A stretch of DNA of 64,000 nt from Methanosaeta sp. PtaU1.Bin060 (GTDB lineage: Archaea; Halobacteriota; Methanosarcinia; Methanotrichales; Methanotrichaceae). This document shows positions 1 through 64,000 of the stretch, one piece after another; position 1 is the first letter of the stretch; the number at the start of each line of letters is the position of its first letter. Made by a program: the position numbers and the translations under genes. The DNA lies in NCBI GenBank assembly GCA_002067365.1, contig MVRK01000029.1:1-64000 (forward strand), written 5' to 3'. The notes under the pieces are model-generated. The model made no database searches and had not been told where the DNA came from. It saw only the letters and a list, made by a program, of their open reading frames with translations.

Positions 1-1
1 C

Positions 2-178
2 TGGCCGCATGGCGGCGTGGCAGCCCTCTATGGGCTCTTCAGGGAGAAAGAGGGCTTTGCCGAGAGGGCTAATGTGCTCGTGGACGAGCACGGAAAGGTG
101 GCTTTCGTCAGGATCTATGAGCTGAAACAGCTTCCGCCCATTGACGAGATTGTGGGCGTGCTGCTGAAAAGGGGATGA
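2..178 (+). CDS. Peroxiredoxin/redoxin-like protein, C-terminal part
   Basis: Only the last 58 codons lie in the window, in frame from base 2 to TGA at 176-178. The visible segment reads GLFREKEGFAERANVLVDE, then a glycine turn and a beta strand (GKVAFVRIYE), which is the pattern of the later part of AhpC/TSA and thioredoxin-fold peroxiredoxins: a variable loop before a strand-turn-strand. The peroxidatic cysteine would lie upstream and cannot be seen. The assignment rests on this short pattern alone; other thioredoxin-fold proteins are possible. Confidence 0.5.
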   Translation, partial: WPHGGVAALYGLFREKEGFAERANVLVDEHGKVAFVRIYELKQLPPIDEIVGVLLKRG

Positions 179-270
179 TGCCAAAAAGGGGTTTGATCGA
201 ATAGCCGATCCTGCTCTCGACGCCCATCGCAGCCGAGAGTGACAGGCATCTATGCTAGGCTGTGCCGGGA

Positions 271-789
271 TCAAATCCGTTTTCCAGGAACCAGCAGAAC
301 AGGAACCCTGGAGTTCCTGATCACCTTCTCAGCCACGCTCCCCAAAAGGATCTTATCAAGGCCGCTCCTGCCCTTTGTCCCGAGGATCAAAAGGTCTGCA
401 TCCGATTCCTGGGATCTCCTCAGGATCTCTGTGCTCGGGTCTCCTTCTGAGACCATCGCCTCGCAAGCCACTCCCGCCTTCCCCGCCATCTCGCAGACGT
501 GCTTTGTCGCCTCCTTGCCCTCCTTTTGCATCAGCTCCAGAAGTCGCTTGCTCAATCCCGGAAGCGCCGTGTAGCCAGGCAGATGCGACAGGCGGAGGAT
601 ATCGACAACGTAGATCGCAGTCGCCTTGCCTCCTGATAGCCGCACTATCTCCAACCCCATCTCTGCTGCCCTCTCGCTCGTCTCCGAGCCATCGGTGGCG
701 ATCATTACTCTCTTGAAGATGATATCACCCTCGTCGACAAATCTCCCGGCGTCGTCTTTCGCTCCTCCTGCTTGAGGAGGCAGCCGCAT
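271..789 (-). CDS. Universal stress protein, UspA family
   Basis: A single Usp domain. Counting from the ATG at 789, the ATP-binding beta-1/aspartate motif ATDGS is at residues 31-35 and the nucleotide signature G-x2-G-x9-G-S is at 137-151. Usp proteins bind ATP or AMP in the cytoplasm and are linked to stress survival; the specific role here is unknown. The start is uncertain. ATG 789 overlaps the upstream transporter by 85 bases. An internal ATG at 705 sits in a TAATG stop-start overlap with that gene but would remove half of beta-strand 1. A typical Usp would begin at Ile23/24, for which there is only an ATC codon. It is the last gene of the arginine/transporter run. Confidence 0.85.
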   Translation of the reverse strand: MRLPPQAGGAKDDAGRFVDEGDIIFKRVMIATDGSETSERAAEMGLEIVRLSGGKATAIYVVDILRLSHLPGYTALPGLSKRLLELMQKEGKEATKHVCEMAGKAGVACEAMVSEGDPSTEILRRSQESDADLLILGTKGRSGLDKILLGSVAEKVIRNSRVPVLLVPGKRI

Positions 790-1712
790 GACTCCACCTC
801 AGCGAGGCTGCAGTTGCACGGCTCAATGTGAATGGTGACCTCTGTGCCGGGGTAATGCTGCTTGATGGCGCATGTCATCATGTCTGCGATTCTATGCGAC
901 TCGTCTATGGACATGCCTGCATCAAACCGCGCATGGAACTCGACGAAGCGGGAGGAGCCTGATTTTCGAGTGCGCAGCCTGTGAAAACCCCTCACAGTCG
1001 GGGCGAAGGCTGCGATGTGCCTGCGAATGCCCTCCTCCTCGTCCTGGGGAAGGCTGGCGTCCAGGAGATCCTTCGCCGACTCCACAGTCAGACGCGCCGC
1101 CGCCCTGATGATCAGCAGAGCCACACCCAATGCAGCCACTGGATCGACCCACCTCAGATCGACGTCTGGAATCGCAAGCTTTCCAAGGAAGATGACTGCA
1201 AGCCCTCCCATGACTCCAAGCGATGTGTAGACATCGGTGCGAAGATGCCAGGCGTCAGCCTGCAGCGCCACAGAATCCGTCGCCAATCCCACTTTGAAGA
1301 GCTCTCTTGAGACCAGTATGTTGGCAACTGCGGATAGAAGCATCACGGCGACTCCCCAGCCAGCATCCTCCATGGGCATGGGGTTTCTGAGCTTCTTGGC
1401 CGCCTCGAAGATTATCCAGCCGGCTGCCAGAAATATCAGCATCGCTTCGACTGTCCCGGATACGTTCTCCACCTTGCCGTGGCCGAAGGGATGGTCCTCG
1501 TCGGCTGGCTTGCCCGATGTCCTCACTGCTATGAAGGCGATCACCGCAGCCAGCAGGTCGACGCTCGAATGGATCGCCTCGGAGATCACTGAGACTGATC
1601 CAATCGCAGTTCCCACTGCCAGCTTGAGCAGCACCAGGAGGCCGTTGGATGTCACTGAGAGGAGGGCTACAGATGTTTTTCTTTTGTTCCTGATCTCTTG
1701 CTCGCTCGGCAT
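705..1712 (-). CDS. Cation diffusion facilitator transporter
   Basis: A 335-residue CDF-family metal efflux protein: an N-terminal membrane domain of about six helices followed by a soluble ferredoxin-like domain from about residue 215. The two membrane metal-site motifs are visible: HSSVD (48-52) and HLRTD (156-160). HPFGHGK (74-80) is the typical loop after helix 2. In the family, HxxxD/HxxxD sites carry Zn, Cd, Fe or Mn out of the cell in exchange for protons; the metal cannot be chosen from sequence. The C-terminus carries a Cys-rich stretch (CNCSLAEVESCGC) that could be an extra metal site. It starts 37 bases after argH and is probably cotranscribed with it. Confidence 0.9.
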   Translation of the reverse strand: MPSEQEIRNKRKTSVALLSVTSNGLLVLLKLAVGTAIGSVSVISEAIHSSVDLLAAVIAFIAVRTSGKPADEDHPFGHGKVENVSGTVEAMLIFLAAGWIIFEAAKKLRNPMPMEDAGWGVAVMLLSAVANILVSRELFKVGLATDSVALQADAWHLRTDVYTSLGVMGGLAVIFLGKLAIPDVDLRWVDPVAALGVALLIIRAAARLTVESAKDLLDASLPQDEEEGIRRHIAAFAPTVRGFHRLRTRKSGSSRFVEFHARFDAGMSIDESHRIADMMTCAIKQHYPGTEVTIHIEPCNCSLAEVESCGCLLKQEERKTTPGDLSTRVISSSRE

Positions 1713-1749
1713 GATGAAGCTTCTCTCCTTGTTCTCACAATCTTCGGCT

Positions 1750-3180
1750 CTACCTCATCGCTCTGAGATCTTCCAGCGCCTTTCTCACCTTTTCCCGCCT
1801 TTTTATCAATGCCTCCTCATGCTTCTCTATTCGAAGCAGGCGCTCCTCTACCATGCGCCTGGCCTCTACGGGTGCCGGGCCGCCCACATTGGCCCGAAGG
1901 GCGACGTTGGACCTCGGATCAAGGGCCTTCTCCAGGGCTTCTGCAGAAAAGCCGCGCTCAGACGGCCTGAAGCCCGCCAGCTCCAGAGCAGCCTTGTCCA
2001 GATCCTGCGGTATTGGCCTCCTGCCCAGTGCCGCCAGCCTTCCGACGATGCCGTGGGCGGTGCGAAATGGCATGCCTGTGATCCTCACAAGAGAGTCCGC
2101 AAGCTCAGTGGCAGTGGAGAAGCCTGCGCCCGAGCTCTGAGCCAGCCGGCCTGCGTTGAACTTCAGCGACGAGACGCAGCCGTCCAGGATTCGCGCCGTG
2201 GCCCTCGTCTGATCTATTCCGCGCCAGAGGTGAGGCGTGACCTCCTGCAGATCGCGATTGTAGCTCATGGGCAGGGCCTTGCAGATGGCGAGCGCAGAGA
2301 CGAGGCAGCCAAGGACTGTTCCACTCTTGGCGCGTGCGAGCTCTGCGGTGTCCGGGTTCTTCTTCTGGGGCATGATGGAGCTGGTCGAGGCGAAGAGGTT
2401 GTCAAGCTCCAGGTAGCCGAACTCGGTCGTGGACCAGAGGATCAGCTCCTCCGCGAGGCGGCTCAGGCCGACCATGAATACAGAGAGGTCTGAGAGCACC
2501 TCCAGGATGAAGTCGCGGGCCGAGACTGCGTCCATGCTGTTCTCGACGATGCCGTCAAAGCCCAGAAGCTCAGAAGTCCGGAGCCTGTCGATCTTGAAGC
2601 CGGTCGAGGCAAAGGCTGCAGCACCCAGGGGGCTGAGGTTCACCCTGGCATAGGCATCCTCGATCCTCTCCAGGTCCCGCATGAAGGCGTCTGCATGGGC
2701 CAGCAGATGGTGCGCCAGTGTCGTCGGCTGTGCATGCTGTGTGTGGGTGAAGCCCGGAATAATCGTATCAGCATTCCTTTCAGCCATGCTCACAAGCGTC
2801 CTGATCAGCGAGAGCTCCTCCTCCATCAGGCCAAGCATCTCGGCCCGCAGGGCGATGCGAATGCATGTTGCCACCTCGTCGTTACGTGAGCGGCCGGTAT
2901 GCATCCTGCCGCCCTCGGGGCCGACGCGAGAGAGGACCTCTGCCTCGATGGCCTCGTGCACGTCCTCGCCCCTGCCGAGGTCGGATTCGTGCAGCTCATC
3001 CAGGGCAGCAATGATCCTGGAGCAGACATCCCCTGAGACGAGACCCTGCTCCCTGAGCATCATCAGATGTGCTCTGTCCACGAGGAGGTCCGCCTGAAAG
3101 ATCCTCCTGTCTGCCTCGCGGGAGGAGAGGAACTGCAGGACGTCATCCGAAGTCTGCCCCAGCCTCTGGTCACGGAACAT
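1750..3180 (-). CDS. argH: Argininosuccinate lyase
   Basis: The last step of arginine synthesis: argininosuccinate to arginine and fumarate, in the cytosol. Length 476 aa is normal. Seen: HTGRSRND (94-101), the THTQHAQPTT block holding the catalytic His (about 145-154), and the fumarase/aspartase-superfamily signature SSIMPQKKNPD (267-277) with the flexible catalytic serine loop. It lies 10 bases after argJ on the same strand, in an argC-CBS-argJ-argH order, so translation is probably coupled along one mRNA. No oddity in the active-site motifs. Confidence 0.97.
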   Translation of the reverse strand: MFRDQRLGQTSDDVLQFLSSREADRRIFQADLLVDRAHLMMLREQGLVSGDVCSRIIAALDELHESDLGRGEDVHEAIEAEVLSRVGPEGGRMHTGRSRNDEVATCIRIALRAEMLGLMEEELSLIRTLVSMAERNADTIIPGFTHTQHAQPTTLAHHLLAHADAFMRDLERIEDAYARVNLSPLGAAAFASTGFKIDRLRTSELLGFDGIVENSMDAVSARDFILEVLSDLSVFMVGLSRLAEELILWSTTEFGYLELDNLFASTSSIMPQKKNPDTAELARAKSGTVLGCLVSALAICKALPMSYNRDLQEVTPHLWRGIDQTRATARILDGCVSSLKFNAGRLAQSSGAGFSTATELADSLVRITGMPFRTAHGIVGRLAALGRRPIPQDLDKAALELAGFRPSERGFSAEALEKALDPRSNVALRANVGGPAPVEARRMVEERLLRIEKHEEALIKRREKVRKALEDLRAMR

Positions 3181-3190
3181 ATCAGGTCAT

Positions 3191-4360
3191 CTAGGTCGTG
3201 TAGTTGGCATTTATATTCACATACTCATGCGTCAGGTCGCAGCCGAAGCTGCGAGCGCCTGCAGTCCCAAGCCCCAGGTCGATCCTGATTATGATGGCAT
3301 CCCCTTTCATGATCCTCTGAGCCGAGTCTAATACGCCCTCCACAATCTTGCCCTTCTGCACGAGCGTCACATCAAGGCCGCTCCCCTCGAGGCCAAGAGT
3401 GATACTATCGGGGTCCACTTCTGCTCCTGAGTACCCGAGGGCGCAGACGATCCTTCCCCAGTTGGGATCTGCCCCATAGACTGCAGTCTTCACGAGACTG
3501 CTCTTCGCCACGGCCTTGGCCGCGAGCCTGGCGTCCTTCTCATTCATGGCCCCTGTGACAACAGTCTCGAAGCACTTGCTGGCCCCCTCGCCGTCCTTTG
3601 CCATCATCCTGGCCAGCTCGACGCAGACGAACAGAAGGGCTGCTCGCAGGTCCTCTACTTTGCCCTTCGCCCTTCCCGTGGCCGTGAGGAGGACTGTGTC
3701 GTTGGTGCTCATGTCGCCGTCCACTGTGAGCATGTTGAAGCTCTCCTTTACGGCGTCCTTCAGGCAGTCCTGAAGAGCATGAGCAGGAAGATCTGCATCA
3801 GTGAAGAGGAAGCAGAGCATTGTGGCGACGTTCGGCTCGATCATCCCAGCGCCCTTTACTATGCCAGCTACGTGTAGGCCGTTATGCTCCACGGCGATCT
3901 CCTTTATGCGCGTGTCCGTCGTCATGATGGCGCGGGCCGCCTCGGCACTGGCGTCGGGGGCGCTCCGAAGCCTCGATCCGGCCTCCTCTGAGAGGCGGGC
4001 TATGAGATCCATATCCAGGTACCTGCCGATGACGCCTGTGGAGGCCATGGCGATCTGCTTCTCCTCAACGCCGAGGAACCCTGCCAGAAGCCGCGCCATC
4101 ATGCGGGCGTCGTCATGGCCCCTCTGGCCTGTGAAGGCATTGGCGCAGCCGCTGTTGGCGATTATCCCTTCGAGATGGCCGGCCGTCGCCTGAAGATGCT
4201 CTCCTGTCACATCCAGCGGCGCGGCCCTGACCTTGTTGGTCGTGAAGACTGCGGCCGCTGCTCCTGAGGCCGCTATCAGGGCAACGCCGTACTTGCCCGC
4301 CCTCGCGCCTGCTGCGCGCACACCAGCCACAGAGCAGATTCCGCCATCGATTCTCTTCAT
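3191..4360 (-). CDS. argJ: Glutamate N-acetyltransferase (ArgJ)
   Basis: Transfers the acetyl group from N-acetylornithine to glutamate (and in bifunctional forms uses acetyl-CoA), feeding the acetylated arginine pathway. The 389-aa protein contains the autoprocessing site VATML with the nucleophile Thr180, which splits the precursor into alpha and beta chains. The oxyanion-side motif TGVIGRYLD is near 108-116. The frame stays open upstream to 4579, but the start at 4360 is chosen because it forms an ATGA overlap with the stop of the CBS gene, follows AAAGGATC, and gives the normal family N-terminus. Whether it is mono- or bifunctional cannot be told. Confidence 0.96.
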   Translation of the reverse strand: MKRIDGGICSVAGVRAAGARAGKYGVALIAASGAAAAVFTTNKVRAAPLDVTGEHLQATAGHLEGIIANSGCANAFTGQRGHDDARMMARLLAGFLGVEEKQIAMASTGVIGRYLDMDLIARLSEEAGSRLRSAPDASAEAARAIMTTDTRIKEIAVEHNGLHVAGIVKGAGMIEPNVATMLCFLFTDADLPAHALQDCLKDAVKESFNMLTVDGDMSTNDTVLLTATGRAKGKVEDLRAALLFVCVELARMMAKDGEGASKCFETVVTGAMNEKDARLAAKAVAKSSLVKTAVYGADPNWGRIVCALGYSGAEVDPDSITLGLEGSGLDVTLVQKGKIVEGVLDSAQRIMKGDAIIIRIDLGLGTAGARSFGCDLTHEYVNINANYTT

Positions 4361-4827
4361 GATCCTTTCCCGAGACCTGAGATGATGTCTCCTCTGGTAA
4401 GGATTCCCACCAGCCTTCCGCCATCGATCACGGGCAGCCTGTTTATCCTGTGGCGGGTCATTATGGCTGCCGCCTCCTCCACAGTCTCGTCGGAGCTCAC
4501 CTCGTGTAGGCTTCTGCTCATCACCTCTCTGACCTTCTTCGTGGAGATATCCTCCGCCTTCGAGCGCATCCTCTCCCACTTCACCAGATCGCGGAAGGGA
4601 ACCTCGAAGATCTCGAAGGGGCTGGGAAGCCAGAGGCTGCCCTCATCCTCCTCGACAGCCAGGAGCTTCAGGAGGTCTGATTCTGAGACTATGCCAACGA
4701 GCCTCTCGCCTTCCAGGACAGGCATGCCGCTGATCTTGTTCTCGCGAAGCCTGCGCGCAGCTTCGCTCACTGAATCGTCCGCCTGGACTGTGATTGGGTG
4801 GGCGTTCATGACATCCTTTACCAGCAT
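4357..4827 (-). CDS. Tandem CBS-domain protein
   Basis: A 156-aa protein made of two CBS motifs and a linker: the first begins LVKDVMNAHPITV with the core GIVSESDLL, the second VREVMSRS with GILTRGDI. CBS pairs bind adenosine nucleotides (AMP, ATP, SAM, NAD) and act as energy or cofactor sensors. With no attached catalytic domain it probably acts on a partner protein. It lies between argC and argJ, 10 bases after argC and overlapping argJ by 4, so it is made with the arginine enzymes. The start at 4827 follows GAGGTG with 6-base spacing; two upstream ATGs lie within or next to the end of argC. A role in sensing energy for arginine synthesis is inference. Confidence 0.9.
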   Translation of the reverse strand: MLVKDVMNAHPITVQADDSVSEAARRLRENKISGMPVLEGERLVGIVSESDLLKLLAVEEDEGSLWLPSPFEIFEVPFRDLVKWERMRSKAEDISTKKVREVMSRSLHEVSSDETVEEAAAIMTRHRINRLPVIDGGRLVGILTRGDIISGLGKGS

Positions 4828-4837
4828 CGCCATCACC

Positions 4838-5863
4838 TCAGGGTGCCATCCCGGCGAACCAGAGCCCAGTCCTCTCATCCAGGCCAGCCATCAGGTTCAT
4901 GTTCTGGATCGCCTGGCCCGATGCGCCCTTCACGAGATTGTCTATGGCTGAGATCACCACAAGCCTGTCGGACTCCCGCTCAGCCTCGAAGCCTATGTCG
5001 CAGAAGTTGGAGCCCCGAACTGCGTTGAGCCGGGGCATGCCTTCAGCCATGCGGACGAAGGGGGCGTTCCTGTAAAACGAGCTGTAGATCTCGGCGATCT
5101 TAGCCCTGTCTTGGAGCGTCCCCAGGGCATCGGGGCGGAAGAAGACGTGGGCAGTGGTGAGGATTCCTCGAACAGCAGGGACCACATGGGGTGTGAAGCT
5201 GACACGAATCGTCGGGGAGAGGCGCGTCAGCTCCTGCTTGATCTCCGGGACATGGCGGTGGGTGGTGAGCTTGTAGGGTATGACGTTCTCAGCCATGTTC
5301 GGATAGTGGCTCGTCTCAGTAGGCTCGGCACCGGCTCCTGAGATGCCCGACTTGGAGTCGAAGACGACGCGGTCGACGAGGCCCGCCTTGGCGAGGGGCG
5401 CGACTGCGAGGGTTGCTCCCGTGGGGTAGCAGCCGGGGTTTCCCACGAGCTTTGCCTTTGCCACCTCGGGGTGAAGCTCAGTTAGGCCGAAGACCGCATC
5501 CCTAGGGGCGCGGTGCTTAGTGCCGTAGGTCTTCTCGAAGACGTCCACGGGCAGGCGGTAATCAGAAGAGAGATCTATGACGCGGCTTCCGGCGTCCAGA
5601 AGGTCCGGCACCCAGTCCATCGCAGAGCCGTGGGGGACGGCGGTGAAGACGATGTCGCATGCCTCGGCCACCTCCTTGGCGGTCGAGGCCTCAAATTTGA
5701 GGGAATAAAGGCCCTTCAGGTGAGGGTGGGCGGATGCAACTGACTTTCCAGAGAGCTTTCGGGAGGTAACTGCTACTACCTTGACATCTGGATGGTTCGC
5801 AAGAAGCCGCAACAGCTCCCCGCCGGTGTAACCTGACCCACCGACTATTCCTACATCTATCAT
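4838..5863 (-). CDS. argC: N-acetyl-gamma-glutamyl-phosphate reductase
   Basis: NADPH-dependent reduction of N-acetylglutamyl phosphate to the semialdehyde, third step of arginine synthesis. 341 aa, normal length. Seen: the Rossmann motif GGSGYTGGE (8-16), the active-site GNPGCYPT with catalytic Cys145, and a C-terminal dimerisation domain with FTPHVVPAVRGI. It is first in the argC-CBS-argJ-argH-CDF-usp run. A TATA-like box at 5884-5892 puts the transcript start at or next to the ATG, so the message looks leaderless. Confidence 0.97.
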   Translation of the reverse strand: MIDVGIVGGSGYTGGELLRLLANHPDVKVVAVTSRKLSGKSVASAHPHLKGLYSLKFEASTAKEVAEACDIVFTAVPHGSAMDWVPDLLDAGSRVIDLSSDYRLPVDVFEKTYGTKHRAPRDAVFGLTELHPEVAKAKLVGNPGCYPTGATLAVAPLAKAGLVDRVVFDSKSGISGAGAEPTETSHYPNMAENVIPYKLTTHRHVPEIKQELTRLSPTIRVSFTPHVVPAVRGILTTAHVFFRPDALGTLQDRAKIAEIYSSFYRNAPFVRMAEGMPRLNAVRGSNFCDIGFEAERESDRLVVISAIDNLVKGASGQAIQNMNLMAGLDERTGLWFAGMAP

Positions 5864-5883
5864 AAGAGAGGGATGAAGCTAAT

Positions 5884-5892
5884 GATATAAAT
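5884..5892 (-). promoter_or_regulatory. Box A (TATA) promoter of the arginine operon
   Basis: On the minus strand the sequence reads ATTTATATC, about 25-29 bases before the argC ATG (5863). This is the normal TBP-site spacing to an archaeal transcription start, so the operon mRNA probably starts within a base or two of the start codon. No operator-like repeat is evident around it. Confidence 0.55.
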
Positions 5893-5920
5893 TCAATACG
5901 CCATAGCGGCATGCATCCCC

Positions 5921-6868
5921 TCAGCCGCAAAGAGACCTGTTAAGATCGAGGAGGCCACGGGCTTTAGTCTCTATGCGCGCCTTCTGCTCCAGAGGTGAGA
6001 GCCATCGATCGGGTATCCAGCCCGACCCGCAGCCCGCCCCGAAGAGGAGGCCGGCGATGGAGGCGATGGAGTCTGTGTCGCCTCCGCTGCTGGCTGCGGT
6101 GATCAGGGCCTCCTCAGGATCAGACAAAAGAAAGCAGTAGAAGGCTGCCGGGACTGTCTCGGAGGCCAGGGGGGATGTACCTATGGTCCTCAGAGCCTCG
6201 CCAGGATCGATGTCGAGGAGCGATTCGATGGATAGCAGCTTTTCTGAGAAATCCCAATCTATCAGCCTCGCCTTCTCAGCAGCTCTTCGCAGGACCATCA
6301 TTCGCGGGAAGCCCTGCATAGAGAGGGCGACTGCGGTCGCCACTGCCACAGAGCCCGCCCTCGCTGCAGAAGCCGTATGCGTGGGAAGGCTCTGCAGGTC
6401 TGCATATCTTCCGACGAGATCGATATCGCAATGGAAGAGGAGGCCGATGGGCGCTGCCCTCATCGCAGAGCCGCAGGTGGGGATGGCGAGGCCGGATTCC
6501 TGCCAGGGCTTGCCAGCGATCAGGCTCTCAACCGCCGAGCGGGTGGTGAAGCCAACTCCGCGGTTCAGCCTCTCGTCGAGTGTCCAGGCTGTGCCCCACT
6601 CTATGAGCTTCTCGGCAAACCTCTCAGCTGAGAAGCCGGATGCCTCGATCAGGGACTCTGCCAAAAGAAGCGTCTCCTCTGTGTCATCTGTGAACTGCCC
6701 GGCCTCAAGGCCCGTATGAAAGTGACCTTCTGGTGCGGGCTGCATATCCCTGACAGGGCCGAAGAGCAATCCGATCTCCTCGGCTGTGTAGCCTTCTGTC
6801 GGCATCCCGAGGGCGTCGCCAACAGCTCCACCTAAGAGGCAGCCACGGAAGCTGTCGAGAAGATCCAT
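5921..6868 (-). CDS. ADP-ribosylglycohydrolase family protein
   Basis: DraG/ARH-type hydrolase, 315 aa, expected to release ADP-ribose from modified proteins, nucleic acids or small molecules with two Mg ions in the cytosol. The metal-binding blocks are visible: FTDDTE (59-64, Thr60-Asp61-Asp62) and GGDTDSIAS (262-270, Asp264/Asp266). The N-terminal RGCLLGGAVGDALGMPTEG is also typical. It ends 28 bases before the argC promoter and is read as a separate unit. The substrate cannot be predicted; no ADP-ribosyltransferase gene was noticed nearby. Confidence 0.9.
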   Translation of the reverse strand: MDLLDSFRGCLLGGAVGDALGMPTEGYTAEEIGLLFGPVRDMQPAPEGHFHTGLEAGQFTDDTEETLLLAESLIEASGFSAERFAEKLIEWGTAWTLDERLNRGVGFTTRSAVESLIAGKPWQESGLAIPTCGSAMRAAPIGLLFHCDIDLVGRYADLQSLPTHTASAARAGSVAVATAVALSMQGFPRMMVLRRAAEKARLIDWDFSEKLLSIESLLDIDPGEALRTIGTSPLASETVPAAFYCFLLSDPEEALITAASSGGDTDSIASIAGLLFGAGCGSGWIPDRWLSPLEQKARIETKARGLLDLNRSLCG

Positions 6869-7031
6869 GAGGCCTGTTTGGTGACCACTGGACTAATAAA
6901 CCCTCGGATGAGAAAGAGTGCATCAAGAATTTTAGTTTACAGTCAAAATATAATAGTTATTAAGAAAATCAGCGATTTATAAAAAATTTACATCCATAAT
7001 GTATTTATGTTATCAGAAATACAGGGGATTC

Positions 7032-8372
7032 ATGGATAAAGCACGTTTTTCTCAGGAAGATATCGCAATTAAAAAGAGCCCAAATGCATTAATTGTAAAA
7101 AATAACAGCAAAGAAAGCATCTCAATAGATGTTAATTTATTGGGAAATAAGGCGTTTCACATATCTGACAAACACAAAAAGATAAAAATCCTGCCAAATG
7201 GTTATGCAAGAATACCCTTTTCATTTCGAGAAAAAAAGATTGGATGGCCCATAGCGGATTATGCTGAACGAAAAGCCGTGATACAGCTATGGCATCGCGA
7301 TCCAAATAGCAAATACAGGAATCTATTGAGAACTGTAATTATAAACGCTGGAGCACCTGTATACGTACGAGAACTTAATTGCATAGAGCCGGTAGTGCCC
7401 GAACAATCACAGAAGAGGGGCAATAGCCCCCCTGTGATCACTATCCGGGCTGTGAAACCGGGAACAAACATCTCAAAGAATACCGGCACAATAAGATTCA
7501 GCTGGGAGATAACCGGTGCCGGCGAGATTACGGAAATGTTCACTCATCCCGGTGCAGAAGTCCTTGAGCCGGGGACATTCACGGATGCATCTGGCGAGGG
7601 GTGCTATGGCTGTGATGTCTCCGCGAGTGGCTCCTATGAGTTGACCGTCGGTGGTACTAATGGTCATTACTTTGAAGCACGCAATGCAGATGGGACAACA
7701 TATGATGGTGAGACATTCTATTCGAGGGCCCGTATAGGTTATCATAATGCGAGATGCCCGGCTGGAGGGACAGTACACACTGATGAGCTTGATACGCTCA
7801 GAGAGTGGCTTGAAGAGATCGAGGCGAGAATCAGCTCCAATGCACTGGCAGACTTGCCGGGCTTCATAGAGGATTGGAATGATGCCCTCAGCAGTGCTGA
7901 CATCTCAGCTGCAGAGAGAGAGGCTTACACGCTTCCTAGCTTTGACAATATGGATTATCTTAGCGGCCGTGTGGGCACACATAATCTGGCAGACGATCTT
8001 CTCTCGGCAATGCATGATGTTTTGATATACATTAAGCCATATACTCTGCCAAGAGGCTATAGGCCGATGACCCTTCCTGCAGATCGGCATGCTATCTGTG
8101 ATGAGTGGGCCTGCAATGGAGGCACATGCAGAAAGTACGGCTCGTCTTACTGCAATGAGGGCAATCCTGACTGCAGGTGGATATCCCTATGTTTGGAGCA
8201 GCTGCGAGACGCCACTGGCCTGACCCTTCTACATGAGCTGTACCACTATACAGTCAATATCGTAGTAGATCCGGCGACCACAGAGGGCAGGGAGATACAG
8301 CGTTTGGAGGAGTTGAGAGCCGTAGCAGTGTCATGCTGCTGCTATGATTTCATCGCGCCCGCCGATTGGTAA
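7032..8372 (+). CDS. Uncharacterised protein with HExxH zinc-protease-like motif
   Basis: 446 aa, no recognised family and no signal peptide. The N-terminal third (about 1-135) is lysine/asparagine-rich and AT-rich, unlike the rest. The middle (about 140-235) looks like a beta-sandwich with GTIRFSWEITGAG. The C-terminal part has a cysteine-rich stretch (CDEWACNGGTC, then YCNEGNPDC) followed by LLHELYHYTV, where HELYH (401-405) matches the HExxH zinc-binding core; EE at about 421-422 could give the third ligand. Starting at ATG 7032 fits AGGGG just upstream; an in-frame ATG exists at 6999. A TATA-like TTTATAAAA lies at 6976-6984. A metallopeptidase role is inferred from one motif only. Confidence 0.65.
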   Translation: MDKARFSQEDIAIKKSPNALIVKNNSKESISIDVNLLGNKAFHISDKHKKIKILPNGYARIPFSFREKKIGWPIADYAERKAVIQLWHRDPNSKYRNLLRTVIINAGAPVYVRELNCIEPVVPEQSQKRGNSPPVITIRAVKPGTNISKNTGTIRFSWEITGAGEITEMFTHPGAEVLEPGTFTDASGEGCYGCDVSASGSYELTVGGTNGHYFEARNADGTTYDGETFYSRARIGYHNARCPAGGTVHTDELDTLREWLEEIEARISSNALADLPGFIEDWNDALSSADISAAEREAYTLPSFDNMDYLSGRVGTHNLADDLLSAMHDVLIYIKPYTLPRGYRPMTLPADRHAICDEWACNGGTCRKYGSSYCNEGNPDCRWISLCLEQLRDATGLTLLHELYHYTVNIVVDPATTEGREIQRLEELRAVAVSCCCYDFIAPADW

Positions 8373-8534
8373 TGCGACAATCGAGGGAGAGACCAAAAAA
8401 GTGAATGTACCCCGCTTCAAATATGCGGGGTATTCGAAACAATAAATTTATTTTCGGTGATGTGATCTGCGAATATCCGTCTTGGGATCTCAGTCTTATA
8501 TACCTTGGTGGATTTTCGATCTCGGATCTCTGAA

Positions 8535-9239
8535 ATGCAAGAGGATATTTACCTCAGGGCATGGGAAAAGGACTATAAAAGGCGTGGCTGCCTCTGGGGA
8601 AGCGCGACGAAGGACCTGCCCGAGCTTGCACCGGGCTCCCGAGTCCTGGAGATGGGATGCGGGGACGGCAAGACCCTCTCCGCCATGCCGAATGATTGGA
8701 GGGTTACGGCGTTTGACATCTCCCCTGAGGCCCTGCGCCTCTGTCGCTTCTCTCCTGGCTCGCAGATCGCTTTTCTCCTGGCCGACGCCCGTCGACTGCC
8801 CTTCAGGAGCGAGAGCTTCGATGCGGTCTTCGCCTTTCATGTTACAGGCCACCTGCTTCTCTCTGGGCGTGAGGCGCTTGCGAAAGAGGCCGCGCGAGTT
8901 CTGGATAGAGGTGGCAGGCTCTTCTTCAGGGAGTTCGGGGCAGATGACCTGAGGGCGGGAAAGGGAGCGAAGGTGGAGCCGCGGACATTTCGGCGCGGCG
9001 GGGGGACCCTCACGCACTACTTCACGGAGTCCGAGGTGGCGGGCCTCTTTTGCATGCTTGAGGTCCGTACAGCCGGCACGCACCGCTGGAGGATGCGGGT
9101 GAGGGGCAGGGATCTTGTGCGCTCCCTGGTGGAGGCCGTCCTCGTCAAGAGCGGAGGTCCGGGAACTGGAAGACGTCCGGCAGGAAGTTCGAAGCCTCCG
9201 CCTCATATAGGTCCAGCTCGAAGAGGGAGTATTCGATAG
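8535..9239 (+). CDS. SAM-dependent class I methyltransferase
   Basis: Rossmann-fold methyltransferase, about 234 aa: SAM motif I VLEMGCGDG near the N-terminus, the acidic end of beta-2 (FDIS), motif LLADARRLPFRSESFD, and post-IV VLDRGGRLFFREF. The substrate is unknown. The frame opens earlier with TTG at 8505, but a TATA-like box (CTTATATA, 8495-8502) would place the transcript start near 8525, favouring ATG 8535. The last 32 or so residues overlap the convergent gene at 9145-9750 and read as Gly/Pro/Arg-rich filler, so the C-terminus may be an artefact of a lost stop codon. Confidence 0.85.
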   Translation: MQEDIYLRAWEKDYKRRGCLWGSATKDLPELAPGSRVLEMGCGDGKTLSAMPNDWRVTAFDISPEALRLCRFSPGSQIAFLLADARRLPFRSESFDAVFAFHVTGHLLLSGREALAKEAARVLDRGGRLFFREFGADDLRAGKGAKVEPRTFRRGGGTLTHYFTESEVAGLFCMLEVRTAGTHRWRMRVRGRDLVRSLVEAVLVKSGGPGTGRRPAGSSKPPPHIGPARRGSIR

Positions 9240-9750
9240 AGTCTCTGGTCTCCTTTGTCTCGAAGACGAGGGGCGCATTGTAGCGGTAGTACCCTAGCAC
9301 GCTCCTGAACTTTCCCGCCTTCGCGTCCCAGAGATTGCCCACTGTGAAGTAGAGGCCAAAGCTTCCGTCCTTGATGCCGGTGATGTTGAGGGTATCCCTG
9401 GAGCGGAGATAAACAGCGACCAGGGGATTCGCGTCATCGTCTGTCAGGACAGCCACAGTGTCCATAGTCCAGTTGTTGTGGATTGTGAGGATGCCATAGC
9501 CGCTCCTGTCTGTGTCCCGGATGATGGTGCCCGTCTCAGGGCGGGCGGGGAGTTGAGCCTGGACGGCAGAACAAAGGAGGAGCACTGCGAGCAGCAGCAC
9601 TATCAGAAGGCGTGGAGAGGCGGCAGCATCCGGAACCAAAATGGCCGAATGAATTACTGATGGCCATGGAGTGGCCGCACGAGCGCCGGGCTCAAGGGTA
9701 ACCGGCTCCAAACGACGTCGGGCCTTTGAGGACTCACCATCATGCTGCAT
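9145..9750 (-). CDS. Secreted protein of unknown function
   Basis: Up to 201 aa. A strong hydrophobic signal segment (LLIVLLLAVLLLCSAVQA) is followed by a mature part of about 135 residues with beta-rich patterning (GYGILTIHNNWTMDTVAVL, VYLRSRDTLNITGI). The first 45 or so residues before the signal are Arg/Ala/Pro-rich, so the real start is probably internal; a TTG at codon 38 just before VPDAAASPR would give a normal signal peptide. The mature part suggests an exported beta-sandwich, with no family recognised. It converges on and overlaps the methyltransferase gene by 95 bases. Confidence 0.65.
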   Translation of the reverse strand: MQHDGESSKARRRLEPVTLEPGARAATPWPSVIHSAILVPDAAASPRLLIVLLLAVLLLCSAVQAQLPARPETGTIIRDTDRSGYGILTIHNNWTMDTVAVLTDDDANPLVAVYLRSRDTLNITGIKDGSFGLYFTVGNLWDAKAGKFRSVLGYYRYNAPLVFETKETRDSIEYSLFELDLYEAEASNFLPDVFQFPDLRS

Positions 9751-9962
9751 CCAGACTGCGAAAGCTGCTCAAATGGTTAAGCTTTTCCTCGCATGTGAGC
9801 GGAGAATTCTTGCCGTCTTTTCAGGAAACCTGAGGGGCGAGAGCTTTGGCAGATCTGACGAGGTTCTCGATGCCTGATTCATTGCATCCCAGAAAACCCA
9901 GTTCGCAGAGCCCTGGCCGAACCGAAAGATTCAATAATGGGGAGGGTAAGGGGCTCTATCGC

Positions 9963-10036
9963 GCCTCGATAGCTTAGCTCGGTATAGCGCGTCCTTGGTA
10001 AGGACGAGGTCGCGGGTTCGAATCCCGCCCGAGGCT
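9963..10036 (+). tRNA. tRNA-Thr (anticodon GGT)
   Basis: Full cloverleaf: acceptor GCCTCG pairing with CGAGGC (the seventh pair is A-C), D arm GCT...AGC, anticodon stem CGTCC/GGACG with loop TTGGTAA giving GGT, variable AGGTC, T stem GCGGG/CCCGC around TTCGAAT, discriminator T. No intron and no encoded CCA. It reads ACC and ACT threonine codons. Confidence 0.95.
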
Positions 10037-10136
10037 TATAGTTTTAATGCCTGTGGTGCGGTTATCGGATTTCCTGGTATCGTTTTGCTCGAAAGGTTTT
10101 TATCAGTCAGCTCATCATTAGCCAGTGGGGTTCAGA

Positions 10137-10721
10137 ATGAAGATAGCACCTGCAGCGATGGTAGTGGTAATACTATCTTTGTTGGCACTGAGTTGCAATG
10201 CTGAGAGCACTGACTACTTCCAGAGCGTCGGGGGCGATTATGCCAGGAACTGGCTGAACGCCTTAAATGCCCAAAATCCTCAGAATTCACAGGCTGCCGA
10301 GAATTCTCAGATTAACCAGAACACACAGACCACCCAGGGTGGATCTGATAAGAAGGAGAGCAGCGAGGATCTGTGGAGCTGGGGAAATGCGCCCAAAGGA
10401 AGCAGGATCATTGGCGGCCAACTCGTGGCCGATCCAATCTATCGCTGGCCGGGCCTCAACTACACCTACGGCTGGCTTGGGGATTCGGATGTGAATCCCT
10501 ATGCAGAACGTCCCCTTTACACTTACACAGATCCCGAGACAGGAGAGACCAACTATGGATACTGGGATCCAACAACTGGAAAGATGATCCCAGTCTCTCC
10601 TGATATCTGGATGCCCCTCTTTCCAGACGATCAGCCTTATTCCAGCGCAGGAGCGAATTCGGGAAGCTTGAGCGGAGCGGGGATTCCGTCGGTCTTCAGC
10701 ACAAATGATCCCTGGGCATGA
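10137..10721 (+). CDS. Secreted, Asn/Gln-rich linker protein of unknown function
   Basis: 194 aa from ATG 10137. The N-terminus is a signal peptide ending near LLALSCNAES; Cys in that position could make it a lipoprotein, though the lipobox is weak. Residues about 45-75 are a low-complexity Asn/Gln/Ser/Thr stretch (QNSQAAENSQINQNTQTTQ), typical of an extracellular linker. The rest is rich in Tyr, Trp, Pro and Gly (NYTYGWLGDSDVNPY, TDPETGETNYGYW). No family recognised. A TATA-like GTTTTTATC at 10096-10104 gives a short leader. A GTG at 10125 is an alternative start. Confidence 0.7.
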   Translation: MKIAPAAMVVVILSLLALSCNAESTDYFQSVGGDYARNWLNALNAQNPQNSQAAENSQINQNTQTTQGGSDKKESSEDLWSWGNAPKGSRIIGGQLVADPIYRWPGLNYTYGWLGDSDVNPYAERPLYTYTDPETGETNYGYWDPTTGKMIPVSPDIWMPLFPDDQPYSSAGANSGSLSGAGIPSVFSTNDPWA

Positions 10722-10782
10722 AGCTGTGGCATAGGGGACGACGGTTTACACAAATCAAATTCAATGGATGGAGGTTTCCTCT

Positions 10783-11277
10783 TTGAAGTTAAGAAGAGCT
10801 TTCGCAATTCTTGTTATGATCTCGCTGGTCGTGGTGCCGGTGATGGGAGCGATGACGGAATACCAGCAGGGGTTCGAAGACGGCCTCAAGGCAGGAATGC
10901 GCATGGGCAGACTTCTTGGGGCAGCGCCCTACGATTCTGACCAGGCCCAGAGCTACGACAGCCTCGTCGATGTGTTCAATCAGGGGCTGGCATCTGTCTT
11001 CAGGGACAACCAGACTGCAATAGCCATGTTCCAGCTGCCGCCCTTCGAGACCGCCTACGCCGGGATGACGCTTCGGAATTTCACGGGCTTCAAGCCGATC
11101 CATGCCGTGGATGCGAGCTTCAACCAGACCAGAAGGGTAAACGTAGACATAGCACCCAAGTATGGCGGATATGATCTGGATACCTGGATCGCCCTGACGG
11201 GCAATGTTCCTGATAATATCCCGACATCGTCCAGCCTTGGAGGAGATGCCTACGATAGCATGGGAAGAGGCCCGTGA
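10783..11277 (+). CDS. Small secreted protein of unknown function
   Basis: 164 aa. The start is probably TTG 10783, which has GGAGGT seven bases upstream; that Shine-Dalgarno site itself overlaps an in-frame ATG at 10768. Residues about 5-25 are a signal peptide (AFAILVMISLVVVPVMGAM). The mature part contains two near-repeats GFEDGLKAG/GMRMG and several N-glycosylation-type sequons (DNQT, RNFT, FNQT). It follows the Asn-rich secreted gene by about 60 bases on the same strand, so the pair may be coexpressed on the cell surface. No recognised family. Confidence 0.7.
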   Translation: MKLRRAFAILVMISLVVVPVMGAMTEYQQGFEDGLKAGMRMGRLLGAAPYDSDQAQSYDSLVDVFNQGLASVFRDNQTAIAMFQLPPFETAYAGMTLRNFTGFKPIHAVDASFNQTRRVNVDIAPKYGGYDLDTWIALTGNVPDNIPTSSSLGGDAYDSMGRGP

Positions 11278-11296
11278 TCTTTTAATTTTTAACTAT

Positions 11297-12496
11297 CTAT
11301 TTTTCAGGGCTTGAGCGCCCGTCTCCTGAGCCTGAGCACGACTTGTACAGTGACTTCCCTGTGAACGCCCTGGGCAGCAGCTCGCCAACAGTCGCCGCGA
11401 CGGCATCCCCCCTCGCGTTCGCCATGATGATCAGGATCTCCTCACCGAACTCGATCAGGCTCTGGCGGCAGATCCCACATGGTGTGATGGGCTCCTCTGT
11501 CTCTCCCACGACTGCGATCGCCTCAAACTCGCGCTCGCCTGATGCCAAGGCCTCCGCCAGCGCAGCCCTCTCAGCACAGATGTCGGCTCCCGATGAGGCG
11601 TTCTCTATGTTTCCGGCAGAGTAGATCCTGCCGCTCTTCGAGAGCAGCGCAGCCCCAACCCTGAACCCCGAGTAAGGGGCGTAGGCGCTCATCATGGCCT
11701 CTTTTGCCCTCTTTATCAGGTCGTCGTAGCCACCCGTGTAGGGCCTCGGGCCAGAGCGCAGCGAGCCGATGTACATGCACTCTCCCGGAGCGATCCGGGG
11801 GATCTCGCAGCTCACATCCTGGATCTGGACGGGCGCTCCCCTGATGATCACTGCGGGGATGCCCTCGTCCCCCTCGCCCATGACCACCTGAGCCGCAGAG
11901 ACCAGGTTGTCAGCCACCGCCTTGCGTGTGATCCGAAGCTCCCTGCCGAAGAGATCCTTCTGGCCCCGCGCGTCCTCCACAGGCTCCACGCCCTCGCACG
12001 CCAGGGCCACCCCCACGCATCCCAGGCGCAGTGGATGCGTCCTGCTGTCGCCTAGGATCACGCCGATCCTCTTCCCTTTAGCCAGCCTCCTTCGGATCTC
12101 GGCCGCCGACCTCTGCGGGTCTGCCGGGAAGAGCACCATAGTCCCAGGAGGCGCATTGGAGTGGTCGATGCCGGCGTTGGGATAGAGGAAGCCCTTGTTC
12201 AGCGTCAGAACAACTCCCGGCACCCCTCCGAGGATCTCGTCGGACTCCTGGAGGATCAGCTCCATCTCCCGCGGGTCCTTCTCGTATTTGGCTGCAAGGG
12301 CGCGGGCAATCTCGCCAGGGAGGACGAGATCGAGATCGACTATGCGCCCCTCGGAGGTTGCCACAGTGCTCTCCGAGACCACCAGGATATCCCCGTCCTC
12401 TAGAGCCAGTCCCGCCTCCTGCATTCCCTTCTCTATGGCCACCACCAGGTCCTCGCCGACCTTCACGATCTTTGTCTTTATGCCGAGTACTTCCAA
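11297..12496 (-). CDS. cofE: Coenzyme F420-0 gamma-glutamyl ligase fused to cytidine deaminase
   Basis: A 399-aa two-domain protein. Residues 1 to about 245 match CofE, which adds glutamates to F420-0 using GTP: GFLYPNAGID (102-111), ILGDSRTHPLR (147-157), ADNLVSAAQVVMGE (195-208). Residues about 255-385 are a complete cytidine deaminase domain: YAPYSGFRVGAA, GNIENAS, zinc ligand Cys307 in CAE with catalytic Glu309, and PCGIC with Cys340 and Cys343. All catalytic positions of both halves appear intact. CofE is normally a stand-alone protein of about 250 aa and cytidine deaminase about 130. It lies 6 bases after the dihydropteroate-synthase-like gene. The reason for the fusion is not evident. 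Confidence 0.9.
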   Translation of the reverse strand: MEVLGIKTKIVKVGEDLVVAIEKGMQEAGLALEDGDILVVSESTVATSEGRIVDLDLVLPGEIARALAAKYEKDPREMELILQESDEILGGVPGVVLTLNKGFLYPNAGIDHSNAPPGTMVLFPADPQRSAAEIRRRLAKGKRIGVILGDSRTHPLRLGCVGVALACEGVEPVEDARGQKDLFGRELRITRKAVADNLVSAAQVVMGEGDEGIPAVIIRGAPVQIQDVSCEIPRIAPGECMYIGSLRSGPRPYTGGYDDLIKRAKEAMMSAYAPYSGFRVGAALLSKSGRIYSAGNIENASSGADICAERAALAEALASGEREFEAIAVVGETEEPITPCGICRQSLIEFGEEILIIMANARGDAVAATVGELLPRAFTGKSLYKSCSGSGDGRSSPEK

Positions 12497-12502
12497 CGTC
12501 TC

Positions 12503-13723
12503 TCACCTGTAACGCTCATGGCTCTCCATCTGCCTAAGAGCCTCAGAAACTGCTTCTCCAACCATGGCAAGCCTGAAGGGCTGGCTTTTCAGGTTCTTCT
12601 CGAGGCCCGAGATCTGTGAGTCAGTGCCGAAGATCAGCACAGACATAGGCCTCGGGTCGCAGCGCAGTGCTAACTTCGGAATGGCTGAGTCCCCTCCGCG
12701 GGCCAGCATCTCCTGCTTTATCACGAGTGCCTCCATAGAGTTCAAGCCCCTCACAGCCAGCACGCGGAAGGAGCCTTTCCTGCAGAGCCGCTCGATCCCG
12801 CGCTCATCCACCTCAGCACGCCTCAGAGTCTCAGCCAGGTCAAACCCCTCCCCCAGATGGCCCAGAACCTCCACATCTATCTCATCCTTTCTGGCAGATG
12901 CCGGAAGGCCCCTGACAGCCTTGCTCATCCTGACTGTCTCGAGGCTCAGAGCTACATCGTGGGTTCTGACGACGTGCGCCCCGTTATAAACCGCTATCGC
13001 CGTGGCAGCGAGGGTTCCCGCCAGCCGCTTGGCGGGGTCGGGCTGACCCAGGCATGCTCCTATAAACGATTTTCGCGAGATTGCGGCGACCACGGGCCTG
13101 CCAAGAGAGCGCAGCCTCCGAAAGCCGTCAAGGATGGCAAGATCATATGCAGGAGCCTTCTCAGGTATCCATTTCCCGACGCCCGGATCGACTGCGATCT
13201 TTTGGCGCGTCACTCCTGCCTCGATTGCTGCTCGCATCCTCTCTCCCAGGAGGGCGATGATCTCGGCCATGCCCAGCAGGTCGCCCGGCCTCCTACGCGA
13301 GGCCATGATGACGAGGGAAGCATCGTGATCTGCCACAGTGGCCGCCATCTTCTGGTCCAGGAGACCGGAGACATCGTTTATGCATGTTGCGCCGAGCGCT
13401 AGTGCCTCTTCGGCGATCCTCGCCCTCTGGGTGTCCACTGATACGTCTATATCCAGGTTCTTCAGGATCTCCTTCAGGGCGGGAATGAGCCTCTCGCGTT
13501 CCTCGGATTCGCTGATGGTCGGCGATCCCAGCGCAGTGGAGACGGCTCCAAGGTCGATCAGGTCTGCACCCTCCTCCTGCATGGTTCTTGCCAGGGGGAG
13601 GGCGGCCTCGGGCCCTGCCACAGAGCCCTTGTAGAAAGACTCCCTGCTGAGGTTCACGACCCCCATCAGCCTCACTGGATCTAGATCCCCCGCCTGGACA
13701 CGCCCCAGTACTCCTTCTATCAT
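12503..13723 (-). CDS. Dihydropteroate synthase-like protein
   Basis: 406 aa. Residues about 18-270 form a pterin-binding TIM barrel: the MGVVNLSRESF start, DLGAVST (equivalent to the DIGAEST pterin site), DVSVDTQ, INDVSG, DPGVGKW and AISRKSFIG. Archaea with tetrahydromethanopterin carry this relative, thought to act in methanopterin synthesis; the exact reaction is not settled. A C-terminal extension of about 130 residues (from LGHLGEGFD) is beta/alpha-rich and not recognised. Being directly upstream of cofE on the same strand suggests a shared C1-cofactor theme. Confidence 0.85.
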   Translation of the reverse strand: MIEGVLGRVQAGDLDPVRLMGVVNLSRESFYKGSVAGPEAALPLARTMQEEGADLIDLGAVSTALGSPTISESEERERLIPALKEILKNLDIDVSVDTQRARIAEEALALGATCINDVSGLLDQKMAATVADHDASLVIMASRRRPGDLLGMAEIIALLGERMRAAIEAGVTRQKIAVDPGVGKWIPEKAPAYDLAILDGFRRLRSLGRPVVAAISRKSFIGACLGQPDPAKRLAGTLAATAIAVYNGAHVVRTHDVALSLETVRMSKAVRGLPASARKDEIDVEVLGHLGEGFDLAETLRRAEVDERGIERLCRKGSFRVLAVRGLNSMEALVIKQEMLARGGDSAIPKLALRCDPRPMSVLIFGTDSQISGLEKNLKSQPFRLAMVGEAVSEALRQMESHERYR

Positions 13724-13779
13724 TCAAGACCTCCAAAGAACTATTTTCCTGATTTTCCCCTCTGGCCTCGAAACAGTCC

Positions 13780-14565
13780 TTACTCCGAGAGCCTCAGGAG
13801 GATTCCCGTCCTTCTGGCGCGCTCGATGGCTCTGTCGAAGAGTATCAGCCCCACGACCAGGTACATGGCTGCCAGAGCAGCACCTACGGCCAGGTTGTGC
13901 GGCCCTGGAATAAATACCGACCTGTAATACTCAAGGAAATATGTCAGTGGAATGGCCCTCGAGAGCATCTGCAGGGCAGGGGGCAGCACCTCCACAGGAT
14001 AGTAGATGCCGCTGACCAGAAGTATCAGCCCGCTCAGGCTCCAGGCAGCCACATCAGCCTTCTGGCCGAATGTGAGGATGGATATGCATACGATGATTCC
14101 AATGACTGCAGCCACTGCGAAGACGCCCGCCAAAAAGATCAATACGGGCAGAAGTCCGCCCGCCCGGAAATCAAAGCCGAAGAGGTAGCGGCTCACAGAG
14201 GCGAGGATGGCGAAGACCAGGGCACCTCTGGCTATTCCGAAGATCAGCGCGCCGAAGACCAGGTGGTAGCTCCTGATAGGCGCTATGAAGGTGTTCTTGA
14301 TGCTCTTGGACCACATGTCGAAGAGGAGCACATAGGCCACATCGATCTGGGCCACCTGCAGAATGGTGAGGGCGATGGCTCCCACCAGAAGAAAGGAGAC
14401 CATGCCCGGGCCCACGTTCAGGAAGCGCGTCAGCAGGCCGATGGAAAGCAGGCTGATCATGGGCCAGAAGAAGAGCTCGAAGAGGGTGAAGACGTTCCTC
14501 TTCGATATGATCCAGTTCTTGTAGGCCGAGGCCAGATACCTATTCGACTCACCTCGCCAGCTCAA
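13780..14565 (-). CDS. ABC-2 type transporter permease
   Basis: 261 aa with six predicted membrane helices and the ABC-2 pattern (a short N-terminal amphipathic stretch, then a long hydrophobic core; GIYYPVEVLPPALQMLSRAIPLTYFLEYYR near the C-terminus is the typical ABC-2 motif). It exports an unknown substrate (drug, lipid or polysaccharide) with the ATPase immediately upstream, which it overlaps by 17 bases. Probably translationally coupled. Confidence 0.92.
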   Translation of the reverse strand: MSWRGESNRYLASAYKNWIISKRNVFTLFELFFWPMISLLSIGLLTRFLNVGPGMVSFLLVGAIALTILQVAQIDVAYVLLFDMWSKSIKNTFIAPIRSYHLVFGALIFGIARGALVFAILASVSRYLFGFDFRAGGLLPVLIFLAGVFAVAAVIGIIVCISILTFGQKADVAAWSLSGLILLVSGIYYPVEVLPPALQMLSRAIPLTYFLEYYRSVFIPGPHNLAVGAALAAMYLVVGLILFDRAIERARRTGILLRLSE

Positions 14566-15481
14566 TGAAGACGTCCTCCAGATCGGGCTCTTTCACGCTT
14601 ATGTCCAGGATCTTCGCCCCCGAAAAGAGCTTGATGATCCTGTCAAGGTTCTCCCTCGTCCTGTCTATCACCATCTCGACTCTTCCCGGCTCTGCGGCCA
14701 CGCTCATGACGCCCTGCACCATTTCGAGACCCTTGAGATCCACCGGCCCCTCATAGAAGACCACCACCCTCTCGCCGAGGCCCAGGTGATTCTTCAGGTT
14801 CTGGGGAGTGTCGAGAGCCACCACCTCTCCTTTGCGAAGGAATGCGACCCTGTCGCAGAGCATCTCGGCCTCGGGCATATAGTGGGTTGACATGATCACA
14901 GAGATCTCCTGCTCATCGTGAATCCTCCTTATCAGAGATCTCGTCTTCATGGATATGTCGGGATCAAGGCCCGTGGTGGGCTCGTCCAGGAAGAGAAGCT
15001 TCGGGCGATTGAGCATCGCCTTGGCGAGGGAGAGACGCTGCTTCAAGCCCGTGGAGAGGTTCTCGAAGTTCATGTCAGTGTACTCGCCAAGCTCGAATGT
15101 GTCTATCAGATCGCTCACAGCCTTGGAGAGCATAGAGCCGTGCATCCCGTAGAGCATGCCGTAGTGCCTCAGGTTCTCCTTCACGCTCAGGCTCCAGGGA
15201 AAGTTGGGCTTGGCGGTGCTGATGTTTATCAGCTTTCTTATCTCGTCGCGCCTCCGCGAGGCGTCCAGGCCGAGGACGTGCAGGCTTCCCCTCTCGGGGT
15301 AGATGAGGGTGGAGAAGATGGAGATGAGTGTGGTCTTGCCCGAGCCGTTGGGCCCCAGTATGCCGAAGATCTCCCCTGCCTCAACCTCCAGGGATATCTC
15401 CTTTAGCACCTTCGCCTCGGCTCCGAAGAAGCTCTTGTAGCTCTTGCAGATGCCCCTGCAGACCACGGACTTCTCCGCCAT
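14549..15481 (-). CDS. ABC transporter ATP-binding protein (exporter type)
   Basis: 310 aa: Walker A GPNGSGKTT (43-51), signature LSTGLKQR, Walker B LLFLDEPTTGLDP, H-loop STHY. The C-terminal 80 residues resemble the regulatory extension of DrrA/NatA-type export ATPases. The frame remains open upstream to 15805, but that part lies over the neighbouring gene; ATG 15481 comes two bases after that gene's TGA and gives the normal N-terminus. It pairs with the overlapping ABC-2 permease downstream. Confidence 0.93.
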   Translation of the reverse strand: MAEKSVVCRGICKSYKSFFGAEAKVLKEISLEVEAGEIFGILGPNGSGKTTLISIFSTLIYPERGSLHVLGLDASRRRDEIRKLINISTAKPNFPWSLSVKENLRHYGMLYGMHGSMLSKAVSDLIDTFELGEYTDMNFENLSTGLKQRLSLAKAMLNRPKLLFLDEPTTGLDPDISMKTRSLIRRIHDEQEISVIMSTHYMPEAEMLCDRVAFLRKGEVVALDTPQNLKNHLGLGERVVVFYEGPVDLKGLEMVQGVMSVAAEPGRVEMVIDRTRENLDRIIKLFSGAKILDISVKEPDLEDVFIELAR

Positions 15482-15483
15482 GA

Positions 15484-16527
15484 TCAGCCCAACCGCCTTC
15501 TTCTGCGAGACGATCTGGGTCTCCTGATGAAGAGTATCGTCGCTGCCGAAGCCACCAACACCAGCGATGCCGCCGTCGCAGCCTGCCAAGAGGAGAGCCC
15601 TAAAGGCCAGACGGACTTTGATAGGGCGACTGGAACCGAGAGAATTGCCTTTCCACCATCGAAGCCGACCTCGCAGCCGAGCTGATAGCTCTCCTGGCTG
15701 GCATTCTCGTCCACTCTCGCAGGGAAGCTCGCTATAGCGGGGCTGCCAGGGGCGATCTCCCCCAGAGCGCAGCCATCCGCATCGCCATGAAAGGGAGGCA
15801 CACATATCAGCCTTGCAGTGCAGTTCTTCAGGATTTCGGTGCCAGCATTCTCGATCACAGCCATTATCATCCCGCTTCCGCCAGGTCTCAGATCGGAGCG
15901 GGTTCCTGAGACGCGAAGGGAGCCATCCTCTCCCTGGACGAAGACCCTGACGAGGGCGGTGCTGTTCTCAGGCTGGTAGAGGGGCGAGACATCTCCCCCG
16001 TTCACGCTCACGTCCACCTGATGCTCATAGCTCAGGATGAGGGGCAGATCGTACCAGCCATTGGCCCCGTTCCCAAGGGTTATGTTGAAGCTCAGCTCGG
16101 CCCTGTCGCCCGAGGGGAGAGACTCGATGGATCTTGGCCCTGATGTCACATTCACGGGCCCGCAGCCCTCAAGCGTCGCCTGGATGTTCAGGGCATCAGT
16201 GCATCTCATCTCCTCCCTCATCTCGCCAGATACATCCTCCTTTGAGCCGTTGCTGCTGATGGGCACAAGCTCATCGAGAAGACCGTCGTTGGCGAGAAGT
16301 ATCCTCAGCACCGGGTCTGAAGGGGAGACGCAGTTCACAGCAGAAGCCTCGATCTTCGGTCCGCCAAGAGCCTTATAGTGATCGTCTGCGAAGAAGATGA
16401 GATCCTCTGCAACAGAGGCGGAAAAGAGGAGGGACAGCAGTGTGACAAGCGAAAAAAACTTCACAATGCTGCGGGGCTTCACCATCCTAGCGCGCTTCGC
16501 AATCCAAAAGAGCCTCATAATCCCCAA
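15484..16527 (-). CDS. Membrane-anchored extracellular protein linked to ABC exporter
   Basis: Up to 347 aa. A signal peptide (FSLVTLLSLLFSASVAE), an extracellular beta-rich body with several N-x-S/T sequons and a CARDB-like stretch (RPGGSGMIMAVIENAGTEIL), then a C-terminal membrane helix (ATAASLVLVASAATILFI) and a short Arg-rich cytoplasmic tail (RRPRSSRRRRR). This topology is common in archaeal surface proteins encoded next to ABC-2 exporters. It may be an accessory or S-layer-linked subunit (inference). The start is uncertain: ATGs at codons 1, 4 and 15; codon 15 gives a compact signal peptide. Confidence 0.75.
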   Translation of the reverse strand: MGIMRLFWIAKRARMVKPRSIVKFFSLVTLLSLLFSASVAEDLIFFADDHYKALGGPKIEASAVNCVSPSDPVLRILLANDGLLDELVPISSNGSKEDVSGEMREEMRCTDALNIQATLEGCGPVNVTSGPRSIESLPSGDRAELSFNITLGNGANGWYDLPLILSYEHQVDVSVNGGDVSPLYQPENSTALVRVFVQGEDGSLRVSGTRSDLRPGGSGMIMAVIENAGTEILKNCTARLICVPPFHGDADGCALGEIAPGSPAIASFPARVDENASQESYQLGCEVGFDGGKAILSVPVALSKSVWPLGLSSWQAATAASLVLVASAATILFIRRPRSSRRRRRLG

Positions 16528-16623
16528 CGATCTGTTTGCTGAAGATCTGCCTATTTAAACCTGATTGAATCGGGTTATTGCATTATGCCTTCATAGGCTA
16601 TTTCCCTGCCTCCTTTATTAAGG

Positions 16624-17430
16624 CTATCTGCCAGCAAGAGTGCTGATGAAGAAGGCGAGGGATGCCGTGAGAATTATAGTCGCCCCCGAGGGAACATCTA
16701 GCAGGTATGAGACGATAAGCCCCACGAAGACGAAGATCGATCCGAGCAGCACTGACCCTGCCATGATGCCCGGCAGGCTCTTCAAGCGCTGCCTGCTTAT
16801 CGCCCCCGGAATCGTCAGGAGGGCTATCACCATTATTATCCCCACTATCTTTATCAGGACGACCACGCTGGAGGCCACCATGCAGAGCAGGAGAAGCCGA
16901 AGGCTCTGCACCGGCAGGCCCATCGCCTCGCCGTAGACGGGATCGAAGCTCAGGATCAGAAACTCCTTGTAGAGCAGATAGACCACGATCAGGACAACGG
17001 ATGTGAGGGCCAGGATCAGGAGGACGTCGCTTCGGGTCACCGCCAGGATGTCGCCGAAGAGATAGCCATAGAGATCCCTGGCATAGCCCTTGGAGAGGCT
17101 CATGAACATTATCCCTAGAGCCATGCCTGTGGCAAGGAAGACGCCGATGGCTGTGTCCTCCGAGACGCGCTGTCTGCTGCTCACCATGCCTATCCCCGCT
17201 GCAGTGACCAGGGCAGAGCAGACTCCGAAGGCGAGGGGATCGAGGCCCAGGAAGTATCCGAGGCCGATGCCGCCAAAGGCGGCGTGAGCTATGCCATCGC
17301 TTATGAATACGATTCTGTTCAATATTACATATATTCCAATCACGCCGCAGAGAACGGATGCAGCCAGTCCTGCGGCGAGAGCACTGCGCATGAATTCGTA
17401 CTGGAAGATATCCAGAGGCAGCTCAATCAT
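16624..17430 (-). CDS. znuB: Zinc/manganese ABC transporter permease (ABC-3 family)
   Basis: 268 aa, about eight hydrophobic helices. The ABC-3 signature VFISDGIAHAAFGGIGLGY is seen near residues 42-60, and later LLTIPGAISR. It forms the membrane channel for uptake of Zn or Mn with the ATPase and binding protein of the same operon. Its start overlaps the ATPase end by 8 bases. Confidence 0.93.
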   Translation of the reverse strand: MIELPLDIFQYEFMRSALAAGLAASVLCGVIGIYVILNRIVFISDGIAHAAFGGIGLGYFLGLDPLAFGVCSALVTAAGIGMVSSRQRVSEDTAIGVFLATGMALGIMFMSLSKGYARDLYGYLFGDILAVTRSDVLLILALTSVVLIVVYLLYKEFLILSFDPVYGEAMGLPVQSLRLLLLCMVASSVVVLIKIVGIIMVIALLTIPGAISRQRLKSLPGIMAGSVLLGSIFVFVGLIVSYLLDVPSGATIILTASLAFFISTLAGR

Positions 17431-18193
17431 GTTTCCTCAGAACCCTGTGGGGTGTGCCGTGAGCTATCAGCTCAACGGGGCAGCCGTAGGCCTTCTCGAT
17501 GTCCTCGGCCGTCAGCTCTTTCGAGCCGTGGTAGTAGAGCCGCTGGTTCAGGCAGGCTATCTTGTTCACATACTGGGAGATGGCGGTGACGTCGTGGGAG
17601 ACGAGCACAATGGTGATACCGAGCTTCCTGTTGAGCCTGCATAAAAGGTCGTAGAACTCCGTCTGCTGGGCTGCATCGACTCCGGCCGTCGGCTCATCGA
17701 GGAGGAGAAGCTCAGGCTCAGATACCAGGGCACGGGCCACGAAGACCCTCTGCTGCTCGCCTCCCGATAGAGCGCCTATCTCTCTATCCGCGAGGTCCTT
17801 CATCCCCACTGCCTCCAGCGCCCTCCGAGAGGCTTCGCGGTCCGCCTGGCCGTAGGGCCGGAGGAATCCAGTCCGCGGATACCTGCCCATGAGCACGACG
17901 TCTATGGCCTTGATGGGAAAGCTTTGGTCGAAGAGGGTCTTCTGGGGCATATAGCCAACTCTGCTGCGCGCAGCCTTGGGCTCAAGGCCGAAGATCTTGA
18001 CCTCGCCCCTGTCAGGCTTGATCAGGCCCAGCATGACCTTGAGGAGGGTCGACTTTCCTCCGCCGTTCGGGCCGATCAGGCCCAGGAAATCGCCTTCTTT
18101 CAGGTCGAGACTCACGTTCTCAAGCACCGGATGGCCTTCTCTGGTGACCCAGAGGCCCTTGATAAAGACTATAACCTTCGCGGAATCGATCAA
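17423..18193 (-). CDS. znuC: Zinc/manganese ABC transporter ATP-binding protein
   Basis: 256 aa ABC ATPase: Walker A GPNGGGKST (about 40-48), signature LSGGEQQR, Walker B LLLLDEPTAGVD, switch His in LVSHD. Closest in pattern to ZnuC/MntB-type ATPases (VGYMPQK, ALVSEPELLLLDEP). It powers uptake through the overlapping permease. It starts 5 bases after the binding-protein gene. Confidence 0.94.
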   Translation of the reverse strand: MIDSAKVIVFIKGLWVTREGHPVLENVSLDLKEGDFLGLIGPNGGGKSTLLKVMLGLIKPDRGEVKIFGLEPKAARSRVGYMPQKTLFDQSFPIKAIDVVLMGRYPRTGFLRPYGQADREASRRALEAVGMKDLADREIGALSGGEQQRVFVARALVSEPELLLLDEPTAGVDAAQQTEFYDLLCRLNRKLGITIVLVSHDVTAISQYVNKIACLNQRLYYHGSKELTAEDIEKAYGCPVELIAHGTPHRVLRKHD

Positions 18194-18198
18194 ACTTG

Positions 18199-19068
18199 TT
18201 ACCTCAGGCTCTCGGCGATCTTCTCCCCCACGGATTTCATGTTTTCGATGTAGCTGGGGGTTGGGGCCAGACCATCGATGGACACGACCTTTCCTTGGAT
18301 CTCCTGGGCGATGACCTCAGCCATCTTAGGATTGAACTGCGGCTCGACGAAGACTGTGGTGATGTTCTCCTTCCTGCAGGCTTCTACGATCTCGGCGAGA
18401 AGCCTGGGCCCCGGATCCTTCTCCTCTGCCTCGATGGCGATCTGCTCAAGCCCATAATCTCTGGCGAAGTAGGTCCACGCAGGATGCAAGACCACGAACT
18501 TCTTCCTCTTCGTCTCGGCGAAGGTCGAGTTGAGATAGGCGTCAAGCGCCTTCAGTTCTGCAAGGTAGCTATTCGTATTATTAATATAATCATCTTTTCC
18601 AGCCGGGTCCACTGATACCAGGCCGTCGCGGATGTTCTGCACCTGGATAGCTGCATCGTGCGGCGAGAGCCAGATGTGCGGATCAGAGGTTATCGCCTCA
18701 TCAGCGCCCTCAGCTTCGCCCGCGAGGAGATCGACGCCCTTCGATGAATCCACCACGAGCATGTGCGAATTGACATTCAGGATGCTGCTCATCCATCTCT
18801 CAAGGCCAGCCCCATTCTCCACATAAACGTCAGCGTTCGCCACATCTCTGATCTGCGACGGCGAGGGCTCAAAGGTATGTGGCTCAGCGCCCGGAGGCAC
18901 GAGCACTGTTACATTCACTCGATCTTTGCCTACAGCCTGAACGAACTCGCCCAGAGGGATTATGGTGGTAGCAACCTTAACCTGCCCGGCACTCTCCTTC
19001 TCCGATACACAGCCGCTGAGGAGCGGCACAATCAACAACAGTAGAACAAGCAAAGAGGTCTTATTCAT
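18199..19068 (-). CDS. znuA: Zinc/manganese-binding lipoprotein (ZnuA-like)
   Basis: 289 aa. Signal peptide with lipobox LLSGC, so probably lipid-anchored outside the cell. Cluster A-I fold with likely metal ligands: His in PPGAEPHTFEPSP, His in DPHIWLSPHDA, His in VLHPAWTYFARDYGL, and the acidic FVEPQFNP. The His-rich flexible loop found in many zinc-specific ZnuA proteins is missing; the loop here is Glu/Ala/Asp-rich (AGEAEGADEA), so manganese is as likely as zinc. It leads the A-C-B operon, 21 bases after the DUF6788 gene. Confidence 0.9.
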   Translation of the reverse strand: MNKTSLLVLLLLIVPLLSGCVSEKESAGQVKVATTIIPLGEFVQAVGKDRVNVTVLVPPGAEPHTFEPSPSQIRDVANADVYVENGAGLERWMSSILNVNSHMLVVDSSKGVDLLAGEAEGADEAITSDPHIWLSPHDAAIQVQNIRDGLVSVDPAGKDDYINNTNSYLAELKALDAYLNSTFAETKRKKFVVLHPAWTYFARDYGLEQIAIEAEEKDPGPRLLAEIVEACRKENITTVFVEPQFNPKMAEVIAQEIQGKVVSIDGLAPTPSYIENMKSVGEKIAESLR

Positions 19069-19089
19069 CTTACAGTCCCTTCCAGCATC

Positions 19090-19410
19090 TCATTTGAGCT
19101 TCTTCATCCCGCTCAGGCTCTTGCCGATGTACTTGGATCGAGTCCTGCCGCCCTCTCGCCAGTAGCCGTACCAATAGGGACCATGTGGGCAGCCCTTGCA
19201 GTTCTTGCCGCAGGAGACGCGCTCGAGGCGGTAGGTGACAGATCCTGACTCTCTTATCTCCAGGACCTCCTGGCGGTGGGGCAGCTCCTCGGGCTTCGGT
19301 GGATTCTCTTTTTCTCTGATCAGATCCTCGATCAGGCTCGATATCTCCCGAAGCACAGAGATGTCCTGGCGCTCCAGCGACTGGCGGATAGTTTTGGGGA
19401 TCAACGGCAT
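19090..19410 (-). CDS. DUF6788-like small protein
   Basis: 106 aa. The N-terminal half is helical (SVLREISSLIEDLIREKE); the C-terminal half carries a conserved cysteine motif CGKNCKGCPHGPYWYGYW followed by RTRSKYIGKSL, the pattern I associate with DUF6788 proteins common in archaea and mobile DNA. Three cysteines and a His suggest a metal knuckle. The function is unknown. It is the first gene of the metal-transporter run, 21 bases before znuA and directly behind the operator-like inverted repeat, so it may be under the same metal control (inference). Confidence 0.75.
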   Translation of the reverse strand: MPLIPKTIRQSLERQDISVLREISSLIEDLIREKENPPKPEELPHRQEVLEIRESGSVTYRLERVSCGKNCKGCPHGPYWYGYWREGGRTRSKYIGKSLSGMKKLK

Positions 19411-19411
19411 G

Positions 19412-19457
19412 TCTTATGTAACAGCTCTAATAAACCTGTTGCTCAGGTTACATAAGA
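19412..19457 (-). promoter_or_regulatory. Inverted repeat bracketing the promoter of the metal-transporter operon
   Basis: Perfect 11-bp arms TCTTATGTAAC (19412-19422) and GTTACATAAGA (19447-19457), 24 bases apart. On the minus strand a TATA-like TTTATTAG lies between the arms (about 19430-19437), and the proximal arm abuts the ATG at 19410, where a leaderless transcript would begin. This layout fits a repressor site for a metal-responsive regulator; which regulator is not known. Confidence 0.6.
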
Positions 19458-19567
19458 TCAAAAGGGCTCTCCCTTCGATGGTATTCAAGGAGATGCGTAC
19501 GGATGTCAGAGGGGCGCAATATCGAATCTGAAGATATTATAATTCAAAAAATATATATGTACTGATG

Positions 19568-19711
19568 TTAAGAGAGCTTAACAAAGGCAAGGGCACCGAG
19601 GGCTATCAATGCATCTCCTGCCACCATGTATGTTGTGGTGCCGCCGGAGACTAATATTGCACCCAGCCCCACAATGAATAGGATTCCCGATGCAAATCCG
19701 CCCAGTTTCAT
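19568..19711 (-). CDS. Small membrane protein, 47 aa
   Basis: ATG at 19711 preceded by AGGTGA with 7-base spacing; stop TAA at 19568-19570. The protein begins MKLGGFASGILFIVGLGA and ends DALIALGALAFVKLS: two hydrophobic segments joined by a short SGGTTTYMVAG turn, so a helical hairpin in the membrane. No family recognised. It lies 41 bases after another small membrane-protein gene on the same strand, and the two probably form an operon. Confidence 0.65.
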   Translation of the reverse strand: MKLGGFASGILFIVGLGAILVSGGTTTYMVAGDALIALGALAFVKLS

Positions 19712-19752
19712 CAATCTGTCACCTGATTTTCATCCCATGCCCCGCGCTCACT

Positions 19753-19944
19753 TCAGAGGTGAATGCTCAATGCCACTGCAACGATGACTGTGATCACTGC
19801 GAAGGCCACGACGAGAATCTGCGTCTCAGGCAGTATGTTCACTGGTTTGTCTCTTCCCGGTATCCACTTTTGATTATGCTCTGTTACCCATGCGATCCAC
19901 TTCTCGTGCTGCAGCATTGCATCCGATTTCACTACGCTAGACAT
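19753..19944 (-). CDS. Small single-helix membrane protein, 63 aa
   Basis: Starts MSSVVKSDAMLQHEKWIAW; a basic/aromatic N-terminal half (HNQKWIPGRDKP) is followed by one C-terminal membrane helix (TQILVVAFAVITVIVAVALSI). ATG 19944 is preceded by AAAGGTGGT with about 8-base spacing. The frame is open upstream to an ATG at 20082, giving a possible 109-aa form. The size and tail-anchored layout recall small subunits of membrane complexes, but no specific family is recognised. Confidence 0.6.
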   Translation of the reverse strand: MSSVVKSDAMLQHEKWIAWVTEHNQKWIPGRDKPVNILPETQILVVAFAVITVIVAVALSIHL

Positions 19945-20301
19945 AGCCGTCCACCACCTTTCGATTAGGCCGACGCTGTTTCTTGGTGCGCCACTAAGGA
20001 GGGCGGGGAGAGCAGCATAGACAGGCTCTCCCAAGATGGCCTTATTGTCAACCCGACCTTGTGACGCGAGTTTATAATGCACTGGAATTCATAAATCTTG
20101 CGGTCAATTCATAGAAAAATTAGCATTTTGCTTTAGTATTAGAAAGGATATTAACAATTTTGACAAAATAGGAGAAAAGCATAAAATCCATTTCCAATAA
20201 AATCCATATGGACAAATAGCTTTTAAGGTTCTTGAAAAATCATGACAGAGGCGAACGGCCGGCGAGGCGTCCACACCTCCTGGCCATAGAAAATTAATGA
20301 A
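19945..20301. other. AT-rich intergenic region with one GC-rich hairpin
   Basis: No convincing gene beyond the possible N-terminal extension of the 63-aa protein (to 20082). The stretch is AT-rich and carries a short direct repeat (ATAAAATCCAT twice near 20180-20210). At 20257-20285 a GC-rich stem can form: GGCC and GAGG pairing with CCTC and GGCC around an 8-base loop. It is preceded by a TATA-like CTTTTAAGG at 20219-20227. A small RNA is conceivable but weakly supported. Confidence 0.35.
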
Positions 20302-21087
20302 TCAGAATAGCTCTTCTAACATCTTCAAGTCGATCTTGGCTGTGGCATCGAGGCTCAGCGGGGTGAGGGAGATCTTTTTCTCCTGGTACAGGGTCTGCAC
20401 GTCCGTCCCCTTGGCATCGCAGCAGATCAGCTCTCCATCGATCCAGTAGTAGGGTCTGCCCCTGGGATCGAATCTCTCCTGAACTGAGGTCTTGAAGATC
20501 TTCCGGGCGAGCCTTGTCACTGCGATCTCCGTATCCTCTGTTGCAGAGACTGGCACATTCAGGTTCAGGACGTCCACGCCCTCAGGCAGGCCGTGCCTCA
20601 TCACCTTTTCGGCCACTCGGCCAAGGACCCTCGTAGCCACATCGAAGCTATGCTTCGCTCCGTGATGAAGGTCGAACTTATCCCCCTGATCGACCGCCTG
20701 GATGGATGCGGCAATTGCAGGAATGCCGTAGCTCGCAGCCTCCAGGGCAGCTCCGATGGTCCCGCTGGTGGTGACTGTGTCGGTGCTGACATTCTCGCCG
20801 ACGTTTATTCCGGAGACTACCAGCCCCGGCATCTCCTTCATTATCGCAAAGATGCCTATGATAACCGAATCCGTGGGAGTTCCAGTGACTGCGTAGGCCC
20901 GAAAGCCGTTTAGGTTCACCTCTGCATAACGCAGCGGCTCGAAGACTGATATCGATCTTCCCACGCCGCTCTCCTGCCCGGAGGGAGCGACGACGACTAC
21001 ATCCCCCAGGCCCTGAACGCTCTTCGCAGCAGCCTGCAGGCCTGAGGCGTAAACGCCATCGTCGTTGGTGACCAGAATGCGATGCAT
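20302..21087 (-). CDS. surE: 5'-nucleotidase SurE
   Basis: 261 aa SurE-family phosphatase, cleaving nucleoside 5'- or 3'-monophosphates with a divalent metal. Seen: the N-terminal metal motif NDDG (8-11), SGVGRSIS (about 40-47), GTPTDSV (about 70) and SGINVGEN. The N-terminal Rossmann-like part is complete and the length is normal. A TATA-like box on the minus strand at 21110-21119 lies about 27 bases before the ATG, so the transcript is probably leaderless. Confidence 0.94.
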   Translation of the reverse strand: MHRILVTNDDGVYASGLQAAAKSVQGLGDVVVVAPSGQESGVGRSISVFEPLRYAEVNLNGFRAYAVTGTPTDSVIIGIFAIMKEMPGLVVSGINVGENVSTDTVTTSGTIGAALEAASYGIPAIAASIQAVDQGDKFDLHHGAKHSFDVATRVLGRVAEKVMRHGLPEGVDVLNLNVPVSATEDTEIAVTRLARKIFKTSVQERFDPRGRPYYWIDGELICCDAKGTDVQTLYQEKKISLTPLSLDATAKIDLKMLEELF

Positions 21088-21109
21088 CGGTAGACTCTGG
21101 GGGTCCTAA

Positions 21110-21119
21110 GATATAAAAA
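21110..21119 (-). promoter_or_regulatory. Box A promoter of surE
   Basis: The minus strand reads TTTTTATATC centred about 27 bases upstream of the surE ATG at 21087. No Shine-Dalgarno site precedes the ATG, in line with a leaderless mRNA. Confidence 0.5.
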
Positions 21120-21169
21120 CTCGGCCTTGGAGGCGATGGCCTCATCCTCCTGCGTGAAAAAGTTAGGAG

Positions 21170-21563
21170 CTATTCAATTGATAGGAGCCCGAGGCGTAAC
21201 CTACAGGGAACCCTAGAAGGCCACAGAGCAGGATCATCCAGGCCTGGCCTTCCTCGCCACATCGGATAAAGCAGGGCAGAAATAAGCCCTGAAGCGCCCA
21301 GCAGCATGAAGAGAATGGCCCCGGCTCCTGTTGGCATCAGCGCTCCCTCCAGCCAGGCCGAGGAAGATGTCGAAAAAAATAAGCCAGAGCAGCGGCTCAC
21401 CCGCGCCGATCAGAATGGCCAAGAGCCCGTCAGTAATTCCCGGCAGCAACAGCGCCGTTTTCAGATGCTCTTCGGGATAGTGGGGTCTATCCCTTGCGGT
21501 CTCCCCGATGCCTGTCACAGGGCTGTGAATATGTCGTCGAGGCTGCTGGATGCATCGAGTCAC
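21170..21563 (-). pseudogene. Frameshifted membrane-protein gene
   Basis: Two overlapping minus-strand frames together make one plausible membrane protein: the first holds KTALLLPGITDGLLAILIGAG then LLWLIFFDIFLGLAG, the second continues with PTGAGAILFMLLGASGLIS and LLYPMW. They join where both read through about 21335-21350, so a single-base indel has split the gene. Together three or four membrane helices. The family is not recognised. It lies behind speA. A sequencing error would restore it; otherwise it is a pseudogene. Confidence 0.5.
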
Positions 21564-21581
21564 AGCTGAGAGCGGTTGACA

Positions 21582-23519
21582 TCAGAGCTTCATGACGCCG
21601 CAGACATTCTCAGCATCTTTTCCCTTGGAGTGCCCATTGGGCTTGGTGATGAAGTACGTGTAGCCCTTGAGAGTTCTGTTAAGCTCTGCCTCGATCTGCT
21701 CCAGCTCCTTCTTGTGGATGCACTCCTTCTTGGCCACGCAGCGATCCATGATCTCCCAGATGTAGTCCTTCGTCTCGTAGTTGAAGAAGTCCAGGAGCTT
21801 CCGGCAGGTATCGCCCTCCACCTTCTGGCAGATGTACCACTCGCCGCCCTCGGCCATGACGTGCACCTCGTGGGCGCTGCCAAGAAGGTTATGGAAGTCC
21901 CCAAGGGTATCCTGGTAGGCCCCCAGCAGAAAGATGCCCATGTAGTAGTCCTCGCTCTCCATGAGGGTGTGCATCTCCAGGTACTCACGGCCCTCGCTGT
22001 CTCCCGCATAGCGCTTGATCTCGCCGTCAGAGTCGCAGGTGATGTCCACTATCCTTCCGCGCTCGCTGGGCATCTCGTTTAAGCGGTGCAGCGGGATGGT
22101 GGGAAAGATCTGCTCCACGCCCCACATGTCCGGCACCGACTGGAATAGGGAGAAATTGCCTATGTACTTCTGGCTGACGAGCTTCTTCAGCTCCTGGAAT
22201 TCGTCTGACTCGTCCTCGGCCTGCTTGGCCAGAAATGCTGCCTTCTTGCAGACCAGCCAGAAGAGCGTCTCGCCCTTCGCCCTCTCCTCCAGACCTATGT
22301 TGCCCAGGTTGAAGGAGTCGTAAAGCTCGTCGCGGTACTGCAGAGCGTCGTGGTAGTGCTCCTTGTAGTTGTCTATGTTGATCTCCTTGAAGGCGCTGCA
22401 CAGGTCATCGATCTGGATGGGGTCCTCCTCTCTGGGAGCGCGCAGAAGCGAGTCCTTGGAGTTCTTGCGCCCTATGACCTTGAAGATGAGCATGCTGTGA
22501 TATGCGGCGATGGCCCTTCCGCTTTCGGAGACTATCGTCGGGCATGCCACCTCCTCCTCTTCACAGATCTTCTGCACAGTGTAGACCACGTCATTGGCGT
22601 ATTCCTGCAGTGTGTAGTTTGAGCTGGAGGGGGTGGCGGTATTGGAGCCGTTATAATCCACTGATAGGCCGCCTCCGACGTTCAGGTACTCGATGTGTGC
22701 CACCTTTCGAGCCTTGGCGTAGATGCGCGCCGCCTCGTTCATGGCGTTCTTGATGGTGCGGATGTCAGTGATCTGGGAGCCGATGTGGAAGTGGATCATC
22801 TTCAGGCTGTCCAGGAGACCCTTCTCCCGCAGTATCCTCATCAGCTCCAGGGCCTCGCTGGTGGAGAGGCCAAACTTGGCCGACTCCCCGCCCGACTCGA
22901 CCCATCGCCCCGAGCCGCGGGCAAAGAGCTTCAACCGCATGCCGATGCGAGGTGTCACGCCCATCTGCTCGGCGTATCTCAGGATATTGTGTATCTCCTC
23001 GAAGAGGTCCACTACTATTATTATATTATTAACATTGTGAATGCTCAGGGCCAGGCGCAGGTAGTCCTCGTCCTTGTAGCCGTTGCAGATGAGCAGGGCT
23101 TCCTTCGGAAGGCCCAAGGAGAGTGCTGCCAGAAGCTCGGCCTTTGTGCCGACCTCAAGGCCTATCCTGTATTTTTCGCCGTACTTGATTATGTACTCGA
23201 TGACCTCTTTTCTCTGGTTCACCTTCATGGGGAAGATGGGCTGATATGTGCCGTTGTAGGAGAACTCGCCGATGGCACCCAAGAACGCTCCCGTGATCTC
23301 GTTGATCCTGTCCTCCAAGATCTGGGGAAAGCGCAGCAGGACGGGAAACTCCAGATCATTGGACCTCTCGATCTCCTCGATGAGGTCCATCGCATCGACA
23401 GACTGGGATCTGTCCTTGTTGGGAACTATGACGATGTTACCCTTATCGTTGATCGAAAAATAGCCGTTGCCCCAGTTCTCTATTCCGTAGAGCTCCAAAG
23501 AATCCTCAATATTCCACAT
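21582..23519 (-). CDS. speA: Biosynthetic arginine decarboxylase (SpeA type)
   Basis: 645 aa, the full length of the bacterial PLP-dependent fold-III enzyme: PLP lysine in FPMKVNQ (Lys99), FHIGSQ after the barrel, NVGGGLSVDY, SESGRA, and the C-terminal TCDSDGEI with the active-site cysteine. It makes agmatine from arginine for polyamine synthesis. Many methanogens use a small pyruvoyl arginine decarboxylase instead, so this type is notable. It is divergent from deoxyhypusine synthase, the enzyme that consumes spermidine. The C-terminus continues to Val/Met/Lys/Leu at 21582, normal for the family. Confidence 0.94.
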   Translation of the reverse strand: MWNIEDSLELYGIENWGNGYFSINDKGNIVIVPNKDRSQSVDAMDLIEEIERSNDLEFPVLLRFPQILEDRINEITGAFLGAIGEFSYNGTYQPIFPMKVNQRKEVIEYIIKYGEKYRIGLEVGTKAELLAALSLGLPKEALLICNGYKDEDYLRLALSIHNVNNIIIVVDLFEEIHNILRYAEQMGVTPRIGMRLKLFARGSGRWVESGGESAKFGLSTSEALELMRILREKGLLDSLKMIHFHIGSQITDIRTIKNAMNEAARIYAKARKVAHIEYLNVGGGLSVDYNGSNTATPSSSNYTLQEYANDVVYTVQKICEEEEVACPTIVSESGRAIAAYHSMLIFKVIGRKNSKDSLLRAPREEDPIQIDDLCSAFKEINIDNYKEHYHDALQYRDELYDSFNLGNIGLEERAKGETLFWLVCKKAAFLAKQAEDESDEFQELKKLVSQKYIGNFSLFQSVPDMWGVEQIFPTIPLHRLNEMPSERGRIVDITCDSDGEIKRYAGDSEGREYLEMHTLMESEDYYMGIFLLGAYQDTLGDFHNLLGSAHEVHVMAEGGEWYICQKVEGDTCRKLLDFFNYETKDYIWEIMDRCVAKKECIHKKELEQIEAELNRTLKGYTYFITKPNGHSKGKDAENVCGVMKL

Positions 23520-23808
23520 GATCCGCAGCCTTCCAGGGATGATCGGCCTTCGGCCTTAAGCGTGCCTTATCACTCATATCGCCTTCACGTCAAATGGGCT
23601 TCCAACAGTTGGGCATATGCAAGCATACGATCACCGCTCCACCCCGGCTGATCGTATCGAGCTTTGCTTTAGAGACCCTTTTGCTATATAAAGATCATGC
23701 AAAGGCAGCTGCTGTCTGATGAGCAATCCCTCGGCGGCTGGCTCTAAATGGGAATCTTTAAACGTCACCAGGGCGGTCATACTTTGGAATGTGTCTCAGA
23801 GGGATAGA

Positions 23809-24852
23809 ATGGATCACTCTCATGCTCATGGCCATGATTTCTGCAACAGTGCCGAGAAGATAAGAACCACAATACCCATGAAGGACCGTGGCGTGGCCGA
23901 CCTGGTGAATGACATGGGCCGGATGGGCTTTCAGGGTGGGCAGCTGGGCACATCTCTGCGCGTCTGGGAGAAGATGCTCGATGACGACGTGACCATCTTC
24001 CTCGGCCTGGCTGGGGCGATGGTGCCAGCAGGCCTTGGCGAGTTCATAGCCTATCTCCTGAGGGAGAGGAAGGTGGACTGCCTTGTCAGCACCGGTGCCA
24101 ATCTCTTTCATGACCTGTGCGAGGGCCTTGGGATAGTGCACTACCAGGGCTCGGCCTGCGCCGACGATGCTCTGCTGAATGAGCAGAAGATAGACAGGAT
24201 CTACGACGTCTTCGTCTCCGAGGTGGAGCTGCACAAGGTCGATGTCTACATATCTGATTTCGTGAAGGGCCTTGACGAAAGCCGCCGCTACTCCTCGCGC
24301 GAGCTTATGTACATGCTCGGCCGCGGCCTGCCGGAGACGACGATCCTCGGAGCAGCCCACAGGTCAGGCGTCCCGATCTTCGTGCCAGCCCTTGGTGACA
24401 GCTCCATTGGGATCGGGATGGTCATGGCCCACCGTGAGGGAAAGAAAATCATGGTGGACCAGATCAAGGATGTGGATGAGATCACGAGGATCGTCGAGAA
24501 GTCGTCCCAGACGGGCGTGATCTACATCGGTGGAGGCGTGCCCAAGAACTTCATCCAGCAGACAGAGGTTATAGCCGAGCTGATAGGCGACTACTCGGGC
24601 GGTCACAGCTATGCCATTCAGTACACCGCCGACGCGCCGCACTGGGGCGGGCTCTCCGGATGCACCTTCGAGGAGGCGGTATCCTGGGGCAAGGTGAAGC
24701 GAGATGCATCCAAGGTGCAGGTCTTCTCAGATGCTACCATCACAGTGCCTATTGTGGTGCAGGCGCTGCAGGCATCGGGGATGAGGCGCAAGAGCGTGCC
24801 CGTCTTCGACTGGAGCGGGGATGTGCTGGAGTTGAGGTACGAAAAGAGATAG
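23809..24852 (+). CDS. dys: Deoxyhypusine synthase
   Basis: 347 aa from ATG 23809 (GGGAT just upstream; the frame also opens at ATG 23719). It transfers the butylamine group of spermidine to a lysine of archaeal initiation factor aIF5A, using NAD. Visible: LVSTGANLFHDLCE, GSACADD, SGVPIFVPALGDSSIG, YIGGGVPKNF and the active-site FEEAVSWGKV with catalytic Lys295. The N-terminus is His-rich (MDHSHAHGHD). The gene is divergent from speA, making a polyamine-themed pair. A TATA-like CTATATAA lies at about 23684-23691. Confidence 0.95.
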   Translation: MDHSHAHGHDFCNSAEKIRTTIPMKDRGVADLVNDMGRMGFQGGQLGTSLRVWEKMLDDDVTIFLGLAGAMVPAGLGEFIAYLLRERKVDCLVSTGANLFHDLCEGLGIVHYQGSACADDALLNEQKIDRIYDVFVSEVELHKVDVYISDFVKGLDESRRYSSRELMYMLGRGLPETTILGAAHRSGVPIFVPALGDSSIGIGMVMAHREGKKIMVDQIKDVDEITRIVEKSSQTGVIYIGGGVPKNFIQQTEVIAELIGDYSGGHSYAIQYTADAPHWGGLSGCTFEEAVSWGKVKRDASKVQVFSDATITVPIVVQALQASGMRRKSVPVFDWSGDVLELRYEKR

Positions 24853-24858
24853 AGCTAG

Positions 24859-24889
24859 ACCGCCTGCCATGATCGGCTGGCGGTTTTTT
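24859..24889 (+). terminator. Hairpin plus T-run after deoxyhypusine synthase
   Basis: ACCGCC-T-GCC pairs with GGC-T-GGCGGT around a 6-base loop and is followed at once by six Ts. It starts 7 bases after the TAG stop. It resembles a bacterial intrinsic terminator; in archaea the T-run alone would favour termination. Confidence 0.65.
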
Positions 24890-24931
24890 GGGCGCGGTTG
24901 CCTATTGCGCGCAAAAAAGGATGGACTTCAT

Positions 24932-25921
24932 CTAGACAGCCATCCCGGGCTCTACATAGATCGTCTTTTTGCCTCCTCTGTCAAAGAATATGGTCTTAAC
25001 ATAGTTGAACCTGCCATCGTAGACTCTGATTTCATGATTTTGATTGCCTGCGACCTGGAAGCTGAATGTCCCATCGAGGGGGTCGCCAGAGCCATCGCTG
25101 CCGATATATCTCCCATCGACGAAGACCTGATAACCTCGCATGCCCGTGGAGACCACTGTGACCGCAGAATCACCTGCTATCGATGTCGATGTGGCTGAAG
25201 GCATAAGAACTGTGCCTTGTGGATACTGGTTATCATACAATGGCATCTGCGACTGCGAATATGGTGGCGTGTACGGGACGACATCTATCACCACAGCATT
25301 GCTAGCCTGCCCATTGATTATGAAGAGCAGAATATACTCCCCAACAGCATTCACATCGATGGGAAACTGACTGTTTCCTGCGAAGAATGTGAAGGCGTTC
25401 TTCGTCAGGATTCCATTGGGATCTATCTCATAAATGTAGCCATTGCCCCCTGATGACGATGATGCCAATAGGGAGAGGCTTGAGCCCTGTGGTACCTGGG
25501 CGTATTGGGTCCAGCTAGCAGCACCCTGTATCCACAGAGTGTTGCCACCTGTGATGGGAGCATAGGTCTTATATTGAGAGTATGGCACCGCCTGCATCCC
25601 AATGCCGAAGTATAATGTGCTCGGAAAAGTTGCTTTCGTGCCATCTGTTATCGAAGCATCTATACGATTATTCATAGATCTGTTCTGTCCCACCGACTTG
25701 CCCTGGGATAGCGTAAAATATTGAGCATATTTGGCAAAGGTAGCATTTGAGGAGTACTGATAACCTGCCAAGAACTGACTGGCGCCAGCCCCAAGGGACG
25801 CATCAGACGATGCTCCAACCAGCTGCAGATTTCCCTTCTGGCCATCTAATGCAGCTGCACACCCCATCAATGATACGATGAGGATAATCGCTGTTAAAGT
25901 CGCTTTCATATTTCTCATCAC
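24932..25921 (-). CDS. Secreted protein with C-terminal PEGA-like domain
   Basis: 329 aa. Signal peptide at the N-terminus (TAIILIVSLMGCAAALDG). The mature N-terminal two thirds are Ser/Gly/Ala/Gln-rich with beta patterning (GGNTLWIQGAASWTQYAQV). The C-terminal part reads GYQVFVDGRYIGSDGSGDP ... HEIRVYDGRFNYVKTIFF, the short-strand pattern of PEGA/surface domains. Probably a surface or S-layer-associated protein; no specific function can be given. The gene converges on deoxyhypusine synthase, with the terminator hairpin between them. Confidence 0.75.
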   Translation of the reverse strand: MMRNMKATLTAIILIVSLMGCAAALDGQKGNLQLVGASSDASLGAGASQFLAGYQYSSNATFAKYAQYFTLSQGKSVGQNRSMNNRIDASITDGTKATFPSTLYFGIGMQAVPYSQYKTYAPITGGNTLWIQGAASWTQYAQVPQGSSLSLLASSSSGGNGYIYEIDPNGILTKNAFTFFAGNSQFPIDVNAVGEYILLFIINGQASNAVVIDVVPYTPPYSQSQMPLYDNQYPQGTVLMPSATSTSIAGDSAVTVVSTGMRGYQVFVDGRYIGSDGSGDPLDGTFSFQVAGNQNHEIRVYDGRFNYVKTIFFDRGGKKTIYVEPGMAV

Positions 25922-26102
25922 AATAAATGCAGCGCTTAGGATATGACCCTATCTTTCATGTAGCACCAATATCAATCGGATATTAGCCAAAAAGCGTTCG
26001 AACAGATGGGATTGCAATTGCATGAAACGAAACCGGCATTGCACCGTGGGATAAAAAAGTTAGTGATTTCGGTTTCGAGGAGCTTCATGGATCACTGGAG
26101 CT

Positions 26103-26678
26103 TCAATAATTCTCCTTCAGGAGCTCGAAGTATGCCTGCTCATGGTGGCATGCTGGGCACTCTGAAGGTGCCTCGGTGCCTTCATGGATATAGCCGCAGT
26201 TGCGGCATCTCCAGAATACCTTGGTGGCCTTCTTGAAGACTGTGCCCTCCTCCACGTTCTTGAGAAGGGCGCGATACCTCTTCTCATGACCCTTCTCGAC
26301 TGTAGCTATTTTGCGGAAGGTATCGGCGATCTCAGGAAAGCCCTCGGCATCAGCCGTCTTCGCAAACTCAGGGTACATCTTGGTATTTTCGAACATTTCG
26401 CCTTCTGCAGCAGCTTTGAGATTCTTCTTCGTATCTCCGATGACGCCGGCAGGAAATGCCCCTGTGATCTCAAGATCGCCCCCTTCCAGCAGCTTGAAGA
26501 AGACCTTTGCGTGCTCCTTTTCGTTATCTGCTGTATCGAGGAATATGGCTGATATCTGCTCGAATCCTTCCTTTTTTGCCTCTGAGGCGAAGTATGTGTA
26601 CCTGTTCCTTGCCTGGGACTCCCCGGCAAAGGAGAGCAGCACATTTTTTTCGGTCTTTGTTCCCTTGATGTTCTTCAT
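26103..26678 (-). CDS. rbr: Rubrerythrin
   Basis: 191 aa, the classic length. Non-haem di-iron peroxidase that reduces hydrogen peroxide in anaerobes. Di-iron ligands: Glu in [11 protein letters not shown], ExxH in NEKEHAK, Glu in the [16 protein letters not shown] helix, ExxH in [11 protein letters not shown]-terminal rubredoxin site: [10 protein letters not shown] and CPACHHE. The start at 26678 has GGTGAT 6 bases upstream; the open frame continues to 26786 without matching the family. It is divergent from a Fur/PerR-type regulator. Confidence 0.96.
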
Positions 26679-26711
26679 CTCTTCATCACCAATTCTGCAT
26701 ATCCAATAATT

Positions 26712-26727
26712 CTTTATTAAATATAAG
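26712..26727 (-). promoter_or_regulatory. Rubrerythrin promoter in the rbr-fur divergent region
   Basis: The minus strand reads CTTATATTTAATAAAG, a box A about 34-48 bases before the rubrerythrin ATG. The opposite gene has its own TATA-like GTATTTAAG near 26841-26849, about 30 bases before its ATG. The AT-rich stretches around both are suitable for a Fur/PerR operator, but I see no clear 7-1-7 repeat. Confidence 0.45.
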
Positions 26728-26875
26728 TGATCCTGGCTGAGCAGAGGCGATGCGGCCTGCAAACTCGTCAGGATCGCCATAAACATCGACTAACCCACGA
26801 TCCGTCTCAGCAAAATCCATCATGAGTTTGATGCCAGGATAAGTATTTAAGATCGATTACTACCTAATAATCTCT

Positions 26876-27358
26876 ATGGCAAGCCCTCAGGATTTGGATT
26901 CAACGATCATCAAAGCATTGCGGGGAAAGGGGTACAAGGCTACGCCGCAGAGGATAGCAATATGTCGATTTACACTGTATAGCCATGAGCACCCAACGGC
27001 GCAGAGGATCTACAGTGAAGTCAAGAAGACATATCCAACAGTCAGTCTGGCAACTGTTTATAATACTATTCAAATTCTAAAAGATATTGGTCTTCTTCAG
27101 GAGGTAAGCCTGTCGCGTGACGAGACCAGATTTGATCCCAATATGGAGCCTCATGCGCATTTGGTCTGTCTGCGATGCAACAGCATAGCCGACTGGGCGA
27201 GTCCCCTCATCTCGGAGACTATGAAGAGCGTAGCGATCGAGGCAGGTTTTATGCCAAAAGGGCAGAACTTCGACATATTTGGCCTCTGCAGGAACTGTCA
27301 AAAGAGCGAGATTGCCGCCGCATCTGCGGCGCGGCGTGAGCAATCCGCATCTACCTGA
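26876..27358 (+). CDS. Fur/PerR-family metalloregulator
   Basis: 160 aa: an N-terminal winged helix (TPQRIAICRFTLYSHEHPTAQ, VSLATVYNTIQILKDIGLL) and a C-terminal dimerisation domain with two CxxC pairs (CLRC and CRNC) forming the structural zinc site, plus His/Asp ligands in RFDPNMEPHAHLVC. The divergent rubrerythrin gene suggests a PerR-like peroxide sensor controlling the pair, but Fur and PerR cannot be separated by sequence alone. The transcript looks nearly leaderless. The stop overlaps the convergent neighbour by 8 bases. Confidence 0.9.
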   Translation: MASPQDLDSTIIKALRGKGYKATPQRIAICRFTLYSHEHPTAQRIYSEVKKTYPTVSLATVYNTIQILKDIGLLQEVSLSRDETRFDPNMEPHAHLVCLRCNSIADWASPLISETMKSVAIEAGFMPKGQNFDIFGLCRNCQKSEIAAASAARREQSAST

Positions 27359-27809
27359 ATACCAGCATCTGATAACTCCCCTGGTACATCTCAGCGCCCA
27401 TCCTCTGCGCATCCTCAACAGCCGCAGGATCTTTCATGAGGAAAATCCTCCAATCGGGGGTCTCCAGGTGAGCTATGGAGTTCTTCAACAAGGACGCATA
27501 CTTACTGTACCTGGAAAGCTTAACAGTGAATGGGCGCAGATCCTCCACAAGCTCATATTCAAAGCCGGCCCTCTCTAAGACCTTCAATGCATCGTTGCGT
27601 GCACCAAATGACTTGAACTCGAACCTGAATCTATCCCTATTGTAGGAATCCGCCAGGGCCTTGAAGATCTCCTTGTCGTCGAAGAAGTGCTTGAAGGCCC
27701 ATATTCTGCCAAGCTTGAAGAGGGTGATCCTCCTGCGAGGCTTGGTGACGTCGATGGTGGACGCCTTCAATTCCGGCTGGCCTGTCTCATGGTCTGGGCG
27801 CATAGTCAT
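27351..27809 (-). CDS. Conserved protein of unknown function
   Basis: 152 aa, charged and soluble, no signal or membrane segment. Contains RIWAFKHFFDDKEIFKALAD and FRFEFKSFGARNDALKVLER, then a C-terminal AEMYQGSYQMLVF. The alpha/beta mix suggests a small globular protein; no known family is recognised with confidence. It converges with the regulator gene, overlapping by 8 bases. Confidence 0.7.
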   Translation of the reverse strand: MTMRPDHETGQPELKASTIDVTKPRRRITLFKLGRIWAFKHFFDDKEIFKALADSYNRDRFRFEFKSFGARNDALKVLERAGFEYELVEDLRPFTVKLSRYSKYASLLKNSIAHLETPDWRIFLMKDPAAVEDAQRMGAEMYQGSYQMLVFR

Positions 27810-27921
27810 CCCTGCTAGATCAAATAATACTGATTAATGATTATTTTATTATTAAAGATTGTCTTTTCATGGTCTCTTCAGACTGCTTATATTCTTATAG
27901 AATGAATGCATCTTATCTATT

Positions 27922-28137
27922 ATGGCAGATATAATTGTTGAATCGCTTTTCGGCGAAAAAGCAGGAGCAGTATGGGAGTCTCTCAATAAAAACGGCCCGA
28001 GCACAGTAGGCGACATCGCGAAGGCAACCGGCTTGCGGCGCGAATTGGTCTTTGGCGCTCTCGGATGGCTCGCACGCGAGAATAAAATCTCCGCGGAGAG
28101 GCGCGGACGAGCTGTGTTCTTCTCGTTACGACCATAG
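27922..28137 (+). CDS. Winged-helix protein, DUF2582-like
   Basis: 71 aa. The whole length is one winged helix: helix 1 GEKAGAVWESLNKNG, recognition helix region TVGDIAKATGLRRELVFGALGWLARENK, and wing ISAERRGRAVFFSL. This matches the small DUF2582 type found in methanogens, whose role is not known. It stands alone and could be a DNA-binding protein. Confidence 0.85.
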   Translation: MADIIVESLFGEKAGAVWESLNKNGPSTVGDIAKATGLRRELVFGALGWLARENKISAERRGRAVFFSLRP

Positions 28138-28459
28138 CGACGATTCTGTGATCTGCGATAGGCACGGGCAGCAAATAGCCGGAGCATCTGCCTATGTTGG
28201 CTTCGAGCTTCGCTAGTATTATGAGGTCTCTATATGATGTTTCGGCTGCCTGCCCCTAAAAGGGCGCATATATCCATGAATTCTGCCCTCTGACACGATT
28301 TTTTTGGCTTCGCTCTCTCCTGCGGGTAACTTCAACCAGTCTGAAGGCGCTCAGAAGTCAGGCTAGTTAGACGATCGATATCGATTGTTTGCCATGGAGC
28401 ATGCGGCTGAAATGCCCAAGATTCGTTATTGTTAAAAGGGTCTCTCGTGCAAAAACTTC
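28138..28459. other. Intergenic region without a visible gene
   Basis: About 320 bases between the winged-helix gene and the convergent AT-rich block. I see no coding frame on either strand. Features noted: a 12-bp palindrome ATCGATATCGAT (28374-28385) and a T7 run at about 28303-28309 (ACGATTTTTTTGG). Confidence 0.4.
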
Positions 28460-29011
28460 TTAAATAAAAGATGACCCCATTGCACGATACTCATCGCTGA
28501 CAACCTTTCCATGCTGAAGACGTGATATGCAGGATATCTTATGTTTCTCTTTGCTTGCAGGACAAATATATTCATTCATTCCTTTATTTATTTTATTTGC
28601 TTTTAATATAACATTATCTCCATCCATGACCCTGATCCTTTTATCTTCTTCTAAAATATTAATATACTTTCCATGATACGTGCTAGATAATAAATCTTGA
28701 TTTATATATGTGATTCTTCCCTTGATGACCCTCTCCTTCTGTGATAAGCATCCAGGAAAATTACAGCCCTGATAGCAATTATTACCCCATGCTAATTTTT
28801 TTACAGGTAGCTCGAAGATGATCACCTTTCCCGTCTTATATTTAATGAGGATAGATGACCTTCCGAAAATCTCCCTGATTTGTATCTCATTCGAAGTCAT
28901 CTTTTCCAGTACTGGGAGCCATTTACTCATTCTAACATTTATTCTCTCGTTTATATTCCCCTCATCGAGAGCACCTTTAGGCTTGGCGTTTTCAATAGAT
29001 CCCTTGTCCAT
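28460..29011 (-). CDS. Hypothetical protein in AT-rich block
   Basis: 183 aa, Lys/Ile/Asn-rich, no signal peptide or membrane helix. Beta-rich middle (SSILIKYKTGKVIIFELPV) with a cysteine cluster NCYQGCNFPGC that could bind metal, and a C-terminal YICPASKEKHKISC. No family recognised. The low GC and codon use differ strongly from neighbours on both sides, and it follows the 357-aa gene by 9 bases, so the two were probably acquired together and are cotranscribed. Confidence 0.65.
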   Translation of the reverse strand: MDKGSIENAKPKGALDEGNINERINVRMSKWLPVLEKMTSNEIQIREIFGRSSILIKYKTGKVIIFELPVKKLAWGNNCYQGCNFPGCLSQKERVIKGRITYINQDLLSSTYHGKYINILEEDKRIRVMDGDNVILKANKINKGMNEYICPASKEKHKISCISRLQHGKVVSDEYRAMGSSFI

Positions 29012-29020
29012 GAATTCACC

Positions 29021-30094
29021 CTATATTGAGATCGCTATCAATCTAATCAATTTCTTGCCAAACTCTTTTGTTTTATTGAAATTTTTTAAAAAAGGCTTTA
29101 TCCCTTCGTTGATGACGCATACAAAACTACTTTTTTGAGCTGTATTGTATTGAAAAATGATACCTTTTGTTGATGTACTTCTCTGATCTGCATAGATCAT
29201 ATTGAAATTATCCATATAGTCTTTATTCATCCAATCATAGAACAGGCCCATGTCATTGATGAGATCACATGCTCTGAGGCATCCATCATTAGAGATCTCT
29301 TTTTGACTTATATCCTCATCAGGCAGGAATTTATCAAATCTTCTGTTAGTGGATATGACTTCGATGAGTATCTCGTGAATCGCTTTTAGAGGTTCCGGAA
29401 ATCCAATCTCATCTAATGCATCTTTATATAAATCTTTTAATGCAGGGGTTAGACTCTTGCATATAAATGTTGCACCAAATAGGAATGATCTCACAGTATT
29501 GGCATCCAATGGAGGCTCATCTTTTGATGGTTTATAACATAGCCGAGTCCACACCTTGCTGTGATTTGGCTCGACGCAAATCGTGATTGATGATCTTATC
29601 ACTGCAGTATACGACCTATTATCTTTCAAGAATACGCCCTCATATTCAGGAAATAATATTATTGGGCCTTCTCCTAATTCCTCGTGAAACTCTGCATCTT
29701 CAAGCCTTTTGAGTTCATGCAATCCGAAATTCGTGGGATTTTCTGATATTGATGAGAAATAATTTGACCATTTTTTCTTCAATAATATCCTGACCAATTT
29801 GGCACTATCAAAATCAAGATCCTCTTCTATTGCATCGCATACCACTCCGTAGCGCAGAGTGGGACAACCGAACTTCGTATGCTTAATCGTCTTATCTCGC
29901 GGCCCTTTATGATTGGGATAAATCGCATACGTATTCAACTTAGGAGCCGACCCACCAGCCCGGACCTCATTTTTATGCACCGATGCTCCGTTGCTTGCAG
30001 CAGTGTCTTGCGTCTCCAATTGAGCTGCCTTCGAGACCTTCTCAGCCTCTTTCGATTGAGTCGCCTCAAACGCTTCTTGGTTGAGCGACATCAT
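29021..30094 (-). CDS. Hypothetical protein in AT-rich block
   Basis: 357 aa. The first 50 residues are low-complexity (Gln/Glu/Ala/Ser), probably disordered; the rest is a mixed alpha/beta protein with VWTRLCYKPSKDEPPLD and SFLFGATFICKSLTPALKDLY. It has no membrane segment and no nucleotide-binding motif I can recognise. Its ATG overlaps the stop of the preceding 75-codon frame as ATGA. AT-rich like its downstream partner. Confidence 0.65.
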   Translation of the reverse strand: MMSLNQEAFEATQSKEAEKVSKAAQLETQDTAASNGASVHKNEVRAGGSAPKLNTYAIYPNHKGPRDKTIKHTKFGCPTLRYGVVCDAIEEDLDFDSAKLVRILLKKKWSNYFSSISENPTNFGLHELKRLEDAEFHEELGEGPIILFPEYEGVFLKDNRSYTAVIRSSITICVEPNHSKVWTRLCYKPSKDEPPLDANTVRSFLFGATFICKSLTPALKDLYKDALDEIGFPEPLKAIHEILIEVISTNRRFDKFLPDEDISQKEISNDGCLRACDLINDMGLFYDWMNKDYMDNFNMIYADQRSTSTKGIIFQYNTAQKSSFVCVINEGIKPFLKNFNKTKEFGKKLIRLIAISI

Positions 30095-30318
30095 CTCACG
30101 AGCTTATCAATATGCATCATTCCAACCAAAGGCTTTCTGCTTTCGATCCACTTATAGCTATTATAGTTGTAATACATCACACCTGAAAAACTTTTCCTGA
30201 TAAAAAGGTTTCTGCATTCTTGAATTCGAATGGCGCAGCCACTCGTCAAGCCATCTATGAACAAGGTACCCTGAAAGCGATTCCAAAGCAAGCGGGCCTT
30301 GAGGTAGACGATCTGCAA
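30091..30318 (-). CDS. Possible small gene upstream of the AT-rich pair
   Basis: 75 codons, ending in an ATGA overlap with the next gene, which is the main support. The product is basic (RLLWNRFQGTLF, RKSFSGVMYYNYNSYKW) with no recognised domain. There is no good Shine-Dalgarno site. It may be the decayed end of a larger gene rather than an intact one. Confidence 0.35.
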   Translation of the reverse strand: MQIVYLKARLLWNRFQGTLFIDGLTSGCAIRIQECRNLFIRKSFSGVMYYNYNSYKWIESRKPLVGMMHIDKLVR

Positions 30319-30320
30319 AA

Positions 30321-30352
30321 GAAATAAGAAAAAATATCTCTCTTCTTATTTC
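30321..30352. terminator. Inverted repeat at the end of the VOR operon
   Basis: Perfect 10-bp arms GAAATAAGAA (30321-30330) and TTCTTATTTC (30343-30352) with a 12-base loop. The right arm includes the vorA stop codon. Read on the minus strand the loop side has a T6 run, so this could end the VOR transcript or form a stabilising 3' hairpin. Confidence 0.5.
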
Positions 30353-31791
30353 CTTGCCACCATCTCCAGCACCCTGACGGCCTGCGCTCCAGCCTCCAGG
30401 ATCTCCAGGTTCAGAGGTATCAGCTTCGGCTTCTTGGCGAATGTCACCTTGAAGGCATTGCCGTACGCCTCTCGCGGCAGCCCGAGCCCTCCAGCCTCCA
30501 TCAGAGCCCCGAACATCGCAGTGTTCGCGGCCTGGTGAGCGCCCTTGTCGATGGCGATCTGTGTCGCCGGGACGGAGATGGCCTTCACGCCCTCCGGCGG
30601 CTGGAACTCTCCTGCTAGGGAGTCGTAGATTATCAGCCCCCCCCTCTTCACCGATGACGCAAATTTATCGAGCGATGGCCGGTTGAACGCCACCAGAACA
30701 TCCGGATGATCGACGACCGGCGATCCGATGGGCAGGCCTGAGATGATGACAGAGCAGTTGGATGTTCCTCCGCGCTGCTCCGGCCCGTAGTCAGGATACC
30801 ACGAGACATAGCGCCCTGATCCAAAAGAAGCCTCCGCCAGGGCGAGGCCCATGGAAAGCACTCCCTGTCCTCCGAATCCCGCGATCTTCACGCCCTTCGG
30901 GACGAACCCGGCGTCCTCCCTCAATGCCATCTGCTCATGTCCATCGCAGCCGAAGATCCTGTCGAGAGTCCCCTTCGAGAAGTCGCTTTGGGGCCTCACA
31001 ATTGGCTCGGCCTCTGCAGACCTGTCCCTGAACCTCATCAGGGGGAACTCCTTCTCCATCTGCTCGTTGATGAACCTGGTCGCCCCCCGCACATCCATCC
31101 TCAGGATCGTGGGGCAGGGCGAGAGGAACTCGACGAAGGCATATCCAAGCTTCTCCTTCTGGATCTCCAGGGCCTTGCGCACTGCCCTGCGGGCCTTGCG
31201 GATGTGATCGATGTCCGAGAGCGAGACGCGCTCGATGTAAACAGGGGACTTCAGCGTATCCAGAAGCTCGCAGATGTGAATGGGATAGCCCATGTCCTGC
31301 GCTATTCGTCCATGGGGCGTCGTGGCGGTGACCTCGCCGATCAGCGTCGTCGGCGCCATCTGGCCCCCAGTCATGCCGTAGACTGTGTTGTTCACGAAGA
31401 AGACCGCCATCTTCTCGCCCCTGTTGGCCGCCTGGATAGTCTCGTTTAGGCCGATCGATGCCAGGTCTCCGTCTCCCTGGTAGCTGATGAGAACAGCATC
31501 ATCCTCTGCCCGCGAGACCCCCGTCGCAATGGCTGGAGCCCTTCCGTGGGCCGCCTGAATGTGCCCGCAGTCGAGATAGTAGTAGGTGAAGACCGCACAG
31601 CCCACTGGGCTCAGGGCAACACAGCGGTCCTGTATCCCCAGGTCGGCCATAGCCTCGCCTATCAGCTTGTGAAGTATTCCGTGTCCGCATCCGGCACAGT
31701 AGTGCGTGGCCGTGGGTGCAGTGCCCCCTTTCCTCGAAAACTCGCTGTATAATCCCGGATGCCCTCCGATTATCCTCTCCTTAGCAGCCAT
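30346..31791 (-). CDS. vorA: 2-oxoisovalerate:ferredoxin oxidoreductase, fused beta-gamma subunit
   Basis: 481 aa with two domains. Residues 1 to about 280: the TPP-binding beta part with the 4Fe-4S-type CAGCGHG (32-38), [12 protein letters not shown], and GDGDLASIG...[11 protein letters not shown] (TPP-Mg motif). Residues about 300-481: the gamma part with [14 protein letters not shown] and [13 protein letters not shown]. Together with VorB and a ferredoxin subunit it interconverts branched 2-oxoacids and acyl-CoA plus CO2. A beta-gamma fusion of this length is typical of archaeal VorA. It follows vorB after one base (TAAAATG). Confidence 0.92.
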
Positions 31792-31792
31792 T

Positions 31793-32836
31793 TTAGGCCA
31801 CCTCCCTGATCTTCTCGATTATCTGGTCGAGCCCTATCAGATTTCCACCGTAGCGCGAGACCAGCTGCACAGGCTCACATCCGCTTGCGAGGCGGATGTC
31901 CTCCCTCATCTGTCCATTGGACATCTCGACTGATATGAACTTGCAGCCGCGGCCAGCCAGGCGGCGTATCTCCTCGGCAGGGAATGGGAAGAGTGTGATC
32001 GGCCGCAATAGCCCTGCCTTTATGCCATCCTTCCTTGCGGCATCGACAGCCGAGCGGGCGATCCTGCTGCTGATGCCGTAGGAGACTGCGACGACCTCGG
32101 CATCATCGAGCCTGTAGCCCTCGAAGGCGACCTCGCTCTCCTTTATCCTCTGGTACTTCTTCTGAAGCTTGAGGTTATGTGTCTCCAGCTCATCGAAGTC
32201 GAGGAAGATTGATGTGATCATGTTTTTGCGCGTGGCTGCGCTGCCGGCCACAGCCCAGGCGGTCTCAATGCCCTGGTCCAGGGCCCTCTCAGGGAACCTC
32301 AGGGGCTCGACCATGTGGCCGAGAACGCCATCTGCCAGAACGACCGCGGGGTTCCTGTACTTGAATGCGCAGTCGAAAGCCCTCGCCGTCAGGTCACACA
32401 TCTCCTGAACGCTCGCGGGGGCGAGGACTATATTATTGTAGCAGCCGTGGCCTCCTCCTTTGCAGGCCTGGTTGTAGTCCGACTGCTCAGGCCCTATATT
32501 CCCGAGGCCCGGCCCAGCGCGGCAGATGTCCACGATGACGCACGGCAGCTCTGCGCCCGCCATGTAGGTTATCCCCTCCTGCTTCAGGCTCATCCCAGGC
32601 CCCGATGAGGCTGCGAGCACCCTGTGCCCCGCGGAGGCTGCGCCATAGACCATGTTTATCGCGGCCTCCTCGGACTCAGCCTGCACGAACTTGCGATTAG
32701 CCATGGGGAAGAACCGCGATGCTTCATGCAGGATCTCGCTCGCGGGCGTGATGGGATAGCCGAAGAAGCAGTCGCATCCTGCATACATCGCCCCTACTAT
32801 CACTGCGCTGTTCCCTGCCATCAACTGTGACGCCAT
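31793..32836 (-). CDS. vorB: 2-oxoisovalerate:ferredoxin oxidoreductase, alpha subunit
   Basis: 347 aa. POR/VOR alpha-type pyrimidine-binding fold: [10 protein letters not shown] (near 25-34), [21 protein letters not shown] (TPP-activating Glu), [12 protein letters not shown] and [16 protein letters not shown]. The length equals typical VorB. The start is ATG 32836, which has GGAGATGA 8 bases upstream inside the end of the preceding gene; ATG 32848 is an alternative. The frame upstream of that (to 32986) lies over the synthetase-ferredoxin gene and is not family sequence. Confidence 0.92.
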
Positions 32837-32837
32837 C

Positions 32838-34742
32838 TCAGGACTCATCTCCTTCTGCTTTCTCCTTCTTCGGAATGTGTACCTCGATCGCCAGCGGCTC
32901 TGGACATGTGTAGTAGCATGCGCCGCAGCCGATGCATCCATCTCCAGTATAGACTGCATAGCGATAGCCGCGCTCGTTGAATGCATCGCCCATCTTCAGC
33001 ACATTGGATGGGCAGGCCTCTATGCACCTCTCGCATGCCTTGCACTCCACCTGGTTTATCACTGGGTAGGGCTTGTCCTTGTCCCTGATCTCAACGCGCC
33101 TGATCTTGCCGCTTATGGTCTTCGGAAGCTCGTCCACGAACTCGATGATGCGAGGGTACTTGTAGGGCGCAGTGACCCGCTTCACATGATCTTGCAGCTC
33201 CTTCTTCAGATCCTCCGAGGGGGTGTAGCCCTTGGTCAGGACCACAGTGGCCTTCACCACCTGCCCTCTGATTGGGTCAGGAACTCCAGTGATGGCGACC
33301 TCCAGGACCGCCGGGTGCGACATCAGGGCCGACTCCACCTCAAAGGGCCCCACGCGGTACCCCGAGGACTTGATCATATCGTCTGTGCGCCCCACGAACC
33401 AGAAGAAGCCCTCCTCGTCCTTCCAGGCTGTGTCGCCGGTGTGATAGTAATCATCGTGCCAGATGTTCTTCGTCTTGTCGGGGTCCTGATGGTAGTCTGT
33501 GAAGAGTCCGACGGGTTTTCCCTTATCTGTCTTGACCACGATCTCGCCCTCTTCCCCCACCTCGCACTCCTTGTCGCTCTTGTCCACCAGGATTATATCG
33601 AATCCAGGCGCTGGCTTGCCCATGGAGCCGGGCTTCGGCTTCATCCCGTTGTAGTTGGCTATGCAGACGACAGTCTCAGTCTGGCCGAAGCCCTCCATGA
33701 GCTTCAGGCCAGTCGTCTCAAGGAACTTCTCGTAAACCGTCGGGTTTAGAGGCTCGCCTGCAGTCACTGCGTACTTGAGCTTCGAGAAGTCATACCTGGA
33801 CATGTCGCTCTTGATCATGAACCTGAAGATCGTAGGCGGCGCGCAGAAGGTGGTGACGCCGTACTTGCCCATCTCCTCCATCATCCTTCCGGCATCGAAC
33901 CTGTCGTAGTCATAGACGAAGACGGCCGAGCCGGACAGCCACTGGCCATAGATCTTCCCCCAGGCGCACTTCGCCCAGCCCGTATCTGCGACTGTGTAAT
34001 GCAGGCCATCGTCGCCCACATTCTGCCAGTACTTGGCTGTGAGGATGTGGCCGAGGGGATATGTCTGGTCATGCTTGACCATCTTGGGGTAGCCTGTCGT
34101 ACCCGAAGTGAAGTAGGCGAGGATTATGTCCTCGTTCCTGGTCGCCTCCGATCCTGTGGGCCTCTTGAAATCGGGAGACGCCTCCTCCAGCTCGGCATCG
34201 AAGTTGATCCAGCCATCCCGCTTCAGGTCCTTTGAGCCCACCAGGGCCTTGACGAGAGGTATGTTTCCCACCTCAGCGTGCGCCGCATCGACCTCGGAAG
34301 GAACCCCGTTCTCGCCGATGCAGATGATCATCTTCAGATCGGCTTTCTTGATGCGATAGACGAAGTCCTTGGCCTTCAGCATGTGAGTCGAAGGGATGGA
34401 GACGGCCCCGATCTTATTCAGGCCGACCATGCAGACCCAGAACTCCCAGCGGCTCTTGAGTGTGAGCATGACTGAGTCTCCCTTCGCGACCCCGTATCTC
34501 CTGAAGAGGTTGGCGGCCTTGTCGCTCAGGGTCTTCAGCTCGCCGAAAGTGATGATCTTCTCCTCCCCATGATCATTACACCATACTAAAGCGCGCTTTT
34601 TCGGATCCAAAGCGGCATAAGCATCCACCACATCAAAGGCGAAGTTGAAGTTCTCCGGAACAATGATCCTGAATTTTTCTTTGAACTCCTCGTAGGACTG
34701 AAAATCGGTCTGTGAGACGAATCTCTGCAGCAAAGATGTCAT
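32838..34742 (-). CDS. AMP-forming acyl-CoA synthetase fused to a VorC-like 2[4Fe-4S] ferredoxin
   Basis: 634 aa. Residues 1 to about 560 are a complete acyl-CoA synthetase of the medium/branched-chain type: [13 protein letters not shown] (adenylate loop), EGFGQTET, the [23 protein letters not shown] hinge, and the catalytic lysine in KTISGKIRR. Residues about 565-634 are a two-cluster ferredoxin: [12 protein letters not shown] and [12 protein letters not shown]. In other archaea the ferredoxin delta subunit (VorC) of VOR is a separate small protein; here the only VorC candidate is this tail, and vorB and vorA follow at once (1-base gap). It probably activates branched-chain acids for reductive carboxylation, or hydrolyses in reverse (inference). 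Confidence 0.9.
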
Positions 34743-34863
34743 TTTCTCTTCTCCTCCCCAGCGTCTCCGATCTACTCGTTTGATCCTGGTCTGATCTCTT
34801 GTCTGTTTCTCTGCTCTGCCCTTTTCCTGCCCATCTGCCTGATTCTGCTCCTCTCCTTCTCCC

Positions 34864-35412
34864 CTACATTATCACCGCGAGGATCCTGACTGGTCTGTCG
34901 TTCAGGGCTTCCATGGCATGCCCGTACGACGAATCGAAGAATATCGAATCGCCCTCGCCGAGGACGACCTCGTTATCATGGATGCGAATCCGAAGGGCTC
35001 CCTCAAGGACATAGTCGAACTCCTGACCGGGGTGGCTGTACTCCGATGGCTTTTCTTTGCGGGGCTCTATGGTTACAATGAAGGGCTCAGCCTTCTTGCG
35101 GGAGAACTTGCCCGCTAGGCTCTGATACCTGTACTGTTTTCTTCTCTCCACCTCTACGCCCAGCCCCTTTCTGGTGATGGTGAAGACGCTCATCTTCGGC
35201 TCCCGTCCCGTGAGAATCAATCCCATGTCCACATCGAACTTTCGTGCGATCCCGATGAGCATGCTCGCCGGAATATCCAGCTTCCCGCTCTCGTAGCCCT
35301 CGTAGGTGGCGACGGGCACATTGAGGTACCCTGCCATCTCGTCGGCTGTGATTCGAGAGAGCTCCCGCAGCTCACGAAGACGCGACCCGACCTCCTCAAG
35401 CCTCTCCTTCAT
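34864..35412 (-). CDS. XRE-family regulator with cupin sensor domain
   Basis: 182 aa. N-terminal helix-turn-helix ([33 protein letters not shown]) and a C-terminal cupin ([16 protein letters not shown] ... [14 protein letters not shown]) able to bind a small ligand. The start at 35412 has GAGG 8 bases upstream; ATG 35436 is possible. It lies 121 bases upstream of the acyl-CoA synthetase gene on the same strand. This regulator type often adjoins acetyl/acyl-CoA synthetase genes in methanogens, so it probably controls the VOR operon. Confidence 0.88.
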
Positions 35413-35803
35413 TCTAGAATCCTCGCATATTTTCATGACAATGACATTGGTATGCAGAGTTGTGACTGCCTCAGCAGCATATTTGAATCTATCTCATGAT
35501 CGGTGCTGTTGATCCAGATTCGACAAAAGGCCGAGAGAATGCCGGGGGCTCTCAAAAGAGGTGCAGGGGCTTGACGAATCCGATCACGAGGAATAATATC
35601 GAGACACGAAGACAGTAATCGAACGATGTGATTGATGGCGAAAAGCGCTAGCCGGTTATATCACAATCAAAAATGAAACGGCATCGATGCCGCAAGGGGA
35701 GTCTTTGCATGCCCCGGGCAGGCTGCTCGCTCTGGCGATGGTGTATTTGTTCGCAGATTCTTTTTAGCAAAGCCCAAAGAACGCGGGAGACCTCAGCCTC
35801 TCT
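35413..35803. other. Intergenic region with a 14-bp palindrome
   Basis: No supported gene in about 390 bases. A perfect palindrome CGGCATCGATGCCG lies at 35679-35692, with a TATA-like GGTTATATC at 35654-35662 before it on the plus strand. This could be a promoter with an operator for an unannotated RNA, or a regulator site. A GC-rich patch (GCATGCCCCGGGCAGG) follows. Confidence 0.4.
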
Positions 35804-36172
35804 TCAATCAGTCCAGTCATCCTCATCGAGGAGGCTGTGGGACTTTGGGGCGGAGCTGGCATTGGCTGTCGTCTTTTGCTTCTTCGCCATGAATCGAGAG
35901 GCCATTCGAACGCCTCCGACCCTCTCTCTCATCAGGCGGTAGGCTACCTCTGGATCAAGGTTGTATTCCAGGATGTATGCATCTCTTGTCAGATGCTCTC
36001 CCACGGCTGAGACATAAATGGGAGAGCCGATGACGGGCGTTATCTTCCCGGCAGGAAGGATCCATTCGAAGTTTTCAGGAAGCTCGCATTCAAGCCATTC
36101 ATCGTCTTCAGCCAGATCTTCAGGATTTACCAAGTTCACTGATCCGCAATTCTTGCAGATAAATCTCTTCAT
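35804..36172 (-). CDS. Protein of unknown function with zinc-knuckle start
   Basis: 122 aa from ATG 36172 (AAGGTGA 6 bases upstream; GTG 36178 also in frame). The N-terminus has CKNCG, half of a zinc ribbon, followed by an acidic stretch (DLAEDDEWLECELP) and a helical part with Arg (YRLMRERVGGVRMASR). The tail is Ser/Ala/Asp-rich. No family recognised. Confidence 0.65.
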   Translation of the reverse strand: MKRFICKNCGSVNLVNPEDLAEDDEWLECELPENFEWILPAGKITPVIGSPIYVSAVGEHLTRDAYILEYNLDPEVAYRLMRERVGGVRMASRFMAKKQKTTANASSAPKSHSLLDEDDWTD

Positions 36173-36518
36173 TGCCACTCACCTTCAGTTAGATAGCTAT
36201 TGTAAATCGGAGTATATATAATTTACTTAACTAATATTCTTTTCCTATCCATATTATTAATAATAAAATAACATATGATGTATTATTATCCTACTCGGAT
36301 GGCATCGCCGATCTCTGTAGTCCTCGTGTATCGAGATCTATAAATCTAATTTATCGGCACCGGCACAATCATGCAAACGGTTTTAATAAATATAAGGTTT
36401 ATATAGTGTCAGTGTGCGGATCAATATCAATGTAAAATAAAAATTATTAAACAATGCAGGATACGGGGTCGAGTTGATGAAGGAAAGCCCTTTTAGGTGA
36501 TGGGGCTGATTTGAGGAC
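36173..36518. other. AT-rich promoter region
   Basis: About 345 bases with no coding frame. Several TATA-like runs: TTTATATAG (36398-36406) and AATAATAAAATAAC (near 36257-36270), suitable for both flanking genes. No clear terminator or operator symmetry. Confidence 0.4.
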
Positions 36519-37037
36519 GTGGAGAAGAAAAATAAAAATATCGAATTGGCTATGGGCGACATCACAGCCCTCCGCGTGGATGCCATTGTGAACGCTGCCA
36601 ACAGCTCTCTACTTGGGGGCGGTGGTGTCGACGGAGCCATTCACAGTGCGGCAGGGCCACTGCTTCTGGAGGAGTGCCGGAAGATCGGGGGTTGCCCGAC
36701 GGGAGAGGCAAAGATAACTGCAGGATACAGGTTAGCTGCGCGCTTTGTGATTCACACAGTGGGGCCTGTATGGCGCGGAGGGGAGCACGGCGAGGACGAT
36801 CTCCTTGCGCGCTGCTACAGAAGCTGCTTCGAGCTTGTCAGGCAGAATGAGATCCAAAGCATCGCTTTTCCCGCCATCAGCACGGGTGCCTATGGCTTTC
36901 CAGCTGAGCGCGCCAGCAGAATTGCTGTGCGGGAGATCGCAGCCTTCCTTGAGAACGCCAGCTTTGTCGAGGTGACGGCGGTCTGCTTCAATAAAAGAGT
37001 CTATGACTGCTATCATGAGGCGCTGAAGTCGATCTGA
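36519..37037 (+). CDS. Macrodomain protein (O-acetyl-ADP-ribose deacetylase-like)
   Basis: 172 aa, one macrodomain of the MacroD/YmdB type: GDITALRVDAIVNAANSSL (Asn catalytic and ADP-ribose contacts), GGGGVDGAIH, HTVGPVW and the phosphate loop AISTGAYGFP. It hydrolyses O-acetyl-ADP-ribose or removes mono-ADP-ribose from acidic residues. GTG start at 36519 with GAGG upstream; a second possible start is ATG at codon 12. It ends in front of a T10 run. Confidence 0.93.
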   Translation: MEKKNKNIELAMGDITALRVDAIVNAANSSLLGGGGVDGAIHSAAGPLLLEECRKIGGCPTGEAKITAGYRLAARFVIHTVGPVWRGGEHGEDDLLARCYRSCFELVRQNEIQSIAFPAISTGAYGFPAERASRIAVREIAAFLENASFVEVTAVCFNKRVYDCYHEALKSI

Positions 37038-37055
37038 CTTGTGTTTCTTGTTTTG

Positions 37056-37065
37056 TTTTTTTTTT
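37056..37065 (+). terminator. Oligo-T terminator after the macrodomain gene
   Basis: Ten consecutive Ts, preceded by TTGTTTTG, 18 bases after the stop codon. Archaeal RNA polymerase terminates at such T-runs. The convergent transporter gene ends about 30 bases further on. Confidence 0.6.
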
Positions 37066-37097
37066 GCATAGAGCAGCCTGTGATGGGGCCTGTGCGC

Positions 37098-38009
37098 TCA
37101 TGAGATGAAGAATACTCCTGCTAATATTAACATAAAGGAGATGGCCTTCAGCCCGATGGCCTCCTTATTTGTGCTTTCTCCCATCTCTTTCGCCTTCCCT
37201 GGCATGATGATGCCCAAGCCGAGGACCAGCAGAAGCGTCAACGCCGGCTGCAGAGCTCCGACGCTGGTGACAAGGGTCACCGACCCGAAGCCACAGGCGA
37301 AGATGGAGAAGATGATTCCGAGGAACATGAAGGTCTCCTCTGAGATCAGCGCCCCGATGGCAGTGCTGCCGCTTCCGAAGAAGCCCTTCACCTGGCAGCG
37401 GACAGAGGGGATGACTATGAGGGGCACAATCGCCATCAGACTGCCCAGAGAGGTCCATGTGTAAAGATGCCACTCGTCGAGGGAGGCGAGCAGATACTTC
37501 ACTGAGATATAATAAGCAGCCGTCAGGATCCAGTAGTAGAGGAATGGCTTGATGGCCGGGGAGAGGGCTGAGAGGCTGGCTGAACCCCCCGGGCCGCTCT
37601 GCCTGTAAGAGACCAGGATGCACCCGGTAAGGAGCAGGAAGCCGCCCACGTAACCATTGAGGGTCAATGTCTCTCCCAGGAATATCATGGAGCCTATGAA
37701 GACGAAGAGGGGATAGACGTACTCGAGGGCTGTAACCCTCGATGCCTCTTCGACCTGCAGTGCGTTGAGGTATAAGATGGCTGGCAGGATCTCAAGGGAG
37801 CCGGCGAGGAGCGCAAGGATGGATTCGGGATATGTGAAATTCATGCCGGTCATCAGCAAGAGGGGAACTGTGAACACCTGCTGGGCCAGGATCTGGCAGA
37901 CAATGTAGGCCCTGGAGTCTTCAGCATATCTGCTGAGAATGAGCTTATTCAGAACCCCTGCCGCTGAGAAGAAGATGGTTCCCATCAGGGCGAAGATGAG
38001 CCAATCCAA
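37098..38009 (-). CDS. DMT-superfamily (EamA) permease
   Basis: 303 aa with about ten hydrophobic helices arranged as two EamA repeats; the first holds ALQVEEASRVTALEYVYPLFVFIGS, the second ends GALQPALTLLLVLGLGIIMPGKAKEMGE. Family members export amino acids, nucleosides or other metabolites; the substrate is not predictable. A single gene without operon partners. Confidence 0.88.
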   Translation of the reverse strand: MDWLIFALMGTIFFSAAGVLNKLILSRYAEDSRAYIVCQILAQQVFTVPLLLMTGMNFTYPESILALLAGSLEILPAILYLNALQVEEASRVTALEYVYPLFVFIGSMIFLGETLTLNGYVGGFLLLTGCILVSYRQSGPGGSASLSALSPAIKPFLYYWILTAAYYISVKYLLASLDEWHLYTWTSLGSLMAIVPLIVIPSVRCQVKGFFGSGSTAIGALISEETFMFLGIIFSIFACGFGSVTLVTSVGALQPALTLLLVLGLGIIMPGKAKEMGESTNKEAIGLKAISFMLILAGVFFIS

Positions 38010-38303
38010 ATCGATTCACCCCATAGTCTATTGGAACAGAGACAAGATACTCATCGCCGGGCCAGTCGGACTGGCCGTATCAATAATGCATAAAACTTGC
38101 ATCGAAAGTAATTAAACCTACCTAACTTTTAATTATATCTATAAAATAATTAGATGATAGAGGATGGACCTCTGATATCGAATGTAATAGGAAAATATTG
38201 CAAATAAATATTTAATAAAATATTGGTTGCATCGAATCATATATGGGGGCGGCAATCTCGAAGTCGCTATAAGAGCTGCCCGACGATCTTTACCAACTAT
38301 AGA

Positions 38304-38388
38304 GGATTCCTAATAACCTCTGGTTTTGGCCGTGCCTTTATAAATAGTATATAAAGACTTGGCGGATTTTTCGGGTTATTAGGAATCC
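38304..38388. repeat. 85-bp element with 15-bp perfect inverted termini
   Basis: GGATTCCTAATAACC (38304-38318) and GGTTATTAGGAATCC (38374-38388) are exact inverted copies. The 55-base interior contains a TATA-like TTTATAAATAGTATATAAAG. It is too short to code. It fits a MITE-like element or a strong cruciform/terminator; I see no flanking duplication that would prove insertion. Confidence 0.55.
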
Positions 38389-38465
38389 GCACTAATCCAT
38401 TAGCATACAATATTTTGGAGTTCATGATATGCAAAGCGCCTAATCCCGATCGGCTCTTTGAACGC

Positions 38466-38612
38466 TCATAGACCAAGCTCAGCCTTTGGGTCTTCCCATG
38501 CTAAGCCGCACTTGAGGGTTTCGTCAGCCAGCTTATTCAGCTCCTCAATCTCGCAGGCTTCCAGCTCTATCTCCTCGATGGGGGCCTCCTGGTGGGTGGC
38601 TTTCTTTGTGGC
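38466..38612 (-). pseudogene. Remnant frame with protein-like C-terminus
   Basis: A minus-strand frame of 48 codons, with no start codon and an in-frame TGA immediately upstream. It reads HQEAPIEEIELEACEIEELN and later LAWEDPKAELGL, an acidic, helix-like composition unlike random translation. Probably the tail of a decayed gene; the family is unknown. Confidence 0.3.
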
Positions 38613-38625
38613 TCAGCTACATGGT

Positions 38626-38935
38626 ATGTACTCCACATATCGAGACCAAATAGGTTTCGAAGTGGCGAGACCGTACGTCAGGCATCCGCCTCAGGGCGGC
38701 CCGAGATTGTATCTTGAGCAGGCCTTGAACGGTGATATGATTTATTATGATAAAAGCGGTGCGGGGGATACCTATTTACCACGAAGAAAAGCAGCCTAGG
38801 GGCATGAGCGAAGCTAGAGACAGAAAAATGAAACGCGAGCGCAGATTCCAAGAGCAAAAGGCCCAAAAGGTCCTGAGAGCTTGCAGAAGCAGGAGAGGAT
38901 ATGAACTCTTCCAAGAGCAGGAGAAGAAGAAGTAA
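38626..38935 (+). other. Two tiny adjacent open frames of doubtful status
   Basis: 38626-38799 (57 codons, MYSTYRDQIGFEVARPYV...) is followed by 38804-38935 (43 codons, Arg/Lys/Glu-rich, KMKRERRFQEQKAQK) with GGGG before the second ATG and a 4-base gap. The spacing could mean coupled translation, but there is no homology I can name and no promoter I can point to. Confidence 0.25.
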
Positions 38936-39890
38936 AAGATGAGCATGCAGGGCTATTTGGATTCATCCGTTTCTTCCTGCTTTTTCAAACGGGGCGAAGC
39001 AGCGGAGTTTGTGGCGATATAATTACCTGTGTCATTGACCTTTGAGAAAAAGAATATTAGAGTGGGTATAAGCCACTCTAATATCAACAATCAACATAGC
39101 CGCGCGCATTGCATGGCCAACTCCCAAAAGAAGAGAATCTTATCCTACGCCCGGGAAAGACATGCTCTACCAACATGAGACGAAGAGGAGGCGAGGAGGC
39201 AACGCGACCGCGTTCAAGGTGCCCGCCTCGCCGACTAAGGCAAAAGAGTTTCTTGGGCCGCGAGCTTGTTCTTTTAACATGGAGGTTTGCCAGCTCGCAG
39301 CCTAGCGCTTGTGGGTCGTTGGCTGAGGGGGATGTCCCCTGATGTTGGCCAAATGCCCTTCGCCTATCCTCGGATGTTGATAATAAGATATATGGTTTTT
39401 CCTTGAATTAGTAATACTACAATCTTCCTGACTGCATCCATTGGGCAACGCCCCAGAGAGCATATATATCCCGTCTCAAAATTAATATTTGTGTGATATT
39501 ATAATAGAAACGTAACCGAAACTGTGATGGATCCTAAGAGGAGCGCTAAGCTGCGATTGATTCGTGCAGATTATATAATTTTTACTCAAAACTATACTCG
39601 ATTCATGCCCTCCTTGAAGAAGATCATCCTTATCTCATCCAGCCTGAAGCGCCGCCTAGTGTCACAGTGTAGCGATCCTTCCAGGTCCCCGGCCTTCCCA
39701 CGAGTCTCATTGTCTGCCGCCCGTCTCCCGGGCGTGCTGCGACATTCCAGCGCAGGGCATATTTTCTCAGCTCGTCCTAAGGCCCTCGCTTAACCTCTGA
39801 GTCATTCCGTTTTGGTGGAACCGAATGACAGTGATGTGATCCGTTCAGACTAAATCGCTTTCTGGCGTCGCTCTATTACAGGTAATTTTA
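38936..39890. other. Gene-poor region before tRNA-Ser
   Basis: About 950 bases with no convincing gene. Frames at 39109-39342 and 39524-39793 on the plus strand have Arg/Pro/Ser-rich composition and lack ribosome sites. The minus strand at about 39605-39790 reads DTRRRFRLDEIRMIFF near its end without a start codon and may be a gene remnant. One strong hairpin (39054-39084) is listed separately. The region looks like accumulated debris beside a tRNA. Confidence 0.4.
39054..39084. repeat. Perfect 12-bp stem-loop
   Basis: ATATTAGAGTGG (39054-39065) and CCACTCTAATAT (39073-39084) with a 7-base loop GTATAAG. It is preceded by an A-rich run on the plus strand (equal to a T-rich run after it on the minus strand), so it could be a minus-strand terminator or an orphan repeat. 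No gene is adjacent. Confidence 0.5.
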
Positions 39891-40016
39891 CGCTGAGGGT
39901 GAGATTTGAACTCACGAGGTGCGATGCACCACTGGTTATCGTTTCCGTCCCTTCCATGAGCCAACGAAAAGGCAGGATCTCAAGACCAGCGCCGTAGGCC
40001 GCTTGGCTACCTCAGC
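39891..40016 (-). tRNA. tRNA-Ser (anticodon TGA) with 41-base intron
   Basis: Acceptor GCTGAGG/CCTCAGC, D stem GCC/GGC, anticodon stem CTGGT/ACCAG with loop CTTGAGA giving TGA, long variable arm with stem GGTGC/GCACC, T stem GTGAG/CTCAC around TTCAAAT, and discriminator G as in serine tRNAs. The anticodon loop is interrupted after position 37 by about 41 bases (starting ATCCTGCC, ending ACGAT), the usual archaeal intron site processed at a bulge-helix-bulge. Mature length about 85. No encoded CCA. Confidence 0.9.
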
Positions 40017-40101
40017 TCCCTTGCTGTATGTCATCTCATCTCTTCGGCGCTGAGCTTTTAAGTCTAACGATAGCGCAGTGCTCAGGCCAGCCCTACGATG
40101 A

Positions 40102-40110
40102 TTTTAATAC
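40102..40110 (+). promoter_or_regulatory. Box A promoter of the deaminase gene
   Basis: TTTTAATAC about 24-31 bases before ATG 40133, placing the transcript start at or next to the start codon. This supports ATG 40133 rather than the longer frame from 40028. Confidence 0.45.
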
Positions 40111-40132
40111 CTTTTATCTCCACTTGAATCCC

Positions 40133-41380
40133 ATGCTCATCAAAGGCGTCAGCCTCCTTCAATCAGGCCTGCTTCTGAAGAACCGCGACATTCTCATCCA
40201 AGGGAACAGGATAATCGATATCGGCCGTGATCTTAAGGACGGAGAGGGCGCTGAGACCATCGACGGCCATGGAAAGTTGGCAATCCCCGGCTTCATCAAC
40301 TGCCACACACACCTGGCCATGACGCTTCTGCGAGGCTACGCCGACGATATGGAGCTGATGCCCTGGCTCAAAGAGAAGATCTGGCCCCTGGAAGCAAGAC
40401 TCACGGAAGACGATATACGCTGGGGCGTGAAGCTGGGCTGTCTGGAGCTGATCCGTTTCGGCATCACATGCTACAACGATATGTACTACTTCCCGGATGT
40501 GACAGCCGAGGCGACGAGGGAGATGGGCCTGCGAGCCTTCATCTCGGGCGTGGTCTTCGATATGAAACCGGAGATGCTTCGCGATGTGGAGCCTTTCATA
40601 AGGCGCTGGAAGGGGGACGAACTCATCATGCCTGCAGTCGGCCCACATGCAGCCTACACCTGCTCCGAGGAGACGCTCCTGAAGGTCAAGGAGATCGCCG
40701 ACAGGCATGATGCGATGGTCCACATGCATGTATCAGAGACGCGGGAGGAGGTAGACGGTTTCCTCCTGACCAAGGGCATGAGCCCCGTCGAGTATCTGGA
40801 CCATCTGGGATTGCTGAATGAGCGCCTGGCTGCGGTGCACTGCGTCTGGCTCTCAGAGGAGGACTGCTACCTGCTGGCGGAGAGGAAGGCCAATGTGGTG
40901 GACTGCACTGTGAGCAACCTGAAGCTGACCTCGGGAATAGCGCCTCTGAACACCCTTATGAAGGCAGGCGTGAATGTATGTCTCGGAACGGACGGGGCAT
41001 CGAGCAACAACAACCTCAGCCTCTTTGAGGAGATGAAGGTCACAGCCATCGTCCAGAAGAACGCCTACCACACCCCCGCCGCTTTCTCTGCAGAGCAGAT
41101 ATGGCAGCTGGCCACGGAAAACGCCTACAGGGCCGCGAGGCTGAATATGGGCCTTCGGGCGGGAGCCCTCGCGGACCTGGCCCTGATAGACCTGCGAAGA
41201 CCCTGGCTATGCCCGGAGACTAACATGGTCTCGCACCTAGTTTATAGCATGGCTGGAGGAGTGGACACGACGATCGTCAACGGCAGGGTTCTCATGCGCG
41301 AAGGAGTCATCCCCGGCGAGGCAGAGATCCTCGAGAAGGCCCAGAGGCGCTTCGAGAGGCTTACCGAACAGATGGGCTGA
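40133..41380 (+). CDS. dadD: 5'-deoxyadenosine/SAH deaminase-like amidohydrolase
   Basis: 415 aa amidohydrolase of the MtaD/DadD group: metal motif GFINCHTHLAMTLLRG (His pair), HMHVSETREE, HCVWLSEED, and the Asp ligand in CLGTDGASSNNNLSLFEEM. In methanogens the relative deaminates 5'-deoxyadenosine and related products of radical-SAM reactions to inosine forms for salvage. S-adenosylhomocysteine or methylthioadenosine are alternatives. It lies 26 bases before the prenyl synthase gene. Confidence 0.9.
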   Translation: MLIKGVSLLQSGLLLKNRDILIQGNRIIDIGRDLKDGEGAETIDGHGKLAIPGFINCHTHLAMTLLRGYADDMELMPWLKEKIWPLEARLTEDDIRWGVKLGCLELIRFGITCYNDMYYFPDVTAEATREMGLRAFISGVVFDMKPEMLRDVEPFIRRWKGDELIMPAVGPHAAYTCSEETLLKVKEIADRHDAMVHMHVSETREEVDGFLLTKGMSPVEYLDHLGLLNERLAAVHCVWLSEEDCYLLAERKANVVDCTVSNLKLTSGIAPLNTLMKAGVNVCLGTDGASSNNNLSLFEEMKVTAIVQKNAYHTPAAFSAEQIWQLATENAYRAARLNMGLRAGALADLALIDLRRPWLCPETNMVSHLVYSMAGGVDTTIVNGRVLMREGVIPGEAEILEKAQRRFERLTEQMG

Positions 41381-41406
41381 GAAAGACAGAACCAGAGGCG
41401 AATCAG

Positions 41407-42435
41407 ATGAACTACGAGGATGTGCTGGACGATTTTGGGAGTGTAATTGAGAAGGACCTCAAGAGGCAACTCGATCTCGCAGTGAATGCTGCCCGCGAGT
41501 ACCACCCCTTCATGGCGGAGGTCTACGAGGCGATGAGTGAGTTCGTGCTGCGGGAGGGAAGGAGGCTGGCCTCCTCTAGCACTCTGATAGTCTACAGAGG
41601 GTACTCTGGCGGGATCGACGACGGGATCATCAGGGCATGCTCCGGGGTGGAGCTTTATCGGCACAGCATCCTAGTTCATGACGACATAGTGGATGTCGAG
41701 GATCTGAGGCGCGGGGGCGAGACGCTCCACAGGATATTTGGGAGTTCCTTCGGCGAGAGGTTCGGGGCCGGTACGGCGCTTTTCGCAGGCAATATCCTCT
41801 ACGCCCTCGGCCTACAGGCCGTCCTGGAGTCGGGGTTCGAGAGCGATGAGATCGCGAAGGTCGCGAGGCTTTTCGCCTCTGAGTTCAGGGATGTCAACGA
41901 GAGCCAGATCCTGGATCAGCTCTTCGAGCACAAGGAGCCTAGCGCTGCCGAGTGGGACGTCATGGCAAGCAAGAGAGCCTCGTCGCTCTTCAGGGCGTCG
42001 CTGCTCGCGGGAGCCATCCTCGCCCGGGCACCCGAAGAGGATATCGAGAAGCTGGCGCAGGCGGGCGAGCACATCGGATACGCCTTCGACATTCAGGATG
42101 ACATCATCGACACCTTTGCCACCAAGGAGCAGTACGGTCGCGATCCCTGCGGGGATATCTCGAAGCGGAAGAAGCCGCTGCATATAGTCCTGGCCCTGGA
42201 GAGGGACCGCAGCCTGGCGGCGCTCTTGGGCAGAGGCCCTGCCGGGATAAATGTGGAGGAGATCCAGGGCCTGATAAGGGACTCGGGCGCTCTGGAGGCT
42301 GCGAAGTCAATATCCAGGGAGCACGCGATGAAGGCCGAGATGCTGATCCTTCAAACGGGCATGAGCGACGATGCCAAGGACTTCTTCGTCTCATTCATCA
42401 GGTACGTCGGCGAGAGCCTCGATTGGTACAAGTGA
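41407..42435 (+). CDS. Polyprenyl (geranylgeranyl) diphosphate synthase
   Basis: 342 aa trans-prenyltransferase: first Asp-rich motif HDDIVDVEDLRRGGETLHR, second DIQDDIIDTF, and KRASSLFRASLLAGAI. It makes C15-C20 diphosphates for archaeal ether lipids. The product length cannot be read directly; the residues before the first Asp motif (ELYRHSILV) are consistent with a C20 or shorter product. It provides substrate to the lipid pathway ending in the reductase at 55.3 kb. It has Met-start AACTACGAG with no strong ribosome site. Confidence 0.92.
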   Translation: MNYEDVLDDFGSVIEKDLKRQLDLAVNAAREYHPFMAEVYEAMSEFVLREGRRLASSSTLIVYRGYSGGIDDGIIRACSGVELYRHSILVHDDIVDVEDLRRGGETLHRIFGSSFGERFGAGTALFAGNILYALGLQAVLESGFESDEIAKVARLFASEFRDVNESQILDQLFEHKEPSAAEWDVMASKRASSLFRASLLAGAILARAPEEDIEKLAQAGEHIGYAFDIQDDIIDTFATKEQYGRDPCGDISKRKKPLHIVLALERDRSLAALLGRGPAGINVEEIQGLIRDSGALEAAKSISREHAMKAEMLILQTGMSDDAKDFFVSFIRYVGESLDWYK

Positions 42436-42575
42436 TCGCTATTCCCGATGATCTCTCAAGACAGATAAAGCAAAGCGTGAGCTACGTTATTCGTAATATG
42501 AAATTATGCGAAAGATATACCTCGAAAATAAATATAAAAAATCATTTATAGTCAGTTGCAGCATAGAGACTTACT

Positions 42576-43682
42576 GTGCTGAAAGAGCCTTCAGACCTAC
42601 GAACTGCTCATCTACTGAGATGGATCTGCCTAGCCGCAGGCTTGATTTTGCTGGCCAATCCGGGTTGCTCCTCCGAATATCCCTTTGGGACGAAAGTCCT
42701 GCAAGCAGACGCAGATGTCGGAAGACCGATTTATGGCATCTCTGCTGATGCATCAGTCGGTTATTGGGATACGGGAACGCCAGGATATGACGAAACAGAT
42801 CCCGTGTACCTGCACATATCTGCACAAGGCTGCAGTGCCACACGCTCCGGCGACATTCGCCTCACCTCTTTCGAGGGCCATCCCGCAGGTTCGAAGATAG
42901 AGCCCCAGGACGATGACTCGAATCAGCCATTGACGCCTATGGCGGCTACAATCAGATATCTTAACCTGCATGGCAGTCAGGCATACGATCTCGAAGATCC
43001 GGTCTACTTGCATCAGGGCGCTTGGAATTGTGTTGATGTTCAAGGGGCCGGAAGCGCGATGACATATGCAGATCAAGATCCCGATCCGCATCTCGACAAA
43101 GAGGCCTCTGCAAGTGATTTCGCTGAGCGGCTTCCTTACAGGGATCGCGGCATCTTCATCGCTGGGGCGAGATGCATCTCTTTCACAGATGGTTATAAAT
43201 TGCTCATTTCGGATCGGTTTATCGATGTTGCTCCAAAAGCTGCAGGCATGTGGCGGGGATTGATGGTCGAAGTGATTCATGGTCTGAAGGCCGATTATTA
43301 TCATGCGCTTGGCACCTGGTTCGTAAAAATATCGCCTGCCAAGATGAACTCGGAAGGTTCGGATAAATGGGCATATGATGGTGGTGTGGCTTTCTCAGCG
43401 ACAGAGCTCATCTGCACCAATGATATCAGATTGAGCAACTCTGGCGGATTGGCGGCTGGAACGAAGGTGGTGAACTTCGATCCAGATCAAAATAAGATTG
43501 TGGCATCTCAAGCCCTTGTGAGCTTCAGTGCAGAGAATACTGAGGCTGCAAGAATAGGGTACTTCGATGCAAACGGCGACGGCATATACGATTACCCCGA
43601 TGATGTTTATCTGAATTTCCCTGGAAGCGATACAAGCTCTGTAGCGGTCAATAACCTGCGGCTTTCGGGACCGATCCCATAG
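42576..43682 (+). CDS. Secreted protein with repeated modules and EF-hand-like loop
   Basis: 368 aa, GTG start. Signal peptide LAAGLILLANPGCSS (possible lipoprotein Cys). The body consists of modules with the pattern GTKV...WDTG...GYD..DPVYL...DIRLTSF, then YLNLHGSQAYDLEDPVYLH; near the C-terminus a loop DANGDGIYDYPDD resembles a calcium-binding EF-hand/dockerin loop. About 100 residues between modules two and three (from ADQDPDPHLDKEA to AFSATELI) are an insert absent from the paralogue at 43949. Likely surface-located; unknown role. Confidence 0.75.
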   Translation: MLKEPSDLRTAHLLRWICLAAGLILLANPGCSSEYPFGTKVLQADADVGRPIYGISADASVGYWDTGTPGYDETDPVYLHISAQGCSATRSGDIRLTSFEGHPAGSKIEPQDDDSNQPLTPMAATIRYLNLHGSQAYDLEDPVYLHQGAWNCVDVQGAGSAMTYADQDPDPHLDKEASASDFAERLPYRDRGIFIAGARCISFTDGYKLLISDRFIDVAPKAAGMWRGLMVEVIHGLKADYYHALGTWFVKISPAKMNSEGSDKWAYDGGVAFSATELICTNDIRLSNSGGLAAGTKVVNFDPDQNKIVASQALVSFSAENTEAARIGYFDANGDGIYDYPDDVYLNFPGSDTSSVAVNNLRLSGPIP

Positions 43683-43948
43683 GACATCTCTTGTATTTTG
43701 TGCCCCTCTCGCAGCCTTGCGCAGGCGGAGAGGGCCGACCAGGTTGCACATAATCGTCATCTCATCGCTTAATCCCTCTCTTATTTTTACAGGCGCATCG
43801 ACCTTGATATCTAATATTTGATTAAATTCTATATTAAATAAATCAAATTCGAAATACATCTCAGATAATATGTAATATATAAATTAAAAAAGTTACTTAT
43901 ACTATCATTGCCTTGCTAATCGTAATAATCTCTCGGAGTGGATTTGGT

Positions 43949-44659
43949 ATGATGACGCTCATGAAAACTGTATTGACAGCCGTCGGCCTGTTGTTCTTGC
44001 TCATGGGCCTCGCAGGCGCTTCAGAATATGCGTTCGGAACGAAGGTATTGCCTGGAGATAGCGATATCGGAAGACCTCTTTTTTCATTGCCAGCAGGAAC
44101 TACTGTCGCTTTCTGGGATACGGGTGTTGTGCCAGGATATGACGATTCAGATGTCGTTTACCTCGTGACCCCGCCGGTGGCATCACTTACTGTGAAGGCG
44201 AATGATGTGAGGCTTACGAGCTTTGGGATGCTTCAGCCAGGCTCAAAGGTGACGCCACTGGATAATGATATCGGCATGCCATTGACGCTGTTTCCATCAG
44301 GCTCCTCGATCTGTTACCTCGATCTATTTGGAAGCCAAGCTTATGATTTGGGAGACCCTGTTTATGTCCATCGTGGCTCAGCCTTTGTGACCCTCGTCAA
44401 TGACATCCGGCTGAATGTTACATCAGGCTTCGGATTGATGCCCGGCACGAAGCTCTGCGATTTTGAGCCGGACCTCAACAGAGTCATAAGAGCTGCATTG
44501 GTGCCCCTGCCGAAGGCTTCTGGCAGCAGCCTCGCGTTCTTTGATGTAAATGGCAATGGAGTGTACGATTATTGGGATGACGTCTACATGAATGTGCCTG
44601 CAGGAGCGCCGGGAGGCGCTGTCGCAGTGAATAATGTGAGGCTCTCCGGGCCGGTCTAG
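43949..44659 (+). CDS. Secreted paralogue of the upstream repeated-module protein
   Basis: 236 aa. Signal peptide (LTAVGLLFLLMGLAGA). Same modules as its neighbour: YAFGTKVLPGDSDIGRPLF, FWDTG, GYDDSDVVYL, NDVRLTSF, YLDLFGSQAYDLGDPVYVH, and the calcium-type loop DVNGNGVYDYWDD followed by VAVNNVRLSGPV. It looks like an uninterrupted version of the ancestral protein. GGAGTGGAT lies before ATG 43949. Tandem duplication of a surface protein is the simplest reading. Confidence 0.78.
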   Translation: MMTLMKTVLTAVGLLFLLMGLAGASEYAFGTKVLPGDSDIGRPLFSLPAGTTVAFWDTGVVPGYDDSDVVYLVTPPVASLTVKANDVRLTSFGMLQPGSKVTPLDNDIGMPLTLFPSGSSICYLDLFGSQAYDLGDPVYVHRGSAFVTLVNDIRLNVTSGFGLMPGTKLCDFEPDLNRVIRAALVPLPKASGSSLAFFDVNGNGVYDYWDDVYMNVPAGAPGGAVAVNNVRLSGPV

Positions 44660-44739
44660 ATCGAGGTGATTTCAGGGTCTGGCCTCTCTGGTGCAACGGA
44701 TCAAGCTCAATGCCATGCTTGAGGAGAGATTGCGCTCTT

Positions 44740-44748
44740 CCCCAAAGC
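44740..44748. repeat. Left 9-bp target-site duplication
   Basis: CCCCAAAGC directly abuts the left terminal inverted repeat (44749) and recurs exactly at 50246-50254 outside the right end. Confidence 0.8.
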
Positions 44749-44752
44749 GGCT

Positions 44753-44812
44753 TTGCACGTAAAATAGGGTTTTAGGCTGATTTTACGTGCAGACTTCGGG
44801 TTTTACGTGCAG
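44753..44812. repeat. Subterminal repeats, left end of transposon
   Basis: TTGCACGTAAAA at 44753-44764 (direct) and TTTTACGTGCAG at 44781-44792 and 44801-44812 (inverted, 20-base spacing). The last two overlap the transposase stop codon region. Such repeats are usual transposase-binding sites. 44755-44765 and 44780-44790 also form a perfect 11-bp stem that could stop transcription at the element border. Confidence 0.7.
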
Positions 44813-45997
44813 GAACTCAGGTTGTATCCCATTTTCGTACATCTCATGAATTACCACGGTCAAGTTGTACGCAATAATTTTAGCCAGTAGTTCATTTACT
44901 TGAGCAGTTGGATTCTTGGATTTCAGCGTCTCGCCAAACTTGCGCTTGATGGCTGCATTGGTTGCCTCGATGTTACTCCTCTTATGGTAGTGCTCCATGA
45001 ACTCATCACGGTTAAGCTGGAAGTAATGGTACATCTTGCCCCAAAGGGTTGACCCCTTCGCTTTTCCAGTGGCGTTTTTCTTGAAGGGGATGTATGCCTT
45101 CCCGCCAGTGTTTGCCACGTTTTGCAGGTTCATCCTTGATGAGTATGCCAGGTCAGCAGAGACTTCGTTGATGGTGAATCCTTGTGCCGTTTTCCTGACA
45201 AGAGGCCCGAACTGAGGCGAGTCGTTGCTATATGCGTCAGTGATTGCCACGGCAGCAACCACATTAGTTTTGACGCCTGCGCAAAGGTGAGCTTTTACCC
45301 ATTGATGCTCTTTCTTTTGTCCATGCTTTGCGCCGTTGTAGGCGCTGAATGTGGTCGTCCTAAATCCAGTTGAATCGACTGCGAAATCAACCTCGATTCC
45401 AGCGACAGGTAAAGCGGAGAGTGTGACTAACTCATGTAGAATGGGCGTTATCTCTGGATTCCTGAAGAGGATAGATGGCTGGTTGAAGTTGGGTGCGTGG
45501 CTGATCTGCCCTTTCTCAGTGGCATTCTGGAAGAGGCTATGGGCGCGCCTGCTCGATAGCTGCGAATAGACTTTCTGGATCGCGCAGAATGTAGACTCTT
45601 GGAGAGATAAGCGCGGTCTGCCCATCGTTTGCTCTGGTTCTGGTATGGCTTTAACCAAGTCTTTCAGCAGCTCGTCAAAGAGCTTGACTTCTGCCTTCTG
45701 CGCTGCGTTGTAGGCATCCCAGGCTTGTTTGTAGGTTAGATGGACTTTTTCAGTTACGGTTCCCTGTGGGGTGTCCTTCTCGATTTCCAGATAGTAACGT
45801 GTCGCTTGAATGTGTTTGCACTTGCCGCCGCGATAAACAAAATCAGGGCAGGTGCAAGTCATGCCGTTTGGCGTTGCTTTGACTTCATAGACGCCGTTTC
45901 CTGATTGGGATTTGACTTTGAATGAGTGATCATTAACTTTCTTGACGTTGCCTTGGTCTGCTATTGCTTTGCCCCGATCTTCTCTCATGTCTCGCAT
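44783..45997 (-). CDS. Transposase, IS4-like, with N-terminal SWIM zinc finger
   Basis: 404 aa. Residues about 30-75 are a SWIM finger (CTCPDFVYRGGKCKH: CxC...CxH). The C-terminal catalytic part has DSTGFRTTTFSAYNG (first Asp), a second Asp region in EVSADLAYSS, and the YHKRSNIEATNAAIK segment matching the Y-x2-R-x3-E-x6-K signature of the IS4 family. ATG 45997 fits a TATA box GTTATAAATA (46030-46021) as a leaderless start; the frame is open to 46054. The stop lies 34 bases inside the left end of the element. Confidence 0.88.
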   Translation of the reverse strand: MRDMREDRGKAIADQGNVKKVNDHSFKVKSQSGNGVYEVKATPNGMTCTCPDFVYRGGKCKHIQATRYYLEIEKDTPQGTVTEKVHLTYKQAWDAYNAAQKAEVKLFDELLKDLVKAIPEPEQTMGRPRLSLQESTFCAIQKVYSQLSSRRAHSLFQNATEKGQISHAPNFNQPSILFRNPEITPILHELVTLSALPVAGIEVDFAVDSTGFRTTTFSAYNGAKHGQKKEHQWVKAHLCAGVKTNVVAAVAITDAYSNDSPQFGPLVRKTAQGFTINEVSADLAYSSRMNLQNVANTGGKAYIPFKKNATGKAKGSTLWGKMYHYFQLNRDEFMEHYHKRSNIEATNAAIKRKFGETLKSKNPTAQVNELLAKIIAYNLTVVIHEMYENGIQPEFLHVKPEVCT

Positions 45998-46075
45998 ACT
46001 ACAGTATATACCATAGAAGGTATTTATAACTTGCGCATACTTTGGTATAAACAAAGTTATATACTATGAGTATGC
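45994..46075. promoter_or_regulatory. Divergent promoters with GCATACT repeats
   Basis: Between transposase and the AbrB-like gene: GCATACT at 45994-46000 and 46035-46041, and its inverse AGTATGC at 46069-46075. Each TATA box lies between copies: GTTATAAATA (minus, 46030-46021) for transposase and GTTATATACT (plus, about 46056-46065) for the small gene. This suggests one regulator, plausibly the AbrB-like protein itself, controls both directions. Confidence 0.55.
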
Positions 46076-46087
46076 AACGTATGAGGC

Positions 46088-46249
46088 ATGACCGGAAAAG
46101 TCACAGTCAAGATTTATGCGGTAAAGTCGCGACATACTATTAATCTGCCTAGCGATTTTGTGAGAGACAGCGCGTTTCCGTTTGAGGTAGGAGAGGAGCT
46201 AGTGGCAAGAATCGAGAATAGGAAAGTGATTATCGAGAAGAAGCAATGA
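46088..46249 (+). CDS. AbrB/SpoVT-like small DNA-binding protein
   Basis: 53 aa. The sequence VKSRHTINLPSDFVRDSAF then VGEELVARIENRKVIIEK follows the swapped-hairpin AbrB pattern (beta-strand, INLP turn, helix, G-E strand pair). It may repress the divergent transposase or act as an antitoxin-like regulator. ATG 46088 follows GAGG. Its last 20 bases overlap the end of the convergent specificity gene. It lies inside the transposon. Confidence 0.72.
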   Translation: MTGKVTVKIYAVKSRHTINLPSDFVRDSAFPFEVGEELVARIENRKVIIEKKQ

Positions 46250-47720
46250 CTCTATGCGAACTAGATACTATGAGATCTTCAAGTTTTAATATCGTTGCTT
46301 TCTCCCGCTTATACGCATCAGTATATTTCTTTATTGCTTCCAGCGCCGGATTACCAATTTCGTCTTGAATATATCGTGATGGCAGCGGGAATTTTACCAA
46401 AGAAAGCTGGTTATCGTCGATATGGACGACCACCGAACCATAGGTATATCTCTTTACCAACTCACTTCCATAACTGCTTGCCAAGAAGGTGTAGATATAA
46501 CCCGCATTTGATTCTTTGCTTGGAACAACTCGTAATATGTCCTCGCTTGCTGACCACCCATCAAAATGTGCGGGAGCTAGAACTGTATTTCCTATCGTTC
46601 CGCTACGTGTAATTAAAATCATGTTTTTATGAAGTACCAATTGTTCTTGAATTCGCTTGCCATGTAGAGTTTTTGAAATGTATTTTACTCGTTCAGGATC
46701 AAATTGAAGAATATCTCCTCCCGATAAGAACGGAATTCCATATTCGTCTTCAACAGGCACTCTTTTAAACCTGCCAGGTAATATTATTCTTTCACTAACT
46801 CTCTTGTCTCCCAATGTGGTCAATTCTACTGGCGCTGCCTTAAGCCGCTCAACGATTTTGTCAATAAGAGGAGCATGGAATGATGCATCAAGGCGATGTT
46901 CCCAGTTATTTATATTCAATGAAAATGATCTCAAATCAGAATCATCAGTAAGATATTTCACATACAAATCTTTTAGAGGTGGCAAATTCAAACGCTTATA
47001 TAATAAATCATTGGCACTCGCAAGCAGCTCATACGCCTCATCACGAAGCCTGAAAGCAGTTGCTATATTCTCATTTATTTCTTTTTTTATATTTAATGGT
47101 GGGTTTGGGATAAAAATCTCTGCGAGATGTCTTGGTTCAATATGCGTTACGACTGATCCATAATTATTCGTTGTAATAAGCTGTTTACCAATTTTTGTTT
47201 TCAAAAAAGCATAAACATATCCTACATCATCGCTATTGTGGCATTCAATTCTAATGAGGTCGTGTGAGAATATTCTGCCTTTCAAAATATTTGAAACGAC
47301 GCTACATAAACCAATAGTTCCAGAACAAGTAAATACAATTTGACCCTTCTTGAGTTCCAAAGACTCCACTAGATCTTTTGTCGGATTTGCAATGAAGCTC
47401 CTTGATCTAGGGATAAAATCGAGGATTTGAGATGCTGCATAAATTGGAACACCATCTTTGACAAAGATTTTTTTAAATTGATCTGAGCGAAAGTTATATG
47501 CACGTTCAGCAAAGCCACCATCTCCGAATAAGGGTATTTTCGGATATGGACAACCTGCAATTATCTGTCTTGCATTTCTGCCTTCAGCCGCATAAAAAGA
47601 TGCATCAAGACGTTTACCACGCCTAAATATTTCATTTAACTCAATTGATACATGATGCAAACCATCTTTCTGAAAAGACTCTAGGTCTAATTGAACAGTA
47701 TCTAATAATTGCTTCACCAT
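46230..47720 (-). CDS. hsdS: Type I-like restriction specificity (S) subunit
   Basis: 496 aa with two target-recognition domains, each with the paired motifs typical of HsdS: FTCSGTIGL and YGSVVTHIEPRHL in the first half, ITRSGTIGN and YGSVVVHIDDNQL in the second, joined by helical linkers. It sets the bipartite DNA target for the partner methylase-nuclease. The start overlaps the upstream gene by 7 bases (ATGGTGA), so translation is coupled. AT-rich. Confidence 0.92.
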   Translation of the reverse strand: MVKQLLDTVQLDLESFQKDGLHHVSIELNEIFRRGKRLDASFYAAEGRNARQIIAGCPYPKIPLFGDGGFAERAYNFRSDQFKKIFVKDGVPIYAASQILDFIPRSRSFIANPTKDLVESLELKKGQIVFTCSGTIGLCSVVSNILKGRIFSHDLIRIECHNSDDVGYVYAFLKTKIGKQLITTNNYGSVVTHIEPRHLAEIFIPNPPLNIKKEINENIATAFRLRDEAYELLASANDLLYKRLNLPPLKDLYVKYLTDDSDLRSFSLNINNWEHRLDASFHAPLIDKIVERLKAAPVELTTLGDKRVSERIILPGRFKRVPVEDEYGIPFLSGGDILQFDPERVKYISKTLHGKRIQEQLVLHKNMILITRSGTIGNTVLAPAHFDGWSASEDILRVVPSKESNAGYIYTFLASSYGSELVKRYTYGSVVVHIDDNQLSLVKFPLPSRYIQDEIGNPALEAIKKYTDAYKREKATILKLEDLIVSSSHRVIASSR

Positions 47721-49771
47721 TCAATCCCTTCGATCTTTTTCCATTGAAGAAAAGCGTCAGCTATTGCATCGGTTTGATCATCTATAAGTTTCTTCTTAGG
47801 AAGATTTGAATAAGTAATAGTTCCATCGGAGATTTGATCTATCAATAAGCCGTTCGTCTCAGGAACGAGAAGTTCGTTTCCTTCTTTATCACGCCGGAAG
47901 AGCGTATTGCCTCGTTTATCGTGACCTATTTTATCAGCAATAGAGAAAAATATATTATATATTTTCATTTTTCTAGTTTTAATTTCGCTGTCCAACTCTT
48001 TTTGAGTCTTTTTTTGCAGGAACAGCACTGAAGTCTGAGTGCCATTATGAGGTTGGAAAGTGTCTGGATGTAGGTCAACACAAGCCACGACCCTATTGTA
48101 CTGGATTATCCATTCACGAACAGAAGCATATCCCATTCCAGGGGCGCTCAATATACCTCTAGGAAGCACAATCGCCATGTGCCCACCGGGTTTTAAGAAT
48201 TGCCAGCATCTTTCCACAAAAAGAACCTCTGGTGCTCTTGACGATACCAAATTCTCAGTTTTGTAGAGTGCCCCATCTTCGGTCTCGCGCCAAGTATGAC
48301 CCAAATCGTATTGTTCCAGGATAGTGGAGTCTTTGATTGGCAATTTCGTCCCGAAGGGCGGATTTGTGACGACGACATCAAAAAGAGCTATGTCTATCGC
48401 CTTCCTAATCGATCCTTCTGGCAAATCGAATAATTTACACAAGCCATCTTTAAGTTCTTTTGACCATTCATGTGGCGGAGCCAAAGAATCCGTTTGAATG
48501 ATATTTCCACTGCCGTCATTATTCATTACCATATTCATTTTAGTGGCTTTAACCAAATCGGGATTTATATCAAACCCAAAGAACTGCCTTCGCGCTATTT
48601 CTTTTATTCGTTCTCGAACATTTTCATGTTGCTGCCCCGTCCAATCAGTTCGAGGCTTTCCTGTTGAAGTCTCCATTTCATTTTGCAGGCGAGAAATCGC
48701 GTTATTCATCGCAATTACTAGGAATCCTCCTGTTCCACATGCGGGATCTAATACACTGGAGTCTATACCAATATCCAACATCTTTATTGCCATTTTAACG
48801 ATATTCCTCGGCGTGAAGAATTCGCCACGATCCCCTCTCAGGTTTGCCCCTACCAATTCTTCATAGGCTTTTCCTTTTACATCAATATAGGTATCTAAGA
48901 AGCTATATTTTTGTAGTTCACTAACTACATAGGCGAGGCTACGTGGTTTTAGTTGGATTTCATCAGTTTTGTTGAATATGGTGGGATATCGTTGCTTGAC
49001 TTTGCCAAAGATTTTAGCTATGCGCTTTTGTACTGTAAGTTGTCCATCGGGCGAGGAGCGTTCACGACTACTGGCGAAAAATTCTAATGGATATGGTATA
49101 TTGCGTTCGTCTAGGATCTTGCAGAAGATGACTTTTAGCAATTCGAAGAAAGCGGGTTGCTTTTGCATGCCATCCGTTACGTAGATTTGATCATGACATG
49201 CCTTGAATGCAAAAAGTAGGTTGTCTTCGGTCGCAAGCTTTAATGTAGATCGATCGGGCCTATCTAACTCCTCGATAGAACCATCTCTTGATGGTATATC
49301 GTTTGGTTCATCCCACACCATACGCCCATCAGCGGATTTAACTTTACGGAAAACATGTTTTGCTTTCCCGTTTGTCCACATTCCCCACTCGCAATTGAGA
49401 CATGAAGACATATAGGACTTAAGTTGTTCTATGCCCTCCTTTTTATTCATAGGATCGGTTTTTTCGTTTTTACATTCTATTATAATCTTTATGTTTTCCT
49501 GGATATTCTTCAATCCAGCGGGAAAAACGACAACATCCGCTCTTTTCCTCCCTGATCCCAATTTTAGCGAGAACTCAATTGAAATTTGCTCTCGTTTATA
49601 CTTGTGTTCAATTACTAAACGCTTTTCTATATTTTGTCGGATATATTCTTCGGGCGTATCCTTGCGAAATTTGCCATCGATATAATCAGAAATATAGCCA
49701 TCAGGAATAACAATGGCTTCGAGAGAGGGTGGAATCCCATCTGCATTTTTAGGTGATATTTCCTTGTTCAT
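47714..49771 (-). CDS. hsdM: N6-adenine methylase fused to N-terminal PD-(D/E)xK nuclease domain
   Basis: 685 aa from ATG 49771 (ATG 49789 also in frame). Residues about 40-135 form an HsdR-N-like nuclease: Asp79 in RADVVVF, Glu99 and Lys101 in IIIECKNE, then the Gln-containing helix GIEQLKSYM. From about 320 an N6 adenine methylase: DPACGTGGFL (SAM site), FFGFDINPD and the catalytic NPPFG. A separate HsdR translocase is absent from the element. This nuclease-methylase plus S layout is that of BcgI-type (IIB/IIG) enzymes. It may cut on its own with the S subunit. Confidence 0.9.
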   Translation of the reverse strand: MNKEISPKNADGIPPSLEAIVIPDGYISDYIDGKFRKDTPEEYIRQNIEKRLVIEHKYKREQISIEFSLKLGSGRKRADVVVFPAGLKNIQENIKIIIECKNEKTDPMNKKEGIEQLKSYMSSCLNCEWGMWTNGKAKHVFRKVKSADGRMVWDEPNDIPSRDGSIEELDRPDRSTLKLATEDNLLFAFKACHDQIYVTDGMQKQPAFFELLKVIFCKILDERNIPYPLEFFASSRERSSPDGQLTVQKRIAKIFGKVKQRYPTIFNKTDEIQLKPRSLAYVVSELQKYSFLDTYIDVKGKAYEELVGANLRGDRGEFFTPRNIVKMAIKMLDIGIDSSVLDPACGTGGFLVIAMNNAISRLQNEMETSTGKPRTDWTGQQHENVRERIKEIARRQFFGFDINPDLVKATKMNMVMNNDGSGNIIQTDSLAPPHEWSKELKDGLCKLFDLPEGSIRKAIDIALFDVVVTNPPFGTKLPIKDSTILEQYDLGHTWRETEDGALYKTENLVSSRAPEVLFVERCWQFLKPGGHMAIVLPRGILSAPGMGYASVREWIIQYNRVVACVDLHPDTFQPHNGTQTSVLFLQKKTQKELDSEIKTRKMKIYNIFFSIADKIGHDKRGNTLFRRDKEGNELLVPETNGLLIDQISDGTITYSNLPKKKLIDDQTDAIADAFLQWKKIEGIEW

Positions 49772-49772
49772 C

Positions 49773-49946
49773 TCAATCGCTTTCCCCATAATGCTCTTTC
49801 AGCAAGGATAATATCGCGTCATCATAAGTTATTTTGGGACTCTCTTTCTCCGTCACTAAATCCACTTTATATCGCTCCAGTCGTCTATAGGTGTCCATTT
49901 TAAGGGCAATATTTCTTTTCGTATTGGCGTCATCATGTGTCCCCAA
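49773..49946 (-). CDS. Small ribbon-helix-helix-like protein
   Basis: 57 aa from TTG 49946, which has GGGGTG about 8 bases upstream. It reads KRNIALKMDTYRRLERYKVDL then SPKITYDDAILSLLKEHYG, the strand-helix-helix pattern of small antitoxin-type regulators. The TGA is separated from the methylase ATG (49771) by one base, so it is probably the first gene of the restriction-modification operon and could be its controller. The start codon choice is uncertain. Confidence 0.5.
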   Translation of the reverse strand: MGTHDDANTKRNIALKMDTYRRLERYKVDLVTEKESPKITYDDAILSLLKEHYGESD

Positions 49947-50191
49947 GCGTTGTACACCCCGATGTTAATTATTGTGCATTCATCATATTTAATGTTTTTC
50001 ATACATTGTCGATATCAAATATATCAAATACGTAAAATATATTAAATATTTCTAGCACATCAAATGTAAGAAATACATTATATATGCCAGTTACATAAGT
50101 TGGCATACGATACTACTAATTTAAATTTATTTTAAAGTTTGATCTAAGTTATTATCAAACTATATAACCAATTCACTGATACTATCCGTCA

Positions 50192-50241
50192 CTTTATTTG
50201 CAGGCGCTCCACTTAATTTGCAAGAGCGACTTTACATGCAA
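50192..50241. repeat. Subterminal repeats, right end of transposon
   Basis: CTTTATTTGCAG (50192-50203), CTTAATTTGCAA (50212-50223) and CTTTACATGCAA (50230-50241), spaced 20 and 18 bases: inverted relatives of the left-end motif TTGCACGTAAAA. Likely transposase-binding sites. Confidence 0.65.
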
Positions 50242-50245
50242 AGCC

Positions 50246-50254
50246 CCCCAAAGC
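50246..50254. repeat. Right 9-bp target-site duplication
   Basis: CCCCAAAGC follows the right terminal repeat without a gap and matches 44740-44748 exactly. Confidence 0.8.
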
Positions 50255-50289
50255 CTTAAAGAGCCCGGACCCTCCTATCCTTTTCGACC

Positions 50290-51648
50290 ATGTCCCATAT
50301 CAAATTCTTCAGCACCAATGGCCACCCAGAGCGCGTGGATCTCCGGCAGGCTCTCCTGGCGGGTCAGGCTCCGGACAAGGGCCTATACATGCCCGAGTCG
50401 ATCCCCCAGATCCCAATCGAAAAGATCCTTCAGTTCTCGAAGATGAGCTATCCCGAGATCGCCCGCGAGGTGATTTCGCCCTATGTGGGCGACCTGATTC
50501 CCGACGAGGCCCTGCGTGCGATGCTCCGGGATGCCTACAACTTTCCTGTGCCCGTCGAGAGGGTCTTCGATGGCAAATACATCCTCCGCCTTGATCGCGG
50601 CCCCACCTGCTCATTCAAGGACTTCGCAGCCCGTTTGATGGGCAGGATGATGCAGCACTTCCTCGCCCAAGAGGGCAGAAGCATCCTGATCCTGACGGCC
50701 ACATCTGGCGACACAGGCTCTGCAGTTGCCCACGCCTTCTACGGCCTGGACAGCATAAGAGTGGTTGTATTATTCCCCGAGAAGGAGGTCACAGAGCGCC
50801 AGCGCAGGCAGATGACAACGCTTGGAGGAAACGTCTTTCCCCTCGCTGTTTCGGGCAAGTTCGATGACTGCCAGGCCCTCGTCAAGCAGGCTTTCGTCGA
50901 TATGGACCTTCGGGGGCTGAACCTCTCCTCAGCCAACTCCATCAACATCGGGAGGCTGCTGCCTCAGGCGGTTTATTACTTCTATGCCAGCTCTCGCGTC
51001 GCCGCCGAGGGGGAGGACGCAGTCTTCTCTGTTCCAAGCGGCAACTTCGGCGACCTCATGGGCGGCCTCATCGCGATGAAGATGGGCCTTCCTGTTCACA
51101 GGTTTGTGGCTGCCACCAATGAGAACGACGAGTTCCCGCGCTTCACGCATACAGGCATCTACGAGCCGATCAAGCCGAGCAAGAACTGCATCTCCAACGC
51201 CATGAACGTCGGCCACCCGAGCAACCTCGCCAGGCTCTTCTCCCTCTATGGAGGGCAGATGGACGAGACCGGACGCGTTGGCAAAGAGCCGGATATGCAG
51301 GCCCTGCGAAAGGATCTCTTCGCTGTCTCCATTTCCGACGCCGAGACCCGCAGGACTATCAAGGAGGCCTATGCACAACACCGCATAATCCTAGAGCCGC
51401 ACGGAGCAGTGGGCTGGGCAGGTCTTATGAGGTACATCGATGAGTGCGGAGACTGGAGCCCGTGTGTCTCGCTCGAGACTGCAGATCCTGCCAAGTTCCC
51501 TGATGAGATCGTGCGGCTGACTGGATTAAACCCGCCCCTTCCATCTGCCATGGCGAAGCTCGACGATCAGGAGGAGCATTTCCAGAGGATGGCTGGAGAT
51601 TATGCATCTCTCAAGAATTATCTGGCGAGCCTGGATCGCGCGGTTTAG
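50290..51648 (+). CDS. thrC: Threonine synthase
   Basis: 452 aa PLP enzyme converting O-phosphohomoserine to threonine. It has the long bacterial-type form: DKGLYMPESIP at the N-terminus, PLP lysine in SFKDFAAR (Lys110), TATSGDTGSAVAHAF, and SGNFGDLMGG for the phosphate. Methanogens often have this class. The transposon ends 45 bases upstream; a TATA-like CTTAAAG (50255-50261) lies just past the duplicated target, so transcription may now start from DNA at the junction. Confidence 0.95.
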   Translation: MSHIKFFSTNGHPERVDLRQALLAGQAPDKGLYMPESIPQIPIEKILQFSKMSYPEIAREVISPYVGDLIPDEALRAMLRDAYNFPVPVERVFDGKYILRLDRGPTCSFKDFAARLMGRMMQHFLAQEGRSILILTATSGDTGSAVAHAFYGLDSIRVVVLFPEKEVTERQRRQMTTLGGNVFPLAVSGKFDDCQALVKQAFVDMDLRGLNLSSANSINIGRLLPQAVYYFYASSRVAAEGEDAVFSVPSGNFGDLMGGLIAMKMGLPVHRFVAATNENDEFPRFTHTGIYEPIKPSKNCISNAMNVGHPSNLARLFSLYGGQMDETGRVGKEPDMQALRKDLFAVSISDAETRRTIKEAYAQHRIILEPHGAVGWAGLMRYIDECGDWSPCVSLETADPAKFPDEIVRLTGLNPPLPSAMAKLDDQEEHFQRMAGDYASLKNYLASLDRAV

Positions 51649-51709
51649 ATCTGAAGATGAAGCAAATCGAATAAAAAATGATGCTTGAGATCGTATCAAG
51701 GAGCTGAAG

Positions 51710-52717
51710 ATGCAAAAAGAGATGGTCACCGGCCAGGATCTCTTCGATGAATGTGGCATATTCTTCGATGATATAGGCAGCTATCCTCTGCCAAAAGGGG
51801 CGAGGCTCGATGGCCTCTCATCGGAGCAGTACATTGGCCTCGTCAGGGAGACCCTCGATCAGAAGATCTCCTCAGGCGTCGATGTCGCCACATATCCCCA
51901 GTTCAGGGACATGATCAAGATGTTCCTGGACCCCATCAAGGACCCGCAGCTCTCTCTTAGCCCCTACCTCATAAGAAAGGAGGAGGCCAAGATCCTCGAG
52001 CTTCGGGCTCTTAGGCCGCGCGAGAGGGTGCGCGTCTGCGTCACTGGTCCTCTGGAGCTTTATGTCTCAGCCTTCGGGGCCACAGGCTATACCGACATCC
52101 TCTTCAGCCTCGCCACCAGCGTCGCCAGGTTCTTCGAGAATGCGAAGGAGGCGGGGGTGATGGCGGTCGCATCTCTCGATGAGCCGTCTTTGGGCATCAG
52201 CTCCAGCATAGTCTTTCAAGAGGACGATATCCTGCAGGCCCTGGAGATAGCAAGCTCTCCCTGCAGGTCCATGGACTGCGAGGTTCACCTGCATTCGCCC
52301 CTCTACGCAGAGCCCTGTGCCCGCGTTTCAGGGATCAGCATCGTCGGCGTCGAGTCTGCTGCACATCCCGACTACCTCAGGCTGATCGACAGACGAGTCC
52401 TGGAGGAGACTGACACCTACCTGCGTGCGGGCATCGCCAGAACCGACATCCTCGCCATGGCCGCCAGGCTCAATGAGAGGCTCGGCACCAATCTCTGGGA
52501 TGACCCAGCTAGGCTCGAGAGGGAGATCCTCGAGATGGAGTCAGTCCAGGCGATCAAGAGACGGCTGGAGATAGCTCACTCTGAATTTGGCGAGAGGCTC
52601 AGGGCAGTGGGACCTGACTGCGGCCTCGGGTCCTGGCCGAGCCAGGCGACGGCGTGCAGACTTCTTAGAAACTGTGCAGAAGCTGTGAGGGCCTTTCGCA
52701 GGGAACGCGGGAGATGA
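51710..52717 (+). CDS. MetE-like cobalamin-independent methyltransferase domain protein
   Basis: 335 aa, the size of archaeal MetE homologues that match only the catalytic C-terminal half. Seen: FFDDIGSYPLP at the start, TGPLELY, SLDEPSLG, EVHLHSP (His ligand), SIVGVESA and VGPDCGLGSW (Cys ligand). In methanogens this form transfers a methyl group to homocysteine from methylcobalamin or a corrinoid protein. It follows thrC by 61 bases, so threonine and methionine branches may be expressed together. Confidence 0.85.
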   Translation: MQKEMVTGQDLFDECGIFFDDIGSYPLPKGARLDGLSSEQYIGLVRETLDQKISSGVDVATYPQFRDMIKMFLDPIKDPQLSLSPYLIRKEEAKILELRALRPRERVRVCVTGPLELYVSAFGATGYTDILFSLATSVARFFENAKEAGVMAVASLDEPSLGISSSIVFQEDDILQALEIASSPCRSMDCEVHLHSPLYAEPCARVSGISIVGVESAAHPDYLRLIDRRVLEETDTYLRAGIARTDILAMAARLNERLGTNLWDDPARLEREILEMESVQAIKRRLEIAHSEFGERLRAVGPDCGLGSWPSQATACRLLRNCAEAVRAFRRERGR

Positions 52718-52965
52718 TGATCTTGACTAAACCTCTTTTTTCTCGACTGACCTTTATCGAATAGTACAATCTTAGACCAATTAGTTCTCATTTCAATGTA
52801 TTATCGACAATGTGTTATAAAAACATACTTATTATAAAAAAGGTTTGGGATGATTGACATATCTCTTTCTATATTTTAGATGGCAAACGCTCATACATAA
52901 ATATTTTATGGATTCAGTTTCTGATCCAGGTATATTTGATCGTGGATTACTATGATTACCATTAT

Positions 52966-52974
52966 CTATAAATA
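52966..52974 (+). promoter_or_regulatory. Box A promoter of the DUF1699 gene
   Basis: CTATAAATA about 23-31 bases before ATG 52997, so the transcript is probably leaderless. It shows that the longer frame from 52952 is not used. Confidence 0.55.
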
Positions 52975-52996
52975 TTTTAAGAGCATTCGTAGTACC

Positions 52997-53404
52997 ATGA
53001 AGCTGAGGGTAGTAAGTTCAAAGAAGGAGATCAATGATCTGAACAGAAACGAACAGGTGGTCCATCTCGCATTCCGCGCCTCCAACATGGATGTGATGAG
53101 CCTGGTGCAGTCCTGCCCGCGTCTGCGAGCAGTCCAGATTCCGCCATCATACCATGAGACCATGTCGCGAGCGGCTCAGCAGTTCCTCGAGATTCAGGGG
53201 GTTCAACTGCTGAAGGGCGATGTCTGGGGACATCGCAAAGACATCGATGAGTATTATACCATAAGCGATAAGATCATTCGCAGGATTTCAAGCCTCATGG
53301 CCGAGGGCAACAGCATCGAAGAGACTGTTAAGCGGTTGCAAAGAGAGACCAAGCTTTCTGAGGACCTCATCAGGTACATCCTGAGGGAGCAGGTGATGGC
53401 ATAG
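52997..53404 (+). CDS. DUF1699 protein
   Basis: 135 aa, starting MKLRVVSSKKEINDLN. The conserved stretches VVHLAFRASNMDV, LRAVQIPPSYHETMS, and GVQLLKGDVWGHRKDIDEYY are those I associate with DUF1699, a family restricted to methanogenic archaea whose role is unknown. The C-terminal third (ISSLMAEGNSIEETVKRL) is a helical, possibly DNA-binding segment. Leaderless promoter directly upstream. Confidence 0.85.
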   Translation: MKLRVVSSKKEINDLNRNEQVVHLAFRASNMDVMSLVQSCPRLRAVQIPPSYHETMSRAAQQFLEIQGVQLLKGDVWGHRKDIDEYYTISDKIIRRISSLMAEGNSIEETVKRLQRETKLSEDLIRYILREQVMA

Positions 53405-53615
53405 ATGCGGAATCTCTCCTTCACCCTCTTCTTTTCCCCTCGTTGATATCGAATCGCAGCAATGCTGCGCCATCGATCGGTCCATCTGTGTGCAGCTACA
53501 TCTGAGATGCCATAGATTGAGTTATTGCACCCTGTATGCCTCTTGATCTCCCCTTATTTCATCATCGGGCTCGTCACCATCATAGTTTTAAGGAAAGAGC
53601 GGCAGAGCACCTAAC

Positions 53616-54098
53616 ATGGATCTCATGAGCCGCATGCAGGAGTTCATGGCCTCGCAGCTGGAGCGGCTCAGCGGGGAGCTGGCGATGAAGTATGATGTCC
53701 CCGCGGAGGAGTTCTCCGACGACGTGGACGCATTTTTGAGGGAGACTTATGGTCCAGCAGTGGAGGCGGCCACAGCCATCTGCCAGAGGGAGAGGCCCGT
53801 GGTCCTCTTCATAGGCAGGGAGGACTGCGCCGTCTGCCAGAGGTGCGAGCCAGTGCTGGCGAGGTTTCTGCAGGATCATGAGGAGCTGGACCTGGTGAAG
53901 CTCGACTATGCGAAGCCTGAGGGGCTGCTCTACCACATGATACAGCATGATGCAAAGGGTATGCTGCCAATGATTGCGATAATATTCAGGGGCGGCATCA
54001 GAAAACTCTTCACAGGGGAATGCTCTTCGCCGGAGGTTTACGAGAGGCACTACAGAGACCTTCCGTCCGAAGGCTGCCAAAATATATATGCCCTCTGA
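53616..54098 (+). CDS. Thioredoxin-like protein with C-x2-C-x2-C motif
   Basis: 160 aa. An N-terminal helical region of about 55 residues (MQEFMASQLERLSGELAMKYD) precedes a thioredoxin-like fold: PVVLFIGREDCAVCQRCEPV with Cys71, Cys74 and Cys77, then LDLVKLDYAK and the cis-Pro region GMLPMIAII. The extra cysteine and N-terminal extension set it apart from plain thioredoxins. It probably acts on disulphides in the cytosol. It lies 26 bases before tpiA. Confidence 0.82.
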   Translation: MDLMSRMQEFMASQLERLSGELAMKYDVPAEEFSDDVDAFLRETYGPAVEAATAICQRERPVVLFIGREDCAVCQRCEPVLARFLQDHEELDLVKLDYAKPEGLLYHMIQHDAKGMLPMIAIIFRGGIRKLFTGECSSPEVYERHYRDLPSEGCQNIYAL

Positions 54099-54124
54099 GA
54101 GGAGAGTGAGATGCGAGGGAGAAC

Positions 54125-54793
54125 GTGACATTAATCGTGCTCAACTTCAAGACCTACAGTGAAGCGACGGGCGAGGAGGCTCTGCGACTGGCTGAGATCT
54201 GCGAGGATGTCTCAAAGGAGTATTCAGTCAAGATGGTAGTAGCACCTCAGACTGCAGATATTCACATGATCTCCGAGGCGGTGAAGATCCCCGTCTATGC
54301 CCAGCATGTGGATGGCGTCGGCTACGGCGGCTTCACAGGCCACATCACAGCTGCATCCCTGAAGGCGGCCGGAGCCAGCGGATCGCTCATCAACCACTCC
54401 GAGAGAAGGCTTAAGCTGGCAGAAATCGATTCCTCCATCTCAGCCTGCCGGTCCTCGGGGCTGAAGAGCATAGTCTGCACCAACAATGTAGCGACAACGC
54501 GGGCAGCGGCCTCTCTGAAGCCGGACTATGTAGCTGTCGAGCCGCCAGAGCTGATCGGAAGCGGAATACCTGTCTCGAAGGCAGACCCCGATGTGGTGCG
54601 TGAGTCTGTCGATGCGGTGAAGAAGGTAGCTCCCACCGTCGGAGTTCTCTGCGGGGCGGGCATCGCGCGCGGCGAGGACCTGAAGGCTGCATTGGAGCTG
54701 GGCTCTATAGGAGTCCTGCTGGCCTCAGGTATAATCAAGGCCAAGGACCAGCGTGCGGCTCTGGTGGATCTTGTTGCTGGAGCCAGGGAATGA
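54125..54793 (+). CDS. tpiA: Triosephosphate isomerase, archaeal type
   Basis: 222 aa, the short archaeal form. GTG start. Catalytic residues: Lys in LNFKTYSE, His in INHSERR, Glu in VAVEPPELIG, and the phosphate loop GAGIARGED. It interconverts dihydroxyacetone phosphate and glyceraldehyde 3-phosphate, serving gluconeogenesis and glycerol-1-phosphate for lipids. It overlaps acyP by 4 bases. Confidence 0.95.
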   Translation: MTLIVLNFKTYSEATGEEALRLAEICEDVSKEYSVKMVVAPQTADIHMISEAVKIPVYAQHVDGVGYGGFTGHITAASLKAAGASGSLINHSERRLKLAEIDSSISACRSSGLKSIVCTNNVATTRAAASLKPDYVAVEPPELIGSGIPVSKADPDVVRESVDAVKKVAPTVGVLCGAGIARGEDLKAALELGSIGVLLASGIIKAKDQRAALVDLVAGARE

Positions 54794-55059
54794 TCTGCGT
54801 TCATGTTCGTGTCTCGGGAAGAGTGCAGGGCGTCTTCTACAGGGCCTTCACGAAGGAGAGGTCCGAGGAGATGGGCGTCAAAGGCTGGGTGCGAAACCTT
54901 CCGGGTGGAGGCGTCGAGGCTGTTCTGGAGGGAGAGAGGCAGAAGGTGGGTGAGCTGCTGCGGCTGATGAAGACAGGCCCTTCTGGATCGATGGTGCTTG
55001 GCATGGAGCTCTCCGAGCTTGAATGTAAAGGCTATGAGGATTTCGAGATACGATATTAA
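54790..55059 (+). CDS. acyP: Acylphosphatase
   Basis: 89 aa. Signature GRVQGVFYRAFTKERS with catalytic Arg, and GWVRNLPGGGVEAVLEG with catalytic Asn. It hydrolyses acyl phosphates such as 1,3-bisphosphoglycerate or carbamoyl phosphate. ATGA overlap with tpiA indicates coupled translation. Confidence 0.94.
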   Translation: MICVHVRVSGRVQGVFYRAFTKERSEEMGVKGWVRNLPGGGVEAVLEGERQKVGELLRLMKTGPSGSMVLGMELSELECKGYEDFEIRY

Positions 55060-55121
55060 GGAATTAAAATTGCAAAATCATTTAATTATTATTGCTTATA
55101 TCAACTATTGGATGTGATCTC

Positions 55122-55292
55122 TTGCTTACAGTCAACAGGTACAAGTGCTGCTATTGTGGTGCGTGTGTCGGAGCCTGCCCGACAGCTGCCCTGGAGCTGG
55201 TGGAGACCTGGCTTGAGGTCTCCCTGGAGTGCAAGGAGTGCGGCATCTGCACGAAGATCTGCCCCGTGGGGGCCCTGGAGGTCAAGGCATGA
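55122..55292 (+). CDS. 2[4Fe-4S] ferredoxin, electron donor to the geranylgeranyl reductase
   Basis: 56 aa from TTG 55122. CCYCGACVGACP and CKECGICTKICP give two cluster sites. A GGATGTGAT ribosome site and a TATA-like TTATATC (about 55096-55102) support this start. It overlaps the reductase by 4 bases (ATGA). In Methanosarcina acetivorans a neighbouring ferredoxin has been shown to be needed by this reductase, so it is probably the dedicated donor. Confidence 0.9.
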   Translation: MLTVNRYKCCYCGACVGACPTAALELVETWLEVSLECKECGICTKICPVGALEVKA

Positions 55293-56470
55293 GCATCAAA
55301 TGCGACCTCGTGGTGGTGGGAGCAGGCCCGGGCGGGTCGATGGCTGCCAAGACAGCCGCTGCAGCGGGCCTCGATGTGATCATGCTGGAGAAGCGCCAGG
55401 AGATAGGCGATCCTGTCAGGTGCGCTGAGGGGGTGGGCAGGAGGGCTCTATGCGAGATGGTGAAGCCCGATCCTCGATGGATCGCATCAGAGGTGAAGGG
55501 GGCCAAGATCTACGCCCCCGACGGCACGAGCATCGTCATGTCCGAGGATAAGAGCGGAAGCGAGGTGGGCTACGTCCTGGAGAGGAAGGTCTTCGATAGG
55601 GCTCTCGCCATGGACGCTGCACGCGCTGGTGCCAAGGTCATGGTCAAGACCAGGGCGCTCTGGCTCCTCAGGAGAGACGGAGTGCTCTCTGGAGTCTCGG
55701 CGATGCATATGGGCGAGCCGTTGCAGATCGAGGCACCCCTCATCGTGGGCGCAGATGGGGTCGAGTCCAAGGTCGGGCGCTGGGCAGGGATCGATACAGT
55801 CCTGAAGCCCAAGGACATTCACTGCTGTGCTCAGTTCCTCGTTCAGGACAAGAGCATAAATGACGAGTACTGCGAGTTCTTCTTCGGAAACAGCAAGGCA
55901 CCCGGCGGCTATGTCTGGGCCTTTCCCAAGGGCGAGAAGCTGGCGAATGTGGGAATAGGCGTTCAGGGGTCTAAGTCGGGATCAGGAATGCCCATACGCC
56001 TGCTGAAGGAGTTCATGAAGTCTCGCTTCCCCGACGGGAAGGTGGTGGAGATGGTGACTGGCGGGGACCCGTCCTCGGGGGTGATAGAGTCGGCCACTGC
56101 AGACGGAGTAATCCTTGTCGGAGACGCAGCTCGCCAGACTGACCCGATAACAGGCGGCGGAATTCTGAACGCCATGAAGGCGGGGATCATAGCGGGAGAG
56201 GTTGCTGCCAAGGCCGTCTCCAGCGGAGACGTGAGCAAGGCGGGGCTAAAAGGTTACGAGGACCGCTGGCGTGCTGATATAGGCAGGCACATCGCGAGGA
56301 GCTACGAGTACAAGGAGTTCTTCGTAAAGCTCACGGACGACGACCTGAACCAGCTCATCGGCTCCCTGAAGAACGAGGACATCTCCAAGATGGACCTGCG
56401 AGGGATGCTGCGAGTGCTCTTCAGGCTCAACCCCAAGCTTCTCTGGGAGCTGAGGCATCTGGTGATCTGA
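55289..56470 (+). CDS. Digeranylgeranylglycerophospholipid reductase
   Basis: 393 aa FAD-dependent reductase that saturates isoprenoid chains of archaeal lipids: the N-terminal FAD motif VVVGAGPGGSMAAKTAA, EKRQEIGDPVRCAEGV (typical CxxGV-like flavin contact), PGGYVWAFPKG, LVGDAARQTDPITGGGI. The start at 55289 is the ATG in the ATGA overlap with the ferredoxin; the frame open upstream to 55229 lies over the ferredoxin. It works on the membrane face. Followed by a T6 run at 56474-56479. Confidence 0.94.
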   Translation: MSIKCDLVVVGAGPGGSMAAKTAAAAGLDVIMLEKRQEIGDPVRCAEGVGRRALCEMVKPDPRWIASEVKGAKIYAPDGTSIVMSEDKSGSEVGYVLERKVFDRALAMDAARAGAKVMVKTRALWLLRRDGVLSGVSAMHMGEPLQIEAPLIVGADGVESKVGRWAGIDTVLKPKDIHCCAQFLVQDKSINDEYCEFFFGNSKAPGGYVWAFPKGEKLANVGIGVQGSKSGSGMPIRLLKEFMKSRFPDGKVVEMVTGGDPSSGVIESATADGVILVGDAARQTDPITGGGILNAMKAGIIAGEVAAKAVSSGDVSKAGLKGYEDRWRADIGRHIARSYEYKEFFVKLTDDDLNQLIGSLKNEDISKMDLRGMLRVLFRLNPKLLWELRHLVI

Positions 56471-56574
56471 TCCTTTTTTGGCTGCCGGGAAGTCCCGTGA
56501 GGGCTCAGTCGGGCCCGACATGTATTTAATTTTTGAGCAATGATAGTTGTAGAAGCAATTTTTCGAGGCAGACT

Positions 56575-56943
56575 ATGAATCACTCTGACCGCACATTCGG
56601 CGCTAAGGGCCTGGAATCCGAGGATGAGCTTGTAGAGGTCATGGCTCACCACAAGTGGGCTCTATGCCAGGCCTTCGAGTATGACGGCCTGCTCTATCTG
56701 AACGATGGCGACCGCGAGGATTCTCCTGAGTACGCAGCCATGAAGATAGATGAGGTGGATGGCCTGATGGTCACGGGCCGCGAGGTTGGGAGGATACGGT
56801 CCCTCGGAATGGACCCTGGCCAGGTGCGCCAATTTGTCAGGGATATGCGGCAGGGCCGGTGGAGCATGGAGTCGCCCCTCAGGCTTAAGGCCGAGCCCGA
56901 TTGGCATCACAGCTGCGAGCTGTGCGAGTTCAAGGAGGATTGA
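56575..56943 (+). CDS. Conserved small protein of unknown function
   Basis: 122 aa from ATG 56575 (GAGG upstream; open to 56533). Acidic start (MNHSDRTFGAKGLESEDEL) with YDGLLYLNDGDRED, and a C-terminal HSCELCEFKED, a possible HxxCxxC metal knuckle. No family recognised. It converges with the aminotransferase gene, 10 bases apart. Confidence 0.7.
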   Translation: MNHSDRTFGAKGLESEDELVEVMAHHKWALCQAFEYDGLLYLNDGDREDSPEYAAMKIDEVDGLMVTGREVGRIRSLGMDPGQVRQFVRDMRQGRWSMESPLRLKAEPDWHHSCELCEFKED

Positions 56944-56953
56944 GTCCCGCGCC

Positions 56954-58099
56954 CTATCTCTTCTCCAGGTACATCTCGATTCTATCTAGACCTGCAGCGA
57001 TGTTTTCCAGCGAGTTGGCGTAGCTGAACCGCAGGTATCCCTCACCATTGGGGCCGAAGTCCACCCCAGGCGTCACACCCACATGCGCCCTCTCAAGGAT
57101 GTCGAAGGCGAGATTGTAGGAGTCCATAGAGAGGTGTTTAGCGTTGGCGAAGACGTAAAAGGCCCCCGTCGGCTCGACTGTGATGCCGAAGCCAATCTCC
57201 CTCAGACGCCTGATCATGAACCGCCTGCGCGTATTGTAGATCTGCTTCATCCTGGCGACGTCCTCCGAGCACTCCCGCAGGGCGGCGATCCCGGCTCGCT
57301 GGGCGAGAGAGCTTGCGCAGATGAAGAAGTTCTGCTGCATCTTCTGGATGGGCCGGACGAACTCCTCAGGGGCGATGAGGTAGCCGAGGCGCAGGCCCGT
57401 CATGGCATAGAGCTTGGAGAAGCCGTTCAGGACGAAGGCCTGATCCTGGTCTGCGAACTCGAGGATGGAGTGCTCCCGTCCCTCGTAGACGAGGCCGTGG
57501 TAGATCTCGTCCGAGATGACGTAGGGTGTGAGCCCTGCGATGGAGCGCATGGTGCTCCCAGAGAGGAGGTTTCCTGTGGGGTTCGAAGGCGAGTTGATGA
57601 GGGCCGCCCTAGTCCTTGGGCTGATCCTCTCCTCGACCGCAGCAGCGCGAAACTCGAAACCGTCCCTCTCGTAGACGGGCACTGAAACTGGCCTGGCTCC
57701 GAGGAAGCGGATGAAGTTCGGATAGCAGGCGTAGCCGGGGTCGGGGATTATGACCTCATCTTCCTCTTCCAAGAGCGCCGAGAAGATCAGCATCATGGCG
57801 GGCGAGGTGCCCGATGTGACAACGACCTGCTCGGGGCTGAAGGAGACGCCATAGGTCTTCTGGTAGTGCTCGCAGATGGCCTCACGCAGGTCTGCGTCTC
57901 CGAGGCTGTGGGTGTAGTGGGTGCATCCGCGGTCGAGCGCCCCGCAGATGGCGCTTTTTACCGCAGGAGAGACGTCGAAGTCGGGCTCGCCCACCTCCAG
58001 GTGGATGACATCGATGCCCTGGCGTTCCATGGCTCGCGCCCTCTCCAGTACCTCCATGACAATGAAGGGCGCAATCTCCCCGGCTCTCTTCGCGATCAT
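56954..58099 (-). CDS. Class I/II aminotransferase
   Basis: 381 aa PLP enzyme: HLEVGEPDFDVS near the N-terminus, the PLP lysine in NGFSKLYAMTGLRLGY, INSPSNPTGN for the substrate carboxylate. It resembles the aspartate/aromatic aminotransferases of methanogens (AspC/AlaT type); the amino acid pair is not certain. It stands alone on the minus strand. Confidence 0.92.
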   Translation of the reverse strand: MIAKRAGEIAPFIVMEVLERARAMERQGIDVIHLEVGEPDFDVSPAVKSAICGALDRGCTHYTHSLGDADLREAICEHYQKTYGVSFSPEQVVVTSGTSPAMMLIFSALLEEEDEVIIPDPGYACYPNFIRFLGARPVSVPVYERDGFEFRAAAVEERISPRTRAALINSPSNPTGNLLSGSTMRSIAGLTPYVISDEIYHGLVYEGREHSILEFADQDQAFVLNGFSKLYAMTGLRLGYLIAPEEFVRPIQKMQQNFFICASSLAQRAGIAALRECSEDVARMKQIYNTRRRFMIRRLREIGFGITVEPTGAFYVFANAKHLSMDSYNLAFDILERAHVGVTPGVDFGPNGEGYLRFSYANSLENIAAGLDRIEMYLEKR

Positions 58100-58361
58100 C
58101 TCATCACCTTATCCGCGCTGCATAGCTGGCCTGCGAGGTTGCGCTCTTTCAAAGCCTACATGATATTAATATTGCGTTGAAGGTTCCAGGCGCAGGCATT
58201 GGCCATCAGCCTGCCCGGCCAGCAAAAAACGAGGAAGGCAAGGCAAATAGGCCATCGCCGCCGATGGCGAAGGCCTCAGGAGCCGAAAAGATGTGGTGCG
58301 ATATAAGGCAGGCGGCTCGTCCTCAACTCAGTGAGAGATGGATCACTCTCTTTGATCGCCA

Positions 58362-58772
58362 TCAGACCAAACGAACATCCTTTTTTGCTTTTACCTTCTC
58401 ATACAGTCTTCTGTCCAGGGTCAATAGCGGCATTTCTTCTGCCTGTGCTGCCGCCAGGAAAAGAGAATCATAGTAGGAAATCTTATTTTCAACTGCGATA
58501 TCGAAAGCCTCCTCAGTCAGATCGGATGCTTTTATGAGCGTGCATGCAGTCGTAATAAAATCCTGACAATCTCTGAATGCATCTAATGCCCTCTCTTTGC
58601 TTTCTCCAGAAAAGACGATCTGCTTCCAGGCTACACTGCCAACCTCGACGATGGCCAAGTCTAAGGTGAGAGGATCACATTCAGCCGCACATTTTAGGGC
58701 CTTTGGAGAAGACGCCTCTTTGAAGAACATGGCTGCAAGGATGCTTGAATCGAGGACTGCTTTATCTGGCAT
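58362..58772 (-). CDS. PIN-domain toxin, VapC-like
   Basis: 136 aa. PIN RNase acidic residues: Asp in AVLDSSILA, Glu in AIVEVGS, Asp in SYYDSLFLAAA and Asp in LLTLDRRL. It probably cleaves RNA when freed from its antitoxin. It overlaps the upstream VapB-like gene by 11 bases, the usual arrangement. Confidence 0.9.
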   Translation of the reverse strand: MPDKAVLDSSILAAMFFKEASSPKALKCAAECDPLTLDLAIVEVGSVAWKQIVFSGESKERALDAFRDCQDFITTACTLIKASDLTEEAFDIAVENKISYYDSLFLAAAQAEEMPLLTLDRRLYEKVKAKKDVRLV

Positions 58773-58989
58773 CCCTGTCCTCCCTTATCATAACAGCTGC
58801 ACCTCTATCATTCGGGATCTGGTCATTCCATCTCTCCTGAGCCCTGGCCAGGATCCTCTGCTTCTTGCGTTCCCTGATCATCTTCTCTACGATCTGCTTG
58901 ATTTCTGTCTGCCAATTGACGTCGTCCATCTCCTCCATCATTTGGCGGATTTCCCTTTCCAGGCGTATGCTGTAAACACTAGTTGTCAT
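58762..58989 (-). CDS. VapB-like antitoxin
   Basis: 75 aa. N-terminal ribbon-helix-helix part (SVYSIRLEREIRQMMEEMDD) and a basic C-terminal tail that would fill the toxin groove. A quasi-palindrome TTTGT-ttacg-ACAAA (58995-59009) lies just before its ATG, with a TATA-like ACATATATAC behind (about 59011-59020), so self-repression is likely. Confidence 0.85.
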   Translation of the reverse strand: MTTSVYSIRLEREIRQMMEEMDDVNWQTEIKQIVEKMIRERKKQRILARAQERWNDQIPNDRGAAVMIREDRDAR

Positions 58990-59052
58990 AATAATTTGTT
59001 TACGACAAAAGTATATATGTTTGTTGGACGGTCAGTCTGATTTCGTCATGCC

Positions 59053-59176
59053 GAAATAGCCGCCCTGGTGGGGGGCAAAGATTAGCTGGAGGATTCCAAG
59101 GTGTAGTTGCCGCTGGTGGTGCAGGCACGGCTGGCATTGTGGGAAGAGGCGCAAGAGCGTGCCGGTGTTTGATTGA
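59053..59176 (+). pseudogene. Decayed C-terminal piece of a deoxyhypusine-synthase-like gene
   Basis: Plus-strand codons align to the intact enzyme at 23.8 kb: GK (with the catalytic-lysine position) at 59074-59079, SKV at 59095-59103, PLVVQA at 59110-59127, then after a one-base insertion RRKSVPVFD at 59147-59173 followed by TGA where the intact gene has TGG. Two in-frame TAG codons and a 27-base deletion after SKV are visible. It sits between VapBC and the MazF-like gene. Nothing else of the gene is seen upstream. Confidence 0.7.
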
Positions 59177-59306
59177 AATGAAGGCATGAACTGAGGCACG
59201 AAATGAGATAGAAAGGGCGTCGGGGTTAGCCCCGATCATTTTTCCCTTGACGGGCTTCCTCACAGAATCAAGGCTATTTTTTGGTGTTCGACCGAATTGA
59301 TGAGTC

Positions 59307-59657
59307 TCAGATGGCGAGTGCCTGAGGCAAAACTCGATTCACCATCTCTCTCAAATTCTCATCGGCTTCGCCCAATTTCCTGTTCACGAGGATTCTTTTG
59401 ACCATCGCTACCCAGCAGACTTTAATCACTGATTCGTAGATCAAGCCAGCCCTGGCACTCATGGGCGTTCCTAATGGGATCACTATGTCGCAAGGTCCTG
59501 GATTGGCGGGAACCCTGCTAGATATGTACGCAACGGTGAGCTGCGATACCTCCATATCATGATACAGCACAAGCGATGGCCTGAGCTTCTCATTGACCAG
59601 GTCTGAATAAGAAAGAGGCGCCAGAATGATATCGCCCTTTTTCAGGTCTTCATTCAT
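59307..59657 (-). CDS. MazF/PemK-like toxin
   Basis: 116 aa. Typical CcdB/MazF fold: KKGDIILAPLSYSDLVNEKLRPSLVL at the N-terminus, VAYISSRVP in the middle, GLIYESVIKV and WVAMVKRIL. Predicted mRNA endonuclease. The start at 59657 overlaps the small upstream gene by 8 bases; an ATG at 59669 is further inside that gene. Confidence 0.85.
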   Translation of the reverse strand: MNEDLKKGDIILAPLSYSDLVNEKLRPSLVLYHDMEVSQLTVAYISSRVPANPGPCDIVIPLGTPMSARAGLIYESVIKVCWVAMVKRILVNRKLGEADENLREMVNRVLPQALAI

Positions 59658-59802
59658 ATGTGGGCTCATCTTTCAGAGTGTCCGAGAGCGAAAGGGCAGT
59701 TATCTCCATCAGACCCTCCACAATCTCCTCACAGGTCTTGTCTGCGTCAGACTCGTAGGGATGGGCGGTCTTCCGGTCTTTGCGCTCCAAAACCTCACAC
59801 AT
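59650..59802 (-). CDS. MazE-like antitoxin
   Basis: 50 aa. ATG 59802 to TGA 59650-59652: MCEVLERKDRKTAHPYESDA then TCEEIVEGLMEITALSLS and an acidic tail. Its size, acidity, and 8-base overlap with the toxin gene make it the likely antitoxin, though the fold is not a clear AbrB or ribbon-helix-helix type. Confidence 0.6.
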   Translation of the reverse strand: MCEVLERKDRKTAHPYESDADKTCEEIVEGLMEITALSLSDTLKDEPTYE

Positions 59803-59890
59803 TGGTACTAACTCAGGGCTCTTGGTATTTAAAGCTTGATCGACAGGATTTATGTCTTCTATATCTTGGTCATGGCGAGCATCGGGGGAA

Positions 59891-59950
59891 GTGGTGCAGG
59901 AGGTGCCGCCGTTTCACTGGAGCGAGGAAGGCGGGCTTGAGCCGTACCAT
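59891..59950 (+). pseudogene. Possible second deoxyhypusine-synthase remnant
   Basis: Codons read VVQEVPPFHWSEEGGLE, resembling VVQ...VPVFDWSGDVLEL at the C-terminus of deoxyhypusine synthase with a short deletion between VVQ and VP. The match is brief and could be chance, but it lies on the other side of the toxin pair from the clearer remnant. Confidence 0.35.
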
Positions 59951-60038
59951 AGGCGGCAGAAAAAGCCTTAAACCCTTGAAAGACCTGCAAGGGATCTCAA
60001 ATCAGGAAATAAGCCAAACAAAGGATGATTGAAAACCC

Positions 60039-61226
60039 ATGCCCCACCAATTCGCAGACCGGATGTTGCATGCCCATAAGTCGTTCGTGAGAGAGATCCT
60101 GAAGGTCACCGAGGACCCGGAGGTCATCTCCTTTGCAGGCGGCCTTCCCAACCCCAGGTACTTCCCTGTTAAGGAGGTGGCTGAGGCCACCCAGCGGGTG
60201 CTCAGCGAGTGCGGAGAGGTCGCCCTCCAGTACAGCACCACCGAGGGCTACCTGCCTTTAAGAGAGATGATAGCCCGGAGGTATGCCAGACGGGGGCTGA
60301 AGGTCGACCCCGCAGAGATCATGATCACCAACGGCTCTCAGCAGGGCATCGATCTCCTGGCCAAGGCATTCCTGAACAATGGCGACGGCATCATAGTCGA
60401 GCGGCCCACCTACCTGGCGGCCATCCAGTCCTTCGGCCTCTTCGAGCCCAGGTTTCTTTCCGTTCCCCTGCAGGAGGACGGCGCTGACCCGCAGGCCCTG
60501 GAGGAGACTCTCTCCAAGAATGACCCGAAGCTCTTCTACTCAGTGCCCAACTTCCAGAATCCCACAGGCATCACATATTCGGAGGAGAAGCGCCGTGCCA
60601 CAGCGGATGCACTGGAAGGCCGGGGCACGGTCTTCATCGAGGACAACCCTTACGGTGAATTGCGGTTCATGGGCGAGGAGAAGCCCTCCATGAGATCCTA
60701 TCTGGGCGAGGACTCCGTCCTCCTGGGCTCCTTCTCCAAGATAGTCTCTCCAGGAATCCGGCTGGGATGGGTCTGCGCCTGCCCTGAGATCATGGAGAAG
60801 CTGATCATCGCCAAGCAGGCTGCTGACCTTCACTCCAACTACCTCTGCCAGAGGATCGTCCACCGCTACCTAAGCGACAATGACATCGAGAAGCACATAT
60901 CGAGAATTCGCGAGGCGTATGGCTCTCAGAGGGACCACATGGTGGGAATGATGGAGGAGTGCTTCCCAGAGGGCGTCAGCTTCACCAGGCCTGAGGGCGG
61001 CATGTTCATCTGGGCCACCCTGCCGGAGAGCATGTCCTCCCTCGACCTTCTCCACGAGGCGAGCAAAGATAAGGTGGCCTTCGTGCCGGGCCAGGCATTC
61101 TACGCGGATGGCAGCGGCAAGAACACCATGCGCCTGAACTACTCGAACTGCGATAAAGACAGGATCACCGAGGGCGTGGAGAGGCTTGCAAGGGCCATTA
61201 AGAGAGGCCAAGAGAAGCTCGCCTAA
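60039..61226 (+). CDS. PLP aminotransferase (2-aminoadipate/LysN type)
   Basis: 395 aa. ISFAGGLPNPRYFPV and YSTTEGYLPLREMIARRYARRG at the N-terminus, NPTGITYS, DNPYGELRF, the PLP lysine in GSFSKIVSPGIRLGW, and a complete C-terminal small domain. This subgroup acts on 2-aminoadipate, aromatic or branched amino acids in archaea; the exact substrate is open. An isolated gene behind the toxin region. Confidence 0.92.
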   Translation: MPHQFADRMLHAHKSFVREILKVTEDPEVISFAGGLPNPRYFPVKEVAEATQRVLSECGEVALQYSTTEGYLPLREMIARRYARRGLKVDPAEIMITNGSQQGIDLLAKAFLNNGDGIIVERPTYLAAIQSFGLFEPRFLSVPLQEDGADPQALEETLSKNDPKLFYSVPNFQNPTGITYSEEKRRATADALEGRGTVFIEDNPYGELRFMGEEKPSMRSYLGEDSVLLGSFSKIVSPGIRLGWVCACPEIMEKLIIAKQAADLHSNYLCQRIVHRYLSDNDIEKHISRIREAYGSQRDHMVGMMEECFPEGVSFTRPEGGMFIWATLPESMSSLDLLHEASKDKVAFVPGQAFYADGSGKNTMRLNYSNCDKDRITEGVERLARAIKRGQEKLA

Positions 61227-61285
61227 CTCCTCTTGAGCTTTCTGCAGAGCTGGCCGTTTGCCACCTCGAAGTTCGTCAAAAAAAT

Positions 61286-62647
61286 TTAGTAGTTCTTCTG
61301 CGTCCTCGTCATGTTATTGAAGGACCTGAATGTATCCCTGTCCTTGTCCTGCAGATAGACGTACCCGAACTTCCTGTCACCAACGTGCTCTTCATACTCC
61401 TCTCGCGCGTCCTCGCGACACGAGGAGCATGCACCTCGGGGCAGGGAGACGCAGTAGGCCGAGTTGAGTATCCCGTAGCCTCGCTGGGCAGAAGAGGCTA
61501 TGGTCATGTAGCCCGCACAGTCAGGACAGATTCGCACGGCCTCCTCCTGGCTCTCGTTGATCATGTCTGTGTCGTAGAAGATGCGCTTGCGCCTGCGATA
61601 GAAGTCGCCTAGCTCTGCCAGCGCGCCCTCGACCAGCGCATCCCTCTCTTCCCAGATCTCCTGAAGATGCTGAACAGTTCCCTCGATCTCCCTCGTCATC
61701 TCCTGCGACTGAACGAACCTGCCTGGTACGAAGTCAGGCTCTCGCACATGAGAGTAGTCAAGGCCTGCCATCGCCTGGATTATCCCGGTGTTCACGTAGG
61801 GCAGAGCCGACTCTATGGCATATCCGCCCTCAAGGACGCAGAGGTCCGGCGAGAGCTTCTCGTTCAGCAGCGCGTAGCCCTGGGCCGAGAAGCGCATGTT
61901 TGCCAGGGGATCTGTATAGTGGTTGTCCTGGCCCGCTGAGTTGAGGACGAGATCCGGCTGGAAATCCTTCAGGATCGGAAGCACCAGCTCGTCCAGGACG
62001 TAGTGAATTCCCTCGTCAGTCGTGCCAGGCGGCAGGGGAACATTGAGGGTGCGCGCCAGCGCCTGAGGCCCGCCCATCTCATTTGTGAAGCCCGAGCCGG
62101 GGTAGAGCGTCCGGCCATCCTGGTGAAAGGATATGAAGAGAACATTCGGGTCGTGCCAGAAGATGTCCTGCGAGCCGTCACCGTGGTGCACATCCGTATC
62201 CACTATGGCGATCCTCTTGTGGCCGTACTTCGTCCTCAGGTACTCGACCATGATCGCCATGTTATTTACATTGCAAAACCCGCGGTTGCCGTGAACAACG
62301 CGCATCGAATGGTGGCCCGGAGGCCGAACGAGGGCGAAGCCGTTTCGAATCTCGCCCTTCTCCATGGCATCTGCCAGGGTGAGGGTGCTACCCGCTGCTA
62401 TCAGATGAGCCTCCGTCACCTGGGCCTCGACATCGGGAACGCAGAAGTGGACCCTTGCTACGTCCTTCATCTCCGCCAGCCTAGGCTTGTACTCCTCGAT
62501 CTGGGGCAGGTCCATCAGCCCCTCCTCGAAGATCTGATCCCTGGTATAGAGCAGCCGCTCCTCGCGCTCAGGGTGCGTCGGAGAGATGGCCCAGTCAAAG
62601 GCCGGGAAGAAGATGAGTCCCGTCTTTCCCGTCTTGCTTCTCGCCAT
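61286..62647 (-). CDS. Histone deacetylase-family hydrolase with Cys-rich tail
   Basis: 453 aa. A class II-type HDAC fold: RPPGHHS (His112-His113), DTDVHHGDG (zinc Asp152 and His154), SFHQDGRTLYPG, SAGQDNHYTDP (third zinc Asp), LEGGY. Archaeal relatives deacetylate proteins or acetylpolyamines. The last 85 or so residues are extra: CPDCAGYM then YCVSLPRGACSSCRED, a zinc-ribbon-like set of cysteines. It starts one base after the hydantoinase-like gene's stop (TGAAATG), so the pair is translationally coupled. Confidence 0.9.
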   Translation of the reverse strand: MARSKTGKTGLIFFPAFDWAISPTHPEREERLLYTRDQIFEEGLMDLPQIEEYKPRLAEMKDVARVHFCVPDVEAQVTEAHLIAAGSTLTLADAMEKGEIRNGFALVRPPGHHSMRVVHGNRGFCNVNNMAIMVEYLRTKYGHKRIAIVDTDVHHGDGSQDIFWHDPNVLFISFHQDGRTLYPGSGFTNEMGGPQALARTLNVPLPPGTTDEGIHYVLDELVLPILKDFQPDLVLNSAGQDNHYTDPLANMRFSAQGYALLNEKLSPDLCVLEGGYAIESALPYVNTGIIQAMAGLDYSHVREPDFVPGRFVQSQEMTREIEGTVQHLQEIWEERDALVEGALAELGDFYRRRKRIFYDTDMINESQEEAVRICPDCAGYMTIASSAQRGYGILNSAYCVSLPRGACSSCREDAREEYEEHVGDRKFGYVYLQDKDRDTFRSFNNMTRTQKNY

Positions 62648-62648
62648 T

Positions 62649-64000
62649 TCAGGCCCTCCATTCGGGAAGAATTCCTGCAGGGATCTCCATCCTCACGTCG
62701 AGCAGTCTTCCAGCAGTCGACCAGCCACGCACCATATTGAAGACCTCGCTGTAAGTGACCTGTGCCTCATCTGCATAGTCGATGATGCCCAGGTGCGCCG
62801 CCCTCTCCAAAAGCAGCTTTCGAGCAAGCTGCTCAGCCTTCTCTGGCGTCATCTTTCTGTCTCCTACCTTGCCCACGAGCCCCTCCTCCGCCACGATGTA
62901 CTCATCTCTCTCGGTGTCGATGTGCAGGTTCAGAGTCATCGTCGGACGTGCGACGGCCGCGCCGATGGCATTGGCGACGGGCGCATGCTCTGGGACTATG
63001 GCCCTCGCCCCCATCTTCTCAGCCACGAGGGGCACCAGGGGCGGAGCACCACCGCCCACTCCGACGACGTTCTGGGCCTGTAGCTTCTCCTTCTTCATTA
63101 TCTCCCAGATGCGATAAGCTGGCTCCTGCTCCCACTCATGAAACATCGCACGTATCTCGCTGACGATCCTGTCGACTACAGTCTCTATGACCTTTTGGGC
63201 AGCGTCTCGGGGAGTAGTGCCGAGAATGCTCGCCACACCCCTCATCGCCTCTTCAGCTTTCGCCTCATCACCTATCTTCGTCATCCCGAGGACGCGCATG
63301 GCGTCAGTTGGCGTAGCCCCAGGGCCGCCCATGCAAAGGGCGGGCCCCACTCGGTGTGGGCCGACTGCCAGATGCCCATCGGCGATCCTCACTGCGCTGT
63401 CCCCTCCAATGGCCAGGGATCTGACGGCGAAGGCCCGGACATGGGTCAGGAGGTCTCCGACCTTTGCTCCCTTTGACGCGAGCAGGGGCTTGCCTGAGAG
63501 GATCAGGGCGAGGTCTGTCGTCGTGCCGCCGATGTCTATTATCACAGATGTCTGGCCTGCTGGAGAGAGGGCCATCACGCCCATGATGCTGGCGGCGGGC
63601 CCCGAGAAGATCGTCTCGACGGGCATCTCCACAGATTTATCAAGAGGCAGAGTCCCTCCGTCTGCCTTGAGGATGTAAACCGGTGCTCTGATCCCGCGCT
63701 CCTTCAGGGCCTTTGCCATATGGTCTGTGAACCGCCGATACTGCTCCTTCGTCGCCACAGTGAGGGCTGTGGTGGCGGCGCGCCTCGGGAAATTGAGCTG
63801 GCCCGAGACCCTGTGCCCCAGCTCTACCTCAGCACCCGGAAGAGCGCCTGATACGATCTCGCCCGCCTTCAGCTCGTGGGCATGGTTCCTCTGGCCGAAC
63901 TTGCCGACGATTGCGATCTTTCTGAAGCCCTTGGCAGCGAGGCCGGACGCAACCTCCACCACCCGATCCTCCTTCAGCCCTTCGGTCTCCCTGCCCCTGA
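62649..64000 (-). CDS. Hydantoinase/oxoprolinase A-like protein, 5' part outside window
   Basis: At least 449 codons in view; the frame continues to the window edge (RGRETEGLKEDRVVEV precedes the first in-window GTG), so about 150-200 N-terminal residues are missing. Seen: KFGQRNHAHE, SGPAASIMG, IDIGGTTTD, VGVGGGAPPL, NAIGAAVA, the ASKHA-type ATP motifs of HyuA. It hydrolyses cyclic amides such as hydantoins or 5-oxoproline with ATP, normally with a HyuB partner not visible here. Coupled to the HDAC-like gene downstream. Confidence 0.9.
   Translation of the reverse strand, partial: RGRETEGLKEDRVVEVASGLAAKGFRKIAIVGKFGQRNHAHELKAGEIVSGALPGAEVELGHRVSGQLNFPRRAATTALTVATKEQYRRFTDHMAKALKERGIRAPVYILKADGGTLPLDKSVEMPVETIFSGPAASIMGVMALSPAGQTSVIIDIGGTTTDLALILSGKPLLASKGAKVGDLLTHVRAFAVRSLAIGGDSAVRIADGHLAVGPHRVGPALCMGGPGATPTDAMRVLGMTKIGDEAKAEEAMRGVASILGTTPRDAAQKVIETVVDRIVSEIRAMFHEWEQEPAYRIWEIMKKEKLQAQNVVGVGGGAPPLVPLVAEKMGARAIVPEHAPVANAIGAAVARPTMTLNLHIDTERDEYIVAEEGLVGKVGDRKMTPEKAEQLARKLLLERAAHLGIIDYADEAQVTYSEVFNMVRGWSTAGRLLDVRMEIPAGILPEWRA

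Follow-up and report, generated by a model that had tools for sequence, protein, structure and literature searches.

A probable IS903-related cargo transposon with a Type IIB-like restriction-modification pair upstream of thrC in Methanothrix

A transposase gene and a restriction-modification (R-M) operon enclosed by one pair of inverted ends raise the question whether the whole stretch is a single mobile element or whether a bare insertion sequence (IS) came to lie beside resident genes. We addressed this for a locus in a Methanothrix genome; the window referred to below is the whole stretch of DNA analysed, 64 kb in length. Direct reading of its sequence delimited a unit of 5,497 bp (44749-50245), which very probably represents an intact IS903-related cargo transposon that has a single transposase and a Type IIB-like R-M pair, is inserted upstream of thrC and operates as proposed below. 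Its parts are the following.

44740..44748, no strand: left copy of the 9-bp target site duplication (TSD), CCCCAAAGC, identical to the right copy
44749..44763, plus strand: left terminal inverted repeat GGCTTTGCACGTAAA, transposase-side end; ends shared with 41 further elements
44781..44791, minus strand: inverted subterminal iteron TTTTACGTGCA, overlapping the transposase stop codon (read from sequence)
44783..45997, minus strand: transposase, 404 aa, with an N-terminal SWIM zinc finger (CTCPDFVYRGGKCKH) and DDE_Tnp_1, IS5/IS903-related (Pfam, NCBIfam, alignment with relatives)
44801..44811, minus strand: second inverted subterminal iteron TTTTACGTGCA (read from sequence)
46088..46249, plus strand: 53-aa gene divergent from the transposase, probable small DNA-binding regulator (position-matched homologues in the G001 and G014 elements)
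46230..47720, minus strand: specificity (S) subunit, 496 aa, two Methylase_S domains (Pfam Methylase_S, 2 stretches, 1.3e-15)
47714..49789, minus strand: fused restriction-methylation (RM) subunit, 691 aa, HSDR_N nuclease and N6-adenine methylase (Pfam HSDR_N_2 1.4e-23, N6_Mtase 5.5e-34)
49773..49946, minus strand: small ORF, 57 aa from TTG, 41 aa from ATG at 49898 (ORF call)
50191..50202, minus strand: cargo-side subterminal iteron 3, TGCAAATAAAGT (read from sequence)
50211..50223, minus strand: cargo-side subterminal iteron 2, TTGCAAATTAAGT (read from sequence)
50231..50245, minus strand: right terminal inverted repeat TTTACATGCAAAGCC, cargo-side end (read from sequence)
50246..50254, no strand: right TSD copy, 9 bp, CCCCAAAGC (read from sequence)

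The two terminal inverted repeats agree at 14 of 15 positions with one mismatch, and the copies of CCCCAAAGC abut both of them directly. An earlier note on this DNA had placed the 15-bp ends at 44749-44763 and 50231-50245 and a gapless 9-bp duplication at 44740-44748 and 50246-50254, and these positions proved exact. A scan of all 64 kb for exact 9-bp repeats around inverted ends of at least 11/15, spaced 1.3-8.5 kb apart, yielded the pair of the unit (14/15) and one unrelated 11/15 pair. The end pattern GGCTTTGCANNTAAA matched 49 times in 26 genomes of the genus, and its reversed control not once. The G+C content is 41% for the element and 38.5% for its cargo, and the flanks have 54-57%. The insertion point lies approximately 36 bp upstream of the thrC start codon, where the sequence CAAAGC/CTTAAAG is conserved in relatives that differ in their left flanks. 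As the 9-bp duplication puts CCCCAAAGC back beside CTTAAAG, the likely promoter of thrC would be kept. The corresponding thrC position in G005 and G006 (L085, 2556-2625; L097) has a further family end, CTTAGATGCAAAGCC, 16 bp upstream of it, and this second end in two other species suggests that the thrC promoter region has been struck more than once. To the left of the insertion, the window encodes two adjacent, apparently related proteins of secreted or surface type (42576-43682 and 43913-44659) with repeated 'VNNVRLSGP/DIRLTSF' segments.

From left to right, the unit contains the transposase, the 53-aa gene, the specificity subunit, the nuclease-methylase and the small ORF. The gene set that the earlier note had read here (transposase, small gene, nuclease-methylase/specificity operon) is thus found inside the unit, with Pfam domains for the transposase and for the RM and S subunits; the transposase ATG is at 45997, a small correction to that note. 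The 53-aa gene is present as described; it had no Pfam match even at E<1, so that the label 'AbrB-like' given to it refers to a sequence pattern only. Other elements carry ribbon-helix-helix genes at the regulator position (Pfam RHH_5 in G004). The divergent small gene is of two unrelated types at one position, ribbon-helix-helix or AbrB-like (by pattern), in backbones that are otherwise similar, and the types divide the elements of L033, L037, L039 and L041 from those of the window, L035 and L036. The small ORF at 49773-49946, which overlaps the start of the methylase gene and had no Pfam match, is a possible regulator.

The transposase matched Pfam DDE_Tnp_1 (3.6e-23) and SWIM (8.6e-5), and in an alignment with relatives both the SWIM motif C-x-C..C-x-H and the DDE residues were seen to be intact. 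The signature Y-x2-R-x3-E-x6-K, on which together with the 9-bp duplication the earlier note had based an assignment to the IS4 family, is present as YHKRSNIEATNAAIK. However, a control copy of IS903B (IS5 family; 1,057 bp, ends GGCTTTGTTGAATAAATC, 9-bp repeat) has the signature as well (YNRRSIAETAMYRVK), which is therefore not diagnostic for IS4. Terminal bases of the IS4 subgroups are CAT, CA, AAT, CT and C (PMC2266710, Table 1). IS4 membership was rejected because the GGCTTTG ends fit none of these subgroups, the NCBIfam profile IS4_1 scored 41.3 bits against a cut-off of 115, and the signature does not discriminate. The ends, the duplication and the best NCBIfam profile (IS5_2, 9.5e-38, 130.3 bits, just below the cut-off of 140) point to IS903 of the IS5 family instead. 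IS903B resembles the window element in its GGCTTTG ends, its 9-bp duplication and a DDE_Tnp_1 transposase with the signature, but it is 1,057 bp long, carries no cargo and shares about 23% protein identity with the window transposase. The window element has the GGC.. (GGCTTTG) ends and 9-bp duplication of the IS903 group in a unit of 5,497 bp with cargo rather than in a short single-gene IS of about 1 kb, and it exceeds IS903B by a SWIM finger at the N terminus of the transposase, by three iterons in each end, by a regulator gene and by 4 kb of cargo. By sequence comparison, the element is IS903-related (IS5 family) and outside the strict IS903 group, since SWIM finger, iteron arrays and cargo are absent from IS903. 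A Tn7-like transposon was also considered and rejected, as the only transposase present is of the DDE_Tnp_1 type, not a TnsB-type transposase with accessory proteins. Plasmids yielded only distant IS5 relatives, all below 60% identity, the tblastn matches listed being mostly annotated as IS5 family; phages likewise yielded distant relatives only.

Relatives of the transposase are 75-88% identical across the genus and 35-39% identical in other families of the class. Among the best 80 loci, the archaeal carriers were Methanothrix, Micrarchaeota, Thermoplasmata, Nanohalarchaeota, Marsarchaeota, Woese-, Pace-, Nano- and Aenigmarchaeota and Methanocorpusculum, and the bacterial ones Chloroflexota, Acidobacteriota, Planctomycetota and Abditibacteriota. 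Boundaries were searched at these 80 loci as inverted ends of at least 12/18 with identical 8-12-bp repeats and no motif imposed. At 30 of them (29 non-redundant), ends starting with GGCTTTG or AGCTTTG and a 9-bp repeat enclosed 2.3-8.4 kb; the remaining matches were low-scoring pairs without this motif. Together with nine units of the genus (six with exact repeats, three with 8/9 repeats), three from viral contigs and one from G252, the 29 loci make up 42 delimited units of 1.5-8.4 kb with GGCTTTG ends and 9-bp repeats that are identical with few exceptions. Both kinds of copies that the earlier note had proposed to search for, with and without restriction genes, occur among them. A bare IS with a complete transposase was not found among the 42 units, of which the shortest with a complete transposase measure 2.3-2.5 kb; the remark of the earlier note that IS4-type elements rarely carry such cargo thus fails here, as every delimited copy with a complete transposase has cargo. 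We found no description of this family in open-licence papers (ISfinder lay outside the scope), and this family of single-transposase cargo elements is apparently undescribed.

Movement of whole units was seen in sister elements. A base-exact empty site with a single CTATGAACA exists in two other species for the 4,732-bp element of G001, which has two large genes as cargo, and empty counterparts were also found for the units of G004 (4,163 bp) and G005 (1,463 bp, no complete transposase). These empty sites are direct proofs of unit movement for the sister elements. The empty site of the window copy, which the earlier note had suggested to look for and in which the joined flanks would read GCTCTTCCCCAAAGCCTTAAAGAGC, was not found in the 26 genomes of the genus, where the thrC side matched at 69-80%. 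As none of the available species is syntenic to the left of thrC, unit movement of the window copy is argued by analogy, and its single copy in its own 2.78-Mb genome provides no proof of recent movement. The earlier reading of the locus as one transposon gains support from the family of 42 units, the sister empty sites and the presence of the same R-M pair in a second element; there is strong support for reading the 5,497-bp unit as one transposon.

The R-M pair combines nuclease and N6 methylase in one polypeptide, with a separate S subunit that has two recognition domains and with no HsdR helicase. In the fused subunit, nuclease residues D85...E105-x-K107 as well as methylase motifs I (DPACGTG, 348) and IV (NPPF, 476) were recognized. 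The closest pair found in these searches is located inside the L147 element of Micrarchaeota (RM 66%, S 48%, transposase 51% identical to the window), in the same order and orientation relative to the transposase. When 393 genomes of the phylum were searched with the R-M methylase, only one other passed 1e-80. It belongs to G252, of the Methanotrichaceae, and to an element (L256) of 5,383 bp with exact 15-bp ends, an exact repeat GCTGGCCGT and a distant R-M pair, the methylase being accompanied by its own S subunit; the transposase is 83% identical to that of the window. Beside this pair, a 150-aa gene (L256, 5438-5890) without a Pfam match looks by eye like an EVE-type modified-base reader. 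R-M relatives at 54-63% identity occur in viral contigs without the family ends, which implies that the R-M pair has other vehicles. In the transposase tree, the window transposase groups with Methanothrix elements without R-M. Cargo exchange therefore explains the R-M pair better than joint descent with the transposase. Between Methanothrix elements, nucleotide homology spans transposase and regulator, stops, and resumes in the last ~55 bp.

The R-M relatives without an element, and the fact that the transposase forms a self-contained module at one end, might be explained by a bare IS that landed beside a resident R-M operon, the far end being coincidental or part of another insertion. The earlier note had named two observations that would argue in this direction, R-M genes at this locus without the ends and a second pair of ends bounding the transposase near 46.1 kb. 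Neither was seen: no R-M homologue without ends was present at the thrC locus (the best of 60 relatives outside the own genome was 32% identical), and near 46.1 kb no second family end was detected with up to 3 mismatches allowed. Moreover, both outer ends are adjoined by identical 9-bp repeats, the 3-iteron array of the family is present at the far end, no bare copy with a complete transposase exists among the delimited units, and related R-M pairs are found within two other elements. This explanation is largely refuted, and we consider it most improbable. It is possible, though we hold it to be unlikely, that the unit is a genuine cargo transposon that has become an immobile relic fixed upstream of thrC. 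Its single copy, the one mismatch between its ends and the fact that no recent sister insertion with the same cargo was found in the genus would agree with this, but no decay is seen in the DDE and SWIM residues, the reading frames, the ends or the 9-bp repeats, all of which are intact.

Doubt may also concern the cargo, since the best NCBIfam matches of the R-M pair were MAD2 (614.5 bits) and MAD5 (347.9 bits), so that the pair might be the modification module of a larger, MADS-like system or an orphan methylase. Both scores are below the curated cut-offs (720 and 400, respectively), and MADS membership was rejected on this basis. In addition, the unit contains no further defence gene, the nuclease domain at the N terminus has its D-(x)n-E-x-K motif intact, and among solved structures the RM subunit is closest to the Type IIB enzyme RM.BsaXI (2e-31); together, these points make a mere modification role rather unlikely. 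Type IIB enzymes such as BsaXI share with the window pair the fused nuclease-methylase polypeptide and the separate specificity subunit; unlike BsaXI, the window pair, known here from its genes, is closer to the MAD2/MAD5 profiles. Judged by domain plan, the pair resembles Type IIB systems.

Within the cargo transposon as we read it, each end carries three copies of a short word, which are direct on the cargo side and comprise one terminal and two inverted copies on the transposase side. The word had 3.4 extra copies in an element's own ends versus 0.9 in the ends of other elements. As it differs between elements and yet is kept within each, we infer that it is recognized by the transposase. 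The DDE transposase, probably aided by the SWIM finger, would bind these element-specific iterons, excise or copy the entire 5.5-kb unit and join it at a 9-bp staggered cut, and the small divergent gene may limit its expression. The R-M pair is predicted to modify and cut DNA at a two-part site, and might thereby defend the host and make loss of the element costly, as in other R-M systems (PMC3031569). Cargo would be swapped between elements and the backbone kept, namely ~1.5 kb with transposase and regulator plus some 55-75 bp at the far end, possibly through recombination within the backbone that elements share or because the outer ends of adjacent elements are used.

To evaluate the cargo of the family, Pfam domains were counted. 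DNA methyltransferases accounted for 19 of 107 cargo proteins, besides S subunits and MamI, NgoPII, AlwI-like and Vsr nucleases. Of the 364 proteins flanking these loci, 1 was matched by the cargo-methylase models, and no R-M family had two or more members among the flanking proteins. Methyltransferases were carried by 18 of 38 units, or by 20 of 41 with the viral contigs found by transposase, in a set that consists of the best 80 loci of one scan, is phylogenetically non-independent and requires 6 changes of the methylase label on the transposase tree. Within Methanothrix, only one of nine units has R-M. Cargo is the rule in this family and R-M is enriched, in counts that ignore relatedness among loci. 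Of the elements recovered by criteria other than R-M, about half encode a DNA methyltransferase.

R-M systems pass rapidly between distant microbes. To our knowledge, few of their vehicles have been identified, and this holds above all for archaea and DPANN; a compact family whose ends are defined allows the spread to be traced, and its element-specific iteron words make transposase-end recognition testable. With passenger genes unrelated to transposition in a single-transposase element, the window unit agrees with cargo-bearing (transporter or modular) IS. In IS231/MIC231 (IS4 family; PMC2266710), passenger genes likewise lie between an IS-type transposase and one of the ends, but these elements belong to another family, with ends CAT.. 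and duplications of 10-12 bp, and such modularity was then unseen in other IS families (PMC2266710). In the PaeR7I system, R-M also moves with IS and its killing activity selects for linkage, but there a plasmid joined chromosomal IS1/IS5 by cointegration, whereas here R-M is internal to one pair of ends (PMC3031569). Tn7-like transposons with defence cargo, in which R-M is the commonest defence cargo and the ends bear arrays of transposase-binding sites, use a multi-gene transposition machinery and are absent from archaea, in contrast to the single transposase of the present family in archaea and bacteria (PMC8649781). It appears somewhat more probable than the opposite that this cross-domain family shuttles R-M and other defence genes and fills, in archaea and DPANN, the niche held by Tn7-like elements in bacteria, with iteron word and transposase co-evolving, so that lineages would recognize their own ends only and swap cargo.

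Several units differ from this general plan. Four Methanothrix units retain transposase remnants only but still possess both cargo and ends, in the manner of mobile insertion cassettes. From IS231/MIC231, too, cassettes are known that lack a transposase and have the same ends. At L043 2535-3997 (with a BRO-N/DinD-like gene), L042 8768-11032 and L040 6799-8826, units or probable units were observed that combine cargo with no more than the C-terminal part of the transposase; these would depend on transposase in trans. A miniature element of 320 bp (L070, 6599-6918) has family ends and an exact 9-bp repeat, CAAAGCACC, but no genes. Two Methanocorpusculum genomes contain the same element at the same site (L181, 8256-12971; L182, 8460-12971) with 99% identity, the gene beside the left end being strongly diverged. 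The tandem contig of G007 (L033, 1-6656) comprises two identical units of 2,462 bp and one of 1,496 bp with 9-bp spacers in common. Since the outer flanks of this contig are inverted copies of one another, which may reflect misassembly, it was dropped as evidence for array formation. As several cargos belong to no known family, the clear boundaries allow mining for new defence genes. In Thermoplasmata (L129, 3994-11243), a Csa1-like nuclease, a BrxC/D-like ATPase and an ABC-type ATPase lie beside proteins without known family, and this cargo is a candidate defence system of a new type.
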